DNA of 64,000 nucleotides from Cyclobacteriaceae bacterium (GTDB taxonomy: Bacteria; Bacteroidota; Bacteroidia; Cytophagales; Cyclobacteriaceae), in NCBI GenBank assembly GCA_028284125.1, contig JANQSI010000013.1, positions 124,001 through 188,000 of the forward strand. The letters are read 5' to 3'. Positions 1 through 64,000 of this stretch are shown piece after piece. Each line of letters starts with the position of its first letter. Positions within the stretch are counted from its first letter, which is position 1. The position numbers and the translations under genes were made by a program. The notes below the pieces were generated by a model. That model was not told where the DNA came from, made no database searches, and worked only from the letters and a program-made list of their open reading frames with translations.

Positions 1-207
1 CTAAAAGTCCTTTACGGAACAGGTGCCATTAAACTTACGGAAGACAATGAAGTTACTCGCGTTGGAGGAGTAAAATACACCATTAAGGACGGTGTAGTTT
101 TTGATGCCAAGGAATTGCTAAAAGATGTAAGAGAGATAGTAACTATTGCAAAAGACGGAAAAGATATTGAGCAGCCTGGATATCCGAATTGGGAGGATAA
201 GAATTAG
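1..207 (+). CDS. Amidohydrolase family protein, C-terminal fragment (5' end outside window)
   Basis: Frame 1 is open from the first base to a TAG at 205-207 and encodes 68 residues. The tail reads as a short beta strand followed by KYTIKDGVVFDAKELL and DVREIV, then a Trp/Pro-rich end. This KDG-(I/V)-V-(F/Y)-DA-K pattern is typical of the last strands of metal-dependent amidohydrolases of the imidazolonepropionase-like superfamily (composite domain), many of which are exported in Bacteroidota. The metal-binding barrel lies upstream of the window, so the substrate cannot be judged. The family assignment rests on this short tail alone. Confidence 0.55.
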   Translation, partial: LKVLYGTGAIKLTEDNEVTRVGGVKYTIKDGVVFDAKELLKDVREIVTIAKDGKDIEQPGYPNWEDKN

Positions 208-250
208 AAATTGAGACTTAAGAATTATTAAGTAGGGGAACCATAATCTT

Positions 251-285
251 CAACGTCATTGCGAGCGTAGTGATGCAATCTTGTT
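251..285. repeat. REP-like intergenic palindromic repeat
   Basis: The spacer between the amidohydrolase tail and the convergent phosphodiesterase gene holds ACGTCATTGCGAGC followed by TAGTGATGCAATCTTG. From memory this matches a common dispersed intergenic repeat type (CGTCATTGCGAGC...GCAATCT) seen in many bacterial genomes, including Bacteroidota. Only one copy is in this window, so its repeat nature rests on recognition, not on an internal comparison. Confidence 0.45.
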
Positions 286-286
286 A

Positions 287-1207
287 TTACTCCAACGTAC
301 TAAGCTCGTTCCTTAGATCAATGGCGATATTCGGAAAGTCGGTAATGATCCCATCAACACCCGCATTGAGCATTTTTATCATTTCATCCCGTGTATTAAC
401 CGGATAAGCATGTACTTCAAATCCCTGTGCGTGCATTTGAAAAACTCTGCGTGGAGAGAGTGTTTCCCAGTGCGGATTGATTGCTCGCATTCGGTTTCCT
501 TCCTTGGCCCTACCCATGTGCATTCTTGTTTCGATGTAGAACGCAACTAAAGGAGCAGAATCCTCACCTATGATCAGAGCTTTTGTCTCAATTAATGAAT
601 CCAACTCATGAACTTCATCCAAATATTTGGGCTCATACGATTGAAGAATGATCCAGTCTTCGCCATTTTCTTCTCCCATCACTACCTCCACTAGTTTTTC
701 AGCAAAGTCATGGTAGTGCGGATGATCCATGTGTTTGATTTCTATCAAAACCTTACACCGCCCATTGATAGAATCAAGTGCTTCCTTTAGAGTAGGAATT
801 CGCTGATCTGAAAATCTTGAATCGAAATGTGAGCCTACATCGAACTGTTTGACCTCCTCCAAGGTGTAATCGTGAATGTCACCTGTGACCTGATTCCCTA
901 ACGTGTCTCGTGCGATTCGATCTAATGTTTGGTCGTGAAAAACTACAATCTCTTCATCCAATGTGTGTCTCACGTCTATTTCAATCTGATCTACCCCAAG
1001 TTCCAAAGCCTTGGCAATAGACGCCATCGTATTTTCTGGAGCAAGACCAGAAGCTCCTTTGTGAGCAATAATTTGAAATTCTTTACCTCCAAGCCGATCT
1101 ACAGAAGTACTGGAAAAAATTTTCCGGTAAAACCATGGCTCGAACAATGAAAGGGCACCAAACAAAAAGAAGAATGGTGCGGAATAAAGTAAGAATTTTT
1201 TGGTCAT
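287..1207 (-). CDS. Glycerophosphodiester phosphodiesterase, membrane-anchored
   Basis: The 306-residue protein has the GDPD TIM-barrel signature in order: HKGASGLAPENT (about residues 49-60), EIDVR (about 76-80) and VVFHD (about 88-92), ending with GVDGIITDFP near the C-terminus. These are the metal-binding and general acid/base positions of the family, which hydrolyses glycerophosphodiesters to glycerol-3-phosphate and an alcohol. A hydrophobic segment at residues 5-23 without a clear cleavage site suggests an N-terminal membrane anchor facing the periplasm. The gene is monocistronic, downstream of aspS on the same strand (44-nt gap) and convergent with the amidohydrolase. The exact substrate is unknown; the family also contains sphingomyelinase-like members. 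Confidence 0.85.
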   Translation of the reverse strand: MTKKFLLYSAPFFFLFGALSLFEPWFYRKIFSSTSVDRLGGKEFQIIAHKGASGLAPENTMASIAKALELGVDQIEIDVRHTLDEEIVVFHDQTLDRIARDTLGNQVTGDIHDYTLEEVKQFDVGSHFDSRFSDQRIPTLKEALDSINGRCKVLIEIKHMDHPHYHDFAEKLVEVVMGEENGEDWIILQSYEPKYLDEVHELDSLIETKALIIGEDSAPLVAFYIETRMHMGRAKEGNRMRAINPHWETLSPRRVFQMHAQGFEVHAYPVNTRDEMIKMLNAGVDGIITDFPNIAIDLRNELSTLE

Positions 1208-1250
1208 GGGTGATTATTTACCACAAAAATTACACAAAAAGAACAAAAAT

Positions 1251-3011
1251 CTAAGATTTGTTATTCTGATTTAGCTCAATACCAAGCTCAGCCAATTGCT
1301 CAGATGAAATTTTGGAAGGAGAATCAATCATCATGTCCCTTCCCGAATTATTCTTTGGAAATGCGATAAAATCCCGAATACTCTCTTCTCCGGCCATCAT
1401 GGCACACATTCTGTCAAATCCAAAAGCAATACCTCCGTGCGGTGGCGCTCCGTACTCAAAAGCACCCATCAGGAAACCAAATTGATCTTCAGCCTCTTCT
1501 TTAGAAAAACCAAGGGTTTCGAACATTTTAGCCTGAAGTTCTCGATCATGAATCCGAATCGATCCTCCTCCTGCTTCCACTCCATTGATTACTAAATCAT
1601 ATGCGTTGGCCCGTACATTTCCACGATCAGCGTCAAGCTTTTCAATGTCTTCTGGCTTTGGTGAGGTAAATGGATGGTGCATTGCATGGTATCGTTGAGA
1701 ATCTTGATCCCACTCCAACAATGGAAAATCAAGCACCCACAAAGGAACAACAGCGTTTTTGTCTCTCAATCCCAATCGCTCTCCCATTTCTAGCCTTAGT
1801 TCATTCAACGCATTTCTTGTCTGCCCTTTTTCTCCGGCCAAAATAAGCAGCAAATCTCCAGGCTTAGCACTCATTTTTTCTGCCCAAACTTTGAGTGCTT
1901 CTTGATCAAAAAACTTGTCCACCGAAGACTTAAAACTTCCATCTTCATTGTATTTAACATAAACAAGTCCCTTAGCTCCAATTTGCGGTTTCTTCACAAA
2001 ATTCGTTAGCGCATCCAATTGCTTTCTTGAATATTCTGCACAACCAGAGGCATTGATTCCAACAACTAAATCCGCACTGTCAAAAACAACAAACCCCTTG
2101 CCTTGAGCCAAATCATTCAGCTCGGTAAATTCCATTCCAAATCGTAGGTCAGGCTTGTCGCTACCATATTTTTCAATTGCCTCCTGATATGAAATTCGTT
2201 GAAAATCACCCAACTCAATATCTCTGATCTCCTTGTAGAGGAATTTTGTCATCCCTTCAAAGGTGTTGAGCACATCTTCCTGCTCGACAAAGGCCATCTC
2301 GCAATCAATCTGAGTGAATTCTGGTTGTCGATCTGCTCTTAGATCCTCATCTCTGAAGCACTTCACTATTTGATAATAGCGGTCAAGGCCTGCCACCATC
2401 AGAAGCTGCTTAAATGTCTGTGGCGATTGTGGTAAGGCATAAAATTCACCTTCGTTCATTCTTGAAGGCACCACAAAATCTCGTGCCCCCTCAGGTGTAG
2501 ATTTTATTAAGTAAGGAGTTTCGACTTCAATAAATTGCTCACCAGTCAGATACTCACGCACCTTGGCCATCATTAAGTGCCTCAACTCGAGTTTTTCTCT
2601 AACAGCCGCTCTCCTGATGTCCAGGTAGCGGTATTGCATCCGTAAGTCTTCACCTCCATCGGTTTCCTCCTCGATTGTAAAAGGAGGAGTTTTGGAAACG
2701 TTTAAGATTTCCAGTTCTGAAACGCGGATTTCAATGTCTCCCGTGGGTATTTTATCATTCTTGGAATAGCGCTCTACGACTTCTCCTTTTACGCTCAGTA
2801 CGAACTCCCGACCAATCGTTTTAGCTTTCTCGATTAACTTAGATTCCGTTACTCCCTCCTCAAATATGAGCTGAGTTATTCCATATCGATCTCTGAGGTC
2901 AATGTAAACGATTCCACCCTTGTCTCGTTGTTTTTGAACCCAACCAGATAATGTGACTTCTTGACCCTTGTGATCAATTCTTAATTCACCGCACGTGTGC
3001 GTTCTAAGCAT
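1251..3011 (-). CDS. aspS: Aspartate-tRNA ligase
   Basis: This is a 586-residue class II aminoacyl-tRNA synthetase of bacterial AspRS length. It has an N-terminal OB-fold anticodon-binding domain ([21 protein letters not shown], first 100 residues), class II motif 2 ([18 protein letters not shown]), a GAD-type insertion in the middle, and motif 3 ([10 protein letters not shown]) near the end. It charges tRNA-Asp in the cytoplasm. The ATG start at 3011 fits the family N-terminus [10 protein letters not shown]. It stands alone with its own spacer on both sides. Whether it is discriminating or also charges tRNA-Asn cannot be read from the sequence. Confidence 0.97.
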
Positions 3012-3049
3012 TTCTTTCCTTGTTATTTAAATGAAAGCGCAAAGATAGA

Positions 3050-3165
3050 TTTTTGGATTGATTCAATTGAGGATTGAAGATCTTAGATTTTGGATTAAAG
3101 ATTTGTTCAATTTGCAGATTTCAGATTATCGAATTAATCGTCAAATCTTTTAATCTGTTAATCAG
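3050..3165. repeat. AT-rich GATT/AATC foldback spacer, copy 1
   Basis: The divergent spacer between aspS and the secreted-protein gene is dominated by GATT words in its left half (GGATTGA, AGGATTGAAGAT, TTAGATTTTGGATT) and AATC words in its right half (CGAATTAATCGTC, CAAATC, TTAATCTG). The two halves are roughly reverse complements, so the strand can fold into a long imperfect hairpin. Spacers of the same make-up recur at 8957-9050, 10401-10548, 11690-11743 and 14054-14141. Confidence 0.5.
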
Positions 3166-3182
3166 TCCCAGTAGTTTTGAGC

Positions 3183-3728
3183 ATGCGATTTTCAATTGTA
3201 CTGGTTCTATTACTAACAGGACTCAACACCTTTTCACAAAAACTTTTTCCAGTTGAAGTGACCGAGGAAATTTCAATGAAAATTTCTTCTGAATTTGTCA
3301 ACATGTCCAACAAGGATCGGATGGAAAAAATAGCTTCATCAAAAATCCCTTTGGCTACCTTCTCAACAGAATCACAAGAAGTTACTTTGAGTATCAACGA
3401 TAACCCCATGCAATGGACCAGTAAGGATACGGAAGTAGTTTATGGTTTTTACAAAGCCAGTGTAAACGCCCTTTTTGATGAAATCAAATTCATCCAAGAT
3501 GGTGTGAAAGAGATCAACGGAAGGGAATTCATTGTATTTGAATTTGTCTCTACAGTCCGAGACGATAATGTTTTTTCTTCAGGAAGGGGTGAGAGAAACT
3601 ATACCTACATCCAGTATACTTCTTACAATGATAAGGTCCTGCTTTTCAATTTTGGATGTCCTGCCAGATTGCAATTCGAATGGGAAGATGCGGTGGAGGA
3701 AATGATGCAAAGCGTTCGAGTTAAATGA
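3183..3728 (+). CDS. Secreted protein of unknown function upstream of tadA
   Basis: About 181 residues from the ATG at 3183; a TTG two codons upstream is a weaker start. A signal peptide is clear: MRFSIVLVLLLTGLNTFSQ followed by KLFPVEV. The mature part is mixed alpha/beta with no motif I recognise; it contains VNALFDEIKFIQDGVKEINGR and a C-terminal YNDKVLLFNFGCPARLQFEWEDAVEEMM. The pattern of strands ending in a helix resembles small periplasmic stress or lipid-binding proteins, but no family can be named. Its stop overlaps the tadA start (ATGA), so the two are translationally coupled. Confidence 0.75.
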   Translation: MRFSIVLVLLLTGLNTFSQKLFPVEVTEEISMKISSEFVNMSNKDRMEKIASSKIPLATFSTESQEVTLSINDNPMQWTSKDTEVVYGFYKASVNALFDEIKFIQDGVKEINGREFIVFEFVSTVRDDNVFSSGRGERNYTYIQYTSYNDKVLLFNFGCPARLQFEWEDAVEEMMQSVRVK

Positions 3729-4177
3729 CGGAATTAAGTGTTTTCAGCGACGAGCATTTCATGAAACAAGCACTCATTGAGGCTCAAGTAGGCTTTGATG
3801 AGGGAGAGATTCCCGTTGGAGCCATTGTCGTTTGTGAAAATAGAATCATAGCAAAAGATCATAATCGAGTAGAGCGGCTGAATGATGCAACGGCCCATGC
3901 CGAAATGCTTGCTGTCACTGCAGCTCAAAACAACCTTGGGTCTAAGTACTTGAATGAATGCACGCTCTATGTTACATTGGAACCATGCAGTATGTGTGCC
4001 GGAGCGCTTTTCTGGACCCAGATAGGGAAACTCGTAATTGGGGCAAAAGATACTGAACGTGGGTTCAGGGTATTTAATGAGAAAATCATCCACCCCAAGA
4101 CGAAGCTAAAAGAAGGAGTGTTGGCTGATGAAAGTGAAGCACTCGTTAAAGATTTCTTTAAGAAACTAAGAAAGTAG
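3725..4177 (+). CDS. tadA: tRNA-specific adenosine deaminase (A34 to I)
   Basis: This is a 150-residue zinc deaminase with the HAEMLAV motif (Zn His and catalytic Glu, about residues 57-63) and PCSMCAGAL (two Zn cysteines, about 87-95), the TadA/CDA arrangement. TadA deaminates the wobble adenosine of tRNA-Arg(ACG) to inosine in the cytoplasm. Length and the N-terminal helix with MKQALIEAQ match the family. It starts four nucleotides inside the preceding gene (ATGA). A guanine deaminase paralogue is the main alternative, but the sequence looks more like TadA. Confidence 0.88.
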   Translation: MTELSVFSDEHFMKQALIEAQVGFDEGEIPVGAIVVCENRIIAKDHNRVERLNDATAHAEMLAVTAAQNNLGSKYLNECTLYVTLEPCSMCAGALFWTQIGKLVIGAKDTERGFRVFNEKIIHPKTKLKEGVLADESEALVKDFFKKLRK

Positions 4178-4188
4178 TTAAACAGTTG

Positions 4189-4266
4189 ATTGGTTAATTA
4201 GTGTTTCAATTGTGAAATGAAACTAAATACTAATTAACTAGTTAACCATTTAACTAATTAACCAAT
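4189..4266. repeat. 14-bp perfect inverted repeat between tadA and sod
   Basis: ATTGGTTAATTAGT at 4189-4202 is the exact reverse complement of 4253-4266. The 50 bases between contain further nested palindromes (TTAACTAGTTAA at the centre right, TTTCA...TGAAA). The spacer can form a large cruciform or a branched RNA. It could end tadA transcription or act on sod; no T-tract follows the right arm. Confidence 0.55.
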
Positions 4267-4348
4267 AAAAACTCCAAACTAATCCTCTGCAGTTTTTGTT
4301 ACCTTCACAATCACAAATTTTACAACCTATTAAAAACTAGAAATAATT

Positions 4349-4945
4349 ATGGCTTTTGAATTACCCGATTTACCATATGCATACGATGCGCTTGCGCCTC
4401 ATATTGATGCACAGACCATGGAAATACATCATGGGAAACATCACAATGCATATGTTACAAACCTGAACAACGCCGCTGGCGGTCCTATTGCTGAAAAAAG
4501 TATTGATGACGTTTGCCGACATCATTCAGACATCCCAGCGATTCGAAATAATGGTGGTGGACACTACAATCACTCTTTATTCTGGACAATCATGAGCCCA
4601 GATGGTGGTGGTGAGCCTTCAGGTGCTTTGGCGGATGCCATTAACTCTTCATTCGGTTCGTTCGACAAATTCAAAGAAGCATTTAGCAAAGCTGCTGCGA
4701 CAAGATTTGGAAGTGGCTGGGCTTGGCTATGTAAAAAAGCGGATGGAACACTGGATGTATGTTCTTCTGCTAACCAAGACAATCCATTGATGCCTGGTGT
4801 AGGATCTGGTGGAACACCAATTCTGGCACTTGATGTTTGGGAACACGCTTACTACCTGAACTATCAGAACAGACGTCCGGATTACATTAATGCATTCTTT
4901 AATGTGATCAATTGGGACGAGGTGGCTCGAAGATTCGATGCTTAG
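4349..4945 (+). CDS. Superoxide dismutase (Fe/Mn family)
   Basis: The 198-residue protein has the family metal ligands in sequence: the HHGKHH helix (about residues 26-31), [10 protein letters not shown] (about 70-79), and [18 protein letters not shown] (about 159-176). SOD converts superoxide to hydrogen peroxide and oxygen. There is no signal peptide, so it is cytoplasmic. Length is normal. Iron or manganese specificity cannot be decided by eye; Bacteroidota enzymes are often cambialistic. It is monocistronic, directly upstream of the his leader region. Confidence 0.96.
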
Positions 4946-4975
4946 TTTGAAATTAAAAATTGCATACTATCTTCG
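4946..4975 (+). promoter_or_regulatory. Putative Bacteroidota-type promoter of the his operon
   Basis: TTTG at 4946-4949 is followed after 18 nt by TATCTTCG at 4968-4975, close to the Bacteroidota sigma consensus (TTTG at -33, TAnnTTTG at -7). This would place the transcription start near 4980, only a few bases before the leader peptide ATG at 4988. The -33 box overlaps the last bases of sod. Confidence 0.5.
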
Positions 4976-4987
4976 CATTGAAATAAA

Positions 4988-5056
4988 ATGAAAACAAAAA
5001 GACTACATCATCACTTACATCATTACAACTTCTCTCTAGAAGAGGTAGGAAGATGA
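4988..5056 (+). CDS. hisL: Histidine operon leader peptide
   Basis: This 22-codon ORF starts MKTKRL, runs HHHLHHY and stops with TGA at 5054. Five of seven consecutive codons are His (CAT CAT CAC then CAT CAT), as expected of a his attenuator leader peptide whose translation senses charged tRNA-His. It lies in the 245-nt gap between sod and hisG, follows a promoter-like sequence and is followed by a terminator hairpin at 5084-5111. A small stem (CTTCT 5029-5033 with AGAAG 5038-5042) overlaps the codons after the His run and may act as a pause structure. Confidence 0.85.
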   Translation: MKTKRLHHHLHHYNFSLEEVGR

Positions 5057-5062
5057 TGCTGT

Positions 5063-5078
5063 AGTTAAGAATATAACT
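5063..5078 (+). promoter_or_regulatory. Small hairpin between his leader and terminator
   Basis: AGTTA at 5063-5067 pairs with TAACT at 5074-5078 around a six-base loop. It lies between the leader stop codon and the terminator stem and could be part of the alternative fold of the attenuator. No strong antiterminator pairing with the terminator's 5' arm was found by eye. Confidence 0.35.
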
Positions 5079-5083
5079 GAAAG

Positions 5084-5111
5084 GCCCGTCGGATTACCGT
5101 CGGGCTTTTTT
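5084..5111 (+). terminator. Intrinsic terminator of the his attenuator
   Basis: GCCCG/CGGGC plus CGG/CCG arms, separated by one T-T mismatch and closed by an ATTA loop (5084-5105), are followed by a run of T from 5106 to 5111. It sits 27 nt after the leader stop codon and about 80 nt before hisG. This is the classic position for conditional termination. Confidence 0.8.
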
Positions 5112-5190
5112 GTTGCCATTCACAGCAAATTGTTGAGAAAATGATAAGGACTAAAATGATTACGTACCAAACGAAAAAAGAACTGTTCCA

Positions 5191-6051
5191 ATGACGGATC
5201 AAATACTAAAAATAGCCATTCAAAAATCCGGGAGACTTAATGAGAAAAGTCTCGAACTTCTAAAGGAATGCGGAATAAAGATTAACAACGGTGGAAAACT
5301 GATGTCTTCTGCATCTAACTTTCCACTTGAAGTTTTCTACCTCCGTGACGATGATATTCCACAATATGTGGCTGAAGGAGTTGCCGACATTGGGATTCTT
5401 GGAGAAAACGAAGTGCTGGAGAAAGATCAGGAAGTTGAAATCCTAAATCGATTGGGTTTCTCAAAATGCCGACTATCTCTTGCGATTAGAAGGGAGGAAA
5501 ACTATTCTGATGTGAATTGGTTCTCAGGTAAGAAAATCGCAACCTCTTATCCTACTATTCTAAAAGATTTCCTGGAAGAAAATTCAATTGAAGCAGAAAT
5601 TGAGACCATTAGTGGAAGCGTTGAGATTGCACCAGGAATTGGTTTGGCAGACGGAATTTTTGACATAGTGAGCACCGGGAGCACTTTATTGGCTAATGGG
5701 CTGAAGGAAGTAGAGGTGGTTATGAAAAGTGAAGCCGTGTTGATTAACAATCCAAAACTCACTCTTGAGAAAAAGGACCTGTTGGGCAAACTGCTTTTCC
5801 GAATTCAGGCCGCCAAAAGTGCCAAGCAGAACAAATACATCCTTTTGAATGCACCAAATGAAAACCTAGATGCCATCATTGACCTACTTCCAGGGATGAG
5901 GAGTCCAACAGTTTTGCCACTCGCAGAACAAGGATGGTCTAGTCTTCACAGTGTAATTAGTGAGGACGATTTCTGGGAAGTAATTGATCAGTTGAAAGAA
6001 AAAGGCGCTGAAGGAATTCTCGTGTGTCCAATAGAGAAAATGATTGTTTAG
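5191..6051 (+). CDS. hisG: ATP phosphoribosyltransferase, long form
   Basis: This is the first step of histidine synthesis: ATP plus PRPP gives phosphoribosyl-ATP. The 286-residue length is that of the long form, with a C-terminal ACT-like regulatory domain (about residues 215-286) that binds histidine for feedback inhibition. It therefore does not need HisZ. Visible motifs are the N-terminal IAIQKSGRLNEKS, the GVADIGILGENE segment, and the PRPP-binding DIVSTGSTLLANGL (about residues 156-169). It is the first structural gene after the attenuator, 24 nt upstream of hisD. Confidence 0.97.
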   Translation: MTDQILKIAIQKSGRLNEKSLELLKECGIKINNGGKLMSSASNFPLEVFYLRDDDIPQYVAEGVADIGILGENEVLEKDQEVEILNRLGFSKCRLSLAIRREENYSDVNWFSGKKIATSYPTILKDFLEENSIEAEIETISGSVEIAPGIGLADGIFDIVSTGSTLLANGLKEVEVVMKSEAVLINNPKLTLEKKDLLGKLLFRIQAAKSAKQNKYILLNAPNENLDAIIDLLPGMRSPTVLPLAEQGWSSLHSVISEDDFWEVIDQLKEKGAEGILVCPIEKMIV

Positions 6052-6075
6052 AGCAAAAGAAATTAAGAATTACAG

Positions 6076-7356
6076 ATGAAAAACATTCAATACCCGGACA
6101 ATTTGAAATGGGAAGAATTGTGCAAAAGGCCCACCATTGATTCTAAGAAATTGGAGGAGAATGTTGCTCAAATTATGACTGAAGTGAAAAGTAAAGGCGA
6201 TGAAGCACTTCTCAGGTTCAATCAAGAATTCGATGGAGTCAGCATCGAAACAATAAAAGTGGATCTTCAAGACCAAGAGTTCGATATTGATCCTGAGCTT
6301 GCAGAAGCCATTAAAACAGCAGAAGCCAACATATCTACTTTTCATCGCTCTCAACAAACTGAAATAAAAAAAGTCGAAACAAGTCCCGGCGTAAGCTGTT
6401 GGCGAAAGAGTGTCCCGATTGAAAAAGTTGGACTTTACATTCCCGGAGGAACTGCCCCACTCTTCTCCACTCTCTTAATGCTGGCTATTCCTGCAAAACT
6501 TGCAAGTTCCAATGAAATTGTGGTGTGTACGCCTCCTCAAAAAACGGGTGCACTCAACAGCATCATTGGCTGGACATGCAAGCTGCTGGGCATCAATGAA
6601 GTTTTCCTAACTGGAGGCGCTCAAGCGATTGCAGCGATGACTTATGGTACAGAGTCCGTTCCAAAAGTTGATAAGATATTTGGTCCGGGCAACCAATTCG
6701 TGACAGAAGCGAAACAACAGGCCCAAAAAGCTGGTGTTGCCATTGATATGCCGGCCGGACCGAGTGAAGTTTTGATCATCGCTGACGATCAAGCAAATCC
6801 AGAATTTGTTGCAGCAGATCTTCTAAGCCAGGCAGAACACGGCCAAGACAGTCAGGTAGTACTGGTTTCAGATTCTCAAGAAATAATTTCGGCAACAGAA
6901 AAGGAATTAGAAAAACAACTTGAAAGACTTCCTAGAAAAGAAATTGCATCCCTATCACTTGAAAACAGTAAATCAATTCTGACCAGAAATTTAGAAGAAG
7001 CGGTTTCCTTCAGCAACAATTATGCTCCCGAACATTTGATTATTGCAACTGCAAATAGCGAAAAGCTTTCAGAAATCGTCACCAACGCTGGAAGTGTTTT
7101 TCTTGGTAATTGGAGCTGTGAAAGTGCCGGAGATTATGCCAGCGGCACCAATCACACACTACCTACAAACGGCTATGCCAGGTCGTATAGTGGCGTTTCT
7201 CTTGATAGTTTCATAAAGAATATCACCTTTCAAAAATTAACAGAGGCTGGGGTAAAAGCACTTGGTCCGGCTATTGAAAAAATGGCAGAAGCCGAAGGCT
7301 TAGAAGCGCACAAGAATGCAGTTTCTGTTAGACTTAAAAATTTGAGCAATGTTTGA
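6076..7356 (+). CDS. hisD: Histidinol dehydrogenase
   Basis: The 426-residue enzyme oxidises L-histidinol to L-histidine in two NAD-dependent steps, the last stage of the pathway. Family features are present: [30 protein letters not shown], the Zn-ligand region [12 protein letters not shown], the catalytic NYAPEHL (Glu/His), and [17 protein letters not shown]. Length is normal. Its last eight bases overlap the start of the hisC-hisB fusion (7349), which suggests coupled translation. Confidence 0.97.
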
Positions 7357-8956
7357 CTTAGAAAAACTAATCCGCCCAAACATCAAGGGGCTCAAACCTT
7401 ATCAGAGTGCAAGAGATGAATTTAGTGGTCTCGCTGAGGTCTCATTGGATGCGAATGAAAACCCTTTTGGTTTTGGTTTGAACCGTTATCCGGATGCTAA
7501 TTTAACTGACCTAAAAAAGGAATTCGCAGCTTTCAGGAATGTTGATTCAAATCGTTTGATTTTCGGAAATGGAAGTGATGAATTAATTGATTTATTGATT
7601 CGGGCATTCTGTGAGCCAGGTCAGGATCGTATTCTGATTTTTCCTCCGACTTTTGGCATGTATGAAGTTTGTGGAAATATCAACAACGTTGAAGTTCAGA
7701 AACAAAATCTCAATGAAGATTTTCAAATAGATATTGAATCTGTTAAACCAAAGTTGAATGATTCCAATCTGAAACTTATCTTCGTTTGCTCCCCAAATAA
7801 TCCCACAGGTAACAGTATCCATAGAGAGACAATTCTAGAAATCACTAAAAACTTTGACGGAATTGTAGTTGTCGATGAGGCCTATTCCGATTTTACTGAT
7901 AGCAGTTTGGTAAGTGAACAAATACCCAACCTCATTGTAATTCAAACATTTAGTAAGGCAATCGGATTAGCTGGAATACGCCTTGGGGTTGGGATTGGAA
8001 ACACTGAAGTTATCGACGTTTTAAACAAGGTTAAACCACCTTATAACGTCAATGCTTTAACTCAGCAAAAAGCCATTGAAGCACTCAAAAGACCAGACGA
8101 AATAAAAAAGCAGGTTAGTATTCTAGTCGAAGAACGCAAAAGAATGTCGCAAACTCTTCCCACGATTGAAGGAATTAGAAGAGTTTACTCATCAGATACC
8201 AATTTCTTACTCGTCGAGTTTGATGATGCCCAAGAAGTTTATAACACACTTGCTGAAAATGGAATTGTAGTCCGAGATCGATCTAAGCAAGTAGCAAACA
8301 CATTGAGAATAACAGTAGGAACTCCGGAAGAAAATGACCGATTGCTGTCCGTTTTAAGAGAAGAAAACTATTCAACATCTGGAAGAACCGGAGAATGTTT
8401 GCGAAGCACATCTGAAACACAAATTCTAGTGAAAATTAATCTTGATGATCCGTCAAATAGTCATTCAAATACAGGCATTCCGTTCTTTGATCACATGTTG
8501 GATCAAATAGCCAGGCATGGTGCAATTGGCTTAAACATTCAAACAAAAGGTGATCTTCAAATTGATCCACACCACTCTATTGAAGACACAGCATTGGCCT
8601 TGGGGACTGCATTTGATAATGCATTAGGAGAAAGAAAGGGAATTGAACGATATGGCTTTCTTCTCCCGATGGATGATAGTCTAACTCAGGTCGCGATAGA
8701 TTTTGGTGGAAGACCTTGGTTGGAATGGGAGGCAGATTTTAAGGCAACTCATGTTGGAGACATGCCAACAGAAATGGTTTCTCATTTCTTTAAATCATTT
8801 TCAGATACTGCCAGATGCAACTTGAATATTAAGGCTGAAGGTGATAACGATCACCACAAAATTGAATCAATTTTCAAAGCGTTTGCCAGGGCATTGAAAA
8901 TGGCCGTTCGAAAAGACGAAAGTGGTGTTTTACCATCAACAAAGGGAGTTTTATGA
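7349..8956 (+). CDS. hisCB: HisC-HisB fusion: histidinol-phosphate aminotransferase + imidazoleglycerol-phosphate dehydratase
   Basis: This 535-residue ORF joins two enzymes. Residues 1 to about 342 are a class I/II PLP aminotransferase of the HisC type: [13 protein letters not shown] at about 151, VVDEAYSDF at about 175, and the PLP lysine in [14 protein letters not shown] (Lys203). From about 350 it is an IGP dehydratase: [53 protein letters not shown], and the terminal PSTKGVL. The junction is about ten residues with no spacer domain. The N-terminal HAD histidinol-phosphatase domain that Bacteroidota HisB normally carries is absent. The protein would catalyse pathway steps 6 and 7, and histidinol-phosphate phosphatase must be encoded elsewhere. 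Confidence 0.93.
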
Positions 8957-9050
8957 TTTTGATTTTAAGATTATTTCGAGTGAAGATTGTTTCGAATAGA
9001 TTCTATAGATCGAATAAATCAACAAATCAAACAATCGAATTAATTGGGCA
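8957..9050. repeat. AT-rich GATT/AATC foldback spacer, copy 2
   Basis: This is the spacer between hisCB and hisH. The left half carries GATTTTAAGATTATTTCGA and GATTGTTTCGAATAGATTC; the right half carries GATCGAATAAATC, AAATCAAACAATCGAATT. The halves are imperfect reverse complements, so the his transcript can fold here. There is no gene in it. Confidence 0.5.
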
Positions 9051-9629
9051 ATGGTAGCAGTCGTAAAATACAATGCAGGAAACATTCGGTCAGTGGTAAA
9101 TGCACTTGATCGATTAGGTGTTGAATCTACATTAACCGATAACCCAACTGAACTGAAGTCCGCTGACAAGGTCATATTTCCAGGTGTCGGAGAAGCGAGT
9201 TCAGCTATGAAATACTTGGAAGAAAGAGGTCTCGATGAAGTTCTTAAATCGTTGACTCAGCCTTTTCTTGGGATTTGCCTAGGCATGCAGCTCATGTGTG
9301 AATATTCGTCAGAGAACGACACCAAATGCCTGGGAATTTTTGATGAGACGGTACGTCGATTTCCTAAAGAAGGGATTGTGCCGCACATGGGATGGAACAA
9401 TTTTATTTCTCACAGCGGAGTGTTGTTTGAAGGAATCTCAGCTCTTGACAGCATGTACTTTGTGCACAGCTTTTTCGTAGAAGTTGGACCTGACTCAATC
9501 GCCACCACTGATTATATTTTGCCTTTCTCCTCTGGTTTGCAGAAGGAAAACTACTACGGAGTTCAGTTTCACCCTGAGAAATCGGCGGATGTTGGGCAAC
9601 AACTATTAAAGAATTTTTTGGATTTGTAA
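9051..9629 (+). CDS. hisH: Imidazole glycerol phosphate synthase, glutaminase subunit
   Basis: This is a 192-residue class I glutamine amidotransferase. The nucleophile elbow GICLGMQLMCE (Cys about residue 81) and the HPEKS His-Glu pair near residue 175 complete the catalytic triad, and VVKYNAGNIRSV is the typical N-terminus. It supplies ammonia to HisF for ring closure to IGP and AICAR. Length is normal. It is separated from hisCB by an AT-rich foldback spacer and from hisA by a REP-like palindrome. Confidence 0.96.
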   Translation: MVAVVKYNAGNIRSVVNALDRLGVESTLTDNPTELKSADKVIFPGVGEASSAMKYLEERGLDEVLKSLTQPFLGICLGMQLMCEYSSENDTKCLGIFDETVRRFPKEGIVPHMGWNNFISHSGVLFEGISALDSMYFVHSFFVEVGPDSIATTDYILPFSSGLQKENYYGVQFHPEKSADVGQQLLKNFLDL

Positions 9630-9644
9630 ACAGTAAATAGGAAG

Positions 9645-9665
9645 ATCCTGAAACAAGTTCAGGAT
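9645..9665. repeat. REP-like palindrome between hisH and hisA
   Basis: ATCCTGAA (9645-9652) and TTCAGGAT (9658-9665) form a perfect 8-bp stem around ACAAG, followed by GACT. The GAACTTG-TTC core, read on the other strand, is shared with the hairpin at 57760-57778. It resembles a widespread intergenic repeat with the ATCCTGAA...TTCAGGAT layout. Confidence 0.6.
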
Positions 9666-9680
9666 GACTAGGAGATAAAA

Positions 9681-10400
9681 ATGAGAATAATACCAGCCAT
9701 AGATATTATTGAAGGAAAATGTGTACGTCTATCGCAAGGCGATTACGAAACCAAAAAAATATATAATGAAGACCCTCTTGAAGTTGCAAAATCCTTTGAA
9801 GGTGCTGGACTTAGTTATTTACATCTCGTTGATCTGGATGGAGCAAAGGCAAGTCATATAGTCAATTGGAAAGTGCTGGAAAAAATCGCAACAAGAACAG
9901 AATTAACTATAGATTTTGGTGGTGGCTTAAAGACCAATGAAGACTTGCGGATTGCTTTTGAAAGTGGAGCCAATCAAATCACAGGAGGCAGTATTGCAGT
10001 AAAAGATCCAGATACTTTTACTCAATGGATTAAGGCGTACGGTTCTGATAAAATAATTCTTGGTGCCGATGCAAAGAATGAAAAAATAGCTGTATCAGGG
10101 TGGCAAGAAGGAACTGAGCAAGAAGTGCTTGAATTCATTAGTGAATATGTCAACAAGGAAATCAAGTACGTAATTTCAACAGACATTGATAAAGATGGAA
10201 TGTTAGAAGGACCGTCTTTTGATTTGTATAAGAAGGTTTTGAAAGAATTGCCAGACATTAAACTTATTGCCAGCGGAGGAATTTCCTCGATTGACGATTT
10301 GATTCAACTAAAGGAGTTGGGACTTGAAGGAACAATCGTAGGAAAAGCGATTTATGAAGGATTGATTCGATTGGAAGATTTAAGGGATTTGTTCGATTGA
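9681..10400 (+). CDS. hisA: ProFAR isomerase
   Basis: This 239-residue TIM barrel isomerises ProFAR to PRFAR (pathway step 4). Visible motifs are [20 protein letters not shown] with the first catalytic Asp at residue 8, [12 protein letters not shown] (phosphate loop), the second Asp in [14 protein letters not shown] (about residue 170), and [12 protein letters not shown] with [11 protein letters not shown] at the C-terminal phosphate site. Sequence and length are ordinary. It starts 51 nt after hisH. Confidence 0.96.
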
Positions 10401-10548
10401 GGGATTGTTTCGATTAAGAGATTAAAATGGATTGATGGATTTTAGATTTATGAATAATTACGATAGTTTTCCAAATAGGTCAGTACTGATTAGCTCGATT
10501 CACTCAAAATCGAAAAAATCTACAATCTACAATCCTAAAATCTCAACC
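10401..10548. repeat. AT-rich GATT/AATC foldback spacer, copy 3
   Basis: The left side has GGGATTGTTTCGATTAAGAG and GGATTTTAGATTT; the right side has AAAATCGAAAAAATC and CAATCCTAAAATCTCAA, roughly the reverse complement. It lies between hisA and the four-helix-bundle gene. An ATG-initiated frame runs through it from 10432 into that gene, but its translation is low-complexity and is judged non-coding. Confidence 0.5.
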
Positions 10549-10941
10549 ATGAATGCTGACCAATTAAAAGATAGAACAAAAAGCTTTGCGGTTAGTGTAG
10601 CAAGGTTCTGTCAGCAAATACATGCAAATCCATTATTAAAACCATACGCTAATCAATTAATAAGAGCATCGAGTTCTGTTGGCGCAAATTATCGAGCAGC
10701 ATGTAGAGCAAAATCAAGTGCAGATTTTATTTATAAGCTGAAAATTGTCGAAGAAGAATGTGATGAATGCATGTTCTTCCTCGAGCTAATTCAAGAGTTG
10801 AAACCTGAAAGTCAGAGTGTGATTGAATCTTCTTGGAAAGAGGCGAACGAAATACTCTCAATAATTGTGGCTTCAATAGGAACTGCAAGAAGAAATCAAA
10901 AAATCCCAAAATCCCAAATCAAAAAATCGGGTAATGCTTAA
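10549..10941 (+). CDS. Four-helix-bundle protein (23S rRNA IVS-type) inside the his operon
   Basis: About 130 residues from the ATG at 10549; a longer frame from 10432 reads through repeat-like spacer and is less likely. Motifs of the family are visible: [37 protein letters not shown], and [22 protein letters not shown]. Members fold as four-helix bundles, were first noted in intervening sequences of 23S rRNA, and are scattered widely in Bacteroidota with unknown function. The C-terminal tail after TARRNQK is low-complexity ([11 protein letters not shown]), encoded by AATCCC/AATC repeats. The last eight bases overlap hisF. Nothing ties it to histidine synthesis; it looks like a passenger gene. 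Confidence 0.8.
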
Positions 10942-11689
10942 GAAACGTATCATACCATGTCTTGATATTAAAGACGGACAAACAGTAAAAGGAGTCAACT
11001 TTGTTGACATACGTTCCGCTGGCGATCCAATTGAATTGGCTAAAAGATATGTCCAAGAGGGAGCAGATGAATTGGTTTTTCTAGACATAACCGCAACCAT
11101 TGAAGGAAGAAAAACATTTGCTGAGCTAGTGAAAAAAATCTCCAAAGAGATCAATATTCCATTTACCGTCGGCGGAGGGATAAGTTCTGTGGAGGACGCC
11201 AGAAAATTGCTCGAGGCTGGTGCCGACAAAATCAGTGTTAACTCGGCTGCAGTAAAGAATCCGACACTTGTTGAAGAATTGTCAACCGAATTTGGCAATC
11301 AATTTCTTGTTGTTGCGATGGATGCCGGATTAATTGACGATGAATGGAAAGTATTTGTCAAAGGTGGAAGAGAAGCTACAGAATTGGATGTTCTTAAATG
11401 GGCTAAGAAAGTGGAGGATTTGGGAGCAGGCGAAATTTTATTGACCTCTATGCAACACGATGGAACTAAAGGTGGGTTTGCAATTGAACTTACCAATCAA
11501 CTGACGGACCTGTTGACTATTCCAGTGATAGCATCTGGTGGCGCTGGTTCAAAAGAACATTTCTCAGATGTATTTCAGCAAACCAAAGCGACTGGTGCAT
11601 TAGCAGCCAGTGTTTTTCATTTTGGAGAAATTCCTATTCCTGAATTGAAAGAGTATTTGAGAAGTAAAAATTTAGATATTAGACTATAA
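10934..11689 (+). CDS. hisF: Imidazole glycerol phosphate synthase, cyclase subunit
   Basis: This 251-residue TIM barrel starts [20 protein letters not shown], with catalytic Asp11, and contains [29 protein letters not shown] (second catalytic Asp about 130), [12 protein letters not shown] and [12 protein letters not shown]. It uses HisH-derived ammonia to make IGP and AICAR. It is normal in length. Its start lies inside the end of the four-helix-bundle gene, so the insertion has kept the reading of the operon intact. Confidence 0.97.
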
Positions 11690-11743
11690 GAAAGTTGAAG
11701 ATTAATCGATTGTAAGAATTATTCGAATAAATCCAATAATCAA
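11690..11743. repeat. AT-rich GATT/AATC foldback spacer, copy 4
   Basis: This short spacer between hisF and hisIE reads GAAGATTAATCGATTGTAAG on the left and CGAATAAATCCAATAATCAA on the right, again GATT then AATC. It is shorter than the other copies. Confidence 0.4.
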
Positions 11744-12319
11744 ATGAATCCAAAATCAGACCTAATTCCAGCTGTAATCCAACACTCATTGACCAGCCAA
11801 GTTTTGATGCTCGGTTATATGAATGAAGAATCTTTGGCTAAAACAAAAGAAGAAGGTAAAGTCACTTTTTACAGCAGATCAAAGCAACGACTTTGGACAA
11901 AGGGAGAAACTTCAGGAAATTTCCTAAATGTTGTTTCCATTCAAGAAGATTGTGATCAAGATACCTATTTAATAAAAGTTCTTCCTGAAGGAGAAACTTG
12001 TCATACAGGCGCATACACTTGTTTCGGAGAAAAAGAACCTCAAGGCTTTTTGTATGAGCTACAGCAGATTATACAAGAACGAAAGAACAATCCAACCGCA
12101 AATTCATACACCTCAGAACTTTTTCAGAAAGGCACCAAAAAGATCGCTCAAAAAGTAGGTGAAGAAGCTACCGAGGTAATCCTGGAAGCCATGGACAATA
12201 ACAAAGAACTACTAACTGAAGAAGCATCTGATCTGATGTATCATTTATTGGTTCTGCTTGCCGATCTGGGATTGGAATTACAAGATGTAGACAGAAAGTT
12301 GATGGAGCGTCATAAATAA
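11744..12319 (+). CDS. hisIE: Bifunctional phosphoribosyl-AMP cyclohydrolase / phosphoribosyl-ATP pyrophosphatase
   Basis: The 191-residue fusion performs steps 2 and 3 of the pathway. The N-terminal HisI part (about 1-105) shows MLGYMNEESL, VTFYSRSKQRLWTKGETSGN and the metal Cys residues in EDCDQD and ETCHTGAYTCF. The C-terminal HisE part (about 106-191) shows KKIAQKVGEEATEVILEAM and EEASDLMYHLLVLL, the MazG-like Mg-binding helices. This fusion is usual in Bacteroidota. It is the last gene of the operon. Confidence 0.97.
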   Translation: MNPKSDLIPAVIQHSLTSQVLMLGYMNEESLAKTKEEGKVTFYSRSKQRLWTKGETSGNFLNVVSIQEDCDQDTYLIKVLPEGETCHTGAYTCFGEKEPQGFLYELQQIIQERKNNPTANSYTSELFQKGTKKIAQKVGEEATEVILEAMDNNKELLTEEASDLMYHLLVLLADLGLELQDVDRKLMERHK

Positions 12320-12379
12320 AGTTCATTCTTTTTTTGGGATTCGAAAGGTGGCATTGAAAAAGTCGTCTAACTTTTGACT

Positions 12380-14053
12380 ATGAAAAAATTGTTTTTCCTC
12401 CTAATCCCAAATTTGCTATTTGCTCAATTCACTAACGAACTTTCGATTCCCCCCACTTTAGACGGAACCACATTTAACCTAACCATTGATGAATCTACTC
12501 GTCAATTTTTTGCAGGGCAAACAACACAGACAATCGGATTTAATGGAGATTTTCTAGGCCCAACGTTAATATTCAAACAAGGAGATGCAATAGATATAAC
12601 GGTTAACAATGCTTTAGATGAGCCAACCACGGTTCACTGGCATGGCATGCACGTTTCTCCTGAAGATGATGGAGGCCCTCACACAATTATCGCAGCGGGT
12701 GCAGCATGGAATCCTGATTTTACCGTACTAGATCGCGCTACCACTTTCTGGTATCACCCTCACCTTCATGAAAAAACAAATGAGCATGTAACGAAAGGGG
12801 CCGCAGGCCTCATCATTATTCAGTCAACGGCCGAAGAGGCATTAACACTGCCACGAACTTATGGTGAAGACGATATTCCATTGATTATTCAATGCAAGAG
12901 TTTTAATAATCAAAATCAACTGGATGAAAGAGGGAACGACACACATTTCATGGTAAACGGAACACTTGATCCTTACTTGGAAGTCCCGTCTCAAATGGTT
13001 CGATTTAGGGTTATCAATGGTTCAAATGAGCGGGTGTTGAATCTCGGTTTTGAAGATGACCGAACATTTTATCAAATCGGTTCAGATGGTGGCTTGCTAA
13101 CAGCTCCAGTAGAACTGAATAGAGTGCGATTAGCTTCCGGAGAACGTGCAGAACTTGTAGTCAATTTTTCTGGGGAAAGTGGAAGCACTTTAGGTATGAT
13201 TACCTATGCCTCAGAGTTTGGACCAGGAATACCAGGTGGTGGCGGAGGTGGTGCTCAGGGTTTTGACGGTCTGGATACAGAATTTATGGAAATCCGTGTT
13301 GGAGATCAAACGGCTAGTCCAGTGACTAGCATTTCAATGGCACTAGCGACACATACGCCTTGGAATGAAAGTGAAGCAGATTATGAACGAGAAATTACCA
13401 TGGATGGCGGTGGACCAGGGAATCCATTTAGCCTGGACAATGCCCTTTTTGATATTGATCTTATCAACGAACAAGTTACGCTGGATGATATCGAAATATG
13501 GACAATTACTAATAACACAGGCTTGGCCCATCCTTTTCATATTCATGATGTCCAATTCTATATTTTAGATAAAAATGGAGTTGCTCCGCCTGCCAATGAG
13601 CAAGGATTGAAAGACGTAGTTCTGGTTGAAGCAAATCAATCCGTACGTTTTATTACCAAATTCGAAGATTTTGCTGATCCTCAAGTACCCTACATGTATC
13701 ACTGTCATATTTTACCCCATGAAGATGGAGGAATGATGGGTCAGTTCGTGGTTGTCGAAGAGGAAGTAGCCTTAAATTTTGAAGAGATCAGAAAGCAATT
13801 TAGGATTTATCCGAACCCAGTCACGGATAGAATTATTCGTGTATTGATGCCAGATCAATTGGACCCGCAATCCACCGTCGGCTTCACCATTTTTGACTTG
13901 GCCGGAAAAGAAATCTCCCATTTTCCATCAACCGTTTGTGGTCCTACAAACCTTAAAGTTTTATATCTGGAAGAATATAATCCAGGAATTTATACGCTTT
14001 CTGTATTGGTAGATGGCCAGTATGAATCCAGTATGCGGATGATCATCAAGTAA
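12380..14053 (+). CDS. Multicopper oxidase exported by the type IX system
   Basis: About 557 residues from the ATG at 12380 (a TTG lies two codons upstream). A signal peptide ends near NLLFAQ. Copper ligands appear as WHGMH (about 94-98), WYHPHLH, HPFHIHD (about 386-392) and YHCHILPHEDGG (type 1 Cys-His, about 440-451): a three-domain laccase of the CotA/FtsP type. A Gly-rich loop GIPGGGGGGAQGF sits in the middle. The last 75 residues (FRIYPNPVTDRIIRV ... GIYTLSVLVDGQ) are a T9SS type A sorting domain, so the enzyme is secreted or displayed on the cell surface. It probably oxidises Cu(I), Fe(II) or phenolics; neighbouring genes favour copper. Confidence 0.9.
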   Translation: MKKLFFLLIPNLLFAQFTNELSIPPTLDGTTFNLTIDESTRQFFAGQTTQTIGFNGDFLGPTLIFKQGDAIDITVNNALDEPTTVHWHGMHVSPEDDGGPHTIIAAGAAWNPDFTVLDRATTFWYHPHLHEKTNEHVTKGAAGLIIIQSTAEEALTLPRTYGEDDIPLIIQCKSFNNQNQLDERGNDTHFMVNGTLDPYLEVPSQMVRFRVINGSNERVLNLGFEDDRTFYQIGSDGGLLTAPVELNRVRLASGERAELVVNFSGESGSTLGMITYASEFGPGIPGGGGGGAQGFDGLDTEFMEIRVGDQTASPVTSISMALATHTPWNESEADYEREITMDGGGPGNPFSLDNALFDIDLINEQVTLDDIEIWTITNNTGLAHPFHIHDVQFYILDKNGVAPPANEQGLKDVVLVEANQSVRFITKFEDFADPQVPYMYHCHILPHEDGGMMGQFVVVEEEVALNFEEIRKQFRIYPNPVTDRIIRVLMPDQLDPQSTVGFTIFDLAGKEISHFPSTVCGPTNLKVLYLEEYNPGIYTLSVLVDGQYESSMRMIIK

Positions 14054-14141
14054 CTAGATTTTAGATTGTTAGATTTTATGATTTAGGGATTTTTTTCGAT
14101 TGAGGATTCTAAATCGAATCAATCTAAATCTTTAAATCGTG
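14054..14141. repeat. AT-rich GATT/AATC foldback spacer, copy 5
   Basis: The convergent spacer after the oxidase gene reads TAGATTTTAGATTGTTAG, GATTTAGGGATTTTTTTCG and GATTGAGGATTC, then AAATCGAATCAATC, TAAATCTTTAAATCGTGC and TAATCTA. It is the clearest copy of the GATT-then-AATC foldback design and could serve as a bidirectional terminator. Confidence 0.5.
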
Positions 14142-14504
14142 CTAATCTACTGGGTACGGTACAAAAACGAAATTGGTGAATTGTTCATCGATTACGAACA
14201 GGCAACAAAACTCATCAGCATCTTTATAGTTTGATTTAAAGATCTCTTCATTTTCTACCACGCCTCGCTGAATGAATTCTTCGAGAAATGAAGCGTAATA
14301 GTGCCAATCATTTTCGGCTTGAAACTTTTCAAGCAAAATCTGTCCAATTGGTTGGTTTACCTGACACATCGGAAAAACTGGAAAATCTGAAAAGCCCTGC
14401 TTTCGGATCGCATATGAAGCTTCTTTCAATGATTCTGCCACTTTCACAAAATCAGAAGAAATTGTACCAAGGTATTTTGGATCTAATTCTGGATCGTTTT
14501 GCAT
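14142..14504 (-). CDS. Conserved Bacteroidota protein of unknown function
   Basis: This is a 120-residue soluble protein with no signal peptide. It contains VAESLKEASYAIRKQGFSDF, ENDWHYYASFLEEFIQRG and DADEFCCLFVIDEQF, and ends FVFVPYPVD. I recognise this layout as a small family conserved across Bacteroidota (ordered helix, then a beta hairpin ending in FxFxPYP) but know of no assigned function. It is the last gene on the minus strand before the convergent oxidase gene, 69 nt downstream of the thioredoxin-like gene. Confidence 0.8.
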   Translation of the reverse strand: MQNDPELDPKYLGTISSDFVKVAESLKEASYAIRKQGFSDFPVFPMCQVNQPIGQILLEKFQAENDWHYYASFLEEFIQRGVVENEEIFKSNYKDADEFCCLFVIDEQFTNFVFVPYPVD

Positions 14505-14573
14505 AGTGCAATGTTAGAATTTTTCTAGCTAGGATGTATGATTCAATTTGGTAAACGACTCAGAAGGGTAGAG

Positions 14574-15041
14574 TTAAAACCTCAATGCTTTCAACAGTTT
14601 TTTACTGGTCAAATACTCAAAGTATCGATTTTTAACCACAAATGTTTCGTCTAGAATAACCATCGTAGGCGGAGCGAATTGTCCTTCACGTAACGCGAGC
14701 AGTTGTGCTATTTGATGAACTGGATTTCGAGTTTTTCCAACCTGATCATTTATAAATTGCTGACCTTCAAAAGAGATGGTATCTAAAGATTCTGCATCCA
14801 TACGAACGGCGTAATAAGAATCATTTAATTGCTCAATAACTTCTGAGTTAGTGAATACTACTTTATCCATTTTCCGGCAATAGGTGCACCAATCTGTGTA
14901 AAAATCAACAAATACTTTCTTTGGCCGATTTGCTAGTGAATCGTCCAACTGATCAAAGGATAACCACCTGATACTCTTTTCTTGCGCATTTCCAAAAAAA
15001 AACGAAAGCAAAAAAAACATTATTAGGTAGCCTTTTTTCAT
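14574..15041 (-). CDS. Secreted thioredoxin-fold protein
   Basis: This 155-residue protein has a signal peptide (MKKGYLIMFFLLSFFFGNAQ). The active-site motif WCTYCRKM follows VFVDFYTD at about residues 49-59, and the cis-Pro region is FAPPTMVIL. It belongs to the thioredoxin_7/DsbD-gamma-like group, probably a periplasmic reductase or metallochaperone-type protein. It lies 18 nt downstream of a TonB-dependent receptor in the same direction. That receptor's plug contains a CQNC motif that could be a redox or metal partner; this is inference. Confidence 0.88.
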   Translation of the reverse strand: MKKGYLIMFFLLSFFFGNAQEKSIRWLSFDQLDDSLANRPKKVFVDFYTDWCTYCRKMDKVVFTNSEVIEQLNDSYYAVRMDAESLDTISFEGQQFINDQVGKTRNPVHQIAQLLALREGQFAPPTMVILDETFVVKNRYFEYLTSKKLLKALRF

Positions 15042-15059
15042 AGTTGGCGCACATCAATA

Positions 15060-17435
15060 CTAAAGCAGGTTCCCGATTTTTAGAGAAATAAACACAGAGC
15101 GTGGAGCTGCTGGCCCATAGATGTAATCTGAATCCCTGGTGGGTCCGATATCAAAATCATCCTGATAGCTGTTGAATGCATTTTTAACTCCGCCACTCAA
15201 TTCCATATGGAATTCATCTTGAACTTCAAAGTGATAAGTAGCCTTAATATTTAAATCAAAAAAAGCTTCTGATTCATTCAAAGCAATGAACCCTGATTCA
15301 CTCACAACTCTTGGCACGATCATACTTCCGGTATATGTTCCGGTTAAGTCAATTCCAAAATTTTCAGACAAAGTCCAATTTGAGTTGAAGTATCCATATA
15401 CGTTAGGTGTCCTGACAAATTCATCTGTAGCCACGAGTGACTCGCTACCAGGCGCGGAACTTTCAGGCTCAAATAAAACCTGGGTTTCGTCGAAAGTGGA
15501 AGTCTGAGCTGTGCCACCTAGCTGGAAGGAAAATTTTCTTGATGGTGAATAACCTAATTCAAAGTTGGAGCCAGAAACGACAGCTCCAGAACCATTCCTT
15601 ACTTCTTCTAGTATGGATCCATTTGGAAGTGTAACACCTGTGCTCACCTGAACAAAAGGATTATTTAATTGAGTGTAAAAACCTTCAACCAAAAAGTTGG
15701 TCTGTGCAGTACCAAAATCTCTAGTGAAATTCAATGAGGCTGTGTACGCATTGGATGTTTCCTTCTCCAAATCATTCGAGAGAATTACAAATTGAGGTTC
15801 ACCCCCTACCGAAGATATATGAAGATCTTCATTGAACGCTTGTGGTGCACGGAATCCCCTGGAGTAGCCACCACGTAATTGCACATTCTCATTGAGCTTG
15901 TATAAAAGGGTAAGCCTGGGGCTAAAGACTCCAAAATCTTCGTCTGAAGTACGCACCACATTTCCTACCTGATAAAAACCATCGACATTTGTAAGATCAT
16001 AACGAGCACCAATTAGCGTAGTTAATCGACTGTTTGGCTTCCATTCGTACTGTCCGAAAAAACCCAAAGCATTTACCTCTTGGTCAACCACGCGGTTATA
16101 ACCTGCAATTTCATCTTCTGTCTTGTATCGTTGATTTTCTACTCCAAATGTGAAAGTATCGGAGTTACCCATGTCACGGATGTATTGAGTACCAGCAACC
16201 AGAGCGATATCGTCTGTGTTGCCATAGGCATTGATAGCCAACAAACTGTCTTCCGCTGTTCTACCTCCCCCAAGACCACCATAATAACTTCCGCGATCGG
16301 TCATTTGAGAGGACACGTACACTGAAAATCTATCGCGTTGTTTAGATGTCCAGAAATCGTAAGTTAACCCTGTAAATACGGTATTGTGCTCCAATTCCTC
16401 TGTGATATCAGTAAAATGAGGAGCAAGATCTAGCCTGTTGCCACCACGTCTATATTCCTCAATAGCACTAAAATCTACGGATATTTTACTTGATTCATTA
16501 GGCTTCATAAAAGCCTTAGCGCCCAAAATATTGTTTTTAATTTCAACTAGTTCGGTGAACCCATCACCATTTGCATCAAAGCTTTCCCGATCACGAAACA
16601 TTCCATAGAATGTCACACCGCTATTAAGATCCTCACTTACAATCGATCCATTTAAATTGACCACTTGATCCATCGCTTCTCCATCTATGAGGGAAAAATA
16701 AGAGCCAGCTTCCCAAGTGTTGACCACAGGCTCTTTAGTAATGATATTGATTGTACCTGCAATGGCGTTGCTGCCATAAAGCGCAGATCCCCCACCACGG
16801 ACTACTTCAATTTGTTCTACAATATTGGTCGGAATCTGATCGAGTCCATAAACACTATTTAAAGCGCTAAATACAGCGCGACTGTTAATTAAAATTTGGG
16901 AATAGCTACCATCCAAACCATTAAGTCTCACTTGAGTAAATCCACAGTTCTGACAGTTGGTTTCTACGCGAACTCCTGGTTGGTAGCTAAGACCTTCAGA
17001 AATAGCAATCGATTGAGTGGCCTTTAACATCTTTGAGTTAAGCACATTTACAACGACAGGAGCTTCCCTTTTGTCCAACTCATACCGTGTCCCACTCACA
17101 ACCACTTCTTCTAAGCCGAGCAAGTCTTCCACAATATCTATTTCAATAGTTGTAGTTTGACCAGCAATCACATTTAAAGTTTGAACCCCTGATCGATAAC
17201 CGACCGAGCTGATCAAAAGCGTAACTTCTCCAGCAGGAACGTTCTCTATAGCAAAATTCCCCGATGCATCAGCAATTGTGCCGATTGATTCATTTTCTAG
17301 CTGCACTGTGGCAAACGAAACGGCTCTATTATTTGAGATAATTTTTCCACTAATTCCTCCAGTTTGTGCGTTGACATTATACGCTAATACCGCTAAAAGT
17401 AAATACGCTGAAGCTGTGAAACATTTTATATTCAT
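15060..17435 (-). CDS. TonB-dependent outer-membrane receptor with carboxypeptidase-like domain
   Basis: This is a 791-residue protein. Order: signal peptide ending at VNAQ; CarboxypepD_reg-like beta sandwich (about 27-105); plug domain from EEVVVSGTR to GTINIITKEP; then a 22-strand-type barrel ending in VFISLKIGNLL. The plug carries NCQNCGFTQVRLNGLDG, a CxxC motif characteristic of one receptor subfamily. The plug carries the conserved RGGGSALYGSNAIAGTI. The ligand is unknown. Pairing with a thioredoxin-like protein downstream and divergence from copper-type genes suggests metal or metallophore uptake. It is not paired with a SusD gene, which argues against glycan import. Confidence 0.9.
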   Translation of the reverse strand: MNIKCFTASAYLLLAVLAYNVNAQTGGISGKIISNNRAVSFATVQLENESIGTIADASGNFAIENVPAGEVTLLISSVGYRSGVQTLNVIAGQTTTIEIDIVEDLLGLEEVVVSGTRYELDKREAPVVVNVLNSKMLKATQSIAISEGLSYQPGVRVETNCQNCGFTQVRLNGLDGSYSQILINSRAVFSALNSVYGLDQIPTNIVEQIEVVRGGGSALYGSNAIAGTINIITKEPVVNTWEAGSYFSLIDGEAMDQVVNLNGSIVSEDLNSGVTFYGMFRDRESFDANGDGFTELVEIKNNILGAKAFMKPNESSKISVDFSAIEEYRRGGNRLDLAPHFTDITEELEHNTVFTGLTYDFWTSKQRDRFSVYVSSQMTDRGSYYGGLGGGRTAEDSLLAINAYGNTDDIALVAGTQYIRDMGNSDTFTFGVENQRYKTEDEIAGYNRVVDQEVNALGFFGQYEWKPNSRLTTLIGARYDLTNVDGFYQVGNVVRTSDEDFGVFSPRLTLLYKLNENVQLRGGYSRGFRAPQAFNEDLHISSVGGEPQFVILSNDLEKETSNAYTASLNFTRDFGTAQTNFLVEGFYTQLNNPFVQVSTGVTLPNGSILEEVRNGSGAVVSGSNFELGYSPSRKFSFQLGGTAQTSTFDETQVLFEPESSAPGSESLVATDEFVRTPNVYGYFNSNWTLSENFGIDLTGTYTGSMIVPRVVSESGFIALNESEAFFDLNIKATYHFEVQDEFHMELSGGVKNAFNSYQDDFDIGPTRDSDYIYGPAAPRSVFISLKIGNLL

Positions 17436-17541
17436 TTACCCGTGTTAAAGTTTCAATTAGCCCAATTAAACCACAAAGTTAGAGGAAGAGTTTCACCATT
17501 CATCCATAGATCAGGTACCACTGATGTAATTTATCGGGAAG

Positions 17542-17557
17542 TATGACCAAAGTCATA
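17542..17557. promoter_or_regulatory. Dyad TATGAC-N4-GTCATA in a divergent promoter region
   Basis: A perfect 6+4+6 palindrome lies 37 nt before the small-protein start at 17594 and 107 nt before the divergent TonB receptor. Dyads with a four-base spacer suit Crp/Fnr-family dimers. No regulator of that family is in the window. Confidence 0.45.
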
Positions 17558-17593
17558 TCAGTTTAGAAACAATCGATCGAACATTGCCCAACT

Positions 17594-17959
17594 ATGAGAC
17601 GGTTCATAGCCATCATATTGTTGGGCGGAATTTTAACCCATCTATTCTACAGTTCAGGGTTATTGATTGACTATTATGCCAATTTGGAAATGTATAAAGA
17701 GTTGTGTGAAAATAAAGAGATGCCACAACTCAAGTGTGATGGTAAATGTATTCTAGCTGAGAAAATTGCAGCGGCAAACAAAGAGAGAAGCCAAAACAAT
17801 TCCACCGTCCCGCCCATTCCACTAATCAACCTGCAGTATCTAACCAGCACATTTCAAATAAATTTTAATACCACAGCATCTTTAATTGTTCACCAGAGAA
17901 TGTGGCTGGATCCCTTTTCAAAAAAAGTAGTTTTCGACATATTCAAACCGCCGATATAG
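17594..17959 (+). CDS. Small membrane-anchored Cys-containing protein of a metal-related operon
   Basis: This 121-residue protein has one hydrophobic N-terminal segment (RFIAIILLGGILTHLFYSSGLL) followed by YYANLEMYKELCENKE and QLKCDGKCILAEKIA. The three cysteines (CX9CX3C) just after the membrane segment are the notable feature; the rest is low in recognisable motifs and ends DPFSKKVVFDIFKPPI. I have seen this layout in small Bacteroidota proteins next to TonB receptors but know no function. It heads a three-gene run with an YtkA-like lipoprotein and a copper-type receptor, so a periplasmic metal role is the best guess. Confidence 0.75.
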   Translation: MRRFIAIILLGGILTHLFYSSGLLIDYYANLEMYKELCENKEMPQLKCDGKCILAEKIAAANKERSQNNSTVPPIPLINLQYLTSTFQINFNTTASLIVHQRMWLDPFSKKVVFDIFKPPI

Positions 17960-18030
17960 TTTTTGATATACTAAAAATGGGTTCATGATAACCCATTGAA
18001 ATTCTTTTTCTAATATCAAAAACTACACTA

Positions 18031-18816
18031 ATGAAAGCTATTAAATCAATATTCATATTGCTGGCAATAGTATTTGTCAGCGCCTGTTCAGATAGTGATG
18101 ATCCACAACTAGGATTTGAAACGGATCTCACAGAAATTAACTCAATCACCGAAAATGGGTTGAAGGTCACACTTTTTGCTTCGGAAGATTTCTTTGTTGG
18201 ATACAATAACATCACCGCAAAGATTGAAGACGAAAATGGTAATCTGTTGAGTGGCGACATTGTAGTGACTCCAATGATGGACATGATGACCATGTCACAC
18301 TCAAGTCCGATAGAGTTTCCCGATGGAACAACATTTCAAGATGGTTCCTTCAATTTCAGCCCTGTATTTGTCATGCCTTCAGGAGAGATGGGGAGTTGGA
18401 GTATTAAGTTCTCTATCAACGAAACTGAAGTGACCGTACCAGTAGAAGTTTCAGCTCCAGAAAAAGCACGACTTGTTTCCTTTATGAGTATGATGGACGA
18501 AACTACCAAGTATTTTGTCGCATACATTGATCCGAAAGATCCTCAAGTTGGTCAAAACGATCTGGAAATTGCTGTTTTCAAAAAGCAAAGTATGATGGAA
18601 TGGCCAGCAGTGACAGGAATGGAGTTTGAACTTGAGCCTTGGATGGTGAGCATGGATCATGGATCACCTAACAATGTTGCGCCAGCACACACAGAAAATG
18701 GTCATTATAAAGGAACTGTCAATTTTACTATGACTGGTGACTGGCAGATTCGTCTGACCATGAAGGACAATGGTAATACCTGCGGTACACCCTACTTCGA
18801 CATTTATTTCCAATAG
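18031..18816 (+). CDS. Met/His-rich lipoprotein with FixH/YtkA-like domains
   Basis: The 261-residue protein has a lipoprotein signal with lipobox VSAC at residues 19-22. Two beta-sandwich segments resemble the YtkA/FixH type (KVTLFASEDFFVGYNNITAKIEDENG at about 45-70, and a final GHYKGTVNFTMTGDWQIRLTM). Met-rich stretches such as PMMDMMTMSH, MPSGEMGSW and SMDHGSP are suited to binding Cu(I). The gene sits 18 nt upstream of the OprC-like receptor. A role as copper acceptor or delivery protein on the periplasmic face of the outer membrane is inferred, not shown. Confidence 0.8.
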   Translation: MKAIKSIFILLAIVFVSACSDSDDPQLGFETDLTEINSITENGLKVTLFASEDFFVGYNNITAKIEDENGNLLSGDIVVTPMMDMMTMSHSSPIEFPDGTTFQDGSFNFSPVFVMPSGEMGSWSIKFSINETEVTVPVEVSAPEKARLVSFMSMMDETTKYFVAYIDPKDPQVGQNDLEIAVFKKQSMMEWPAVTGMEFELEPWMVSMDHGSPNNVAPAHTENGHYKGTVNFTMTGDWQIRLTMKDNGNTCGTPYFDIYFQ

Positions 18817-18834
18817 GCCTTTGACTCCAGTTCA

Positions 18835-20877
18835 ATGAGAGTTTTAGGGTTTATAGGAATTTTGACATGGAGTTTACAGCCATGCTTCGGGCAATCTGAA
18901 AAAGAACGCTATGAAGCATGGTTGGATTCCATGAAAAATGATAAGTACATCGGAATAATCAAACATTTGGACGATGTAATCATCACGGACTATGCATATC
19001 AGGCAAGGGATCCCAAAATGCAGATGAACATGCGATCTACGGATCAACTGATGCATTGTCTTCCTGGTGTAAATATGATCAGAAGGGGAAGTTTTGCTAA
19101 TGAACCTATGCTTCGAGGATTAACCTCTGACCGATATGTTTTGAGCATCGATGGCATGCGAATTTATGGGGCGTGTACGGATAAAATGGACCCCGCTTCT
19201 TCGTATATCGAACCAATCAACTTACAAAGCCTTGATATTGCATTTGGTAGTCAAAGCAACATGATGGGTAGCGGAACTGGAGGGAGTGTCAATTTTGGGC
19301 TTAAAAAACCAGTTTTCACTCAGGATGATCCTTTTCGGTTTTCATTACGATCAAATTATTCTACGGTTTCCGATGAATTTGGCCAGGCGATGGACGTCAA
19401 TTACGCAAAAGATAAATGGGCGATCAGAGCATCCGGTGTTCATAGGAAATCACAAAACTATTTTGACGGAAATGGGAATGAAGTGAGATATAGTCAGTTC
19501 GAGAAGTACAACTACGCCACTTCCATTAACTACCGAATAAACACCCAAAGTATTCTTGCCTTCGACTTTGTTGGGGACGATGCTAAGGATGTAGGCTATC
19601 CTGCTTTACCAATGGATGTTTCATTCGCCAGAGCCAAGATGTTTGGTCTTTCTTATATAACTGATAAAATAGGGTTGATCAGTGAACCGGAAATCAAAAT
19701 CTATCACAATTTCATTAACCATGAAATGGATGATACAAATAGAGATTCAGTTGCTATGCACATGGATATGCCAGGCAATACCAGGACTACCGGAGGATTT
19801 ATTCGAGGTTTTTTGAGGCAATCCAGCAAGTCAGTCATTGAAGTCAAAGCCGATTATCATAAAGCTTTTTGGCATGCAGAAATGACGATGTACCCGAACG
19901 AAGTTGACCAATTACCAATGTTCATGCTTACTTGGCCAGACGCGCATAGATCCATTCTTGGTGTTGAGCTATCGCATACTTATCAGGTAAAGCCAAATCA
20001 GAAATTGATCTACAGTGGTCGCCTAGAGCAAGTATCTTCATTCATTGATAGTGATTTTGGGGAAAGACAGCTTTCGGTATTCAACAAAAGTGGATTGGAA
20101 CATAGAAAAAACAACCTGATCAATCTTTCAACCCAGTACCTGTGGGATGTCACTTCATCTATGACTGCAAACGCAATGATTTCATATGGTGAACGAGTCC
20201 CGACAATTTCAGAGCAGTATGGGTTTTACCTATTTAATCAGCAAGATGGCTATGACTATCTGGGAGATCCGGATTTAAAGGAAGAACGAAACATCCATTT
20301 GGAAATCGGACAGAAAACTCAGAAAGCCGATCTTCGATTCGAAACTTCGCTTTTTGCTTATCTCTTCGACAACTACATCATGGGAATTTATGATCCTTCA
20401 CTTAGCAACATGACTATCGGTGCTTTGGGAGTGAAATGGTATGAGAATACTGGAAGAGCGAAGATGTTCGGTGGAGAAATGATGTTGAGCAATCTGCTTT
20501 TACCTAGCCTTACTAGCAAGCTTGATCTAAAGTACGTGTACGGAGAAGATTTTGAAGGAAAGCCACTTCCTCAAATGCCACCACTTAAGGTGAGTTATTC
20601 TCTCAACCAAAATGTTAAAGGTTGGAATATCCAGCCTGAAATCGAGTGGTCATCAGCTCAAAATAGGATAAGTGAGAAATTCAATGAACTGACCACTAAA
20701 TCATTCACATTGCTTAATCTTAGGGTCAACAAGATGTTTGAAAGTGATCGAATGAAGTATTCCTTGGGAGTTGGAGTGGAGAATTTAACTGACGAAGCTT
20801 ATCGAGAACACTTTGATATCGGTCAAATCTTAAGACCGGGCAGAAATGGTTATGTGCAAATTCAAGTCATGTTTTGA
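18835..20877 (+). CDS. OprC/NosA-like copper TonB-dependent receptor
   Basis: This is a 680-residue receptor with a signal peptide to about residue 19, a plug starting near STDQLMHCLPGVN, and a barrel ending RPGRNGYVQIQVMF. The plug loop IYGACTDKMDPASSY has Cys114 and Met118 in a CxxxM arrangement, and the barrel has HEM at 296-298. From memory, Pseudomonas OprC binds copper with Cys143, Met147, His323 and Met325, with nearly the same C-to-H spacing (180 there, 182 here). The protein lacks the carboxypeptidase-like extension common in Bacteroidota, as OprC/NosA proteins do. It would import copper across the outer membrane using TonB. Confidence 0.88.
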   Translation: MRVLGFIGILTWSLQPCFGQSEKERYEAWLDSMKNDKYIGIIKHLDDVIITDYAYQARDPKMQMNMRSTDQLMHCLPGVNMIRRGSFANEPMLRGLTSDRYVLSIDGMRIYGACTDKMDPASSYIEPINLQSLDIAFGSQSNMMGSGTGGSVNFGLKKPVFTQDDPFRFSLRSNYSTVSDEFGQAMDVNYAKDKWAIRASGVHRKSQNYFDGNGNEVRYSQFEKYNYATSINYRINTQSILAFDFVGDDAKDVGYPALPMDVSFARAKMFGLSYITDKIGLISEPEIKIYHNFINHEMDDTNRDSVAMHMDMPGNTRTTGGFIRGFLRQSSKSVIEVKADYHKAFWHAEMTMYPNEVDQLPMFMLTWPDAHRSILGVELSHTYQVKPNQKLIYSGRLEQVSSFIDSDFGERQLSVFNKSGLEHRKNNLINLSTQYLWDVTSSMTANAMISYGERVPTISEQYGFYLFNQQDGYDYLGDPDLKEERNIHLEIGQKTQKADLRFETSLFAYLFDNYIMGIYDPSLSNMTIGALGVKWYENTGRAKMFGGEMMLSNLLLPSLTSKLDLKYVYGEDFEGKPLPQMPPLKVSYSLNQNVKGWNIQPEIEWSSAQNRISEKFNELTTKSFTLLNLRVNKMFESDRMKYSLGVGVENLTDEAYREHFDIGQILRPGRNGYVQIQVMF

Positions 20878-20906
20878 TAATAACTAAACTTCGAAATGAA
20901 AGACAG

Positions 20907-20929
20907 GGGCGAATCGTTCCGATTCGCCC
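20907..20929. terminator. Bidirectional hairpin between convergent genes
   Basis: GGGCGAATCG and CGATTCGCCC form a perfect 10-bp stem around a TTC loop, 30 nt after the copper receptor stop and 21 nt before the stop of the convergent gene. The right arm is followed by TTAAAT on the plus strand. This probably ends both transcripts. Confidence 0.75.
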
Positions 20930-20949
20930 TTAAATGTGATTTCAAGCAA

Positions 20950-21660
20950 TTATTTTCTAGAAGCTTCATAAGCCTCATACTTAGCGATAAGTGCCTGGTG
21001 TTCTTCTTTGATTTCCACTCGTTCGGCTTTACCTACCGGAACTACAATAAATCCATGAGGACCTGTTGGATTCACAAAAGGTAAATACCCATCCATGGTA
21101 AATCTGGATTGAATGGATTTGTTAGTTGCATATGGTGCGTAAATCATAAAATGCGGATGATATAGAAATTTCTTTCCGCTATTTCCTCTTGGTAAAATGT
21201 TCAATGGGCTGAGCATGTAGGATATACCGCCTATTGCGGGAGGCATGTAAGTACCATTTTGAAAACCTTTATCAATAACAGCCTGAGCTTCGTTATACGT
21301 TTTTCCTTCCTGGATCATTTTGGCTTTTTCGAATCTTGGAGGAAGCATAACACGCGTTCCTTCAGCATCAAAAGCAATTGGTGCCATCGTTCCTTCGAGA
21401 GCTGGTCTTTCAACATAACAGGTGTACCCATTACTTCCTTCCACTGCTTTAACATAACCCGTTCCGTTCTTCAAAACATATACAGTCGCGTTATCTCGGA
21501 GGTTGGCTGGCAGTGCGCTCTTTGCAATTGCTATTTCTAGGTCTTCAGGCATTGCTTTTGGCATTCGTTGACCAATGATTGAAAAACTTAAAAGAAAGAA
21601 AGCCAGGAAAGAAAGTTTTCTAGCGGATAATTGTTCCATGGTTTGCATAATCAGTTTCAT
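20950..21660 (-). CDS. Secreted protein of unknown function
   Basis: About 236 residues from the ATG at 21660 (a TTG eight codons upstream extends it). The signal peptide is RKLSFLAFFLLSFSIIGQ. The mature protein has NATVYVLKNGTGYVKAVEGSNGYTCYVERPA, FEKAKMIQEGKTYNEAQ, and a central GGISYMLSPLNILPRG followed by YHPHFMIYAPYATNKSI. It ends GFIVVPVGKAERVEIKEEH. I recognise no catalytic motif; the HPH(F)M and GPHGF(I)V segments recall a conserved family of exported proteins without function. It is monocistronic and convergent with the copper receptor. Confidence 0.75.
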   Translation of the reverse strand: MKLIMQTMEQLSARKLSFLAFFLLSFSIIGQRMPKAMPEDLEIAIAKSALPANLRDNATVYVLKNGTGYVKAVEGSNGYTCYVERPALEGTMAPIAFDAEGTRVMLPPRFEKAKMIQEGKTYNEAQAVIDKGFQNGTYMPPAIGGISYMLSPLNILPRGNSGKKFLYHPHFMIYAPYATNKSIQSRFTMDGYLPFVNPTGPHGFIVVPVGKAERVEIKEEHQALIAKYEAYEASRK

Positions 21661-21759
21661 AATTTTTTGAGATTCATGCACCAACGACCGTCATACTTAT
21701 CAGTTTTCAAAAGACATCTTTATCGATTTGAATGAGCCATTTTTTAAGTCCGAATGGCC

Positions 21760-21785
21760 ACTTACTAAATATCCAAATAGTAAGT
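21760..21785. promoter_or_regulatory. 8-bp inverted repeat upstream of the kefF-like gene
   Basis: ACTTACTA (21760-21767) and TAGTAAGT (21778-21785) are perfect reverse complements around ten bases, about 120 nt before the GTG start. It may be an operator; no T-tract follows, so it is not a terminator. Confidence 0.35.
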
Positions 21786-21906
21786 ATCAACTAGATCTGA
21801 TTATCGCTCATTCAGTGATATATTTGATTAGCTTGTTGCCAAGTGATTTTTGGATCAATCATTTGCACTGGAAACTTGTTTATAGAATGTACCAATCGCT
21901 ATAGCT

Positions 21907-22515
21907 GTGAAGAAAATACTCGTATTATTTGCTCATCCTCGTTATGAACAATCTCGCACCAACCGGACATTGATTGAAGGAATCAAGGGAATGGATGGAG
22001 TGACGATTCATGATCTCTATGAAAGATACCCGGATTTCAATATTGATATTTTCATAGAAAAAGACCTTTTGAAACATAACGATGTAATTGTGTGGCATCA
22101 TCCATTTTACTGGTATAGTTGCCCCCCATTATTGAAGCAATGGATTGATATCGTACTCGAATTTGGCTGGGCCTATGGACCTGATGGAGATGCACTTGTT
22201 GGAAAACAGGCACTTAATGTGTTGACAGCCGGAGGAACAAGGGAAGTTTATTGTTCAGAGGGCAGGAATAATTATACCATTCGAGAATTTCTGCGTCCCT
22301 TTGAGCAGACGGCCAGACTGTGCGGTATGGACTATCTTCCCCCGTTTGCGGTGATGGGCACGCACAAATTATCTAGAGAAGAGCTCACTACTCACATTGA
22401 TCAATATCAAGAGCTACTTCGATCCTTGCAAGGAGATTCAATAGATATCCCGGAAGGAGATTCTTGTCAGTTTCTGAATGACTTATCATTTCTACAAAAC
22501 ACCCAAGCGAAATGA
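21907..22515 (+). CDS. KefF-like flavodoxin-fold NAD(P)H oxidoreductase
   Basis: This 202-residue protein starts at a GTG: KKILVLFAHPRYEQSRTNRTLIEGI is the FMN phosphate loop of the NQO1/MdaB/KefF family. VWHHPFYWYSCPPLLKQWIDIVLEFGWAYGP and NVLTAGGTREVYCSEGRNN are flavin-contact segments typical of KefF. It is cytoplasmic. Its stop overlaps the antiporter start (ATGA), the arrangement of the kefF-kefC pair in which the oxidoreductase activates a glutathione-gated K+ efflux system in response to electrophiles. Confidence 0.88.
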   Translation: MKKILVLFAHPRYEQSRTNRTLIEGIKGMDGVTIHDLYERYPDFNIDIFIEKDLLKHNDVIVWHHPFYWYSCPPLLKQWIDIVLEFGWAYGPDGDALVGKQALNVLTAGGTREVYCSEGRNNYTIREFLRPFEQTARLCGMDYLPPFAVMGTHKLSREELTTHIDQYQELLRSLQGDSIDIPEGDSCQFLNDLSFLQNTQAK

Positions 22516-24398
22516 CTGGAAACTTCTTATTTCAGGCAGTTATCTATTTAAGTGCGGCAATTGTTTGCGTACCTATCGCTAAACGTTTTGGGCTAAGTTC
22601 TGTCTTAGGATACTTGCTGGCGGGAATAATCATTGGTCCATACTTGCTGGGGTTCATTGGCGAGGAAGGAGAAGACATACTTCATTTCGCAGAATTTGGA
22701 GTTGTCATGATGCTTTTTCTCATCGGACTTGAAATTGAACCAAAGGCTTTTTGGAGGATGAAAAAGACCATCCTCGGAATGGGCGGATCACAGGTCTTAT
22801 TTACAGTTATCCTATGTTTTTTGATACTCTCATTGTTAGGTTACTCTTGGCAATCAAGCGTTAGCATAGCTATGGCACTGGCACTTTCTTCCACTGCAAT
22901 TGTGCTGCAAACGCTCAAGGAAAAAAACCTGATGGATACGGTTTATGGAGCTTCTTCATTCTCCATTTTGCTTTTCCAAGATATTATCGTTATTCCGATG
23001 TTGGCAATTGTCCCATTGCTAGGTACTGCCAGCGGTTCTACCAGCGACGGACATGACTCAGGACACTCATCTCTACTTGACAATTTACCCATCGGATTGC
23101 AAACGGTTTTTGTTCTTTTATCTGTTGTGATTGTGGTGCTAGCTGGACGATACTTAATTGTTCCCCTCCTTCGAGTGGTAGCTGGAACTCGTTTGCGAGA
23201 GCTTTTTTCAGCCTCCACATTATTAATAGTTATTGCCATTGCATACTTAATGGAGCTTGTTGGCCTCAGCCCGGCATTAGGTGCTTTTCTTGGCGGTGTA
23301 GTATTGGCCACAAGTGAGTTCAAGCATGAACTTGAAAGCAATCTCGAACCTTTCAAAGGATTGTTGCTAGGGCTCTTTTTCATCGCAGTAGGAGCCTCCA
23401 TCAATTTTGGAATGATCATCGATAGTCCAGTCGAGATTTCGTTGATGGTGCTTGGTGTGATTGCGCTAAAGGGAGTTGTGCTATACATTGTCGCTTCCAT
23501 CTTTCGAATCAAGATGGATCAAAAACTGCTTATTGCAGTAGGGCTTGCACAAGTGGGGGAATTTGCTTTCGTGCTTCTTTCATTTACCAATCAACTAGGT
23601 ATTTTATCCCGAGAGCAGCTCGACCTTTTCTTAGTCATCACCGCGATATCTATGACTTTAGCACCGTTATTGGCTATATTCAACGAACGTGTCATTCTGC
23701 CAAGAATCGGAACCAAGGAATCAGAGGAAAAACCAATGGATACCATCGACAAGAAAAATAAAATCATCTTAGTAGGATTTGGTCATTTTGGTAGCACAGT
23801 GGGTAGGTTTTTAAGAGCCAATGGAGTAGAATTAACAATTCTTGACCATGATTCCTCACGCGTCGATTTGCTAAGAAAACTCGGATTTGAGGTTTATTAC
23901 GGTGACGCTACTCGTGAAGACCTATTAGAATCTGCGGGTGCCGGTGAAGCAGATATTTTAATCTCGGCAATTGATGATCCGGAGGCTACTATGGAAATGG
24001 TGGAGGTTTTGAAACGCAATTACCCCAACCTCAAATTGATGGTTCGAGCAAAGAGCAGAGTGGATGCTTATGAATTGCTGAACGCAGGAGTAACTAATAT
24101 CTACAGAGAATCGCTGGATACTTCCGTGCGTGTAGCGGAAGATGCGTTACACTTTCTTGGTCATAGAAAATACACGACCCACCGCCAGGCGCAAAACTTT
24201 AAGAAATACGATGAAGAAAGCCTACGCCGATTAGCGAACAAAGTGCTCAATAGCGATGAATACATTTTTAGGGCGAGAGAAGAAATCGCACAACAAGAGA
24301 CCCTACTGAAGGAGGATCTAAAGAGAGGAAATCTTTATGATGATGATACCTCATGGGATAGCGAGTCGATGCGAACACGGATCAATAAAAAAGAGTAA
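22512..24398 (+). CDS. KefB/KefC-type K+/H+ antiporter with RCK domain
   Basis: This is a 628-residue CPA2 antiporter. The membrane part (about 1-390) has around twelve hydrophobic segments, with LSSVLGYLLAGIIIGP, FGVVMMLFLIGLEIEP, ALALSSTAIVLQTLKE and VGLAQVGEFAFVLLS. The cytosolic RCK_N/TrkA domain starts at IILVGFGHFGSTVGRFL (about 417, Rossmann GxGxxG) with GDATREDLLESAGA. It exports K+ in exchange for H+ and lowers cytoplasmic pH during electrophile stress. The C-terminal 60 residues are charged and helical. Its coupling to the KefF-like gene supports a Kef system rather than a simple Na+/H+ antiporter. Confidence 0.92.
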   Translation: MTGNFLFQAVIYLSAAIVCVPIAKRFGLSSVLGYLLAGIIIGPYLLGFIGEEGEDILHFAEFGVVMMLFLIGLEIEPKAFWRMKKTILGMGGSQVLFTVILCFLILSLLGYSWQSSVSIAMALALSSTAIVLQTLKEKNLMDTVYGASSFSILLFQDIIVIPMLAIVPLLGTASGSTSDGHDSGHSSLLDNLPIGLQTVFVLLSVVIVVLAGRYLIVPLLRVVAGTRLRELFSASTLLIVIAIAYLMELVGLSPALGAFLGGVVLATSEFKHELESNLEPFKGLLLGLFFIAVGASINFGMIIDSPVEISLMVLGVIALKGVVLYIVASIFRIKMDQKLLIAVGLAQVGEFAFVLLSFTNQLGILSREQLDLFLVITAISMTLAPLLAIFNERVILPRIGTKESEEKPMDTIDKKNKIILVGFGHFGSTVGRFLRANGVELTILDHDSSRVDLLRKLGFEVYYGDATREDLLESAGAGEADILISAIDDPEATMEMVEVLKRNYPNLKLMVRAKSRVDAYELLNAGVTNIYRESLDTSVRVAEDALHFLGHRKYTTHRQAQNFKKYDEESLRRLANKVLNSDEYIFRAREEIAQQETLLKEDLKRGNLYDDDTSWDSESMRTRINKKE

Positions 24399-24570
24399 TT
24401 AGTATTTTATAGCGCTTTTTAAAGTGGGATAATCCGCCGGAACGCTACCATTCACTCACGGTATCTTGTTCAAAATGAAAACCCCTCTATAAGGACTGTT
24501 TCAAATTAGAAGAAGACCCAAAAAGCTGATTTAGAAGTAGTATGGGTCAATATCAAAACCCGTCAAAGCA

Positions 24571-24616
24571 ATTTTTACAATTGTGTAAGTTATAGTATTT
24601 TTACAATTGTGTAAGT
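24571..24616 (+). promoter_or_regulatory. Tandem PadR operator candidate
   Basis: Two identical 20-bp copies start at 24571 and 24597 (26-bp period). Each contains TTACA-ATTG-TGTAA, a dyad with a four-base centre. The second copy ends ten bases before the padR start at 24627, so a bound repressor would block its expression. The same dyad shape (TTACA-N4-TGTAA) occurs before the second padR at 58783. Confidence 0.7.
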
Positions 24617-24626
24617 AATCGTGTAG

Positions 24627-24953
24627 ATGAAAAAGAGATATTATCTGGGTGAGTTTGAAGAACTCGTATTACTCGTAGTGGCTGGACTTCAGAGTAAGGC
24701 CTATGGACTTTCCGTTACTCAAGTAATAGAAAAAGACTTGAAACGATCGATCAACATGAGTGCCGTGCATACGTGCCTATACAGGCTTGAAGAAAAAGGT
24801 TATTTGACCTCAAAATTGGATGGCGCTACCAACAAAAGAGGGGGTCGTAGAAAGCGTCTCTTTTTGATTACCACAGAAGGTCAATTTGCGCTTAAGGAGG
24901 TGCGTGATCAGCGGCAATTTCTTTGGTCAAAGATACCGTCCTTTCAAGCATGA
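24627..24953 (+). CDS. PadR-family transcriptional regulator
   Basis: This is a 108-residue winged-helix protein of the short PadR type: LGEFEELVLLVVAGLQSKAYGLSVTQVIE, then SMSAVHTCLYRLEEKGYLTSKL as recognition helix and wing, and RRKRLFLITTEGQFALKEV as the dimerisation start. These proteins usually repress their own operon. The stop overlaps the permease gene by four bases (ATGA). The tandem dyads just upstream of its start are the likely operator. Confidence 0.9.
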   Translation: MKKRYYLGEFEELVLLVVAGLQSKAYGLSVTQVIEKDLKRSINMSAVHTCLYRLEEKGYLTSKLDGATNKRGGRRKRLFLITTEGQFALKEVRDQRQFLWSKIPSFQA

Positions 24954-27568
24954 AATCAAAAGAAAAATCATTCCCTCCCTGGCTAGCCAGGAAAGTTCTT
25001 CACTGGTACTGTTCAGAAGAGCTGTTAGAGGAAATCGAGGGTGATTTGGAAGAACGCTTTCAGGATCATCTTGAACAATTCAGTAGTAAAAAAGCAAAAA
25101 GGCTCTACTGGCTTAACGTCATCAAATTTTTTTCATGGCGCACTGTAAAACCTAGGAAATCCTACACCAACCAATCAATTAGAGGAAAATTAAACTACTC
25201 GGTAATTATGTTTAAAAACTACTTCAAAATTGCAATCAGGAATGCCAAAAAGCACAAAGTATATACTGCCATAAACCTATTAGGTCTAACACTTGGACTT
25301 ACAAGCTCGATACTAATAATGCTCTACGTGAATCATCAGCTGAGCTATGATCAATTTCACGAAAAGAAGGATAAGATCTACCGAGTATCATTATACGATT
25401 ATGCTATTACCCCAAATATCGTAGGTCCAACATTGAAACGCACCTATTCGGAGGATATTCAACATTCCATGAGAATGGCATTTTTTGGCAAGCAGATTTT
25501 CAACTACAACGAAGAGGCTTTCTCAAGTGAGATGATATATGCTGACCCTGACTTTTTCGAAGTTTTCTCATTTAACTTCTTGGCTGGTGATAAGCAGAAT
25601 GCACTGACTAGCCCGAATAGTCTGGTGGTTACCAAAAAGGCTGCGCTCAGTTACTTTGGCAGCACCGATGTAGTAAATTCTACGATTCAAGTTGCCGGTG
25701 AAAATTTCCAGATCACTGGTATAATCGAGGACATTCCATCCAATTCAACGATTCAATTCGATTTTTTAGGTTCATTGGTTGAAAAAAGATGGGTAAAAAA
25801 GGAACAGTGGAGCAATGCAATGTTTCATACGTTCTTATTACTACCCAATGGGCTAACCCCCGCTATTGAATCCAAGGTCGAAACGCATTTCAATAAACTT
25901 TTAGAAATCCCTGATGATAGTGAAGATGCGGTAGTTGTCAATTGGCTAAGCATCAATGACTTGTACTTGAAATCCAATCTAGAGTATGAAATGGGTAATA
26001 CAAGCTCTCTGTCTGGTGTTTACATTTTTTCCTCCATTGCGCTACTGATATTGGTGATGGCTTGTATAAACTATGTGAACCTGGCAACCTCACGTTCAAT
26101 AGAAAGAGCCAAAGAAGTGGGAATGAGAAAGGTAATGGGAGCTCAAAAAAGACAGCTTTACTATCAATTCTTAGGCGAATCAATCATTTATGTTTTTAGC
26201 TCCTTAATCTTCTCATTTGTAATCATACTCTACTTGCTTCCTTCATTTAATCAATTGGCCGGTGTGACTATAGAGATAGGCAAATTGTGGAGTCTGAATT
26301 TTTGGGTTGGGATACTCTCATTAGGATTGATTATTAGTTTTCTTTCTGGATTTTATCCAGCGATTGTATTGTCGGCATACAGGCCTGTCAATATATTGAA
26401 AGGAAGTACCTCTGTTAAGGGGGAAAAAAGTTTCCTGAAAAAGGGACTTGTCGTATTCCAATTTTCAATTTCCACATTTTTACTGGTTTCTACTTTGGTT
26501 ATCGGAGAACAGTTGTCATTCATTCGAAGTAAAGACTTGGGTTACGAAAAAGAACAAGTCATTTACTTTAGAATAAATGAAGACTTGCGGAAAAATATTG
26601 AGACATTCAAAAACCAACTAAGGAGCAACCCTCAAATTCAGGCTGTAAGCTTCTCAAACTCAACTCCGCTTAACGTTGGTTCAAAAGGCGGAACAAAACG
26701 TCTGGATCATTCAAAGGACCAGTTTTTTACTACGGCATATCTAAAAGCAGACGAAAGCTTTATCGAGCTGATGCAAATGAAATTGCTTGCGGGACGAAAT
26801 TTCCTTCGAAACGATGGAAACTTTGATGATTTAGAGCAAGGAAAAGTGCCAGCTGTTGTCATCAACGAAACCATGGCGAGACAATTGGGCTGGGCCACAG
26901 AGGAAACCATTAATAAAAAAATAAATTATGGTAAACATGAAGTACTGATTGTTGGTGTAATTGCTGATTTTCATTCATCCAGCCTGAAAGATATTATTGA
27001 GCCTTTTATGATAATATATGCTCCAGTTAAACCCTATTATGCGTTTGTCAAGCTAGGAACCGATCAAATAAATGAAACACTGGGCTTTATTGAGGATCAA
27101 ACCCTAGCCAATGCTCCAGGATTGCCATTTGATTTCAGATTTCTTGACGACCAATTTAACCGTATGTACAGAGTGGAATCTCGGTTGAATAGGATCTTCT
27201 TTATTTTTTCAACTATTGCCATAAGCATTGCGGCGTTGGGAATTCTAGGACTTGTCTCTTATATGGCCTTAAACAGAGAAAAAGAAATAAGCATCAGAAA
27301 AGTGCTTGGCGCATCGGTCCAAAATATTTTGACTTTAATTTCTTCTGATTTCCTAAAACTAGTTGGATTTGCACTTATCATAGCTCTCCCAAGCTCCTAT
27401 TTCATCATGAACAATTGGCTTTCAAATTATGCATACCGGATAACTATTAGTACTGAAACATTAATTTATGCAGCGACAGCATCTATTGCTATCACACTAT
27501 TTACCATTAGTTATCAAGCGATTAAAACGGCATTTACCAATCCAGCAAATGTTCTGAGAAGTGAGTGA
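24950..27568 (+). CDS. FtsX/MacB-type ABC permease with N-terminal prefix domain
   Basis: About 872 residues from the ATG at 24950; a TTG at 24923 would lie inside padR. The first 90 residues (PPWLARKVLHWYCSEELLEEIEGDLEERF) form a charged helical prefix domain seen in Bacteroidota permeases. Then come the MacB-PCD/FtsX repeat: FKIAIRNAKKHKVYTAINLLGLTLGL (TM1), a large periplasmic part, three TM helices with SRSIERAKEVGMRKVMGA, and a second copy ending LNREKEISIRKVLGAS with three more helices. No ATPase gene is adjacent. It probably works with an unlinked MacB-like ATPase in mechanotransmission or export. Confidence 0.88.
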   Translation: MKSKEKSFPPWLARKVLHWYCSEELLEEIEGDLEERFQDHLEQFSSKKAKRLYWLNVIKFFSWRTVKPRKSYTNQSIRGKLNYSVIMFKNYFKIAIRNAKKHKVYTAINLLGLTLGLTSSILIMLYVNHQLSYDQFHEKKDKIYRVSLYDYAITPNIVGPTLKRTYSEDIQHSMRMAFFGKQIFNYNEEAFSSEMIYADPDFFEVFSFNFLAGDKQNALTSPNSLVVTKKAALSYFGSTDVVNSTIQVAGENFQITGIIEDIPSNSTIQFDFLGSLVEKRWVKKEQWSNAMFHTFLLLPNGLTPAIESKVETHFNKLLEIPDDSEDAVVVNWLSINDLYLKSNLEYEMGNTSSLSGVYIFSSIALLILVMACINYVNLATSRSIERAKEVGMRKVMGAQKRQLYYQFLGESIIYVFSSLIFSFVIILYLLPSFNQLAGVTIEIGKLWSLNFWVGILSLGLIISFLSGFYPAIVLSAYRPVNILKGSTSVKGEKSFLKKGLVVFQFSISTFLLVSTLVIGEQLSFIRSKDLGYEKEQVIYFRINEDLRKNIETFKNQLRSNPQIQAVSFSNSTPLNVGSKGGTKRLDHSKDQFFTTAYLKADESFIELMQMKLLAGRNFLRNDGNFDDLEQGKVPAVVINETMARQLGWATEETINKKINYGKHEVLIVGVIADFHSSSLKDIIEPFMIIYAPVKPYYAFVKLGTDQINETLGFIEDQTLANAPGLPFDFRFLDDQFNRMYRVESRLNRIFFIFSTIAISIAALGILGLVSYMALNREKEISIRKVLGASVQNILTLISSDFLKLVGFALIIALPSSYFIMNNWLSNYAYRITISTETLIYAATASIAITLFTISYQAIKTAFTNPANVLRSE

Positions 27569-27703
27569 ATCCCTTTTAAATGTCTTAAATCAACTGAGAT
27601 AGTGGAACTTAAGAATAGTTAAATAACTTCAAAAGGATTGTTTTCAAACTTGAAAGGTTTGCATAGAGACCAATGTGGTCGATTACTGTTGATAGATTCT
27701 ACT

Positions 27704-28234
27704 CTATCGAGCAGGCCGGAATACTTTCATTTCCTCTTCATTCGTCTCAAGGTAAGGACCTTCAATTAGGTCGATACAATACGGAATCGCAGGAAAAACT
27801 GCCTCAAGGCATTCACGAATAGATTTTGGTTTCCCAGGCAGGTTGACAATCAAAGAACTTCCTCTTATTCCAGCTGTCTGCCTGGAAAGGATCGCCGTTG
27901 GTACATATTGTAGACTCACTTGCCTCATTTGCTCACCAAAGCCCGGAAGTACTTTTTCAGATACAGCAATAGTAGCTTCAGGTGTTACATCACGTTTTGC
28001 AGGACCTGTCCCACCAGTGGTGACAATGAGGCAGCAAGACTGCTCGTCGGCCATTCTGATCATTTCTTTTTCTAGTAACTCCTGCTCATCTGGAATTACA
28101 GCATACTCCGTTTCCCATGAATTAGTTAACCACAAATCCAAAAGTCGTTTGACTTCTTTCCCAGGTAAATCTTCATATTCTCCTCGACTTGCTCGGTCGG
28201 ATACATTGATAATTCCAATCTTTACTTTTTCCAT
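27704..28234 (-). CDS. mogA: Molybdopterin adenylyltransferase
   Basis: The 176-residue protein has the MogA/MoaB fold signatures: IGIINVSDRASRGEYEDLPGKEV at the start, CLIVTTGGTGPAKRDVTPEAT (the TTGGTG nucleotide loop, about 74-94), and IRGSSLIVNLPGKPKSIRECLEAVFPAI (about 125-152). It adenylylates molybdopterin before molybdate insertion. There are no other moa or moe genes next to it, and it follows the sulfatase gene by 20 nt on the same strand. MoaB is a close paralogue and cannot be fully excluded. Confidence 0.88.
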   Translation of the reverse strand: MEKVKIGIINVSDRASRGEYEDLPGKEVKRLLDLWLTNSWETEYAVIPDEQELLEKEMIRMADEQSCCLIVTTGGTGPAKRDVTPEATIAVSEKVLPGFGEQMRQVSLQYVPTAILSRQTAGIRGSSLIVNLPGKPKSIRECLEAVFPAIPYCIDLIEGPYLETNEEEMKVFRPAR

Positions 28235-28254
28235 TTATTCTATTCGCAACTTAA

Positions 28255-29883
28255 TTATTGATTGTCGTTGAGGGCTTCACCTGGTTGGGGAGTTGGTATT
28301 TGAACCTTAACATGTTCTTGGTAAACTTCCCATTCAGATAGTAATTCAGCATATTTTTCAGGATAGTCACCTTTCACATCTGTTTGTTCGCCCAAATCTT
28401 TTGAGAGATCGAAAAGTTCAAAATTGACTTCATTGAATGGCAATTTCATATTTACCAACTTCCAATCTCCTTTGCGAACGAGGACATGACCTCTATGTTC
28501 CAGAATAAAACTATAGTCCCGCTCATGTATTGCCTCAGATTTCCCCTCCAATAATGACTTCATCGACTTACCTTCAAGTGGATAGATTGATTGATTGCTT
28601 TCTGGGTATCGTGCTCCTACGAATTCATACAGCGTGGGAGCAATGTCCTTTATCGAAGCAAAAGCATGAGTTACCTCATTGATCTTTAGTCCTGGACCAG
28701 AAATAATAAATGGTGTATTTATCCCTCCTTGAGTAGTGTATGATTTGTAATATTTAAATACCGATGTACCTGCCTCAGCCCATTGTGGGCCATACGAAAC
28801 AAAAGATTTTGCCGTACCCATGGTATCATAATGAGTTGTATAGTGTTGTCTCAAGAAATCTCCAAAATATTCATGATTATAGAAGTCCTCAGCAGCCGCA
28901 CCATTATCGGAGAAAAAAATTACAAGTGTATTGGCTAGTTGGTCCGTTTTTCTTAGGTATGAAATAAGCTTTCCGATATTGTAATCAAGGTTATCAACCA
29001 TCCCCGCATAGATTTCCATTGCTCTGGATTGCCATTTTTGATCTTCTTTAGAAAGCGAATCCCACGGAGTAACAGATGGGTTAACTTTTGGAAGCTGAGC
29101 ATTTTCAGGGATAAACCCCAATTTCTTTTGTTTTTCAAATCTGCGTAATCTCAATGCTTCATATCCATCATCATACATTCCCTCGTATTTTTCGCTAAAC
29201 TTAGGATCGACTTGAAGCGGCCAATGAGGACTTGTATAGGCTGCAAATGCAAAAAAAGGAGAGTCGTCCTCTTTGTAACTGTCTATATAGGAAATGAGCT
29301 TATCTGTGTAAAAATCTGTTGAATATGCCCCCTCTGGCCAAGAAGTCGAAACTCCATTTTCGGTATAAGGAGAAATAGGTTCTTCTGGAAATACTCCAAC
29401 ATGGTTATAGTGATTTCCGGCACCTTCCAACAGAGCAAAAGCATTTTCAAACCCTTTTTTCGTGGGGTCTTGATCCGGAGTTTTTCCCAGGTGCCATTTC
29501 CCAGTCATCATAGTATGATACCCGGACTCTTTAAGTAATTGTGGAATGGGAATCACTCGATCACTTAAATGTCCTTCATACCCAAAAACATCTGTTACCA
29601 AATCTTGAGATCCCATCCCAGCGATGTGATTGTCTGTTCCGGAAAGTAGCATTGCTCGAGTGACAGCACAGTATGGCGAAGTATGAAAGCGACTAAAAAC
29701 CACTCCTTGCTTGGCTAAAGAATCAAGATTTGGAGTTTTAATATCTCCTCCAAACACACCTAAATCGGTATAACCAAGATCATCTGCCACTATGAGTAGA
29801 ATATTCGGCCTTATTTCTTTCTTGTTCTGAGGAGAGCAGGCCACCAGGCAAAAGACGATTGCGTAAGAGAAGTACTTCATCAA
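28255..29883 (-). CDS. Arylsulfatase-family lipoprotein
   Basis: This is a 542-residue sulfatase with lipobox LVAC at about residues 13-16. NILLIVADDLGYTDLGVFGGDIKTPNLD provides the metal-binding Asp pair, GKWHLGKTPDQDPTKKGF the substrate-site Lys/His, and VIFFSDNGAAAED the C-terminal metal residues. The residue converted to formylglycine would be Cys72 in PYCAVTRAMLLSG. The motif here is C-A-V-T-R, with Val where the consensus has Pro or Ala. It resembles the large arylsulfatase group related to AtsA. The substrate may be a sulfated glycan or aryl sulfate. No sulfatase-maturing enzyme is in the window. Confidence 0.88.
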   Translation of the reverse strand: MMKYFSYAIVFCLVACSPQNKKEIRPNILLIVADDLGYTDLGVFGGDIKTPNLDSLAKQGVVFSRFHTSPYCAVTRAMLLSGTDNHIAGMGSQDLVTDVFGYEGHLSDRVIPIPQLLKESGYHTMMTGKWHLGKTPDQDPTKKGFENAFALLEGAGNHYNHVGVFPEEPISPYTENGVSTSWPEGAYSTDFYTDKLISYIDSYKEDDSPFFAFAAYTSPHWPLQVDPKFSEKYEGMYDDGYEALRLRRFEKQKKLGFIPENAQLPKVNPSVTPWDSLSKEDQKWQSRAMEIYAGMVDNLDYNIGKLISYLRKTDQLANTLVIFFSDNGAAAEDFYNHEYFGDFLRQHYTTHYDTMGTAKSFVSYGPQWAEAGTSVFKYYKSYTTQGGINTPFIISGPGLKINEVTHAFASIKDIAPTLYEFVGARYPESNQSIYPLEGKSMKSLLEGKSEAIHERDYSFILEHRGHVLVRKGDWKLVNMKLPFNEVNFELFDLSKDLGEQTDVKGDYPEKYAELLSEWEVYQEHVKVQIPTPQPGEALNDNQ

Positions 29884-30009
29884 TAAAGAAAATTTACATC
29901 TAGGTGAGTCTTAACTTTTCTCAAATATATCGATAGTATTCACCTGACTGGAAATTACTTCACTAATGCCTGTTAATGATTAGTTTGAAATTACGACAAA
30001 AAAATACAA

Positions 30010-30351
30010 TTAAGAATTCATTAGCCTTGATTTTGTGATGAAGCGAACACCAAGTGGAATTTCCAACGAGAAGCTTGCACCTCTTCCTTCTACAACATCA
30101 ATAGTTAAGTGTGTATGTTTCCAGTATTCGTACTGATCCTGGTTCATGTAAAAAGGACATCCTGCAATTTCACCGAGAAATACATCTGAATCATCAATGT
30201 AAAATTCACCTTTCGCATAGCACATGGGTGCTGAACCATCACAACATCCACCACTTTGGTGAAAGATAAGTTCACCATGTTCTTGCTTTAGTCGATTGAT
30301 AAGCGCCACTGCTGATGCAGTGGTGCTTACTCTTTCTTTTTCGGTTTGCAT
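30010..30351 (-). CDS. DUF779 protein paired with aldehyde dehydrogenase
   Basis: The 113-residue protein shows the DUF779 core: LKQEHGELIFHQSGGCCDGSAPMCYAKGEF (two adjacent Cys and a later Cys), GCPFYMNQDQYEYWKHTHLTIDVVEGRGASFSLE. The family nearly always sits next to aldehyde dehydrogenase genes of the ExaC/AldB type, as here: it starts two bases beyond the dehydrogenase stop. Its molecular role is not established; an iron-sulfur or redox role is suggested by the cysteines only. Confidence 0.9.
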   Translation of the reverse strand: MQTEKERVSTTASAVALINRLKQEHGELIFHQSGGCCDGSAPMCYAKGEFYIDDSDVFLGEIAGCPFYMNQDQYEYWKHTHLTIDVVEGRGASFSLEIPLGVRFITKSRLMNS

Positions 30352-30352
30352 A

Positions 30353-31876
30353 CTAAAAGAATCCTAGAGCATTCTTATCGTATGAGATAAGCATGTTCTT
30401 CGTCTGGCGATAGTGCGACAACATCATTTTGTGTGTCTCTCTACCAATACCTGACTTTTTATACCCTCCAAATGGAGCATGTGCCGGATACAAATGGTAG
30501 CAATTCACCCAAACTCTCCCTGCTTCAATTGCACGGGATATTTTGTAGGCCTGATGAGAATCTCTGGTCCAAACACCGGCTCCCAATCCATATAGTGTAT
30601 CGTTCGCAATGGCTATGGCATCTTCCTCATCTTTGAAAGCAGTTACGCAAACAACAGGTCCGAATATTTCTTCCTGGAAGACACGCATCTTATTATTGCC
30701 TTTTAGGATAGTTGGTTCGATGTAGAACCCTCCATCGAGCCCTTCGTTGTAAGCAGCTTTTCCACCAGTAAGCACTTCACATCCCTCTTCTTTACCTATA
30801 TCGATGTAATTAAGGATTTTCTCATATTGATCGTTTGAGGCCTGGGCTCCCATCATCGTGTTTGGATCAAGTGGGTGTCCCAATTTAATTTTCTCGACAC
30901 GTTCTACGACACGTTCTATAAATTCATCATAGATACTTTCCTGAACCAGCATTCTGGAAGGACACGTACATACTTCGCCTTGATTTAATGCAAACATGGC
31001 TGCTCCTTCCAGACACTTATCAAAGAATTCGTCATCCGCTTCCATGATGTTCTCAAAGAAAATATTAGGCGATTTTCCACCAAGTTCAAGTGTAACAGGC
31101 ACAATATTTTTAGAAGCATATTGCATGATAAGCTGGCCGGTAGTCGTTTCACCAGTGAAAGCTACTTTTTTCACTTTAGGGCTACTGGCAAGTGGTTTAC
31201 CAGCTTCAGCACCAAAGCCATTTACCACATTTAAAACTCCAGCTGGGAGCACTTCTTCCAGGAGTTCAATTAAAACGAGGATTCCGACAGGGGTTTGTTC
31301 TGCTGGTTTTAGTACGACGCAATTACCTGCTGCGAGAGCAGGTGCTACTTTCCAAGTGGCCATCAGGATAGGGAAGTTCCACGGGATGATTTGTGCAACC
31401 ACTCCAAGCGGTTCCTGAATGTTCATGGTCAAGGTATTTTCGTCAAGTTCACTTGCAGTACCTTCTTCAGCTCTAATTACACCAGCGAAATACCTGAAAT
31501 GATCGATGGCTAATGGAAGATCAGCCGCTGTAGTTTCTCTAATGGCTTTTCCGTTATCCCATGTTTCAGCTCGAGCTAACACGTCAAGATTTTCTTCCAT
31601 GATATCGGCAATCTTTAGAAGGATATTGCTTCTTTCTGTCACAGAAGCTTTCTTCCAGGTCTTGAAAGCTTCCCACCCAGCATCGATGGCCAGGTCAATA
31701 TCTTCTTGTGTTGATCTTGGGATCTTGGTAAAGCTATTACCATCTACTGGGGAGATATTTTCGAAGTACTCGCCTTTGACAGGAGATACCCATTTTCCTC
31801 CAATGTAGTTTTCATACTGATCCTTAAACTTCGGTTTTTGGATCGATTCCTGGGTAGTAGTTAATGAATCGCTCAT
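30353..31876 (-). CDS. NAD(P)-dependent aldehyde dehydrogenase (ExaC/AldB type)
   Basis: The 507-residue ALDH has [32 protein letters not shown] (cofactor site), [14 protein letters not shown] (catalytic Glu), [15 protein letters not shown] (catalytic Cys in GEVC) and [10 protein letters not shown]. The GEVCTCPSR motif and C-terminal [26 protein letters not shown] are those of acetaldehyde/chloroacetaldehyde dehydrogenases paired with DUF779. It oxidises short aldehydes to acids. It is transcribed divergently from an AraC regulator, with two direct repeats between the two genes. Confidence 0.95.
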
Positions 31877-31988
31877 AACGTTTATGATTTAAGTTTTCAA
31901 TAATTTTTAACAAATGGCTCAATGAATATGATTTTTATAATTGAGCTGCGTTTTCAAAACTATGAATTAGAAAATCCTAATTACATGA

Positions 31989-32021
31989 ACTATTCTATCA
32001 GTCATTTGCACTATTCTCTCA
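31989..32021. promoter_or_regulatory. Direct-repeat operator candidate for the AraC regulator of aldehyde dehydrogenase
   Basis: ACTATTCTATCA at 31989-32000 and ACTATTCTCTCA at 32010-32021 match at 11 of 12 positions and are 21 bp apart, two helical turns. Tandem same-face half-sites of this kind are what AraC-family proteins bind. The pair lies 79 nt before the regulator and 113 nt before the dehydrogenase start. Confidence 0.6.
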
Positions 32022-32099
32022 AATAGGCTTTTGGATTGAAAAATGACAAATCTTTGGTTAAATTGTAGGAGGCTATTTTGATTTGAAAGTTGTCTCGTA

Positions 32100-33008
32100 A
32101 TGGAAATCCCTCAGCATTTTTACACGCATAGAAAGCTAGAAAACCTCGTCGAAAACCGAACAACGTACACGGTTGAGAGCGCAGAGCTCAATGTATACGA
32201 AACGCACCACTATGCAGAAGAAGTGATCCTTCAATTTCATCAACCAGTCTTTGCCAGCATGATAGAAGGTAAGAAAATCATGCACTTAAGAGATCAGGAT
32301 CCTTTTGACTTTCTTCCAGGGCAATCTGTTATGATGCCATCCAATGAGGTAATGAAAATTGACTTTCCTGAGGCTACTGAGAATAATCCAACAAGATGTC
32401 TTGCAATGACGGTCGCCCCGGAAAAAATCAAAAGAATCATAGAGGAACTGAATTACGCTTATCCTAAATCTGATGAAGAGTGGAGACCTTCAAGTATCAA
32501 CTATACGTTTTCTAACGATGAAGCAATCCGTCAGATCATCAATAGATTGATGTTTCTGTTTATTGAAAACCATGAATCGAAAGATCTATTTGTGGATATG
32601 ATGCTGAGAGAACTGGTAGTGAGAATATTGCAATCGGAAAATCGATTTCAATTAGAAGCTAGAAGTGATACATTATCAGGTTCGAATCGATTGGCAACCA
32701 CGCTACGTTATATAAAAAATAATCTTGACAAACCTATATCTGTCACGGAGCTTAGTGAAAAAGTATGTACCAGTGAGTCAAATTTTTATAAGATTTTTAG
32801 AAATGAATTAGGAGTTACTCCTGTTGAATATATTAACTCAGAGCGTATCAAGAAAGCCACTCAAATGCTGAGCAACCCTGAAGTCAAAATAAAGGAAGTA
32901 TATATGGCCTGTGGGTTCAATAACATTTCCTATTTCGTTCGGGCGTTTAAAAAGTTTACCCAAAAGACACCATCTCAATTTCAGAACGAAAGCAAAACCT
33001 TGTATTAG
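32100..33008 (+). CDS. AraC-family regulator, probable activator of the aldehyde dehydrogenase operon
   Basis: This is a 302-residue soluble AraC-type protein. The N-terminal about 190 residues form a cupin-like effector domain (VTVESAEL.. through LFVDMMLRELVVRIL). The C-terminal domain has two helix-turn-helix units: PISVTELSEKVCTSESNFYKIFRNELGVTPVEY and IKEVYMACGFNNISYFVRAFKKFTQKTPSQF. It is divergent from the aldehyde dehydrogenase-DUF779 pair, which it most likely controls through the 21-bp-spaced repeats upstream. An aldehyde or alcohol is the expected effector by analogy with similar loci. Confidence 0.9.
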   Translation: MEIPQHFYTHRKLENLVENRTTYTVESAELNVYETHHYAEEVILQFHQPVFASMIEGKKIMHLRDQDPFDFLPGQSVMMPSNEVMKIDFPEATENNPTRCLAMTVAPEKIKRIIEELNYAYPKSDEEWRPSSINYTFSNDEAIRQIINRLMFLFIENHESKDLFVDMMLRELVVRILQSENRFQLEARSDTLSGSNRLATTLRYIKNNLDKPISVTELSEKVCTSESNFYKIFRNELGVTPVEYINSERIKKATQMLSNPEVKIKEVYMACGFNNISYFVRAFKKFTQKTPSQFQNESKTLY

Positions 33009-33054
33009 ATACCCAAATTTCTGATTTGCTTCGGCTAGATAGAAACTCTTGATA

Positions 33055-33069
33055 ATTCTATCCTAGAAT
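33055..33069. promoter_or_regulatory. ATTCTA-N3-TAGAAT palindrome upstream of the membrane AraC gene
   Basis: A perfect 6+3+6 dyad lies 41 nt before the TTG start of the membrane AraC regulator, in the 101-nt spacer after the soluble AraC gene. It may be an autoregulatory site; nothing else supports it. Confidence 0.35.
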
Positions 33070-33109
33070 CAACTGCTTTAATTTTGGTGAACGTTTAAGC
33101 AAAACACAA

Positions 33110-34276
33110 TTGCAAGTCATTTTAATTATAGGTGCTGCCCAGGCGCTTTTCTTTTCCATATTGCTTATCAATAAAAAGAAAGGAAAGTTGCATGACAAGA
33201 TATTGGCAGTATGGCTTGCGGTCCTGGCGTTGCATCTTTCGTTTGCCTACTGGCTTTTTCTCCAACAGCCGACTTACCTGAACTATGCGGGGTACGACGC
33301 TGGCATTATTGTACTGTACTATTCCCTGATGTACATCTATGCGAAATCCATTATTTCAGGACATGAGCGGTTAGAGTGGAAGTGGCTAATTCATCTGTTG
33401 CCTTGCCTACTGGTTTATGCCACATCGCTTCCTTTCATCCGGTTGAGTGAGCTGGAAAAATCCAATGTCTTAAGCCAGCCTCTATCTCCTCTTCTCCTGG
33501 CAAGCCTCTTTTTGGCCATCGTATTTTCCATTGCCTACCTGATTGTCGTTTTTCGTCTCATCGGCAAACATGATGTGAACATCAAAAAGGCCTACTCCTA
33601 CGATGACACGATCAATCTGATATGGCTTAAGAAGCTAGCCATTGTATTGACAGGAATTTCGTTCTTCTTTTTGATTGCAGTAGGTTACGTCTACTACCTA
33701 AGATTTACCTCATCAGAAAGCTCCATCCAATTGTATTCTAACCTTGATTTTATAGGGTACACCTTATTTACGCTTTTTATTTATCTATTAGGGTATTTCG
33801 GCTACCGACAGGGTAACATATTTACTCATCAACCAAGAACGGTGGATGGTTTCTTGGGTGAATCGATCAGTGAAACCATTCCCAAAAGATCAAACAACAA
33901 GCAAGAGGAGGAAAAGAATGAAAGTCAGGACAAGCAGTTTGTCAAGCTCCTGGATGAATACATGAAAAATGAGCAGCCGTATCTGAACAGTACGTTATCC
34001 CTTTATCAATTGGCTAAACAGATGGAGGTGTCTTCTCATTATCTATCTCACATTCTCAACAACAGGATACGCAAGAATTTCTATGAGTTTGTCAATCAAT
34101 ACCGCATTGATGAGGTGAAAAGAAGAATAGTCTCCGACCAAAATTCAAAATATACCATTCTCGCCATCGCCCTGGATTGCGGTTTCAATTCAAAAGCCAC
34201 CTTCAATCGTACGTTTAAAAACTACACCGGGTACACACCTTCCCAATTCCAACAAGAGTTTACAGGGTCTGAGTAA
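33110..34276 (+). CDS. Membrane-bound AraC-family regulator
   Basis: This is a 388-residue protein from a TTG start. Seven or so hydrophobic helices fill residues 1-240 (VILIIGAAQALFFSILLI first, FIGYTLFTLFIYLLGYFGY last). After a charged linker (NNKQEEEKNESQDK), the DNA-binding part has STLSLYQLAKQMEVSSHYLSHILNNRI and YTILAIALDCGFNSKATFNRTFKNYTGYTPSQFQ. This 7TM-AraC layout is common in Bacteroidota; the signal sensed is unknown. A perfect ATTCTA-TCC-TAGAAT palindrome sits 41 nt before the start. A mobile element remnant follows directly downstream. Confidence 0.88.
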   Translation: MQVILIIGAAQALFFSILLINKKKGKLHDKILAVWLAVLALHLSFAYWLFLQQPTYLNYAGYDAGIIVLYYSLMYIYAKSIISGHERLEWKWLIHLLPCLLVYATSLPFIRLSELEKSNVLSQPLSPLLLASLFLAIVFSIAYLIVVFRLIGKHDVNIKKAYSYDDTINLIWLKKLAIVLTGISFFFLIAVGYVYYLRFTSSESSIQLYSNLDFIGYTLFTLFIYLLGYFGYRQGNIFTHQPRTVDGFLGESISETIPKRSNNKQEEEKNESQDKQFVKLLDEYMKNEQPYLNSTLSLYQLAKQMEVSSHYLSHILNNRIRKNFYEFVNQYRIDEVKRRIVSDQNSKYTILAIALDCGFNSKATFNRTFKNYTGYTPSQFQQEFTGSE

Positions 34277-34308
34277 GAAGTGATTCAATTTTTCAGAGCT
34301 ATTGATAT

Positions 34309-34336
34309 CCCCCACTGGCGGGGGTTAGGGGGTGGA
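34309..34336 (+). repeat. Left inverted end of the DUF559 element
   Basis: This 28-bp sequence starts CCCCCACTGGCGGGGG and ends TTAGGGGGTGGA. CCCCC and GGGGG can form a 5-bp stem over ACTGGC. It begins 33 nt after the membrane AraC stop codon, so it may also act as that gene's 3' hairpin. Confidence 0.75.
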
Positions 34337-34346
34337 TTGTTTATCG

Positions 34347-34787
34347 TTATGAATTTCGGCTCTTCCGTGATTTAGGAAGAGGAATATCATTTTGCTGGAT
34401 TATTTCTTTTACTTCACTTTCTATGCTTTGACGTACACTATTTATATGATTCAATACGGACTAATCAGAAAAACGAAGCAATTTGAAACCGGCCTCCTCC
34501 AAGTGTTTCTGCCTTATCCCGTCTTTTTTAGTAAAAGATTCATAGCTATGAGTTATACCATCTACTTCAATGATGAGCATTAACTCTTTACACATGAAGT
34601 CAGCAATGTAGCTTAAAACAGGCCTTTGTCGACGAAAAGTAAAACCCATCATACTGCCTGCCCTCAGAACATACTTCCAAAGACATGCCTCAGCCTTTGT
34701 CATCTCTTTTCTTAGCTTGTTGGCATTTGCCTTTAAATCTTTGTTGTATCCGTAATTATTTCGTTTGGATGGTTTCACAATCGACAA
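34347..34787 (-). pseudogene. DUF559 endonuclease-like gene with in-frame amber stop
   Basis: The first 108 codons (TTG start at 34787) encode a DUF559 domain: LRKEMTKAEACLWKYVLRAG, FTFRRQRPVLSYIADF, LMLIIEVDGITHSY, RQKHLEEAGFKLLRF. This is the Vsr/PD-(D/E)XK-like core. A TAG at 34461-34463 stops it right after LRFSD. The same frame then stays open for 37 codons, reading SVLNHINSVRQSIE and IPLPKSRKSRNS to TAA at 34347. SVLNHINSV is what a DUF559 C-terminal helix should look like, so a single nonsense change has cut a formerly longer protein. DUF559 proteins are presumed nucleases; function is unproven. Confidence 0.75.
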
Positions 34788-34813
34788 ATTAAGAAAAATC
34801 TATTTCACTAAGG

Positions 34814-34841
34814 TCCACCCCCTACCCCCCGCGAGCGGGGG
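34814..34841 (-). repeat. Right inverted end of the DUF559 element
   Basis: This is the reverse-complement partner of 34309-34336: on the minus strand it starts CCCCCGCTCGCGGGGGG and ends TAGGGGGTGGA. It differs from the left copy at three positions. Confidence 0.75.
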
Positions 34842-34943
34842 AAAGCTAACTTGCCAACTAGGTATTCACATCTCAACCTGACAGTATTGGTCTATAGTAA
34901 GTGGTTCAAAGTCTTTACAACCCACTGACCACCATCACTAATA

Positions 34944-35032
34944 GGTCTCATCAAATAATCCATAAAGACCTGATAAAAAGAATGTTATGACTTACTGAGA
35001 CGTTCCGTGGGTCTCATCGGTTCGATTGAGAC
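34944..35032. promoter_or_regulatory. Repeated GGTCTCATC / GAGAC sites upstream of the envelope operon
   Basis: GGTCTCATC occurs at 34944-34952 and 35010-35018. GAGAC, its inverse core, occurs at 34997-35001 and 35028-35032, so GAGAC...GTCTC inverted pairs are formed. The cluster ends 49 nt before the MMPL transporter start at 35081. It is a candidate operator for an unlinked regulator. The rest of the 239-nt spacer holds no gene that I can see. Confidence 0.4.
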
Positions 35033-35080
35033 GATTTCATTTGCTCCCCTCCCTTTCTTCGTGTCAAATACTTACGAAAA

Positions 35081-37867
35081 ATGAAATCAAAACTTCTTGC
35101 ATGGTTTGCCCATGTCTCTGTGAAATACAATAAAGCTGTTCTGATCATAGGATTAGGCTTCACGATAGCATGTGGTGTCATTTCAGAACAGTTGGTCATT
35201 AAGGCCAACATGAAAGACTTGATGCCTCAAAGCCACCCAACAGTAAAAGGGTATAATGAGATGACCGAAAACTTTGAGGCGGCTTCCAATGTCATCATCA
35301 CTGCACTCGGTAAAACCGAAGATCTAAAAAAATTCGCCGATGAAGTCGCACCTAAAATTGAAAAGCTTGACCAATACGTTTATCGGGTCAGTTACAAGGT
35401 CAATCGTGACTTCTTAAGAAAGCACGCGTTAATGCTGATCAAAACCAAGAACCTAAAAACAGCTGTCTCTTCCTATGAACACCTGGGACTAAAGGAATAC
35501 ATCAATGGCATCAATGACAACTTTGAAGAAACTTACATTGTCGATGATGAGGGGATCTCGAGTTCAGAAAGAGAGAACAATGCCATCACTTCACTTGATG
35601 GGATCAAAGTGTGGTTGAAAACCATGCATGACTTCCTGACCGCTAGAGACACCACAGAAGAAAATGCGAGAATAGCCGTGGACAACATGCTGTTGGGAGA
35701 GGAATACCTGATGTCTCCCAAAAAAGACATGGTGCTTATTACTGCATTTCCAAAATTCACAACAGATGACATTGATCGATCCACACTATTGATCAATGAG
35801 ATCAATGAGATCATCTACGCTACCGCCGATAAATATGATGGCATTGAGAAAGTAGGGATCGCTGGGTCTATGGCATTGATCGTGGAAGAAAACAAAGCGC
35901 TGAGCGAGGATTCCAATTTCACTTCTCTTCTGGCTTTCATTCTGATCATCGTCACATTCATCATTTCCTTTCGAATGTGGAGTTCCCCATTATTGGCAGG
36001 CATCAGTTTGATCGTGGGCATCATTTGGACGACTGGTTTTGCTACGCTGTTAGTAGGACATCTCAACATCATGACCTCCATTTTTGGTGTGATCCTGATC
36101 GGTCTCGGAATCGACTTTAACATTCATGTCATCTCCGGATACTTAGAAAATCGATCGGCTGGTATGAATAATACGGACGCATTGAAAACCACTTTTGCGA
36201 AAGCAGGTGGTGGAATCCTGGTAGGTGCATTTACCACCTCCCTGGCCTTCTTCTCGTTAATGGTCACGCAAAATGCCGGAATGAAAGAATTCGGTCTGAT
36301 CAGTGGGGCCGGCGTGTTGTTCACCATGCTTGCTTCTTTCACTGTCCTTCCGGCCATGTTGGCCTTCCAGGACATTTCCCGCAGAAGGAAGATTCTCAAA
36401 CTAAAAAAGAAGCTTGCCACGCTACCTTATCAAAACCCAGAGTTTGAAAAGCTGAAGGTGAGATTAGAAAAGAAAACCCGTAAACAGGAAAAGTTGAAGA
36501 CCCCTTCCTTCCAATTATTGGGAGTCCTTTCTGAAAAAATAAAGAAGCAGCCGGTCCTATATCTATCCCTGGCACTGGCTCTGACGGTGTTGACCATTCT
36601 AAGAGGCAAAGAGATCGAGTTCAACTACGATTTCATGAGTCTTGAACCTCCCGGGTTAACAAGTGTGGCAATGCAGGATTCTTTGATTGAAAAGTTCAAC
36701 ACGTCACCTGATATTGTTTTTGTTTCTGCCAATACGATGGAGCAAAGCAGGGTGATCGCTGAAGAGGCCAAAGATGTACCCAGGATAGGCCTCACCAGCT
36801 CCATTTCGGATTTTGTTCCTTCAGAAAAACAGCATAAAGAACGCGTTCCGTACTTATCGCAAATCCGCAAATACTTGGACGAAAACAAAGCAGATACGCT
36901 GACTGAAAACGAGGTGGATGAACTCATCGAGCAACTTTACCGATTGGAGGATAACGTGATAGAATTGGCGCAAATGGCTTTTACCGGCGGCCAGGACAGA
37001 CTGGATGAAAAAGCAGAAGAGATCATTGGCGATCCTGATGTGCCTGCAAATGAAAGAATGCGAATGGTTGAAGAACTCACCCAATTAATCCAGGATGATC
37101 CCCAGCGTGCAGTCAAAGCTTTCAACCTGTTTCAACGCCATTATGAGCCACACTTAAGAGCTACGGCGATCTCAATGAGCGCTACTGGTAGGATCACCCT
37201 TGATTCCATTCCGGAAGACATCTTATCTCAATATATCAGTAAAGATGGTTCCCAGTTTTTGGTCACTATGTTTCCCAAAGAGCAGATTTGGAACCTGAAC
37301 TTCCTGGAGAGCTTCTCGGCTCAAATGCAACAAATCGATCAGCAAATCACGGGAACTCCCATCATTTACTACATCCTGATCATGCTCATCGGAAAAGACG
37401 GCTCCATTGCGGCAATACTGACTCTGATCGTCGTGCTGTTGCTCCTCACACTGGACTTCAAGAGCCTGAAGGCCTCCATGCTGACGATGATCCCGCTCAT
37501 TCTTGGAACTATCTGGATGGTGGGAATCATGAAAATGGTCGGGATCAAACTGAACCTCCTAAATGTGATGGGGTTGCCGCTGATCATTGGGATCGCTATC
37601 GACTATGGAGTACACATTATGCACCGATTTAAGATCGAAGGAATCGGCAGGTTGAAATCCATTTTTAACAGTACGGGAAAGGCTGTGGTGCTGACCTCCA
37701 TTACTACCTTCCTGGCATTCGGGGCACTTGGATTTTCCTCTCACCGAGGACTTGCAAGTCTTGGCATGACGCTGGCCATTGGTATTGTGACGATACTTCT
37801 TGCTACCCTGGTCGTACTTCCCGCGCTCCTTTCGATTACCAATAAGAAATCAAACAATCAAATATGA
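35081..37867 (+). CDS. RND/MMPL-family transporter
   Basis: This 928-residue protein has the two-repeat RND plan: TM1 near residue 20, a periplasmic loop of about 200 residues, five TM helices around 280-430 (GVILIGLGIDFNIHVISGY carries the proton-relay Asp pair region), a charged cytoplasmic linker (KLKKKLATLPYQNPEFEKLKVRLEKK), then TM7, a second periplasmic domain and TM8-12 (LPLIIGIAIDYGVHIMHRF). The GIDxxxH and AIDYGVH motifs are those of COG1033/MMPL and HpnN-like lipid exporters. It heads a coupled operon with a membrane microprotein, a LolA-like protein and a barrel, which suggests lipid traffic to the outer membrane rather than drug efflux. Confidence 0.9.
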   Translation: MKSKLLAWFAHVSVKYNKAVLIIGLGFTIACGVISEQLVIKANMKDLMPQSHPTVKGYNEMTENFEAASNVIITALGKTEDLKKFADEVAPKIEKLDQYVYRVSYKVNRDFLRKHALMLIKTKNLKTAVSSYEHLGLKEYINGINDNFEETYIVDDEGISSSERENNAITSLDGIKVWLKTMHDFLTARDTTEENARIAVDNMLLGEEYLMSPKKDMVLITAFPKFTTDDIDRSTLLINEINEIIYATADKYDGIEKVGIAGSMALIVEENKALSEDSNFTSLLAFILIIVTFIISFRMWSSPLLAGISLIVGIIWTTGFATLLVGHLNIMTSIFGVILIGLGIDFNIHVISGYLENRSAGMNNTDALKTTFAKAGGGILVGAFTTSLAFFSLMVTQNAGMKEFGLISGAGVLFTMLASFTVLPAMLAFQDISRRRKILKLKKKLATLPYQNPEFEKLKVRLEKKTRKQEKLKTPSFQLLGVLSEKIKKQPVLYLSLALALTVLTILRGKEIEFNYDFMSLEPPGLTSVAMQDSLIEKFNTSPDIVFVSANTMEQSRVIAEEAKDVPRIGLTSSISDFVPSEKQHKERVPYLSQIRKYLDENKADTLTENEVDELIEQLYRLEDNVIELAQMAFTGGQDRLDEKAEEIIGDPDVPANERMRMVEELTQLIQDDPQRAVKAFNLFQRHYEPHLRATAISMSATGRITLDSIPEDILSQYISKDGSQFLVTMFPKEQIWNLNFLESFSAQMQQIDQQITGTPIIYYILIMLIGKDGSIAAILTLIVVLLLLTLDFKSLKASMLTMIPLILGTIWMVGIMKMVGIKLNLLNVMGLPLIIGIAIDYGVHIMHRFKIEGIGRLKSIFNSTGKAVVLTSITTFLAFGALGFSSHRGLASLGMTLAIGIVTILLATLVVLPALLSITNKKSNNQI

Positions 37868-37989
37868 AAATCACAAAATTCATTCTGGGTAGTCTGACAG
37901 TAGCAATCACCTCATTATTTATTCTACGGGTGCTACTCTCGATAGCCAATCGCAAGTCTGAAATCAAAAACCAAAATACAGTATTATGA
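37864..37989 (+). CDS. 41-residue single-pass membrane microprotein
   Basis: This ORF overlaps the MMPL gene stop by four bases (ATGA at 37864) and the next gene's start by four bases (ATGA at 37986). It encodes KFILGSLTVAITSLFILRVLLSIANRK, one hydrophobic helix flanked by Lys/Arg, with a short polar tail. Being stitched at both ends into a coupled operon is strong evidence of translation. It is shorter than most gene finders accept. It might be a regulatory or assembly subunit of the RND transporter, in the manner of AcrZ or KdpF; this is inference. Confidence 0.7.
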   Translation: MKITKFILGSLTVAITSLFILRVLLSIANRKSEIKNQNTVL

Positions 37990-38729
37990 AAACATTAAAA
38001 GCTATTTTGTTGATGACCCTGATCTACTCATCACAAGCACAAAATCTTTCGCTCAATGAGATCATGGACCGGGTAGAGAAAAACGAAAAAATACCTTCGT
38101 CCATCACGCAGGTTGATCAAACCATCGTTACGTCAAAAGGAAAATCTAGGGTGCTATCCATTGAAGGTTATTCCAAGAATTCAGGCGATGATCAGCTCTC
38201 ACTTTACACTGGACCAGCCAGGGTAAAAGGAGATAAGATCTTAATGCTGAATGGTGGGGATGACATTTGGTTTTATACACCACGCACAGACCGTGTGCGC
38301 CATCTAGCCAGTAATGCCAGGAAACAAAAAGTACAAGGGAGTGACTTCTCCTACCAGGACTTGGAACAGCGGGATTACCAGGAGGATTTCGAAATGGATC
38401 TACTCGGATCAGAGGAGATCTCAGGTGTAAATCATTACACCGTATTGGCAATTCCCACCGCTTCAGGGCCGGATTATGCAAAGCTGATCTTTTGGGTAAA
38501 CCAGGAAAACTTCGTCGTATCCAAAGTGGAATACTATGAAGATGCCTTACTATCCAAAACGCTCTACGCTTCCAACGTGAAGAAAATTGACGACTACTGG
38601 ATCGCTATGAAGTTGGAGATGCGCAACAATGAATCCGGGAGTAAAACCTTGCTTGAGACCAGGGAGATAGAAGTCAATGTTGACCTGGACGACAGCCGGT
38701 TCTCTACCAACTTTTTAAAGAGGAACTAA
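37986..38729 (+). CDS. LolA-like outer-membrane lipoprotein-sorting family protein
   Basis: The 247-residue protein has a signal peptide (MKTLKAILLMTLIYSSQAQ). The fold pattern is the LolA/LppX half-barrel: ILMLNGGDDIWFYTPRTDRVRHLASNARKQKVQGSDFSYQDLEQRDYQEDF, then NHYTVLAIPT and YAKLIFWVNQENFVVSKVEYYED. The WFYTPxxxRVRxL and FSYxDL motifs mark the COG2834-like group that occurs beside RND transporters and beta-barrels. It would carry a lipid or lipoprotein across the periplasm. It is translationally coupled to the microprotein upstream and 11 nt from the barrel gene. Confidence 0.88.
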   Translation: MKTLKAILLMTLIYSSQAQNLSLNEIMDRVEKNEKIPSSITQVDQTIVTSKGKSRVLSIEGYSKNSGDDQLSLYTGPARVKGDKILMLNGGDDIWFYTPRTDRVRHLASNARKQKVQGSDFSYQDLEQRDYQEDFEMDLLGSEEISGVNHYTVLAIPTASGPDYAKLIFWVNQENFVVSKVEYYEDALLSKTLYASNVKKIDDYWIAMKLEMRNNESGSKTLLETREIEVNVDLDDSRFSTNFLKRN

Positions 38730-38740
38730 ACACCAGATAA

Positions 38741-39973
38741 GTGAGAAATCGAACCCTCCGGATTTTCGCATTGGCTGTTTTGACCATTGTTTCAAAACTC
38801 GGTTTTGCGCAAGGCGATTCGACGGTGCTGAATAAGCTACAGATATCAGGATTCTTTGAAAATCAGCTTCTTGGACAGGTACAGCATTCGGAGTATTCCA
38901 TGACGAATTACAATTTGCTCAGGCTTAACCTAAATGCTAAAGTGGATGACAAAGTGAGCTTCTTTGGCAATATCAATTACCGGACTTTTCATGGAAGAAC
39001 ACAGCAAAATGTTCTCAATTTTTTGCCCAGACGAGTCGTCTCTGATTACATCAATGAATTGGGTCAACCGTATGAGGAGGTTGAGAATAGATTCGCTAAT
39101 CCATTGAACGATGGTTTTCTATTTGATAACGCCTACGTTACAATTTATGCTAACAAGGTGAACGTGAGAATTGGCAAGCAGCAGCTTCCGTGGGGTACCG
39201 GTTACATATGGAATCCAACGAACGTTTTTCAAGCCAGAAACATGTTGGATCCAACCTACGAACTTGTTGGGGTGAATGCGGTGAAAGTTGAGTATTTATT
39301 GTCCAACCAAGCTACACTCACGGGTGTGATGAATGTTTCCGACCAGTTTGAAAACTCGAATTACGCCATCAAGCTCAAAAATCATATTAACGGTTTTGAT
39401 GTCTCACTGTCACACGTGTACTTCCAGTATTCCACTACCGATTTCTACACATTCACCGAGTTTAAGGAACAGAAACATCAGATCGGGGCGGACTTTTCCG
39501 GATCTATTGGGGGATTTGGGGTCTATGGAGAGGGCGCTTATCGCATGGACGCTTCCAAATCCAATACGACCGATGCGAACTTTTTAAACGCCCTGGTGGG
39601 CCTCAATTACTACTTCGCAAACGGTCTATACATGTTTGGAGAATATTACTTCAATCAAAATGGGAAATCGAACTACCGGGAGTACAACATCAACGACTGG
39701 ATGAATTACCTGGGGCCCTATGCGGAAGGTTTAGGTAAACAGTATATGTTCTATGGCGCCAATACACCCGTTGGTTCGTATTGGAATGTTTCTGCATTCG
39801 TGCTTTGGAACATGTCAGATGGGAGCTACATGCTCTATCCGAGAGTGGAATACTCTATAGGCAACAATACAGAACTGATCAGCCAGCTTTTTCTTCCGAA
39901 CGGAAAGGCGAATACCACAGAATTTGGCTCAGGAGGAATCGGCGGGATGGTTCGCGTACGAGTCTATTTTTAG
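38741..39973 (+). CDS. Outer-membrane beta-barrel protein of the MMPL/LolA operon
   Basis: This is a 410-residue protein from a GTG start, with a signal peptide ending near KLGFAQ. The mature part alternates aromatic/polar strands: LQISGFFENQLLGQ, VSFFGNINYRTF, VNVRIGKQQLPWGTGYIWNPTNVFQARNML, FGVYGEGAYRM, and a C-terminal GGMVRVRVYF ending in Phe as outer-membrane proteins do. The GKQQxxWGxG segment with NPxN resembles the DUF1302-type barrels that accompany RND plus LolA-like genes in other phyla. It is the presumed outer-membrane end of the transport chain. Confidence 0.85.
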   Translation: MRNRTLRIFALAVLTIVSKLGFAQGDSTVLNKLQISGFFENQLLGQVQHSEYSMTNYNLLRLNLNAKVDDKVSFFGNINYRTFHGRTQQNVLNFLPRRVVSDYINELGQPYEEVENRFANPLNDGFLFDNAYVTIYANKVNVRIGKQQLPWGTGYIWNPTNVFQARNMLDPTYELVGVNAVKVEYLLSNQATLTGVMNVSDQFENSNYAIKLKNHINGFDVSLSHVYFQYSTTDFYTFTEFKEQKHQIGADFSGSIGGFGVYGEGAYRMDASKSNTTDANFLNALVGLNYYFANGLYMFGEYYFNQNGKSNYREYNINDWMNYLGPYAEGLGKQYMFYGANTPVGSYWNVSAFVLWNMSDGSYMLYPRVEYSIGNNTELISQLFLPNGKANTTEFGSGGIGGMVRVRVYF

Positions 39974-40028
39974 CAGGTTAATACACAAACATAAGTGCTG
40001 CAAATGATAATTATGGTGGTTAGGTGGT

Positions 40029-40050
40029 TCCTGTTCAGCAATGAACAGGA
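40029..40050 (+). other. 9-bp RNA hairpin with GCAA tetraloop
   Basis: TCCTGTTCA (40029-40037) pairs perfectly with TGAACAGGA (40042-40050) around GCAA, a GNRA tetraloop. It stands seven bases before a full intrinsic terminator. It may protect the 3' end of the envelope-operon mRNA or belong to a small 3'-derived RNA. Confidence 0.55.
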
Positions 40051-40056
40051 GAGTAT

Positions 40057-40084
40057 GCGATCCCGTTCCAGGGATCGCTTTTTT
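40057..40084 (+). terminator. Intrinsic terminator of the envelope operon
   Basis: GCGATCCC (40057-40064) and GGGATCGC (40071-40078) form a perfect 8-bp stem around GTTCCA, followed by six T. It lies 84 nt after the barrel gene stop. Confidence 0.88.
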
Positions 40085-40149
40085 CACCTAATAATCTTCA
40101 CTTCTAAAAACCATTACAATGATTCCAATGAACAACATTCACCTTTTAA

Positions 40150-40512
40150 ATGAAGCCTGGCATATTCATTATTGGAGATAACCATCTCTCAAGTCTTGAG
40201 TTGGAGATTGATCTTGAGAAAAAGGGATACAAAGTAATAGCAAGGACCTCCAGAAGTAAAAGTGTCTTAAAGGGGATTCAAATGTATCAACCTGGTATAA
40301 TCATCATGGATGTTGAGCTTGATGATGTAGTGGAGAGTTGGGAAACTGGACTAGAGCTTCGTCAAAACAAGCTTGAGATCCCAATTCTGTTTTTAATTGA
40401 TAAATCCTATGAGGGCTCTTTTGAAGTGAGTAATTCCGCGCTCCTGTCAAAACCAGTTAGTGCCGCTTCTATTGTTGAGTGCATTGATAAACTCCATCGT
40501 TATCGCTATTGA
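40150..40512 (+). CDS. Single-domain CheY-like receiver protein
   Basis: This is a 120-residue receiver fold: IFIIGDNHLSSLELEIDLEKKGY (acidic Asp at about 9), PGIIIMDVELDD (phosphoacceptor Asp at about 54), and LLSKPVSAASIVECI (conserved Lys at about 99). The usual Thr/Ser after beta-4 is not obvious (ILFLIDKS), so phosphorylation output may be altered. There is no output domain and no kinase gene nearby. The final 66 bases overlap the 3' end of the convergent hydrolase gene. Confidence 0.8.
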   Translation: MKPGIFIIGDNHLSSLELEIDLEKKGYKVIARTSRSKSVLKGIQMYQPGIIIMDVELDDVVESWETGLELRQNKLEIPILFLIDKSYEGSFEVSNSALLSKPVSAASIVECIDKLHRYRY

Positions 40513-41310
40513 ACCCATTGAGTCAGAACCAATCCAAAACAGATGACCCCATTCATTGTGAAGGATCTCAAGTTTTGAACGCTCAATCATTTCGTGCGCA
40601 TGTTGGGCATGATCCAACGGGACAGAACTGTCACTTTCGCTATGGATGATCAGCGTGGGGCATTTCACCTTTTTGAGAGTAGCCTCCTCTATGACCTGGT
40701 CAATGTCATTTAAAAACCCAGTTCCAGAATTGTAGTGCTTCATCGAAGCGATCAATTCCTGTACGTCTTCCTTTTTTAATGGGTGAGCGGGAAGCATCGA
40801 AAACTGGGGATAAAAACTTTTGGCGATCATTCCCGGCATGAGTCTCGAAAAGAAGCGAACCATACCCCAGGTCACTTTTTCCATTTTCGGGTTGAAAATC
40901 CTTTGCGCCACTTTGTAGGTCTTCTCATTTTCATCCAGCCACTTTTTCGAAATGGCAGAGGCCAGGATGAGTCCGCTTACTTTTTCCGGATAATTGGCGG
41001 CTAATTCTATAGCCGTTGGTCCACCAGCCGAAATGCCATAGACGATGAGCTGGTCCAGTGACAAATGTGTGACCAGCTCTATCACCAAGTCGGCAGCTTG
41101 TTTAGGTGTTTGATGGTCATTCAAAGGTGTTTGTCCATACCCTGGACGAGAAGGCGTGATTAATTGAAACCGCTCCAGGTCGAATCCTTTATGGGCAAGT
41201 GTTTCATAGCAATTGGAATGACCTCCATGAAGAAACAGCAATGGTATCCCCTTCCCTACCGAAGCATATTCGATGGCTCCTAATTCTGTATTGAGCAGTT
41301 TACAAAGCAT
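40447..41310 (-). CDS. Alpha/beta-hydrolase
   Basis: The 287-residue protein has PLLFLHGGHSN (oxyanion loop, about 24-34), nucleophile elbow IVYGISAGGPTAIELA (GxSxG, Ser about 95), CPTLIIHSESDSSVPLDHA (acid Asp) and HNEWGHLFWIGSDS (catalytic His). There is no signal peptide. The substrate cannot be predicted; esterase, lipase or haloalkane-type relatives all share this pattern. The last 66 bases run antisense into the receiver gene, an unusually long convergent overlap. It is followed by 82 nt before the next gene upstream on the same strand. Confidence 0.87.
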   Translation of the reverse strand: MLCKLLNTELGAIEYASVGKGIPLLFLHGGHSNCYETLAHKGFDLERFQLITPSRPGYGQTPLNDHQTPKQAADLVIELVTHLSLDQLIVYGISAGGPTAIELAANYPEKVSGLILASAISKKWLDENEKTYKVAQRIFNPKMEKVTWGMVRFFSRLMPGMIAKSFYPQFSMLPAHPLKKEDVQELIASMKHYNSGTGFLNDIDQVIEEATLKKVKCPTLIIHSESDSSVPLDHAQHAHEMIERSKLEILHNEWGHLFWIGSDSMGSIAITMEFINALNNRSGTNWF

Positions 41311-41392
41311 ATTTTTCTTCTTAACTAACGATTAGGTATTTTGAAAACTCTCCCAGAGAACAAGCTTACTATTTTAGAGTGTTTTCTATTTC

Positions 41393-41773
41393 TTAACCTA
41401 TCTCCTTTTGCGGGGATAAATACGCCTTATAGGTTAAGAATACACCCAAAGTAATCAGGATTACTTCCACAATAAGGGCCGAGTTATCATTCTCGAAATT
41501 CGAAGTATACATCTGTGGGTAAAACATTCTCAAAGCTCCTAATAATAAACCGAACCAGCCCAGGACTGTAACTACGGACGGCCAACCCCAAATCCAAATA
41601 TTATGCCTGTGAACGATACTTAGTCCCGCGATGAACATCAATACTCCAGATAGATATACTAGGGGGATTATCTGCGCATCATACAAGGTTGGATTCCATA
41701 TTTTTAGTTCTGAACTGACCATGACGATTAATGTTGGTCCAACCACTCTTGCAATTGATTTTGATGTATTCAT
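41393..41773 (-). CDS. Small four-helix membrane protein downstream of an AraC regulator
   Basis: This is a 126-residue protein with about four hydrophobic helices (VVGPTLIVMVSSELKIW, IIPLVYLSGVLMFIAGLSIV, GWPSVVTVLGWFGLLLGAL, ALIVEVILITLGVFLTYKAYL). No family can be named with certainty; it resembles small inner-membrane proteins of unknown function. Its 74-nt upstream spacer and the end of the AraC gene hold a palindrome like the one in the AraC gene's own promoter region, so it is probably a target of that regulator. Confidence 0.75.
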   Translation of the reverse strand: MNTSKSIARVVGPTLIVMVSSELKIWNPTLYDAQIIPLVYLSGVLMFIAGLSIVHRHNIWIWGWPSVVTVLGWFGLLLGALRMFYPQMYTSNFENDNSALIVEVILITLGVFLTYKAYLSPQKEIG

Positions 41774-41815
41774 ATTAGCGGCAAATAAACCGCATACCTC
41801 GCATGATGATCTTAT

Positions 41816-41856
41816 TTCAGGACAAACAGGTGTTGTGAATACAGTATTCAGGACAA
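41816..41856. promoter_or_regulatory. Operator candidate: palindrome plus half-site upstream of the membrane-protein gene
   Basis: TTCAGGACAA occurs at 41816-41825 and 41847-41856, exactly 31 bp apart. The second is one arm of a dyad TTGTGAATAC-A-GTATTCAGGACAA (centre about 41842). The same dyad and the same 31-bp spacing recur at 43134-43190. It sits 43 nt before the start of the gene at 41773 and overlaps the AraC stop region. Confidence 0.65.
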
Positions 41857-43008
41857 CTTCTCAGCTTCGAGATGTTTACGAAACTCTCCGGGTGTACTAC
41901 CAAGTTTGTTTTTAAATGCAGCATAAAGCGCCGATCTGGATTTAAATCCGGATTCCATTCCAATTCCTTCTATTGAGTACCTGTTTTCTGAATCGCTTTC
42001 CATAAGCTCTTTTGCCTTTTTGACTCTAAAGTCGTTCACCCATTCATTAAAATTCTTTTTGAAATCCTGATTAATGATAGAAGATATTTTCCTGGGAGAA
42101 ATTCCAATTGAATTGGCAAAAACGCTTATTGTTAAATCATGATCCAGGTAATGTTCATCTTCTGACATAAGTCTCTCAATCATCTGACCATTTTCTTCAT
42201 CGTCTGTCACCCTTGAGGTAGTGGCATTACTTTCTTTTCTTCCTTTTTTCAAAATACTTTCCGGAAGTCTTTCGAATAGGTTGGGATGAAGGTAGGCCTG
42301 GTAGCTTAGGTAAAAGAGAAATACAGCAATGAGGCCGAAAATTGGCAAGTCAAGCTCTGTAGAAAAGCCGGTCACCAATAGCGTACGAAATAGTGCCACT
42401 CCCCAAAGAATGACTACAGGAAGTAGAACGTAAATCAAATTGATAAGCCAATTGATATGAAGTAGGTTATAATCTGAAAATTCGTTTTGAACCAACATCT
42501 TGTATTGCGTGACTTCTCTCCAGGAAGTAAAAAATACGAACACACAGATAAGAAATGAATATGAGCTAATACTAATGTGAAACCAAAAAACAGATGAGAA
42601 TTCAAAGGTTTCTACGATAGAAGATGATTCAAAAACAAAAAGGTATAGGTTCAATACGGTGATAAGGCCAATTGAACTTGCTATGAAATAATTTACTCTC
42701 AAGAAAAAGGTATACTTATGAGCGTTCCCAAGTTTTTCAAGCACAAAATGAAAAAAGAGCACGGGAGCAAAGAGTAATACATGGGGTATTGCAAAATATT
42801 CTGTGAAGTTGTATTGACCTATGTTTTTGTAAGGAGAGATGGAGGAAAATGCCATTATCAATATGGAAAGAAGGAAAAGACCTAGCAGCGTATTGGCGGT
42901 ACTTCTGCGTTTTTTCGAGAATATATAGATCAGCGATAGAATAAACCCCTGAAGCAAGGCGGCCCAAACGATGAAGTATACAATATCCATGTCTCTTGGA
43001 TGAAACAA
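41848..43008 (-). CDS. Membrane-bound AraC-family regulator
   Basis: This is a 386-residue protein. About seven TM helices (residues 8-245) start VYFIVWAALLQGFILSLIYIF and end FGLIAVFLFYLSYQAYL. A linker with KKGRKESNATTSRVTDDEENG follows. The AraC domain has HDLTISVFANSIGISPRKISSIINQDFKKNFNEW and YSIEGIGMESGFKSRSALYAAFKNKLGSTPGEFRK. The ligand is unknown. Matching palindromes lie both upstream of this gene and at its 3' end before the next gene, which points to autoregulation plus control of the downstream membrane gene and perhaps the divergent acetyltransferase operon. Confidence 0.88.
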   Translation of the reverse strand: MFHPRDMDIVYFIVWAALLQGFILSLIYIFSKKRRSTANTLLGLFLLSILIMAFSSISPYKNIGQYNFTEYFAIPHVLLFAPVLFFHFVLEKLGNAHKYTFFLRVNYFIASSIGLITVLNLYLFVFESSSIVETFEFSSVFWFHISISSYSFLICVFVFFTSWREVTQYKMLVQNEFSDYNLLHINWLINLIYVLLPVVILWGVALFRTLLVTGFSTELDLPIFGLIAVFLFYLSYQAYLHPNLFERLPESILKKGRKESNATTSRVTDDEENGQMIERLMSEDEHYLDHDLTISVFANSIGISPRKISSIINQDFKKNFNEWVNDFRVKKAKELMESDSENRYSIEGIGMESGFKSRSALYAAFKNKLGSTPGEFRKHLEAEKLS

Positions 43009-43133
43009 CTAAGATAGGAATGGAATCCATACGAGTGTTTACTTCGTACGGTTTATCACCAATCTGACTCATGATACACCAAGTCCCCAACTTCAAATTG
43101 AGGAAGACTCCATGTTCTCTATTCTACAAAACA

Positions 43134-43190
43134 TGTCCTGAATCATGTTCAATTATTCATTTCTTGTCCTGAATACAGTATTCTGAACAT
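43134..43190. promoter_or_regulatory. Operator candidate: palindrome plus half-site in the divergent AraC/acetyltransferase region
   Basis: TGTCCTGAA is at 43134-43142 and again at 43165-43173, 31 bp apart. The second starts a near-perfect dyad TGTCCTGAATAC-A-GTATTCTGAACA (43165-43189). It lies about 125-180 nt upstream of the AraC start and 86 nt before the acetyltransferase start. It is followed by GCCGT...ACGGC, a small inverted repeat. Confidence 0.7.
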
Positions 43191-43275
43191 AGCCGTTTTG
43201 GACGGCCTGTTGGCTTGATTTCAATTTGTCCGAAACCGATATGGATCGGATAGTTAAAAACTCAAAATCAAGTCC

Positions 43276-43737
43276 ATGAAAAGCGAAATATCAATAAGTG
43301 TAAGAAAGCTGAAAAATGAAGAACTGTCAGATTTCATTGATCTGATCAGATTATTTGAAGATGTATTTGAAATGAAAGACTTCAAAATTCCCGATTCAGC
43401 ACATCTCCAAAGACTGCTTAAACTCAACAACTTCCACGTTTTTGTCGCAACGTCCAAAGGCTCGATTGTAGGTGGTTTGACTACTTATGTACTGGAACAG
43501 TGTTATTCCGAAAAAACAATTGCCTACATTCTTGATTTGGCAGTAGACACTAAGTTGCAGCGACGTGGTATTGGCAGAAAACTTATCGCTGCTACAAATA
43601 GCTATTTCGAAAACAAGGGGTTTGAAGAAGTATTTGTGCAGGCCGATCGCATAGACGATTACGCCATTGATTTTTATCAAAAAACTAATCCATCGAAAGA
43701 AGAGGATGTCATCCACTTCTCTTATCAACTGAAATAA
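43276..43737 (+). CDS. GNAT acetyltransferase resembling AAC(3)-I
   Basis: This is a 153-residue GNAT protein. Motif A is LDLAVDTKLQRRGIGRKLI (about 92-110), with acetyl-CoA loop QRRGIG. The upstream LIRLFEDVFEM, FHVFVATSKGSIVGGLTTYVL and downstream VFVQADRIDDYAIDFYQKTN / EEDVIHFSY follow the layout of aminoglycoside 3-N-acetyltransferase I, which from memory reads LAVS..RRQGIA and YVQADYGDDPAVALYTKLG with REEVMHFD. Resemblance to AAC(3)-I is good across the whole length, but resistance activity is not implied. It is the first gene of a five-gene run. Confidence 0.82.
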   Translation: MKSEISISVRKLKNEELSDFIDLIRLFEDVFEMKDFKIPDSAHLQRLLKLNNFHVFVATSKGSIVGGLTTYVLEQCYSEKTIAYILDLAVDTKLQRRGIGRKLIAATNSYFENKGFEEVFVQADRIDDYAIDFYQKTNPSKEEDVIHFSYQLK

Positions 43738-43767
43738 TTTTTTTCACTCCCGATCAGCTGACCAACT

Positions 43768-44583
43768 ATGAAAGGTCCGATACAAACGCTATGGCTTCCG
43801 CAAAAAAAGCAAAGACCCTCTTATCCTACTCGTTACGTCCTATGGATATTTATCCTTTCTTCTCCTTTCTATTTAGTCGGTGAGCTAGGTCCAGGTGTTT
43901 TACCAGTAGAGTTGCCAATCAGTGCACTGATGGTCGTGTGTCCTGCACTAGCCATTTGGGTACATCAATCCCACTCAAGGCTTAAAGAATTAAGTCAGGA
44001 TTCATTCAAATTAAAGTTAGCACACATTAAGGGGTACATGATGGCAATTCTGATCATGCCATGTGTAATGATTCTAAAATATTTTGTAATGGACTATTCC
44101 ATTACACAACTATCCCTACCACCAATCTCTACGATAGACCTCTCTGTAATAGATATTGGGTCGTTGGCCTTGCTCTTTTTTGCTGGCTCAGTAGCGGAAG
44201 AAATCGGCTGGACAGGGTATTTAACCAATTCATTACTTAGGAAGCATGGTGTATTAGCGACAGGTTTGATCATTGGTTTTGTCTGGGCGATATGGCATAT
44301 CATCCCCTATGTGCAAATGGGTAAAGACGTGGATTGGATCATTTGGCAATGCATAGCCTCCATTCCAAAGAGGATTGTGATGGTATGGCTTTTCCTGAAA
44401 TTTGATCGGAGTGTTTTCGTCACCATATTGTTCCATACCTTCATCAATCTGTCAGTGTTTGTCTTTCCAATCATGGGATCATACTATGATCCTTTCTACT
44501 TCAACCTGGTATTCGTAGGATTCATTGGTATTGGATATTTAGTAATACAATCGCCCTCCCTACTTCAAAAAGCTAACCCCTGA
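43768..44583 (+). CDS. CPBP-family intramembrane glutamic protease
   Basis: The 271-residue protein has about seven TM helices. The family motifs are AEEIGWTGYL (Glu pair, about 141-150), FVWAIWHIIPY (His, about 170-180) and TILFHTFINLSVFVFP (second His). In other CPBP proteins the first motif is EExxxR; here Arg is replaced (EEIGWTG), as in a number of bacterial members. Substrates are unknown; members process membrane-anchored peptides or act as immunity-type proteins. It lies 30 nt after the acetyltransferase. Confidence 0.85.
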   Translation: MKGPIQTLWLPQKKQRPSYPTRYVLWIFILSSPFYLVGELGPGVLPVELPISALMVVCPALAIWVHQSHSRLKELSQDSFKLKLAHIKGYMMAILIMPCVMILKYFVMDYSITQLSLPPISTIDLSVIDIGSLALLFFAGSVAEEIGWTGYLTNSLLRKHGVLATGLIIGFVWAIWHIIPYVQMGKDVDWIIWQCIASIPKRIVMVWLFLKFDRSVFVTILFHTFINLSVFVFPIMGSYYDPFYFNLVFVGFIGIGYLVIQSPSLLQKANP

Positions 44584-44616
44584 TCATTCAAAGACTTGTT
44601 AAACTCAATGACCCTA

Positions 44617-45801
44617 ATGAAAACTATTGTTACAATACTCTTGCTGGTACCATTTGGTACACATTTATGGGCACAAGATTCGGCCGCTTTGAAAAGTTAT
44701 GACCTTCTTCCTGTCATTACTTATTCACCTGCCACTGCGCTAAACCTTGGGATCATGGGATTCCGGTATTTTGATTTCAGCAAGGAAGAAAAACCTGTTC
44801 AAAATTCATTCATCAATGCTGCGGCAATCTACACCACACGAAATCAGCTCTTTATTGAATCAGGGTACCAGTTCTTTTTTCCCAACCAGGATCGAATGAC
44901 AGGATGGACCTACTTTTTTGATGCTCCTGACAGAAACTACGGCCTGGGCAATAACGCTGACCTCTTGATCGTCGAAGGTCCGGAACAAGATACCGTCAAT
45001 TATCTCAATGTGGACGTGACCCGCATTGGATTCATTGGCAATTACCAAAAAGAGTTCAGACCCAATTACTTCTTGGGACCGATGGTCCAAATGGAAAACG
45101 TGATTAGTTATGATACTGTACCGGGCTCATTCCAGATCATCAATGGAGAAACGCAATTGCATCAACTCCAAAATAGATTAGAAGGATGGAGAGTGGCTTT
45201 AGGTCTGTCGTTTACAATTGATACGCGAGATAGGGTGATCAATCCAAGGAGGGGCCACCTTATCAATCTCTCACAATTGATCTACTCGCAAGCTTTTGGT
45301 AGTGATTATGAATACAGCGCTACGAGAATGGAAGTAATAGGCTACATAAATCCAACAAGTAATCACACGATCGCATTCCGAATCATCCAGGATTGGAAAC
45401 ATACATTGGGAGATAAAGAGGCTATTCCCCTGTATGGCCTTTCCCGCCCTGACAGCAGGGGGTACATCCGTGGAACTTTTCAGGATCACCATGCACAACA
45501 AATAGATCTTGAATATCGGTTGCCCTTTTGGCGCGATCACGCTTTAGATGATCCCAACTTTCGTTTTTGGAAAGGTTTAGGAATGGTGTTTTTTGTGAGC
45601 GGCCAGCAGGCATATGGAGAAACTGATTCTTATCAGCTTTCCAATACCAACCTCGCTGTAGGTAGTGGGTTGAGGATCCTCCTCAACAAAAAGAACCAAC
45701 TGAACCTTAGGATTGATTACGCTATCGGCTTGCTTGAAAATAGCAATGGAGTTGACGGTCGACAAGCCTCATTCACATTTAACCTGTCAGAAGCATTTTA
45801 A
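44617..45801 (+). CDS. Omp85-type surface-antigen beta-barrel protein
   Basis: About 394 residues if the start is the ATG at 44617, which gives a good signal peptide (MKTIVTILLLVPFGTHLWAQ); ATG at 44608 and TTG at 44596 are alternatives. It is the barrel part of the BamA/TamA superfamily without POTRA domains: YSPATALNLGIMGFRYF, FTIDTRDRVINPRRGHLINLSQLIY (strand with the R-G-x-x-x motif), LPLYGLSRPDSRGYIRGTFQDHH, and a C-terminal ASFTFNLSEAF ending in Phe. It is an outer-membrane protein of unknown role, possibly partnered with a lipase-like or acyl-transfer enzyme as in other short Omp85 proteins. Confidence 0.83.
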   Translation: MKTIVTILLLVPFGTHLWAQDSAALKSYDLLPVITYSPATALNLGIMGFRYFDFSKEEKPVQNSFINAAAIYTTRNQLFIESGYQFFFPNQDRMTGWTYFFDAPDRNYGLGNNADLLIVEGPEQDTVNYLNVDVTRIGFIGNYQKEFRPNYFLGPMVQMENVISYDTVPGSFQIINGETQLHQLQNRLEGWRVALGLSFTIDTRDRVINPRRGHLINLSQLIYSQAFGSDYEYSATRMEVIGYINPTSNHTIAFRIIQDWKHTLGDKEAIPLYGLSRPDSRGYIRGTFQDHHAQQIDLEYRLPFWRDHALDDPNFRFWKGLGMVFFVSGQQAYGETDSYQLSNTNLAVGSGLRILLNKKNQLNLRIDYAIGLLENSNGVDGRQASFTFNLSEAF

Positions 45802-45804
45802 CAC

Positions 45805-46020
45805 ATGAATAAAATGATTGAAATATTTAAAACAAGCATAAATGAGGAAGCCATGGCCTACTACATCCAATGGAGATTGCTTCAATCACAACACATTAAT
45901 AGAGTATCCTTTGACTTGGAAGACTGTGATAGAATCATGAAAGTTGAAGCTGAGAAAGACTGTTCTGATGACATTGTCAATCTATTAAACCAACTGGGAT
46001 TTAGTTGCAATGTGCTATGA
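45805..46020 (+). CDS. Small soluble protein with HMA-like fold pattern, no CxxC
   Basis: This is a 71-residue protein starting three bases after the Omp85 gene. The pattern is a strand-helix-strand-strand-helix-strand: IEIFKTSINEEAMAYYIQWRLLQSQ, INRVSFDLEDCDRIMKVEAE, and SDDIVNLLNQLGFSCNVL. This is the order of a heavy-metal-associated domain, but the metal-binding CxxC loop is missing. I recognise similar short proteins in Bacteroidota without known function. Cysteines are at residues about 43, 53 and 69. Confidence 0.7.
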   Translation: MNKMIEIFKTSINEEAMAYYIQWRLLQSQHINRVSFDLEDCDRIMKVEAEKDCSDDIVNLLNQLGFSCNVL

Positions 46021-46066
46021 ATCAAGTAAAAACAAAAGACTCATAAGAATCAAATAAATACTAAAA

Positions 46067-46528
46067 ATGGATAGAAGAGATTTTATAAAACAATCTTGTA
46101 TTGGATCTATTGTTGCATGTGTTTCTGTTTCCGGATTCAGTAGTTGCCGAATACTATCAGGAATAGCCAGAACACCCGAAATCCCACCAGAGGCAATCGT
46201 GTTTAGCAACAACGAAGTAACGATACTGTTAAATAAAGTGCCTGAACTTAAAAAGGTAGGTATAGCCTATAAACTTGCGACAAAATCAGAAAAGAAACTG
46301 ATTATTGTTCATAGCGATGATAAACAGGCTCCATATAAGGTATTCGAAAACAGTTGTTCTCATGGAGGTAGTGAGCTAGAGCTATCCAGGAATATGCTTA
46401 GATGTCCAAGTTTTGGGCATTCTAAATTTGACTTAAAAGGTGAAGTATTAAAAGGACCTGCACAGGAAAAAATCAGATCATTTCCAGTAAATCTCAATGG
46501 CGACAAAATAACGGTAGATCTGACTTGA
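46067..46528 (+). CDS. Rieske-like lipoprotein with atypical second cluster motif
   Basis: This is a 153-residue protein. A twin-Arg style start (MDRRDFIKQSC) runs into a hydrophobic stretch and a possible lipobox at GFSSC. The Rieske-like part has ENSCSHGGSELEL (first C-x-H, about 103-105) and RCPSFGHSKFDLKGEVLKGPA (about 118-137). In normal Rieske proteins the second motif is C-x2-H (for example CPCHGS); here it is C-x4-H. The downstream FDLxGxVLxGPA and final PVNLNGDKITVDL are normal for the fold. It could be a periplasmic electron-transfer protein or a variant that has lost or changed its cluster. Confidence 0.75.
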   Translation: MDRRDFIKQSCIGSIVACVSVSGFSSCRILSGIARTPEIPPEAIVFSNNEVTILLNKVPELKKVGIAYKLATKSEKKLIIVHSDDKQAPYKVFENSCSHGGSELELSRNMLRCPSFGHSKFDLKGEVLKGPAQEKIRSFPVNLNGDKITVDLT

Positions 46529-46690
46529 CATTTTTTTTATTGTTATGTGATGAATAGACCAAGGCAAAGGATTTGTACATCTAGATAGCCATATGGACTC
46601 CCTAATTGCTTATCAATCAATGTGAATCCTCAACCGAAATTACCTTTCAACTAGCAATTGGAAGATAGTTTCTCTACTTCAAAGTCAGTT

Positions 46691-48094
46691 TTACATTGAA
46701 TCTTTCGTCAGAAAATTGGCAACATATTCATGAAAGAGCTCCATAGAAATACTGTCGTTTCTGTGATGTCCCACGATCCTTCTGACCACCAACTTTTCGT
46801 CAATGATGAAATCATAAAACTGTAATGTGGCCTCTGGCAGGTAGTTAGGAAGAGAGTTATCCGCCGGTATTTCTAAAAAGTCACCTTGATAGATGATTCC
46901 ACTTTTTTTGAAATAAACAAAACTTTGAGTCAGACTGTGGCTATTATCAACTTGGTAGAATCGAAAATCATTCAGTTCCATTTTTTGATTTATAGATTGA
47001 AAAATAAATGAATCAACATTCTCCTTAAATCTGGGATATGATCTAATCGCTTCCATTGTGTATTCGTCTGCCAGCACAGTAACTCCAAGATCTGAATAAG
47101 CTTTAAGACCACCAATATGATCGCTATGAAAGTGCGTTACGTAAACATATTTGATTGAACTTTCAGGGAAATGCTCTTTGATAAGCTCTATTACCAGCTT
47201 TGAAATTTGATCAGATATGGGAGCTCCGAATACAGTTACTACCGACTTATCTATTGAGAACATTACGTTCCTGTCTCCAGGTAAAGATTTCAGCACAAAG
47301 AGACCATTTTCAACCTTTTGAATGGTAGGTTTGGTAGGAGGGCTTTCGTACAAGGTTACTCTTTCTGGTAGTTCAAATTTTGAAGTATCAATTGACTCAA
47401 TAGCCCTTATGCTTTGAACCAAATAATCTCTCTTGTGCTGACCATCAACAAAGAACTTGATTTTTGTAGAATGGTTGAAATCTCCAAGCCTATGGTCACT
47501 AAATATCCACTTTTCGTTAGACTTGAAATGCTCCGCGATTTTTAGTTGTACAGGCGCTATTTGAAAAGTCAATCTTACACTATCATCTCCTTTTTTACCA
47601 ATTATTGCAATGGTGTTTGCTTTTCGATCAAAGGTGGAAATGGCAAACGAATCATAGTTAGAAAATAAACCCTGTGAGTGTCTAAAATCCAACACACCAT
47701 CTACTTCCTCTTGAATGCTTTCTAGTCTGGAAGGCTGTTTGATTGCTCGGTTTCCATAAAGCACTCCGTTAACATCATAGAAAATGCTAGTGGAATCTTT
47801 TTGAAATTCATTGAGCTCGAATTCAAATCCACCTGGAAATGTAGCCTTCCTTTCGCTATAAAAAGAATCGTCCAGGAGTTGTATAGAGTTATATGTGAAG
47901 AGGCTATCGGGATTTCTATAGTCAAAGCTTTGATAGGGGTTATAACTTACACGTGTATACTCAAGTTCAATACCAGCTAAATCGATAGCCAGAAAATGAG
48001 TCTTAATTTTTTCCATGATTTCCCATTGGTCAGGTTCCTCCGAACATGAGATAAGGGTGAGAATACCAATCAATTGAATGAATGTACTTTTCAT
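46691..48094 (-). CDS. Metallo-beta-lactamase-fold lipoprotein
   Basis: This 467-residue protein has a signal with a Cys near residue 17 (TLISCSEE). The first about 240 residues have beta-rich sequence of no known motif. The MBL domain follows: VMFSIDKSVVTVFGAP, YVTHFHSDHIGGLKAYSDLGV (HxHxDH, about 324-329), VLADEYTMEAI, QVDNSHSLTQSFVYF and IYQGDFLEIPAD. It resembles the larger exported MBL hydrolases of Bacteroidota. The substrate is unknown. It is divergent from an AraC regulator gene at 48227. Confidence 0.82.
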   Translation of the reverse strand: MKSTFIQLIGILTLISCSEEPDQWEIMEKIKTHFLAIDLAGIELEYTRVSYNPYQSFDYRNPDSLFTYNSIQLLDDSFYSERKATFPGGFEFELNEFQKDSTSIFYDVNGVLYGNRAIKQPSRLESIQEEVDGVLDFRHSQGLFSNYDSFAISTFDRKANTIAIIGKKGDDSVRLTFQIAPVQLKIAEHFKSNEKWIFSDHRLGDFNHSTKIKFFVDGQHKRDYLVQSIRAIESIDTSKFELPERVTLYESPPTKPTIQKVENGLFVLKSLPGDRNVMFSIDKSVVTVFGAPISDQISKLVIELIKEHFPESSIKYVYVTHFHSDHIGGLKAYSDLGVTVLADEYTMEAIRSYPRFKENVDSFIFQSINQKMELNDFRFYQVDNSHSLTQSFVYFKKSGIIYQGDFLEIPADNSLPNYLPEATLQFYDFIIDEKLVVRRIVGHHRNDSISMELFHEYVANFLTKDSM

Positions 48095-48226
48095 ACTTCG
48101 AGTTTTATTTTTTTCTTGTTCATTTTGCGACCAAAATCCAGATATTGGGAATGAGTTTGGTTCGGATTCAGAAAACAGAACTGCATCATAGGGATGACCA
48201 ATTGGTGATTGTCCTACTTTAGAGTA

Positions 48227-49243
48227 ATGATTGAGATATTTTGGATTAAGAGTTTGTTTAGTTTCTCGATAGTATTGCTTTCCGGCTTATTGGGGGTTTT
48301 CTTCTATCAAAAAGGCCGTGGAGATTTTCGTCTACCTATTGTTCTCTTCTTTTCTTTTTTGGCTGTCAATCAAGCTATAGAACTTATTTACAGCATTGTT
48401 TGGATTCGGGAAGAGCTTTCTTTTTCTCGAGAACTTTTACATTTCTCATTTGGACTCAATGCTGTCTTAGGTCCCTTATTACTTATGCATGTTAGACAGG
48501 ATTCACTCACCAAAAAGAGTATTCTGCATTTTGTTCCAGCCGTAATGATAGGAATGACTTCACCATTTGCTGGTGAGTATAGCAAATCGATTTATTTTAA
48601 CTTCTACCTATTCGCACAGTTTCATTTTGTAGTCTACACTACAATGGCATTTGCCGAATTATTAAGATTTGGTACCAAACAGTCCTATTTGTTGATTGGA
48701 TTCATAATTTCTCGTCTTTTGAGAATAGTTGAATTCATTCTTTGGCAGAGGTTTGAATCGATCACAGAGCATACGGCATGGGTACTGTACATTTTTTCAG
48801 ACTCCATATTTATTGTGGTATTGATTGCTTTTCTCTTCAGAGTGTTATCAGCAAAACCAATTTTAAGCAAGGCCAAAGCCGATGAGCTCCCATTTGATGT
48901 TTTAAGAATCCTTGAGCGGGAGCTTATTGAGTATTTATCCAGACCTGAAGTGTATCGTGATCCTTTAATCTCAGTAAAGAAAGTTGCAGATCATTTTAAA
49001 GTAGGACCCCACTATATTTCTAAGTACATCAACCGTCAGTTGCAGCAGTCTTTTTTGGAGGTAATAAATACTCATCGTATAAAGTCCTGTATCGAAAAAT
49101 TGCAAAACCCTGCATATAAGGATTTATCTATACAAGATGTATTCTATGATGCCGGTTTCAATTCCAAATCAGTATTTAATACCACATTTAAAAAAAAGAC
49201 CGGCTTAACTCCATCGGAGTTTAGAAGGAAAATTGATGGTTGA
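48227..49243 (+). CDS. Membrane-bound AraC-family regulator
   Basis: About 338 residues from the ATG at 48227; a TTG six codons upstream is possible. Around seven TM helices lie in the first 210 residues (FWIKSLFSFSIVLLSGLLGVFF first). The DNA-binding domain reads PLISVKKVADHFKVGPHYISKYINRQLQQSFLE and LSIQDVFYDAGFNSKSVFNTTFKKKTGLTPSEFRRK. It is divergent from the MBL lipoprotein gene with 133 nt between them. It may regulate that gene; no clear operator is visible. Confidence 0.86.
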   Translation: MIEIFWIKSLFSFSIVLLSGLLGVFFYQKGRGDFRLPIVLFFSFLAVNQAIELIYSIVWIREELSFSRELLHFSFGLNAVLGPLLLMHVRQDSLTKKSILHFVPAVMIGMTSPFAGEYSKSIYFNFYLFAQFHFVVYTTMAFAELLRFGTKQSYLLIGFIISRLLRIVEFILWQRFESITEHTAWVLYIFSDSIFIVVLIAFLFRVLSAKPILSKAKADELPFDVLRILERELIEYLSRPEVYRDPLISVKKVADHFKVGPHYISKYINRQLQQSFLEVINTHRIKSCIEKLQNPAYKDLSIQDVFYDAGFNSKSVFNTTFKKKTGLTPSEFRRKIDG

Positions 49244-49333
49244 CTTACCTTCCCCTTAAGTCTTCAACTTGTTGTCTGCATCCTGGTATGCTTATAACTT
49301 ATGTCACAATTTCCTGGTTTTGGCTCCAAGCTC

Positions 49334-50728
49334 CTATTTCAGTTCCATCAACACCACATTCTCCACATGCTGCGTTTGTGGGAACATATCAACAGGCTGA
49401 ATTTTCTTCACTTCATAAGATTCTCCTAGTATCTGCAAGTCTCTTGCTTGAGTAGCTGGATTGCAGCTCACATAGACAATTTTCTTCACTTTCAAATCAG
49501 CCAACAACTGAGTCACCCGTGGGTGCATTCCAGCTCGTGGTGGATCGGTAATAATAACATCCGGCTTTCCATGTTCATTGATGAACTCATTCGCTAGCAA
49601 ATCTTTCATATCACCGGCAAAGAATTCCGTATTTGTAATTCCATTTAACTCCGAATTGACTTTGGCGTCTTCAATTGCTTCTTCCACCGATTCAATTCCT
49701 ACTACCTTCTTGGCTTTTCTGGCGATGAAGTTTGCAATGGTTCCAGTACCCGTGTAAAGGTCATAAACCAATTCGTCTCCTTTTAAATCCGCAAAATTCG
49801 CAGCTATTTTATAGAGTTCATGAGCCTGTTCAGAGTTGGTTTGGTAAAAAGATTTTGGGCCAATCTTGAAATGCAAGTCATCCATCTTTTCCATGATGTG
49901 GTCTTTGCCGGCAAACAACTTCACATCCAAATCATAAAAAGAATCATTCCCTTTTTCATTCACTACATACATCAATGATGAAATGGATGGAAAATTCTCA
50001 TGGAGAAAACTCATGACAAGATCGATTTTGTCCTTGTCATTTTTGAAAACCTGGACAATTACCATTAAGTCTCCAGTTGTAGAAGTTCTGATAATCAGAT
50101 TCCGCAGCAGACCCGTCTTCTTTTTTAGGTCAAAGAATTCAATTCCATTTTCGTCTGCAAATTGCTTTAATGCAAGTCTGATTTCGTTGGAACTATCGGA
50201 TTGGAGGTAGCATTTTTTCAGGTCAAGGATTTTATCGAACCGTCCAGGGATGTGAAACCCGAGACCAGTTCTGGACTGTTCTTGGTTGGAATCAATTTCC
50301 TCTTTTGTCAACCAACGGAAATTTGAAAAAGTATACTCGAGTTTATTTCTGTAGTAAGTCTGATTTTTCGAGCCTAGAATTGGCATGAGATCCGGCAATT
50401 CAAGACCACTGAGTTTCTTCAAATTTTCGGAGACATGATCTTGTTTGAATTTCAATTGAGATTCATAACTCATGTGCTGCCATTTGCACCCACCACATAA
50501 TCCAAAATGCTCACAAAATGGTGCTGCTCTGCTCTCTGATTGAGTAGTAAATTTTTCCGGCACTCCTTGCAATACTTTTTTCTTTCTGCCGGTAATCCTG
50601 GCATCAATTACATCTCCTGGAACGGTATCTTTGATAAAAACTACTTGTCCATCAACTCTACCGACTCCTTTCCCATCTGATGAGATACTTGTGATCTCAA
50701 CGTTTTCTATAACAGTACCTCTTTTCAT
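49334..50728 (-). CDS. rlmD: 23S rRNA (uracil-1939-C5)-methyltransferase
   Basis: This 464-residue RumA/TrmA-family enzyme has an N-terminal TRAM domain (VENVEITSISSDGKGVGRVDGQVVFI). The [4Fe-4S] cysteines are in CEHFGLCGGCKWQHM. The SAM-binding domain has VYDLYTGTGTIANFIA and VIITDPPRAGMHP. The catalytic Cys is in KKIVYVSCNPATQARDL and the C-terminus reads PVDMFPQTQHVENV. RlmD methylates U1939 of 23S rRNA; RlmCD-type activity on U747 too is possible in Bacteroidota. It overlaps nothing and is divergent from the T9SS protein gene. Confidence 0.93.
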   Translation of the reverse strand: MKRGTVIENVEITSISSDGKGVGRVDGQVVFIKDTVPGDVIDARITGRKKKVLQGVPEKFTTQSESRAAPFCEHFGLCGGCKWQHMSYESQLKFKQDHVSENLKKLSGLELPDLMPILGSKNQTYYRNKLEYTFSNFRWLTKEEIDSNQEQSRTGLGFHIPGRFDKILDLKKCYLQSDSSNEIRLALKQFADENGIEFFDLKKKTGLLRNLIIRTSTTGDLMVIVQVFKNDKDKIDLVMSFLHENFPSISSLMYVVNEKGNDSFYDLDVKLFAGKDHIMEKMDDLHFKIGPKSFYQTNSEQAHELYKIAANFADLKGDELVYDLYTGTGTIANFIARKAKKVVGIESVEEAIEDAKVNSELNGITNTEFFAGDMKDLLANEFINEHGKPDVIITDPPRAGMHPRVTQLLADLKVKKIVYVSCNPATQARDLQILGESYEVKKIQPVDMFPQTQHVENVVLMELK

Positions 50729-50824
50729 TTAACTCTCAGATGTATATTTATTGATGGCGCAAAAATAAACCAGTTGTTAGCTCTGTTAGGAGGGTTTTTT
50801 GTAGTTTCATTGTTTAATAAAGAC

Positions 50825-53383
50825 ATGAAGAAGATACTCCTGGCCTTCCTTTTGGGATTTTTTCTGATCCCATTGAAAGCTAACCATATTGTCGGTGGTG
50901 AAATTGAGTTTCTTTATGTAAGTGACGGAGTTTATCGGATCAACCTGATCCAATATTTTGACGAAGCGCAATTCATAAATCCCGGACCAGAAGGAGCTAT
51001 TAATGTGGTCATTTTTAGAAACAGCGATGATGCTGAAATGTCCGTTCATACACTGTTCCTATCGACTCAGGAATTAGTGCAATACACCAACGTTGAATGT
51101 TCTATCGATGAACTCATAACCTCTCGTGTGGTTTGGTCAGCTGAGGTCAATCTTGAACCCAACGCATATGACGATCCTGAAGGATATTACATTGTTTGGG
51201 AGAGATGTTGTCGAAATCAAAACATAAAAAATATCGTCAATCCGATAACAGCTGGAATGACTTACGTGCTGGATATCCCGCCTCTAATGGTTGATGGGAA
51301 AATATTTGTGAATTCATCTCCCGTTCTATTCAAACCGCTCAGTGATTACGCATGTGTTGATCAACTGTATTACATAGAATTCACTGGAGTGGATCCGGAT
51401 GGAGATTCATTGGTTTATTCCCTTACCACTCCGTACAATAGTTCAGCGGCTGTTGCGGTACCAAATCCAAGTCCAAAGCCCTATGGAAATGTCGCATTCA
51501 ACCCAGGTTTCTCGGAAACAAATATGATTCCCGGCTCACGCCCACTTGGCATTAGTAACAAAGGATTACTAACTGTCACTCCTGAAGAAACTGGTCTCTA
51601 TGTTTTTTCTGTATTGGTCGAAGAGTATCGAGATAAGATAAAGATTGGACAGACCAGAAGAGATTTTCAAATGCTGGTAATAGATGGATGCGAACCTCCG
51701 GACCCTCCGGTTGTGGATGTGGAAATACCAGATAACCCAGGATTTAACCCGGAGACGGACATCTTAAACTACACCATCGTAGATGCTAAGTGCTTTAATT
51801 TTTTAATAGAGAACGTTACGGAAGGTGAAACAATTACACTACGTGCTGAAGGTGTAAACTTTGATGAAAACCTGGATGAGATTTTTAATCTAAATCAAAT
51901 CCCGGTAATAGGATCTGAAAGTGAACTGATTGTACAGGTCTGTATTCCGGATTGTCCACCAGTAAGAGATGAACCATTCATCTTGGATTTGATTGCTGGT
52001 GATGATGCTTGCCCACTACCACAACTAGATACTACGAGGTTGGTAATAAACGTTCAACCACCTCTCAATCTATTTCCCGCTCCAACCACTACTCCTACTC
52101 CACTTGCGGTCCCGGAGGACACAGAAGACTCAAGGATCATTTCAGCAGTTGATGGTGATAACCATGAAATGACCATGGCACTTTTTATTGAAGGCGTTGA
52201 AGATCCAATAACAAAAGGCTTTAGTCTTGTCGATACAGTGAGTACAGCTGGAAACATTTCAGCTACAATTAAATGGGATACCAATTGTGAAGTGTTCGAC
52301 TTTTCTGATAATCAGGATTTCAAACTAGGAGTACTCATTGAAGATTTAGATGAATGTGATGTTGCCAATCCAGATACGCTTTTCTTAGATGCGCGCGTAA
52401 TCCTTCCTCAAAATACTGATCCTGTAGTTTCTTCCAGCATTGCGATACCCAACGAGGTAGAGTTAGGAACTTTGTTGAGTTTTGATGTATCCGTATTCGA
52501 TTCAGACAACGATGATGTGACGCTCAATCTCGTTGGAGGAAACTTCGATCCCGATTTCTTTGGCATCTCCTTTGACCCAGCATCGGGAAATACCTCAGCT
52601 ACTTCAGCTTTTACGTGGGACCTTGAATGTAGTGCCACACTTTTTGAAGATGGTCAGCAGTTCGAACTACTTTTTGTGGGTGATGACGCGGATAGATGCA
52701 AGGTGAAAAATTTTGATACATTGAGAACAGTTATTCAGGTAAACTATCCGGAAAACACTCAACCTGACTTTGAAAACATCTCAAGGAATCAAGTCCTTCG
52801 AGTTAATGAAAGCGTACAAATTGAAATTGAAGCTTTCGATCTAGATGCAGATGAAATTACGCTTGAATTTGCCACCGGTATTCGCCAACCAGCATCTGAA
52901 AGTTTAGTCTTTGAGCCTGTGACAGGAACCGGCAGAGTGACTGGAGTTTTGGAATGGCAACCGGAGTGTACGCTTTTTAGATTTAACCAAACCAGTACAT
53001 TTCAAGATGTAATCCTGCAAGTAACAGACAATGCCTGTCCAACCAATAAATCGGACACTTTGAAAATCACTTTCGAGATTATTGATGATGCCGAACGACA
53101 AAATGAATTTCTACCTCCGAATGTTTTCACTCCAAACGGGGATGGAGTCAATGATGTATTTGCATTAAGTGGAAACCCACAAAGAAGTCAGAACCTGCCG
53201 GCGGATAATTGTGACAATACTTTCGAATTCATTGTGATCAATAACAGAGCAGGGAATACCGTTTTTCGAAGTGACAATCGCGATTTCGTTTGGTCAGGAG
53301 GTCAGTTTCCTGAGGGTGTTTATTATTATTTAGTTAAATACACCAACACCGAATTCAAAGGGTTTGTGCATTTGCTTAGATGA
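50825..53383 (+). CDS. Large T9SS type B sorting-domain (gliding motility-associated) protein
   Basis: About 852 residues from the ATG at 50825 (MKKILLAFLLGFFLIPLKANH is a good signal peptide; a frame from 50774 adds 17 unlikely residues). The body carries repeated Ig/cadherin-like segments of about 110 residues with AFDLDADEITLEF, VFDSDNDDVTLNL and VDPDGDSLVYSL, each with paired DxD(D/G)D motifs that may bind calcium. The last 80 residues (NVFTPNGDGVNDVFAL ... EGVYYYLVKYTNTEFKGFVHLLR) are the T9SS type B sorting domain. It is secreted to the surface or medium, and likely an adhesin. It converges on the DUF5686 gene with no gap. Confidence 0.88.
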   Translation: MKKILLAFLLGFFLIPLKANHIVGGEIEFLYVSDGVYRINLIQYFDEAQFINPGPEGAINVVIFRNSDDAEMSVHTLFLSTQELVQYTNVECSIDELITSRVVWSAEVNLEPNAYDDPEGYYIVWERCCRNQNIKNIVNPITAGMTYVLDIPPLMVDGKIFVNSSPVLFKPLSDYACVDQLYYIEFTGVDPDGDSLVYSLTTPYNSSAAVAVPNPSPKPYGNVAFNPGFSETNMIPGSRPLGISNKGLLTVTPEETGLYVFSVLVEEYRDKIKIGQTRRDFQMLVIDGCEPPDPPVVDVEIPDNPGFNPETDILNYTIVDAKCFNFLIENVTEGETITLRAEGVNFDENLDEIFNLNQIPVIGSESELIVQVCIPDCPPVRDEPFILDLIAGDDACPLPQLDTTRLVINVQPPLNLFPAPTTTPTPLAVPEDTEDSRIISAVDGDNHEMTMALFIEGVEDPITKGFSLVDTVSTAGNISATIKWDTNCEVFDFSDNQDFKLGVLIEDLDECDVANPDTLFLDARVILPQNTDPVVSSSIAIPNEVELGTLLSFDVSVFDSDNDDVTLNLVGGNFDPDFFGISFDPASGNTSATSAFTWDLECSATLFEDGQQFELLFVGDDADRCKVKNFDTLRTVIQVNYPENTQPDFENISRNQVLRVNESVQIEIEAFDLDADEITLEFATGIRQPASESLVFEPVTGTGRVTGVLEWQPECTLFRFNQTSTFQDVILQVTDNACPTNKSDTLKITFEIIDDAERQNEFLPPNVFTPNGDGVNDVFALSGNPQRSQNLPADNCDNTFEFIVINNRAGNTVFRSDNRDFVWSGGQFPEGVYYYLVKYTNTEFKGFVHLLR

Positions 53384-55891
53384 TTAGAAACCCACTCCTA
53401 ATCTAAAGCCATTCGACTCAGGAGTTCCGTCTCTAAAGGACCAGAAATAATCCACACGCATGAACTTGAAAATGTGCTCAATACCAGCACCAAGCTCCAC
53501 GTAATTTCCAATGGCTTTTGTATTCAAATAATTGACGGAGGCTACCGCCTGGAAATTCAGTTTTTTAACGAACGGTATTTTATTGAAAATGAATTCGTTG
53601 AAATGGTGTTCGAAATGAGCTTCGATGTACGTATCCTGCGTACTGAAAGTATAGAATGGAAGTAACTCAAATTTGTATTGCCTATTTACTTGACTGAGGA
53701 TGGTTTGATTCCCCGTGAAATGTTTGAAATCAGCAAAGATCATCGAATTTGAGCTCAAGAAGCTTCCAACTTCAATCATGTAAGAACTACTACCCGTTAG
53801 GCCTAAATTCAAATTATCGGTAGCTCTGACACTGATAAAATCATAATCCACATCTCCGAATCCTTTTCTTAAGTTCACATAAAGTTGAGGATACTTTGAA
53901 GCGTAAGTGATTTTGAAATCTGGTCGAGTAGCATATCGTTGCTTGAATCGAATCCTAAAAGTAACGCTTGCCGTCAACGCTCTCGATGTTGCAAAGCCAG
54001 TGCCTATAGCTCCATCCACTCCTCCGTTCAATTCCTCGTTATAAGGCTGATTGGAAGTGAAATCCACTTTGTCATCTTTCGCCCAGGTGAAATCTGTTGT
54101 GTTTGTAAGTGTATCTCTTACGGCGTATTCCAATCGAGAATACATTCGTATTCCATTGACTAATTCTCGTTGAAACCTTACGAACCCAAACGACTTCTCG
54201 TATAGTTTCATGAAGTTTTTCCCATTCACCAGAGTCATATAAGTATTGATGAAAGGAGAAATTGGTTCTTGATCGTCGAATTGGGAAACGTACTTTCCAC
54301 CTCCAGCATAAATTCGAGTGAATTTATCATCTAAAAATCGGTAGCTAGCCTCAACTTTTGAATAGAATTTTTCACTGGAAAAACCGTACCTCAAATAAGG
54401 ATGAATCCAATATCGAGTTCGCTCCTCCTCCTGGAACAGGAAAGCTGGTTGAATGTCTGTTACCAACCCTTCGACCGTGTTAAACTGTAAGGTGCTTTGT
54501 ATAGAAGGGACCGTCCAATATTTTTCCGTTCTTCTGTTATAGTGGGTATAGCCAGTCAGAAGAACATTTCCAACACTGAGCTTATTTCTCACGTTATCAA
54601 CTGAATCCCGATATGGAGCGCTCTCTTTTACTACACGGATACTGTCCTTGACACGATAGTCCTCCACTTCAACTGCTGTCAGAGGAATGGGTCGAATTTT
54701 CTCCCAATACATGGAGTCTCTCTTGTTGGACTCTTCTTCGACAAACAATACTTCAGGGGTGAAGTCTTTTTCAGAAAATAAATCTCGCTCTTCCTCTGAT
54801 TCAAAGGTTTCTTCATAAAGATCGTTTTCCTTGTACAGATCATAGTTGGGCTCCACCTCATAATCGGAGTAGACTCCCAAATAATAGCCCTCTCCTTTAA
54901 ATCCAAATGCACCAAACTGGAATTCAAACTTTTGTGAGATTGGCATCCAGATGTCATTTTGAGTAGGCGCAAAAACTTGATGAATTCTTAGTGAATCAGT
55001 AAATTCAATTCCTCTGGCTTTGGTGGCCAGCAAATCCAAGGTATGAAACCTCCATTCGTCCTCAACGATGTAAATGACTCCTTCGAAGGCCGGATCGGTC
55101 GATCGTTTAGGTAAAAGTCTGATTTTGTTGATCAGTTTTCCATTTTCCTCAAATATTCCCAGCCACTCAAAATCGTACATAATGAACGCTTGATTGGAAA
55201 TGGGAGAAACAAATACTCGTTCACCGAGGATACCATGGGAATAATTTCTATCATAGACATTGATATTAAAATCCGATGCTTGATTGAAACTAAACCCCTG
55301 TTCATTTCCACTCACCTTCGAAGAAATCATGCGTTCACTGATTTTATCAGGATGTTCGAATGCAAACTCTGAAACCGATTCGGACAAATAGACTATGCCG
55401 GTATCGACTGTGATCTTCTGACCAAGAATTTTGTCGGGCCGCTCATTTAGCCTGAATAGTCCTTTAATGTAGGCATCATTCTTAAAGGCCCTGACCTCAT
55501 TTTTATAGAACTTCCTTTTCTTGATGGCCTCCCGAATTACTCTATAAGCAGGATTTTCATCTCCAGCGGTGATGGTCACCGTCTTCAATTGTAAGGCTTG
55601 TTCTTGGAGGGTAAAATCTATTTGAGTGGTTTGTCCTTCCGCTACACTTACTTCCTTTTCCAAAATGGAATATCCAACATATTGAACGACAATCGTGTGT
55701 CTTCCAGCAGGTGTTCTTAGAAAGTAATTTCCCTGTTCATTGGCTGTTGTACCATTGGTCGTTCCTTTTATGTAAATGGTAGAAAATGGAAGTTCTTCAC
55801 CAGTGGAGCTTTTAATTGAACCTTTAATACCAGTTTGTGCAAATACTAATAAAGAAGTGAGGCAGAAAAAGGTAAGAAGACACAGTCTCAT
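53384..55891 (-). CDS. DUF5686 outer-membrane protein with carboxypeptidase-like domain
   Basis: This is an 835-residue protein. Signal peptide LTFFCLTSLLVFAQ; CarboxypepD_reg-like beta sandwich at about 20-105 (GIKGSIKSSTGEELPFSTIYIKGT); then ENPAYRVIREAIKKRKFYKNEVRAFKNDAYIKGLFRL, a signature of the DUF5686 family; the C-terminal half is barrel-like and ends DYFWSFRDGTPESNGFRLGVGF. DUF5686 proteins are large Bacteroidota outer-membrane proteins without known function. It is 140 nt upstream of a divergent SDR gene. The stop codon abuts the stop of the T9SS protein. Confidence 0.85.
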   Translation of the reverse strand: MRLCLLTFFCLTSLLVFAQTGIKGSIKSSTGEELPFSTIYIKGTTNGTTANEQGNYFLRTPAGRHTIVVQYVGYSILEKEVSVAEGQTTQIDFTLQEQALQLKTVTITAGDENPAYRVIREAIKKRKFYKNEVRAFKNDAYIKGLFRLNERPDKILGQKITVDTGIVYLSESVSEFAFEHPDKISERMISSKVSGNEQGFSFNQASDFNINVYDRNYSHGILGERVFVSPISNQAFIMYDFEWLGIFEENGKLINKIRLLPKRSTDPAFEGVIYIVEDEWRFHTLDLLATKARGIEFTDSLRIHQVFAPTQNDIWMPISQKFEFQFGAFGFKGEGYYLGVYSDYEVEPNYDLYKENDLYEETFESEEERDLFSEKDFTPEVLFVEEESNKRDSMYWEKIRPIPLTAVEVEDYRVKDSIRVVKESAPYRDSVDNVRNKLSVGNVLLTGYTHYNRRTEKYWTVPSIQSTLQFNTVEGLVTDIQPAFLFQEEERTRYWIHPYLRYGFSSEKFYSKVEASYRFLDDKFTRIYAGGGKYVSQFDDQEPISPFINTYMTLVNGKNFMKLYEKSFGFVRFQRELVNGIRMYSRLEYAVRDTLTNTTDFTWAKDDKVDFTSNQPYNEELNGGVDGAIGTGFATSRALTASVTFRIRFKQRYATRPDFKITYASKYPQLYVNLRKGFGDVDYDFISVRATDNLNLGLTGSSSYMIEVGSFLSSNSMIFADFKHFTGNQTILSQVNRQYKFELLPFYTFSTQDTYIEAHFEHHFNEFIFNKIPFVKKLNFQAVASVNYLNTKAIGNYVELGAGIEHIFKFMRVDYFWSFRDGTPESNGFRLGVGF

Positions 55892-56031
55892 ATAGGATAG
55901 GTTTTATTTTGATGTAGTTGACGAGGTTATAATGCATCTAACGTCCATAAGGTTGCATCGCTTACAAAAGTTTAACAATTGTTTCTTGTTGAACTATCTT
56001 GGCAAAACTTATACCAGGATAGCAGATTAGT

Positions 56032-56835
56032 ATGCAAAGAGTAGCGATTATTACGGGTGGATCGTCAGGGATTGGAAAAGCCCTGGTTCAAAAATATGCT
56101 GAAGAAGGATACGCTGTTGTGTTTACTGGCAGAAATGCTGAACGAATGCAAGAAACCGAAAAAGTGCTTAAAAAAGGAGGACATACCTACCTGTCACTTG
56201 CACTTGATGCTGCTTCTGAAGAGGATAATCAAAAATTGATTGATGAAACAGTCCAAAAGTTTGGACGAATCGATGTTTTGATTTGCAATGCAGGCATAGG
56301 CATGCGAGCATTGTTTGAAGACCTGGATCTCGACGTTTTCAAAAAATCAATGGACATTAATTTCTATGGAGCAGTGTATGCTGTGAAATTTGCACTCCCA
56401 CATCTTCTGGAATCCAAAGGATCTGTTATTGCGATTTCTTCCATCAACGGATGGAGATCTACTCCGGCACGATCTGCTTATTCAGCTTCTAAATTTGCCA
56501 TGCAAGGTTTTTTCGAATCGCTTCGGACTGAAGTAATGTCAAGAGGAGTTCACGTTTTGGTCGTTTGTCCAGGGTTTACAGAATCAAACATAAGAAACGC
56601 TGCATTAAATGCTGAGGGCCAGTCTCAGGGAGAATCTCCAAGAAACGAAAAAAAGATGATGACATCTGAGGAAGTTGCGGCAAGAACATTCAAAGCTCAT
56701 CAAAAAAAGAAGCGAGATCTAATCTTGACATTCCAGGGAAAAATGGCCGTGCTGCTAAACAAGTTTATCCCGTCGAGGCTGGATAAAATGGTTTACAACA
56801 TGATGAAAAAGGAAGCGGACTCTCCGCTTAAATGA
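56032..56835 (+). CDS. Short-chain dehydrogenase/reductase
   Basis: The 267-residue SDR has cofactor motif TGGSSGIGKALVQKYAEEGY (about 8-27), NAG motif ICNAGIGMRALFED, active Ser in VIAISSINGW, YSASK catalytic Tyr/Lys (about 152-156), and the PGFTES loop. It uses NAD(P)H on an unknown substrate; it resembles the DHRS7B/YqjQ-like group. The C-terminus has two helices ending NMMKKEADSPLK. The last eight bases overlap the end of the BatE-like gene. Confidence 0.9.
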   Translation: MQRVAIITGGSSGIGKALVQKYAEEGYAVVFTGRNAERMQETEKVLKKGGHTYLSLALDAASEEDNQKLIDETVQKFGRIDVLICNAGIGMRALFEDLDLDVFKKSMDINFYGAVYAVKFALPHLLESKGSVIAISSINGWRSTPARSAYSASKFAMQGFFESLRTEVMSRGVHVLVVCPGFTESNIRNAALNAEGQSQGESPRNEKKMMTSEEVAARTFKAHQKKKRDLILTFQGKMAVLLNKFIPSRLDKMVYNMMKKEADSPLK

Positions 56836-57535
56836 TCTTGATCTTTCCGTTTCTTAGGTAAACCTCTTCGCCTTGCCAATTAATCTTTGTCCAGACATCT
56901 GATCGTGTAATCACTGTCACTTTGTGCCCTTTGTCTATCATTTCCACTGGTTCCGCACCGGCAGAAGGACCATTTCTTAGCAGTGTACTGTTTTGACTGA
57001 TAATTCCATAAGTGGTATCGTAACTATTGTTCGTGATTAGCAATAACCCCGAAAGAGTCAATAGTTGAAAAACGGAAGCTGTAATTGGTTTTTCGTTCAG
57101 TTGTCTTTTCTTGAAAATGTACACCGTCAGAAAAATAGCAATGGCAACAAGCAGCAATTGTAGTTGTCCACGATATTTATTTAGTAAGGCCATGAAAAAA
57201 TGAGAATCGTTGTAGCTATATCCTGCAAGATTTTTCTCGCTACTTATTTCTTCAATTTTTCCGACTACAGATTTATCAGCTGAGTTCTTGTAATACAGAT
57301 CTAGGTAGTAGAGCGCATCAACATAATTACCTAATCCATCCTTGATAAAAGCCATTTTTAAAAGCATCGACTCACTGTAATTTCCCTGAAGAAAAATGCC
57401 TTCATAGACCTGAAAAGCCTCTGTGTACTTTTGCTGAGCAAAGAGGGAATCAGCTTGTGATTTCATTTCATCACTTGCTAGCGAGGAAAGGAAAGAACCA
57501 AATAAAATGAGCACAACTATTAATCGTGAGATCAT
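56828..57535 (-). CDS. BatE-like TPR and SH3-domain membrane protein
   Basis: About 235 residues from the ATG at 57535 (MISRLIVVLILFGSFL, signal anchor); a longer frame to 57601 translates a hairpin and is less likely. TPR-like helices read ADSLFAQQKYTEAFQVYEGIF and GLGNYVDALYYLDLYYKNS. Two membrane helices follow (LLLVAIAIFLTVYIF and SVFQLLTLSGLLLI). The C-terminal about 60 residues are an SH3-like domain: NSTLLRNGPSAGAEPVEMIDKGHKVTVIT, VWTKINWQGEEVYLRNG. It resembles the BatE part of aerotolerance (Bat) systems, but no batA-D genes are next to it. Confidence 0.75.
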   Translation of the reverse strand: MISRLIVVLILFGSFLSSLASDEMKSQADSLFAQQKYTEAFQVYEGIFLQGNYSESMLLKMAFIKDGLGNYVDALYYLDLYYKNSADKSVVGKIEEISSEKNLAGYSYNDSHFFMALLNKYRGQLQLLLVAIAIFLTVYIFKKRQLNEKPITASVFQLLTLSGLLLITNNSYDTTYGIISQNSTLLRNGPSAGAEPVEMIDKGHKVTVITRSDVWTKINWQGEEVYLRNGKIKII

Positions 57536-57571
57536 ATGGTATTTTGATTTAAGCTGTCTATTTTTGCATCC

Positions 57572-57599
57572 GCAATTTAGAGAACGCCTTCTAAATTGC
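57572..57599. repeat. 10-bp perfect inverted repeat between the BatE-like gene and tRNA-Lys
   Basis: GCAATTTAGA (57572-57581) and TCTAAATTGC (57590-57599) are perfect reverse complements around eight bases. It is upstream of both the minus-strand BatE-like gene (start 57535) and the plus-strand tRNA (57623), so it may be a shared promoter or operator element. Confidence 0.5.
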
Positions 57600-57622
57600 A
57601 TTTATTTTTATTACAAAAGGAT

Positions 57623-57695
57623 GATTCGTTAGCTCAGCTGGTAGAGCATCTCCCTTTTAAGGAGAGGGTCCTGGGTTCGAGCCCCAGACGAATCA
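57623..57695 (+). tRNA. tRNA-Lys (anticodon UUU)
   Basis: The 73-nt cloverleaf is complete. Acceptor GATTCGT pairs with ACGAATC. D stem is GCTC/GAGC, anticodon stem TCTCC/GGAGA with loop CTTTTAA (anticodon TTT). T arm is CTGGG/CCCAG with TTCGAGC loop, and the discriminator is A. CCA is not encoded. It reads lysine AAA and probably AAG codons. Confidence 0.97.
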
Positions 57696-57696
57696 C
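57679..57696 (+). repeat. 18-nt repeat, tRNA-Lys 3' end copy
   Basis: GAGCCCCAGACGAATCAC covers the 3' half of the T arm and the acceptor strand of tRNA-Lys. The identical 18 nt occur again at 57778-57795, 99 nt downstream. A duplicated tRNA 3' end is the usual footprint of tRNA-targeted integration or of its excision. Confidence 0.6.
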
Positions 57697-57704
57697 TAAA
57701 TTAG

Positions 57705-57729
57705 ATCCCGCGCTAAAGCGGGATTTTTT
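57705..57729 (+). terminator. Terminator after tRNA-Lys
   Basis: ATCCCGC (57705-57711) and GCGGGAT (57718-57724) form a perfect 7-bp stem around GCTAAA, followed by T to 57729. It directly follows the tRNA. Confidence 0.9.
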
Positions 57730-57759
57730 GTCTATGGAGTCGTCAAGGTGAGAAGCCTG

Positions 57760-57778
57760 CCCCGAACTTGCTTCGGGG
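57760..57778. repeat. REP-like hairpin between the tRNA repeats
   Basis: CCCCGAA (57760-57766) and TTCGGGG (57772-57778) are a 7-bp perfect stem around CTTGC. The GAACTTG-TTC core is shared with the palindrome at 9645-9665. It abuts the second copy of the tRNA 3' end. Confidence 0.55.
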
Positions 57779-57795
57779 AGCCCCAGACGAATCAC
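57778..57795 (+). repeat. 18-nt duplicated tRNA-Lys 3' end
   Basis: This is identical to 57679-57696 but is not followed by a complete tRNA. A weaker AACC...GGTT plus T-run hairpin lies shortly after, at about 57805-57833. It may be an att-site scar. Confidence 0.6.
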
Positions 57796-57913
57796 GAAAA
57801 TAGAAAACCCGTTACATCGTGACTGGTTTTTTTGGTTAAAGTCTGTTAATGGACGAAGTACGTCAAGAAACATATCCGTGATAATATTGTAACTCACCAA
57901 GTAATAGTAAGCG

Positions 57914-58714
57914 ATGAAAGTCAACTATGTCCTCATACTTTTTGCATTTTCAATTCTTACCAATTGTAATCAAAGATCAAAAGCGCCAGATGAATCGATT
58001 GAAGTTATTTGCAATCCAAGTACGGATCATTTCGTTCAATCCATTCCATCAGGAGCGTTTACCGCTCATTTGGCATCTACACATATTGTTATTGATGGTT
58101 GTATCAATGATAGCACATGGGCAAATGCTGATTGGTATGGCTTGAATTATGCCTGGATGGGCGTAAGTCCTGACACCACAGACTATTCAGGAAGATTCAA
58201 GGTTTTATGGGATGCAAACTTCTTATACCTCTTCGTTGAAGTTGTTGACGACTCTTTGCAGGCCACACTTACGGATGGAATCGAAAACTACTGGAAAGGG
58301 GACTATGTAGAAGTATTCTTAGACGAGGATCAATCCGGTGGAGACCATAAATTCAATCACCAGGCTTTTGCCTATCACGTATCTACAGAAGGACACGCCA
58401 TAGACAAAAACACAAAAGAAGAAACCGAGTTCTTTGATGATCATGTAAATGTTGTGCGCACCCGGGAGGGAAACAAACACTTCTGGGAAATAGCCATAAA
58501 GATTTTTGATAGTCAATTTGACGAGAACAATCCGAACAATACACCAGTGACTTTAACCAGCCTAAAGAAAATTGGCTTTTCACTTGCATATGGCGATAAT
58601 GACGGAAATCAAAGTAGAGAGAATTTCATGGGTTCCAAACAAACACATGGCGTTAATAACGACGAGGGTTATGTAAATGCGGATGTGTTTGGTTCCATTT
58701 TATTGGTGGAATAA
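57914..58714 (+). CDS. CBM9-like lipoprotein
   Basis: The 266-residue protein has a lipoprotein signal with lipobox TNC at residues 17-19. A CBM9/DOMON-like beta-sandwich follows: HIVIDGCINDSTWANADWYGLNY, SGRFKVLWDANFLYLFVEVVDDSL (about 95-120), WKGDYVEVFLDEDQSGG, GHAIDKNTKEETEFF and HFWEIAIKIFD. This is the layout of carbohydrate family 9-like domains found in Bacteroidota surface lipoproteins. It probably binds sugar or heme-like ligands; which is unknown. It is followed, 68 nt later, by a PadR cassette. Confidence 0.82.
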   Translation: MKVNYVLILFAFSILTNCNQRSKAPDESIEVICNPSTDHFVQSIPSGAFTAHLASTHIVIDGCINDSTWANADWYGLNYAWMGVSPDTTDYSGRFKVLWDANFLYLFVEVVDDSLQATLTDGIENYWKGDYVEVFLDEDQSGGDHKFNHQAFAYHVSTEGHAIDKNTKEETEFFDDHVNVVRTREGNKHFWEIAIKIFDSQFDENNPNNTPVTLTSLKKIGFSLAYGDNDGNQSRENFMGSKQTHGVNNDEGYVNADVFGSILLVE

Positions 58715-58748
58715 ATCCTTCAACAACTCATTCTAATTTCTGTCGTAT

Positions 58749-58764
58749 ATTACAACATTGTAAT
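58749..58764. promoter_or_regulatory. PadR operator candidate (second cassette)
   Basis: ATTACAA-CA-TTGTAAT is a 7+2+7 palindrome, read also as TTACA-N4-TGTAA, 18 nt before the padR start at 58783. It has the same dyad arms and spacer length as the tandem sites at 24571-24616. Confidence 0.7.
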
Positions 58765-58782
58765 CCAATGCATTGATATGCC

Positions 58783-59115
58783 ATGTATTCATCACAATTA
58801 TTAAAGGGGACATTTCAAACCATCATTCTCAAAGTTCTTTCTGAGAAAGAGAAAATGTACGGGTACGAAATCACACAAAAGGTGAAAGAACTTTCTAACG
58901 ATGAAATTGTAGTCACCGAAGGTTCACTCTATCCCATTTTACATAAACTGGAGGAGTTAGGTTGGGTAACTGCCGAACGAGTGACCATTGGAAATAGAAC
59001 AAGAAGATATTATTCCCTTACAAAATCCGGATCGGAAAATATGCGAGTGAAGATTGATGAGTTTGAACGATTTATTCAAACCATGAAAAGCATATTTAAT
59101 CCAAAACTTACCTAA
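58783..59115 (+). CDS. PadR-family transcriptional regulator
   Basis: This is a 110-residue PadR protein: LLKGTFQTIILKVLSEKEKMYGYEITQKV, then VTEGSLYPILHKLEELGWVTAE (recognition helix and wing) and RRYYSLTKSGSENMRVKIDEFE. It is the ordinary PadR-s1 length. Its stop overlaps the permease start by one base (TAATG). A palindrome immediately upstream fits autorepression. Confidence 0.92.
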   Translation: MYSSQLLKGTFQTIILKVLSEKEKMYGYEITQKVKELSNDEIVVTEGSLYPILHKLEELGWVTAERVTIGNRTRRYYSLTKSGSENMRVKIDEFERFIQTMKSIFNPKLT

Positions 59116-61757
59116 TGCAATTAAAGAAAAATCAGATTCGGTTTATTGAGGTCGACTTGGGAAAAAGAGGCGTTCACTACCCGCCTTTGAAAGAAGATCT
59201 GGTTGATCACATCTGCACCGAGGTAGAAAATCGAATGGAAAATGGAGTTCGGTTCAAAGATGCTTACAATGAAGCACTGGACCTGTTCTTGCCAGCAGAG
59301 CTAAGCCAGATTCAAAATAAGACTGTAAAAACATTGACCAACATGACACTAGTAAAAAGCTATACTCAAACGGCTTATCGAAGTATTCTAAATAACAAAG
59401 GTCATACCCTTATAAATGTCTTTGGCCTAACGGCTAGTTTAGCAATCTGCATACTGATTTTCCTATTTATTCGATACGAATTGAGTTATGATCAACAGCA
59501 CCCTAATTCGAACATTCATCGACTTACGACCAAAATCAAGAGATCTGACGGCCAAATTTCAAATACAGCTTTTACAGGAGCTCCGTGGGGTCCCGCATTA
59601 GTTAATGATTTCCCCGAAATATTGGATGCTGCACGGATAATGAAATATCGACTGGATGTCTTAGTATCAAAGAAGGATGAAAATATTGCTTTCTACGAGT
59701 CTGACCTGATTTGGGGTGATCAGCAACTGCTTGATTTTTTCGCCATTGAAATGATTAATGGAGACAAGAAAAATGCACTCACAGAACCTAATTCGGTGGT
59801 CCTCAGTGAAAAAACAGCAAAGAAATATTTTGGAGATACTGAGCCCATAGGCAAGGTCTTAACCTACAATAATGAAGTTGATCTCACTGTTACTGGAGTG
59901 ATTCAGAATATGCCCGAAAACATGCATTTCAAAGGAGACCTTATCTGTTCATTCAATACACTGAGGAGCTTTTGGCGTATCATTGATAACTGGTCAATTC
60001 TTTACTACTACACCTATTTACAAATTCAAGAGGGTGTTGATGTTGAATCCATTGAAGATAAATTTCCGGATTTTTTTGAAAGAAGAATTGGAGGCGATTG
60101 GAATTTGAGTCGGTCGGCACATTTGCAAGATGTTAGAGAGGTCCATTTTGCTTCTGATGTAAACGATGAACTAAAGGCTGGCACAAACCTTCAGTACTTA
60201 TTCATTTTAGGCGGAATTGCAACCATTATTTTACTTCTTGCTTGTTCGAATTTTGTCAACTTAAACCTGGCTAGATCTCTGAAGAGAACTAAGGAGCTTG
60301 GAATCAGAAAAGTGATGGGTGGCCAAAGAATTGATCTCATTTTGCAATACATCTTGGAAAGTGGGCTGCTAACTATTTTTTCGCTTTTGCTCGCGCTATT
60401 ACTTGCCCAATTATTACTTCCATTTTTTAATGATTTACTTGGCAAAGAGCTGTCTATCTTCGGAAAACCTGACTTACTATTAATTGGCTACATAGCTATA
60501 ATCATTGTGCTCATTAGTGTCACTGCAGGCGGATACCCAGCTCTTAGATTAGCAAATCTCAAAACTATACCCGCACTCAAGGGGAAAGGAATAATAAAAA
60601 TTGGAAACAGTTCTTTTGGCGATGGTCTGATGCTCTTTCAATTTGCTATATGTACCACGCTGATTGTTGCAATAGCAATCATCAAACTGCAACAAAATTT
60701 TATTGCAAATAAAAACCTTGGGTTTAGTTCAGAGCAAATGCTCGTGATTTCCACGAACGACGTTGAAACAAATGAACTTTCATTGGTAAAGCAAGAACTC
60801 CTTAGTATCCCTGAAATTCAAAACGTATCAATTACTTCTCATAAACTCGTTGGGGATCAACCTTATTTCGGCAGCTACATTTTCTCTGGATTAGATCGTG
60901 CGCCAGATACACTTGGGCTTGGAAGATTGCATATTGATGAAAGCTTCATCGAGACCTATAGTTTGAATCTAGTCGCTGGCAGAGACTACAACTCAAAAAT
61001 TCGCTCGGATACCGCTTCTTTTTTGGTGAATGAAAAAACTGCTTCGCTATTGGGCGTCTCTCCTGATCAGGCCATCGGGCTAACCATTAATTACATAACA
61101 CAAGGCGAGAATAGAAGGTATCCAAGGACTGGAAAAATCATAGGAGTAGTTGAAGATTTTCATTTTCAATCACTACATCAAGAAATCGGTGGAATGGTCA
61201 TGGATATTCAGCATCCTAGAGCTCACTTTATTGCTTGCAAGTTGGCTAAAGGAGTGCCGCCAACGGTAACCTCAAAAATCGAGGCTTCAATCAAGCCTTT
61301 CGCTCCAAATACTCCATTGGATTATTTTTTCATGGATGATCAATTTGAAAATTTGTATAAAAAAGAGAAGATGTTAGACATCCTTATAACCATAGCGTCT
61401 TTCGTTGCAATCGCAATCGCATTTTTGGGATTACTTGGTTTGGTGTCTCAACTTACCATCTACAAGAAAAGAGAAATCGGAATAAGGAAAGTACTTGGCG
61501 CTGACACTAAAGGGATTACATTACTTCTCTCCAATAAGTATTTGAAAATCATTCTATCGAGTTTTGTTCTTGCCTTTCCAGTCAGTTATTTCTGGATGAA
61601 CGAATGGCTTCAAAACTACCCCTATCGAGTAGACTTTCCTTTTGCACTGATTCCTATCGCTGGTCTACTCATTGTTTTCAGCGCTCTTTTAACGATTGGA
61701 GTGATTACAAAAAAAGCAGCTAACGCAAACCCGATTGCGATCTTGAAAGAGGATTAG
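59115..61757 (+). CDS. FtsX/MacB-type ABC permease with N-terminal prefix domain
   Basis: This 880-residue permease is a paralogue in plan of the one at 24950. The first 85 residues form a helical prefix (RFIEVDLGKRGVHYPPLKEDLVDHICTEVENRM), then SYTQTAYRSILNNKGHTLINVFGLTASLAICILIFLF (TM1), a periplasmic MacB-PCD domain, three TM helices with ARSLKRTKELGIRKVMGG, a second periplasmic domain and a last TM triplet with IYKKREIGIRKVLGAD. No ATPase gene adjoins. Its PadR partner probably controls it. Confidence 0.9.
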   Translation: MQLKKNQIRFIEVDLGKRGVHYPPLKEDLVDHICTEVENRMENGVRFKDAYNEALDLFLPAELSQIQNKTVKTLTNMTLVKSYTQTAYRSILNNKGHTLINVFGLTASLAICILIFLFIRYELSYDQQHPNSNIHRLTTKIKRSDGQISNTAFTGAPWGPALVNDFPEILDAARIMKYRLDVLVSKKDENIAFYESDLIWGDQQLLDFFAIEMINGDKKNALTEPNSVVLSEKTAKKYFGDTEPIGKVLTYNNEVDLTVTGVIQNMPENMHFKGDLICSFNTLRSFWRIIDNWSILYYYTYLQIQEGVDVESIEDKFPDFFERRIGGDWNLSRSAHLQDVREVHFASDVNDELKAGTNLQYLFILGGIATIILLLACSNFVNLNLARSLKRTKELGIRKVMGGQRIDLILQYILESGLLTIFSLLLALLLAQLLLPFFNDLLGKELSIFGKPDLLLIGYIAIIIVLISVTAGGYPALRLANLKTIPALKGKGIIKIGNSSFGDGLMLFQFAICTTLIVAIAIIKLQQNFIANKNLGFSSEQMLVISTNDVETNELSLVKQELLSIPEIQNVSITSHKLVGDQPYFGSYIFSGLDRAPDTLGLGRLHIDESFIETYSLNLVAGRDYNSKIRSDTASFLVNEKTASLLGVSPDQAIGLTINYITQGENRRYPRTGKIIGVVEDFHFQSLHQEIGGMVMDIQHPRAHFIACKLAKGVPPTVTSKIEASIKPFAPNTPLDYFFMDDQFENLYKKEKMLDILITIASFVAIAIAFLGLLGLVSQLTIYKKREIGIRKVLGADTKGITLLLSNKYLKIILSSFVLAFPVSYFWMNEWLQNYPYRVDFPFALIPIAGLLIVFSALLTIGVITKKAANANPIAILKED

Positions 61758-61870
61758 GCTCGTACGATCAATTCAACCATTCATCTGAATCTACTAGCTA
61801 ATTCATAGCGGAGACTGGATTTTTCTACTACTTTCACTCTCAATTAGAAATCCCCATGGAATGATTACCA

Positions 61871-62695
61871 ATGACAAGGGTAGAAAAATTTGAGTTTGAA
61901 AATGTCCATTACTTCAGGTTTGGACACAGCCCTATCGGCAAGCCAATCTTATACACCTATATCTATTTCGTTGATGGTTTACTCATCGATACGGGACAAT
62001 CTCACGCTAAAAAAGAAATCCTAAGAACAGTTGCTGAACTGAACGTGGGGCAATTATTTATTACTCATCATCATGAAGATCACTCTGGAAACATAGAAGC
62101 TATCAAAGCAAAGTTTGGATGTTCAGTATCTGCTTCAGCGTTGTGTTGTGAAATAATGAAAGATCCACCTCCAATAAGCTTCGCTCAAAAACTGGTTTGG
62201 GGTTCCAGACCGTCCAACTGTGATCTCGTTCCAATTGTAAGTGATTATCTCGAAACTCCAAATCATCGTTTCACCATTATTCCAATTCCAGGTCATGCAA
62301 GTGATATGGTTGCCTTGTATGAACCGGAAGAGAAATGGCTATTCTCAGCAGATCTTTACATCAATTCCTACATTGGATACTTCCTCGATAATGAAAGTAT
62401 TGTCCAACAGATTGAGTCCATCAAGAAAGTATTAAAACTTGATTTCAGAGTGATGTTTTGCAGTCATAGCCCTCAACTTGAAAATGGTAGGAAAAAGCTG
62501 GAAGAAAAGTTACAATTTCTTGAAGGCTTTAATCATAGTGTGGTTGATCTTTATGAAAAGGGCTTTAACGAAAAAGAGATTTTCAAAGCGCTAAAACTGA
62601 AAGAAAATCAATTTGTTTACCTCCTCTCAGGAAAACATCTTTCAAAACGAAACATGGTAAGGTCTGCAATCAGAGACTTTGCAGGGAAATCCTAG
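61871..62695 (+). CDS. Cytoplasmic metallo-beta-lactamase-fold hydrolase
   Basis: The 274-residue protein has no signal peptide. FVDGLLIDTGQSH (first strand), LFITHHHEDHSGNIEAIK (HxHxDH, about 67-78), IIPIPGHASDMVALYEPEEKWLFSADLYINSY (second His and Asp) and VMFCSHSPQLENG follow the MBL order. The C-terminal helix region (ILSGKHLSKRNMVRSAI) resembles the RNase Z-unlike LACTB2/glyoxalase-II-like group. The reaction is unknown. Its stop overlaps the stop of the convergent gene by four bases. Confidence 0.85.
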   Translation: MTRVEKFEFENVHYFRFGHSPIGKPILYTYIYFVDGLLIDTGQSHAKKEILRTVAELNVGQLFITHHHEDHSGNIEAIKAKFGCSVSASALCCEIMKDPPPISFAQKLVWGSRPSNCDLVPIVSDYLETPNHRFTIIPIPGHASDMVALYEPEEKWLFSADLYINSYIGYFLDNESIVQQIESIKKVLKLDFRVMFCSHSPQLENGRKKLEEKLQFLEGFNHSVVDLYEKGFNEKEIFKALKLKENQFVYLLSGKHLSKRNMVRSAIRDFAGKS

Positions 62696-63573
62696 TCCTT
62701 GCTAAACGTCAATTGTCGGACCTCTGTTCCATCCACATTCATTGAGAATACCCCTCTTTTTCCAGTTTTACCCGAAGTGAAGAACACCTTTTCCCCGTCA
62801 GGTGAATAAACTGGTCCATGATCTCGGTAGCAATTAGAAGTTAGCTGCTTACGGTTCTTTCCATCCACACCGACTTCATATATTTCTGCGCCATCCCAAG
62901 ATGAGCCAGCTACAACAACAGAAGAGGGCTCTCTGCTATACCAGATTACTTTGCGACCATCAGGAGACCAGCTTGGCACTCTATCTGACCTGGGATCATT
63001 GGTAAGTCTTTTTACCTCGGTTCCATCTATATTCATCGTATAGATTTCATTGTTTCCATCTCTGTTTGACACAAAAACTATTTTTTCTCCATCGGGCGAA
63101 ATTGAAGGGGTTTGATCTGATACTTCATTATTCGTGATGCGCTTCGAATTTTCTCCGTTAGCATCCATCAGGTATATTTCATTATTGCCATCCTCGTCTG
63201 AATAGTAAATAATCTTTTCACCATCAGGCGACCAGTGTGGATCCGCATATTCGTGATCCCCTTCCATCAGGATTCTAAAGTCTGATCCATCTAGGTCTAT
63301 GGTACATATGATCGTTTTTTCATCTTTGAGTACCATGAAGAGTATTTTATTTCCATCTGGTGATAAAAAGGGATAATAGCAACTCATTTCCAGTTTTGTT
63401 ACTTGAGTCTGATTTGAACCATCGGGAGCCATTACAAAAACTTGATTAATAGACCCAACCATTGAAGTATAAACTACTTTTTCTCCATTTGATGAAAGAG
63501 ATGGATCTCTCGATTGGGCCAATAACTGAACAGAAATGCACCAAAGTGCTAAAGCAAACAGTTGTGTTTTCAT
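62692..63573 (-). CDS. Secreted TolB-like WD40 beta-propeller protein
   Basis: The 293-residue protein has a signal peptide (LFALALWCISVQLLAQS). It contains about six repeats of the PD40 type: PHWSPDGEKIIYYSDEDGNNEIYLMDANG, PSISPDGEKIVFVSNRDGNNEIYTMNIDG and similar, each with SPDG(E/R)K(I/V). Proteins of this type are TolB-like propellers used for protein-protein contact in the periplasm; there is no extra domain here. It is monocistronic with a 95-nt gap to the LysR gene. Confidence 0.88.
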   Translation of the reverse strand: MKTQLFALALWCISVQLLAQSRDPSLSSNGEKVVYTSMVGSINQVFVMAPDGSNQTQVTKLEMSCYYPFLSPDGNKILFMVLKDEKTIICTIDLDGSDFRILMEGDHEYADPHWSPDGEKIIYYSDEDGNNEIYLMDANGENSKRITNNEVSDQTPSISPDGEKIVFVSNRDGNNEIYTMNIDGTEVKRLTNDPRSDRVPSWSPDGRKVIWYSREPSSVVVAGSSWDGAEIYEVGVDGKNRKQLTSNCYRDHGPVYSPDGEKVFFTSGKTGKRGVFSMNVDGTEVRQLTFSKD

Positions 63574-63668
63574 GAAAAATAATGATTTCTAGAGTCCAAT
63601 ACTACACGAACTGAATTGCAATCTGATTGACGATAATGTACAAATACTTCCAGATGGACAATTAATGG

Positions 63669-64000
63669 CTAAAGTGCTGCCCAACCAAAATGTTCGTCGG
63701 CTATGGTGATTTTATTCTCCTCCATGAAGTTGATCAACTCCTCATGCGCAGGAGTTAGTTTTTTCCCCTTGTTGTAAACCAGATTCCAGTTGGTTGTTAT
63801 TGGTAAACCTCTGATGGGAAATATTTTCATTGTGTTGTTTGCAAGTTCATTTCTTAACCCGATTAATGGAACAATCGAGAGTCCGATACCCGCATTTATT
63901 GCTTGCTTTACAGCCTCATTCGAGACGAGCTCCATAGTCTTTCCAACTGCCACATTATGCCTGCTAAGAAATCTCTCCATTGCATTTCTAGTAGCAGAGC
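63669..64000 (-). CDS. LysR-family regulator, C-terminal part (5' end outside window)
   Basis: The frame is open to the window edge. The visible 110 residues are the end of a LysR effector domain: SATRNAMERFLSRHN, MELVSNEAVKQAINAGIGLSIVPLIGLRNELANNTM, IRGLPITTNWNLVYNKGKKLTPAHEELINFMEENK. These are the last strands of the periplasmic-binding-like fold. The HTH domain is upstream of the window. CbbR-like or CysB-like targets cannot be told apart. Confidence 0.88.
   Translation of the reverse strand, partial: SATRNAMERFLSRHNVAVGKTMELVSNEAVKQAINAGIGLSIVPLIGLRNELANNTMKIFPIRGLPITTNWNLVYNKGKKLTPAHEELINFMEENKITIADEHFGWAAL

Follow-up and report, generated by a model that had tools for sequence, protein, structure and literature searches.

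The window analysed here, a 64-kb stretch of contig JANQSI010000013.1 from a Cyclobacteriaceae bacterium, carries a histidine operon downstream of sod (4349-4945, stop codon 4943-4945). Pfam confirms both sod and hisG, and the his operon gene names were assigned from Pfam domains together with gene order. Between sod and hisG lies a 22-codon open reading frame (ORF), which runs from an ATG at 4988-4990 to a TGA at 5054-5056, encodes MKTKRLHHHLHHYNFSLEEVGR and ends 134 nt from the hisG ATG. A first-pass annotation had placed this leader ORF at 4988-5056, and re-reading returned the same coordinates. Its count of five His in seven codons is right about the run, HHHLHH, and low on the density, which is five His in six codons; the stem-loop and T-run that it had put at 5084-5111 are both present, with the hairpin itself starting earlier, at 5079-5110, and the T-run at 5106-5111. 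Its coordinates are off by no more than a few bases. A six-frame search of the 64-kb window for at least five His in seven codons found one further site only, which lies near 18294 of the minus strand and is adjacent to stop codons. The features of the locus are the following:

4946-4949, plus strand: -33 promoter element TTTG, directly 3′ of the sod stop codon (from sequence).
4968-4975, plus strand: -7 promoter element TATCTTCG, agreeing with five of the six fixed positions of TAnnTTTG.
4980-4981, plus strand: predicted transcription start, 4-5 nt 3′ of the -7 box (from the spacing given in PMC6847099).
4988-5056, plus strand: leader peptide ORF MKTKRLHHHLHHYNFSLEEVGR (from sequence and codon identity in the genus).
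5001-5015, plus strand: region 1, the predicted His-codon arm of the 1:2 stem (from folding).
5052-5067, plus strand: region 2, GATGATGCTGTAGTTA, overlapping the leader stop codon, with region 1 or region 3 as predicted partner (from folding).
5074-5090, plus strand: region 3, TAACTG...GGC.CGTC, the predicted 3′ side of the antiterminator, overlapping the terminator 5′ arm (from folding).
5079-5111, plus strand: intrinsic terminator of -19.5 kcal/mol, with 5′ arm 5079-5092, loop 5093-5096, 3′ arm 5097-5110 and T-run 5106-5111.
5191-6051, plus strand: hisG, the first operon gene (PF01634 and PF08029).
6076-12319, plus strand: the rest of the his operon, namely hisD, a fused hisC-hisB (IGPD), hisH, hisA, a PF05635 gene, hisF and hisIE (from Pfam domains).

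We compared the sod-hisG gap across the genus, in which 10 genomes were searched, eight had a hisG match and seven had readable upstream DNA (L001, L002 and L172-L176); in genus genome G103 the upstream DNA amounts to 18 nt. Ekhidna lutea belongs to this genus, because L174 and L035 share identical upstream DNA. The order sod, leader, hisG (with the end of sod read by eye) and a terminator 3′ of the leader were found in all seven members, as was a leader with at least three His in eight codons; six of the seven have at least five. The start codon and the second, fourth and fifth His codons are identical in every member. All five His are present in six, and HHHxHH likewise, where x is Leu, Ala or Val and His is kept as CAT or CAC; the L176 leader, MTNHQLHHKIFQRRR, has three His only. 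Upstream of the biosynthetic operon there is, in short, a conserved leader ORF with several codons for the amino acid that the operon makes. The His codons and the terminator, on whose conservation in relatives the first-pass annotation had staked its reading, are kept in the genus and beyond it.

For the family and for a wider set of loci, we counted ORFs that begin with ATG, span 6-60 codons and lie within the final 300 nt before hisG. Loci L005, L031 and L079 of these two sets were left out for short upstream DNA. Across the family, 98 genomes were searched, 93 had a hisG match and 90 loci were read (G029, G056 and G069 were left out). Leaders with at least four His in eight codons occurred in 69/89 family loci and with at least three in 82/89, counts that ignore kinship, compared with 0 and 2 on the reverse strand and 0-1 and 0-7 in five shuffles. 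The wider search took the best 80 of 314 loci, of which 78 were counted; nearly all are labelled Bacteroidota (other labels are Calditrichia for L063 and Roseburia for L064), L031-L035 are close kin of the window and many loci are near-duplicates of each other. Here, again ignoring kinship, the counts were 61/78 and 66/78 at the same two thresholds, compared with 0 and 2 on the reverse strand and 0-2 and 0-5 in five shuffles. A leader with at least four His in eight codons was absent from 20/89 family loci and from 17/78 of the wider loci (best 80 of 314). In Phocaeicola vulgatus ATCC 8482 (L096), the leader before hisG reads MVRTATHHHHFPNE. Leader peptides of distant loci are alike in little but their His codons, which is the expected sign of selection on codons. 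As a separate observation, tandem modules of a His leader and a terminator stand before hisG in L047, L052, L053, L074, L075, L081, L082 and L108 (Carboxylicivirga and others); the tandem of L052 is weak, its first module having three His and a poor terminator.

These counts bear on a simpler account of the locus, in which the hairpin does no more than terminate sod and the His-rich ORF arose by chance. Since sod stops at 4945 and no second hairpin followed by a T-run is seen in the gap, the 5079-5111 hairpin is probably where sod transcripts end. However, His ORFs turn up repeatedly before hisG, both inside and outside the family, while the reverse strand yields 0 and shuffles 0-2, and a terminator follows the His leader in many distant loci (65/78 of the wider loci, from the best 80 of 314). 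A terminator serving sod and nothing else is already disfavoured by these observations, and we consider it highly improbable.

The leader is preceded by a candidate promoter of its own. The TTTG at 4946-4949 and TATCTTCG at 4968-4975 are 18 nt apart and resemble the Bacteroidota consensus TTTG/TANNTTTG given in PMC6847099, with one mismatch in the -7 box; the promoter-like sequence noted in the gap at first pass is thereby matched to a known type. Bacteroidota are described as having their own promoters and making little use of Shine-Dalgarno sequences (PMC6847099, PMC3155529). A scan for sigma-70-type promoters listed none at the leader, and the promoter and terminator scans returned counts near shuffle means, with no hit at the leader and without detecting the 5079-5110 hairpin. 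Because PMC6847099 gives 4-5 nt between the -7 box and the transcription start for probable promoters, a start at 4980-4981 and a 5′ untranslated region (UTR) of 7-8 nt are predicted. That the ATG would lie a few bases after the predicted start had been raised at first pass as a point to be solved; judged by box positions, this near-leaderless spacing recurs through the genus. In L001, L002 and L032-L035, a -7-type box ends 9-12 nt 5′ of the leader ATG (three of these boxes are exact and three have one mismatch), and a weaker box in the seventh member, L176 (4/6, by eye), ends 6 nt 5′ of it. With box ends 6-12 nt from the ATG, 5′ UTRs of 1-8 nt are predicted for the genus. Such starts are unusual, given that 87% of predicted Flavobacterium johnsoniae transcripts with a probable promoter have leaders longer than 10 nt (PMC6847099) and that 5.5% of 890 analysed Flavobacterium psychrophilum mRNAs are leaderless (PMC9723704), yet they recur in the genus. 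The near-leaderless rule is not general. Exact TAnnTTTG boxes were found in 33/85 leaders with a terminator and 38/51 without one, compared with 3.6 and 1.9 in shuffles, and in those 33 the box ends 6-47 nt 5′ of the ATG, with a median of 21 nt, so terminator leaders outside the genus mostly have an ordinary short 5′ UTR. We propose, from the box positions, that ribosomes may use the predicted short start.

The RNA between this start and the end of the terminator, which lies between the leader and the first gene at 5079-5111, is highly structured: 4983-5111 folds at -40.8 kcal/mol, compared with -20.6 ± 3.45 kcal/mol in 200 shuffles, none of which was as good (z = -5.86). Structure of this kind would also fit a riboswitch, a T-box or a protein-binding leader that controls the operon while the peptide is irrelevant. 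However, no Rfam family reaches its cut-off here; the T-box family gave no match, and at the gathering score Rfam matches nothing in the window but a tRNA. The structure also uses the His codons themselves, which are nearly all that distant peptides share, and we find such a leader scarcely credible. In the minimum-energy fold the His codons pair with region 2 in the 1:2 stem, and without a ribosome the terminator is left free, with 1.8 of its arm bases held upstream compared with 4.8 in shuffles. The first-pass annotation had seen no strong antiterminator by eye. One is found on folding with the leader masked, a check that it had itself suggested: with a ribosome on the His codons and the RNA ending before the terminator 3′ arm, 5052-5067 is predicted to pair with 5074-5090. 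The strength of this helix is moderate, and it recurs in the genus: in each of the other six members a similar 2:3 helix either gives the best fold or comes within about 0.1 kcal/mol of it. By eye, the paired letters differ between members: L175 has GTAT/ATAC for GTTA/TAAC, and in place of GATG/CGTC L174 has TAGG/CCTG and L176 has GTTA/TGAC. Covariation is slight, from seven sequences read by eye, and MAFFT fails to align the inner antiterminator helix.

We next consider the predicted switch between these helices. With a stalled ribosome, 5.6-7.5 of the 14 terminator-arm bases of the window are held by upstream RNA, compared with 1.8 with the ribosome at the stop codon, a value that is low partly because little RNA remains, and 1.8 with no ribosome. 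We defined a switch score as the difference, stalled minus free state, in how far upstream RNA pairs with the terminator arm, and compared it with 100 shuffles of the stretch from ribosome to terminator. The window scored 5.7, compared with 0.3 in shuffles, and 2 of the 100 shuffles reached it. The scores of the other genus members were reached by 2 (L002), 0 (L172), 2 (L173), 8 (L174), 0 (L175) and 1 (L176) of 100 shuffles each, and that of Escherichia coli hisL, the positive control, by 0 of 100. By prediction, then, the antiterminator is mutually exclusive with the terminator and favoured on stalling. Among 83 non-redundant leaders, drawn from 106 with a terminator, the switch z was positive in 69 (mean 1.61), and 38 scores were reached by 5 or fewer of 100 shuffles. 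Energies of region 2 with the terminator arm were better for true pairs than for swaps between species, with 0 of 5000 permutations as good, and the swap test of region 1 with region 2 gave the same result (0 of 5000). This test works for the leader set and not for the window itself, where 91% of foreign partners were equally good (with the inner helix 5062-5079 left out). The stalled pairing of the window, taken alone, does not rise above shuffles with the first His in the A site (z = 0.15, 26/60), and with the middle His it was reached by 21 of 100 (z = 0.92). In the model, what marks out the window is a moderate 2:3 helix combined with an efficient 1:2 helix.

Even with a stalled ribosome, the minimum-energy fold keeps the terminator when all of it has been transcribed, and E. 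coli hisL behaves alike. Since the complete terminator wins in energy despite the stalled ribosome, the switch would have to be kinetic. Full-length folding energies were dropped as a test, as antitermination shows only before the 3′ arm is made, in E. coli hisL as well; L173 was uninformative in full-length folding, which ended at the wrong T-run. In our crude model of E. coli hisL with the ribosome at the stop codon, the antiterminator is intact (8.9/15 arm bases, compared with 0.1 without a ribosome), so termination in that state needs ribosome release. A comparison of stalled and at-stop ribosomes across the 83 leaders was rejected as evidence, because masking to the stop codon removes most upstream RNA by construction.

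We conclude that the element in the window very probably attenuates transcription of the his operon in the classical, ribosome-mediated way. The first-pass annotation had put this reading forward, and conservation, the predicted 2:3 antiterminator and the switch score now support it. It builds on observed sequence elements, their conservation and mutually exclusive predicted helices, to which the model adds the point where transcription starts, a translated leader, a stalling ribosome and altered read-through. RNA polymerase would start about 7-8 nt 5′ of the leader ATG, and a ribosome would load very close to the 5′ end of the transcript. When charged tRNA-His is scarce, the ribosome would stall on the HHHLHH codons and cover region 1; region 2 (5052-5067) could then pair with region 3 (5074-5090), a pairing that would hold the terminator 5′ arm and let polymerase continue into hisG. 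When histidine is plentiful, the ribosome would reach the TGA at 5054-5056 and cover region 2, and after its release, or without a ribosome, region 2 would pair with the His-codon arm. With region 2 covered or engaged in the 1:2 stem, the terminator at 5079-5111 would form and end transcription, including that of sod read-through RNAs.

The kind of element, amino-acid operon attenuation, is already known; Rfam has a Bacteroidota trp leader, and a structured hisG element has been described in Flavobacteriaceae. The window resembles the enteric his attenuator (RF00514 His_leader; E. coli hisL) in its short leader peptide with a His run, its 1:2, 2:3 and 3:4 helices, its intrinsic terminator before hisG and the behaviour of its switch score. 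It differs from E. coli hisL in having HHHLHH instead of seven consecutive His, a Bacteroidota-type promoter with a predicted 5′ UTR of 7-8 nt and a weaker antiterminator (7.4/14 arm bases compared with 9.0/15). RF00514 (cut-off 49 bits) gave no match in the window up to an E value of 5; the E. coli control scored 131.6 bits. RF01692 Bacteroid-trp, the Bacteroidete tryptophan peptide leader RNA, belongs to the same phylum as the window, appears in a table of PMC2864571 and scored 28.4 bits over 4976-5090, below its 49-bit cut-off; as it is by name a tryptophan leader and the window a histidine one, we set them apart by that name and not by the codons or genes of the family. RF00506 Thr_leader scored 31.1 bits (E = 0.00031) over 4999-5114, below its 55-bit cut-off, which we read as a shared leader-plus-terminator layout.

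In F. psychrophilum, a structured hisG 5′ element without an Rfam match is described as conserved in other Flavobacteriaceae, and its authors see strong clues to attenuation by leader peptides upstream of amino-acid operons (PMC9723704, 2021). As in the window, it is the 5′ region of hisG that is structured, the family here being Flavobacteriaceae instead; main-text passages of that paper give no His-codon peptide, antiterminator or mechanism for the element. Bacteroides thetaiotaomicron, likewise of the Bacteroidota, has small ORFs in 5′ UTRs that are reminiscent of attenuation leaders and in this resemble that of the window (PMC7366714); BT_4401 is the named example, and the word 'histidine' is absent from the main text. 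A paper on the his genes of this superphylum uses 'attenuation' once, in its introduction (PMC8305728). Among the titles and abstract openings searched, with most subscription journals outside that search, none was on a Bacteroidota his leader.

The family also contains His leaders of a second form. A leader with at least three His in eight codons and its stop within 200 nt is present in 85 family loci. In 57 of them our detector, which asks for a hairpin of -8 kcal/mol or better beside a T run, finds no T-run terminator; this class depends on the detector, whose terminator call in L167 is probably spurious. The last His lies three codons or fewer from the stop in 51/56 terminator-less leaders, compared with 2/19 in the terminator class. 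Between the stop codon and hisG, C exceeds G in 54/56 terminator-less leaders and in 13/19 of the terminator class, where it was measured after the terminator; stretches shorter than 30 nt are left out of this comparison. TTCCTC...GAGG spans the leader stop codon in 24 of the 57 terminator-less loci, 20 of which also have ATATCG within 45 nt. An exact TAnnTTTG box is present in 38 of 51 such leaders, and in 25 of the 38 its end is no more than 10 nt from the ATG, so the terminator-less leader mRNA is probably near-leaderless. RNAalifold, run on 17 terminator-less leaders, returned only the stop-codon hairpin and one short helix, with no informative covariation.

Two observations on this form stand apart. 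Loci L003, L004, L006-L009, L018, L023-L026, L030, L113, L116, L119 and others share a His-rich stretch followed by HHSS-stop, a TTCCTC-stop-GAGGAA hairpin on the stop codon and a conserved ATATCGCCC. A TAnnTTGY box, similar to the promoter motif that PMC9723704 calls SM5 in F. psychrophilum, lies 3-6 nt 5′ of the hisG ATG in 14/86 family loci, all of the terminator-less class (L003, L004, L006-L009, L018, L019, L023-L025, L030, L116 and L119). This box would make hisG leaderless from a second promoter.

The terminator-less form is perhaps a Rho-dependent attenuator, in which a stalled ribosome would hide a Rho-binding stretch. The idea rests on the His codons at the stop, the C-rich and G-poor RNA, the box near the ATG and the analogy with tnaC. 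These terminator-less leaders are more novel than the attenuator of the window. Their number also lends weight to another account of the window, in which the leader senses histidine by a different route, either translational coupling or reinitiation, or termination by Rho within the leader, and the hairpin is constitutive. With 57/85 family leader loci lacking a T-run terminator by the detector, the family probably has a route that needs no intrinsic terminator, and reinitiation at leader genes has been proposed for Bacteroidetes, with stop-to-start distances peaking at 11-14 bp (PMC4833913). In the window, however, the leader stop is 134 nt from the hisG ATG with the terminator in between, and the switch between the 1:2 and 2:3 helices exceeds shuffles. 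We judge a different route to be unlikely here and keep ribosome-mediated attenuation as the reading of the window.

A joint reading of both forms is possible, and we put it forward tentatively. His-codon leader control of his operons would be common across Bacteroidota; in the near-leaderless RNAs of the window's genus and the family's terminator-less leaders, boarding at the 5′ end would set the timing of the ribosome relative to RNA polymerase. Two forms would exist, one with a terminator and antiterminator, and one, at most sampled family loci, with His codons at the stop, no intrinsic terminator and C-rich, G-poor RNA, perhaps Rho-dependent.

Further leaders occur in the same genome. MMNNKTYWWWISRILC precedes a chorismate-binding gene taken as trpE, MNITLSFYFSFYFFPNQERGWL precedes pheA (PF00800) and MKNILSNILVIINVIIIYDMS precedes a PF00920 gene taken as ilvD (L179, L184 and L185 are the three leader loci). 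They are rich in Trp, in Phe and Tyr, and in Ile, Val and Leu, respectively, and each is followed, by eye, by a GC hairpin and a T-run; the pheA leader passes the Rfam Phe_leader cut-off (57.3 compared with 55 bits). No such leader ORF was found at thrA of this genome, nor, by eye, a leader at two further chorismate-binding genes or a second homoserine dehydrogenase gene. Given the trpE-, pheA- and ilvD-type leaders, leader-peptide attenuation is probably a general device of the organism. The locus provides a sequence-level model of amino-acid-controlled attenuation in Bacteroidota. Because classical attenuation needs a ribosome close behind the polymerase, attenuators conserved in this phylum would imply that transcription and translation are coupled at these leaders, beginning on RNAs with almost no 5′ UTR. 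For annotation, a small gene and a regulatory RNA are missing before many hisG genes, that of P. vulgatus ATCC 8482 being an example.

The operon genes show two further peculiarities. At 7349-8956 of the window, a HisC aminotransferase is fused to the HisB dehydratase domain (IGPD), and the HisB phosphatase domain is absent. The fusion is full length in 9/10 genus genomes, and the match in the tenth ends at a contig edge. Among 41 family genomes, only the two of the window's genus gave a single full-length match; in most others hisC and IGPD are separate matches, and G008, G018, G027, G030 and G039 have open frames of 730-748 codons spanning hisC and IGPD parts, that of G039 with an internal stop. 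Our literature search found no paper pairing the term hisCB with the name of the dehydratase. Between hisA and hisF, at 10432-10941 of the window, lies a gene for a 23S rRNA intervening-sequence protein (PF05635), which overlaps the start of hisF.
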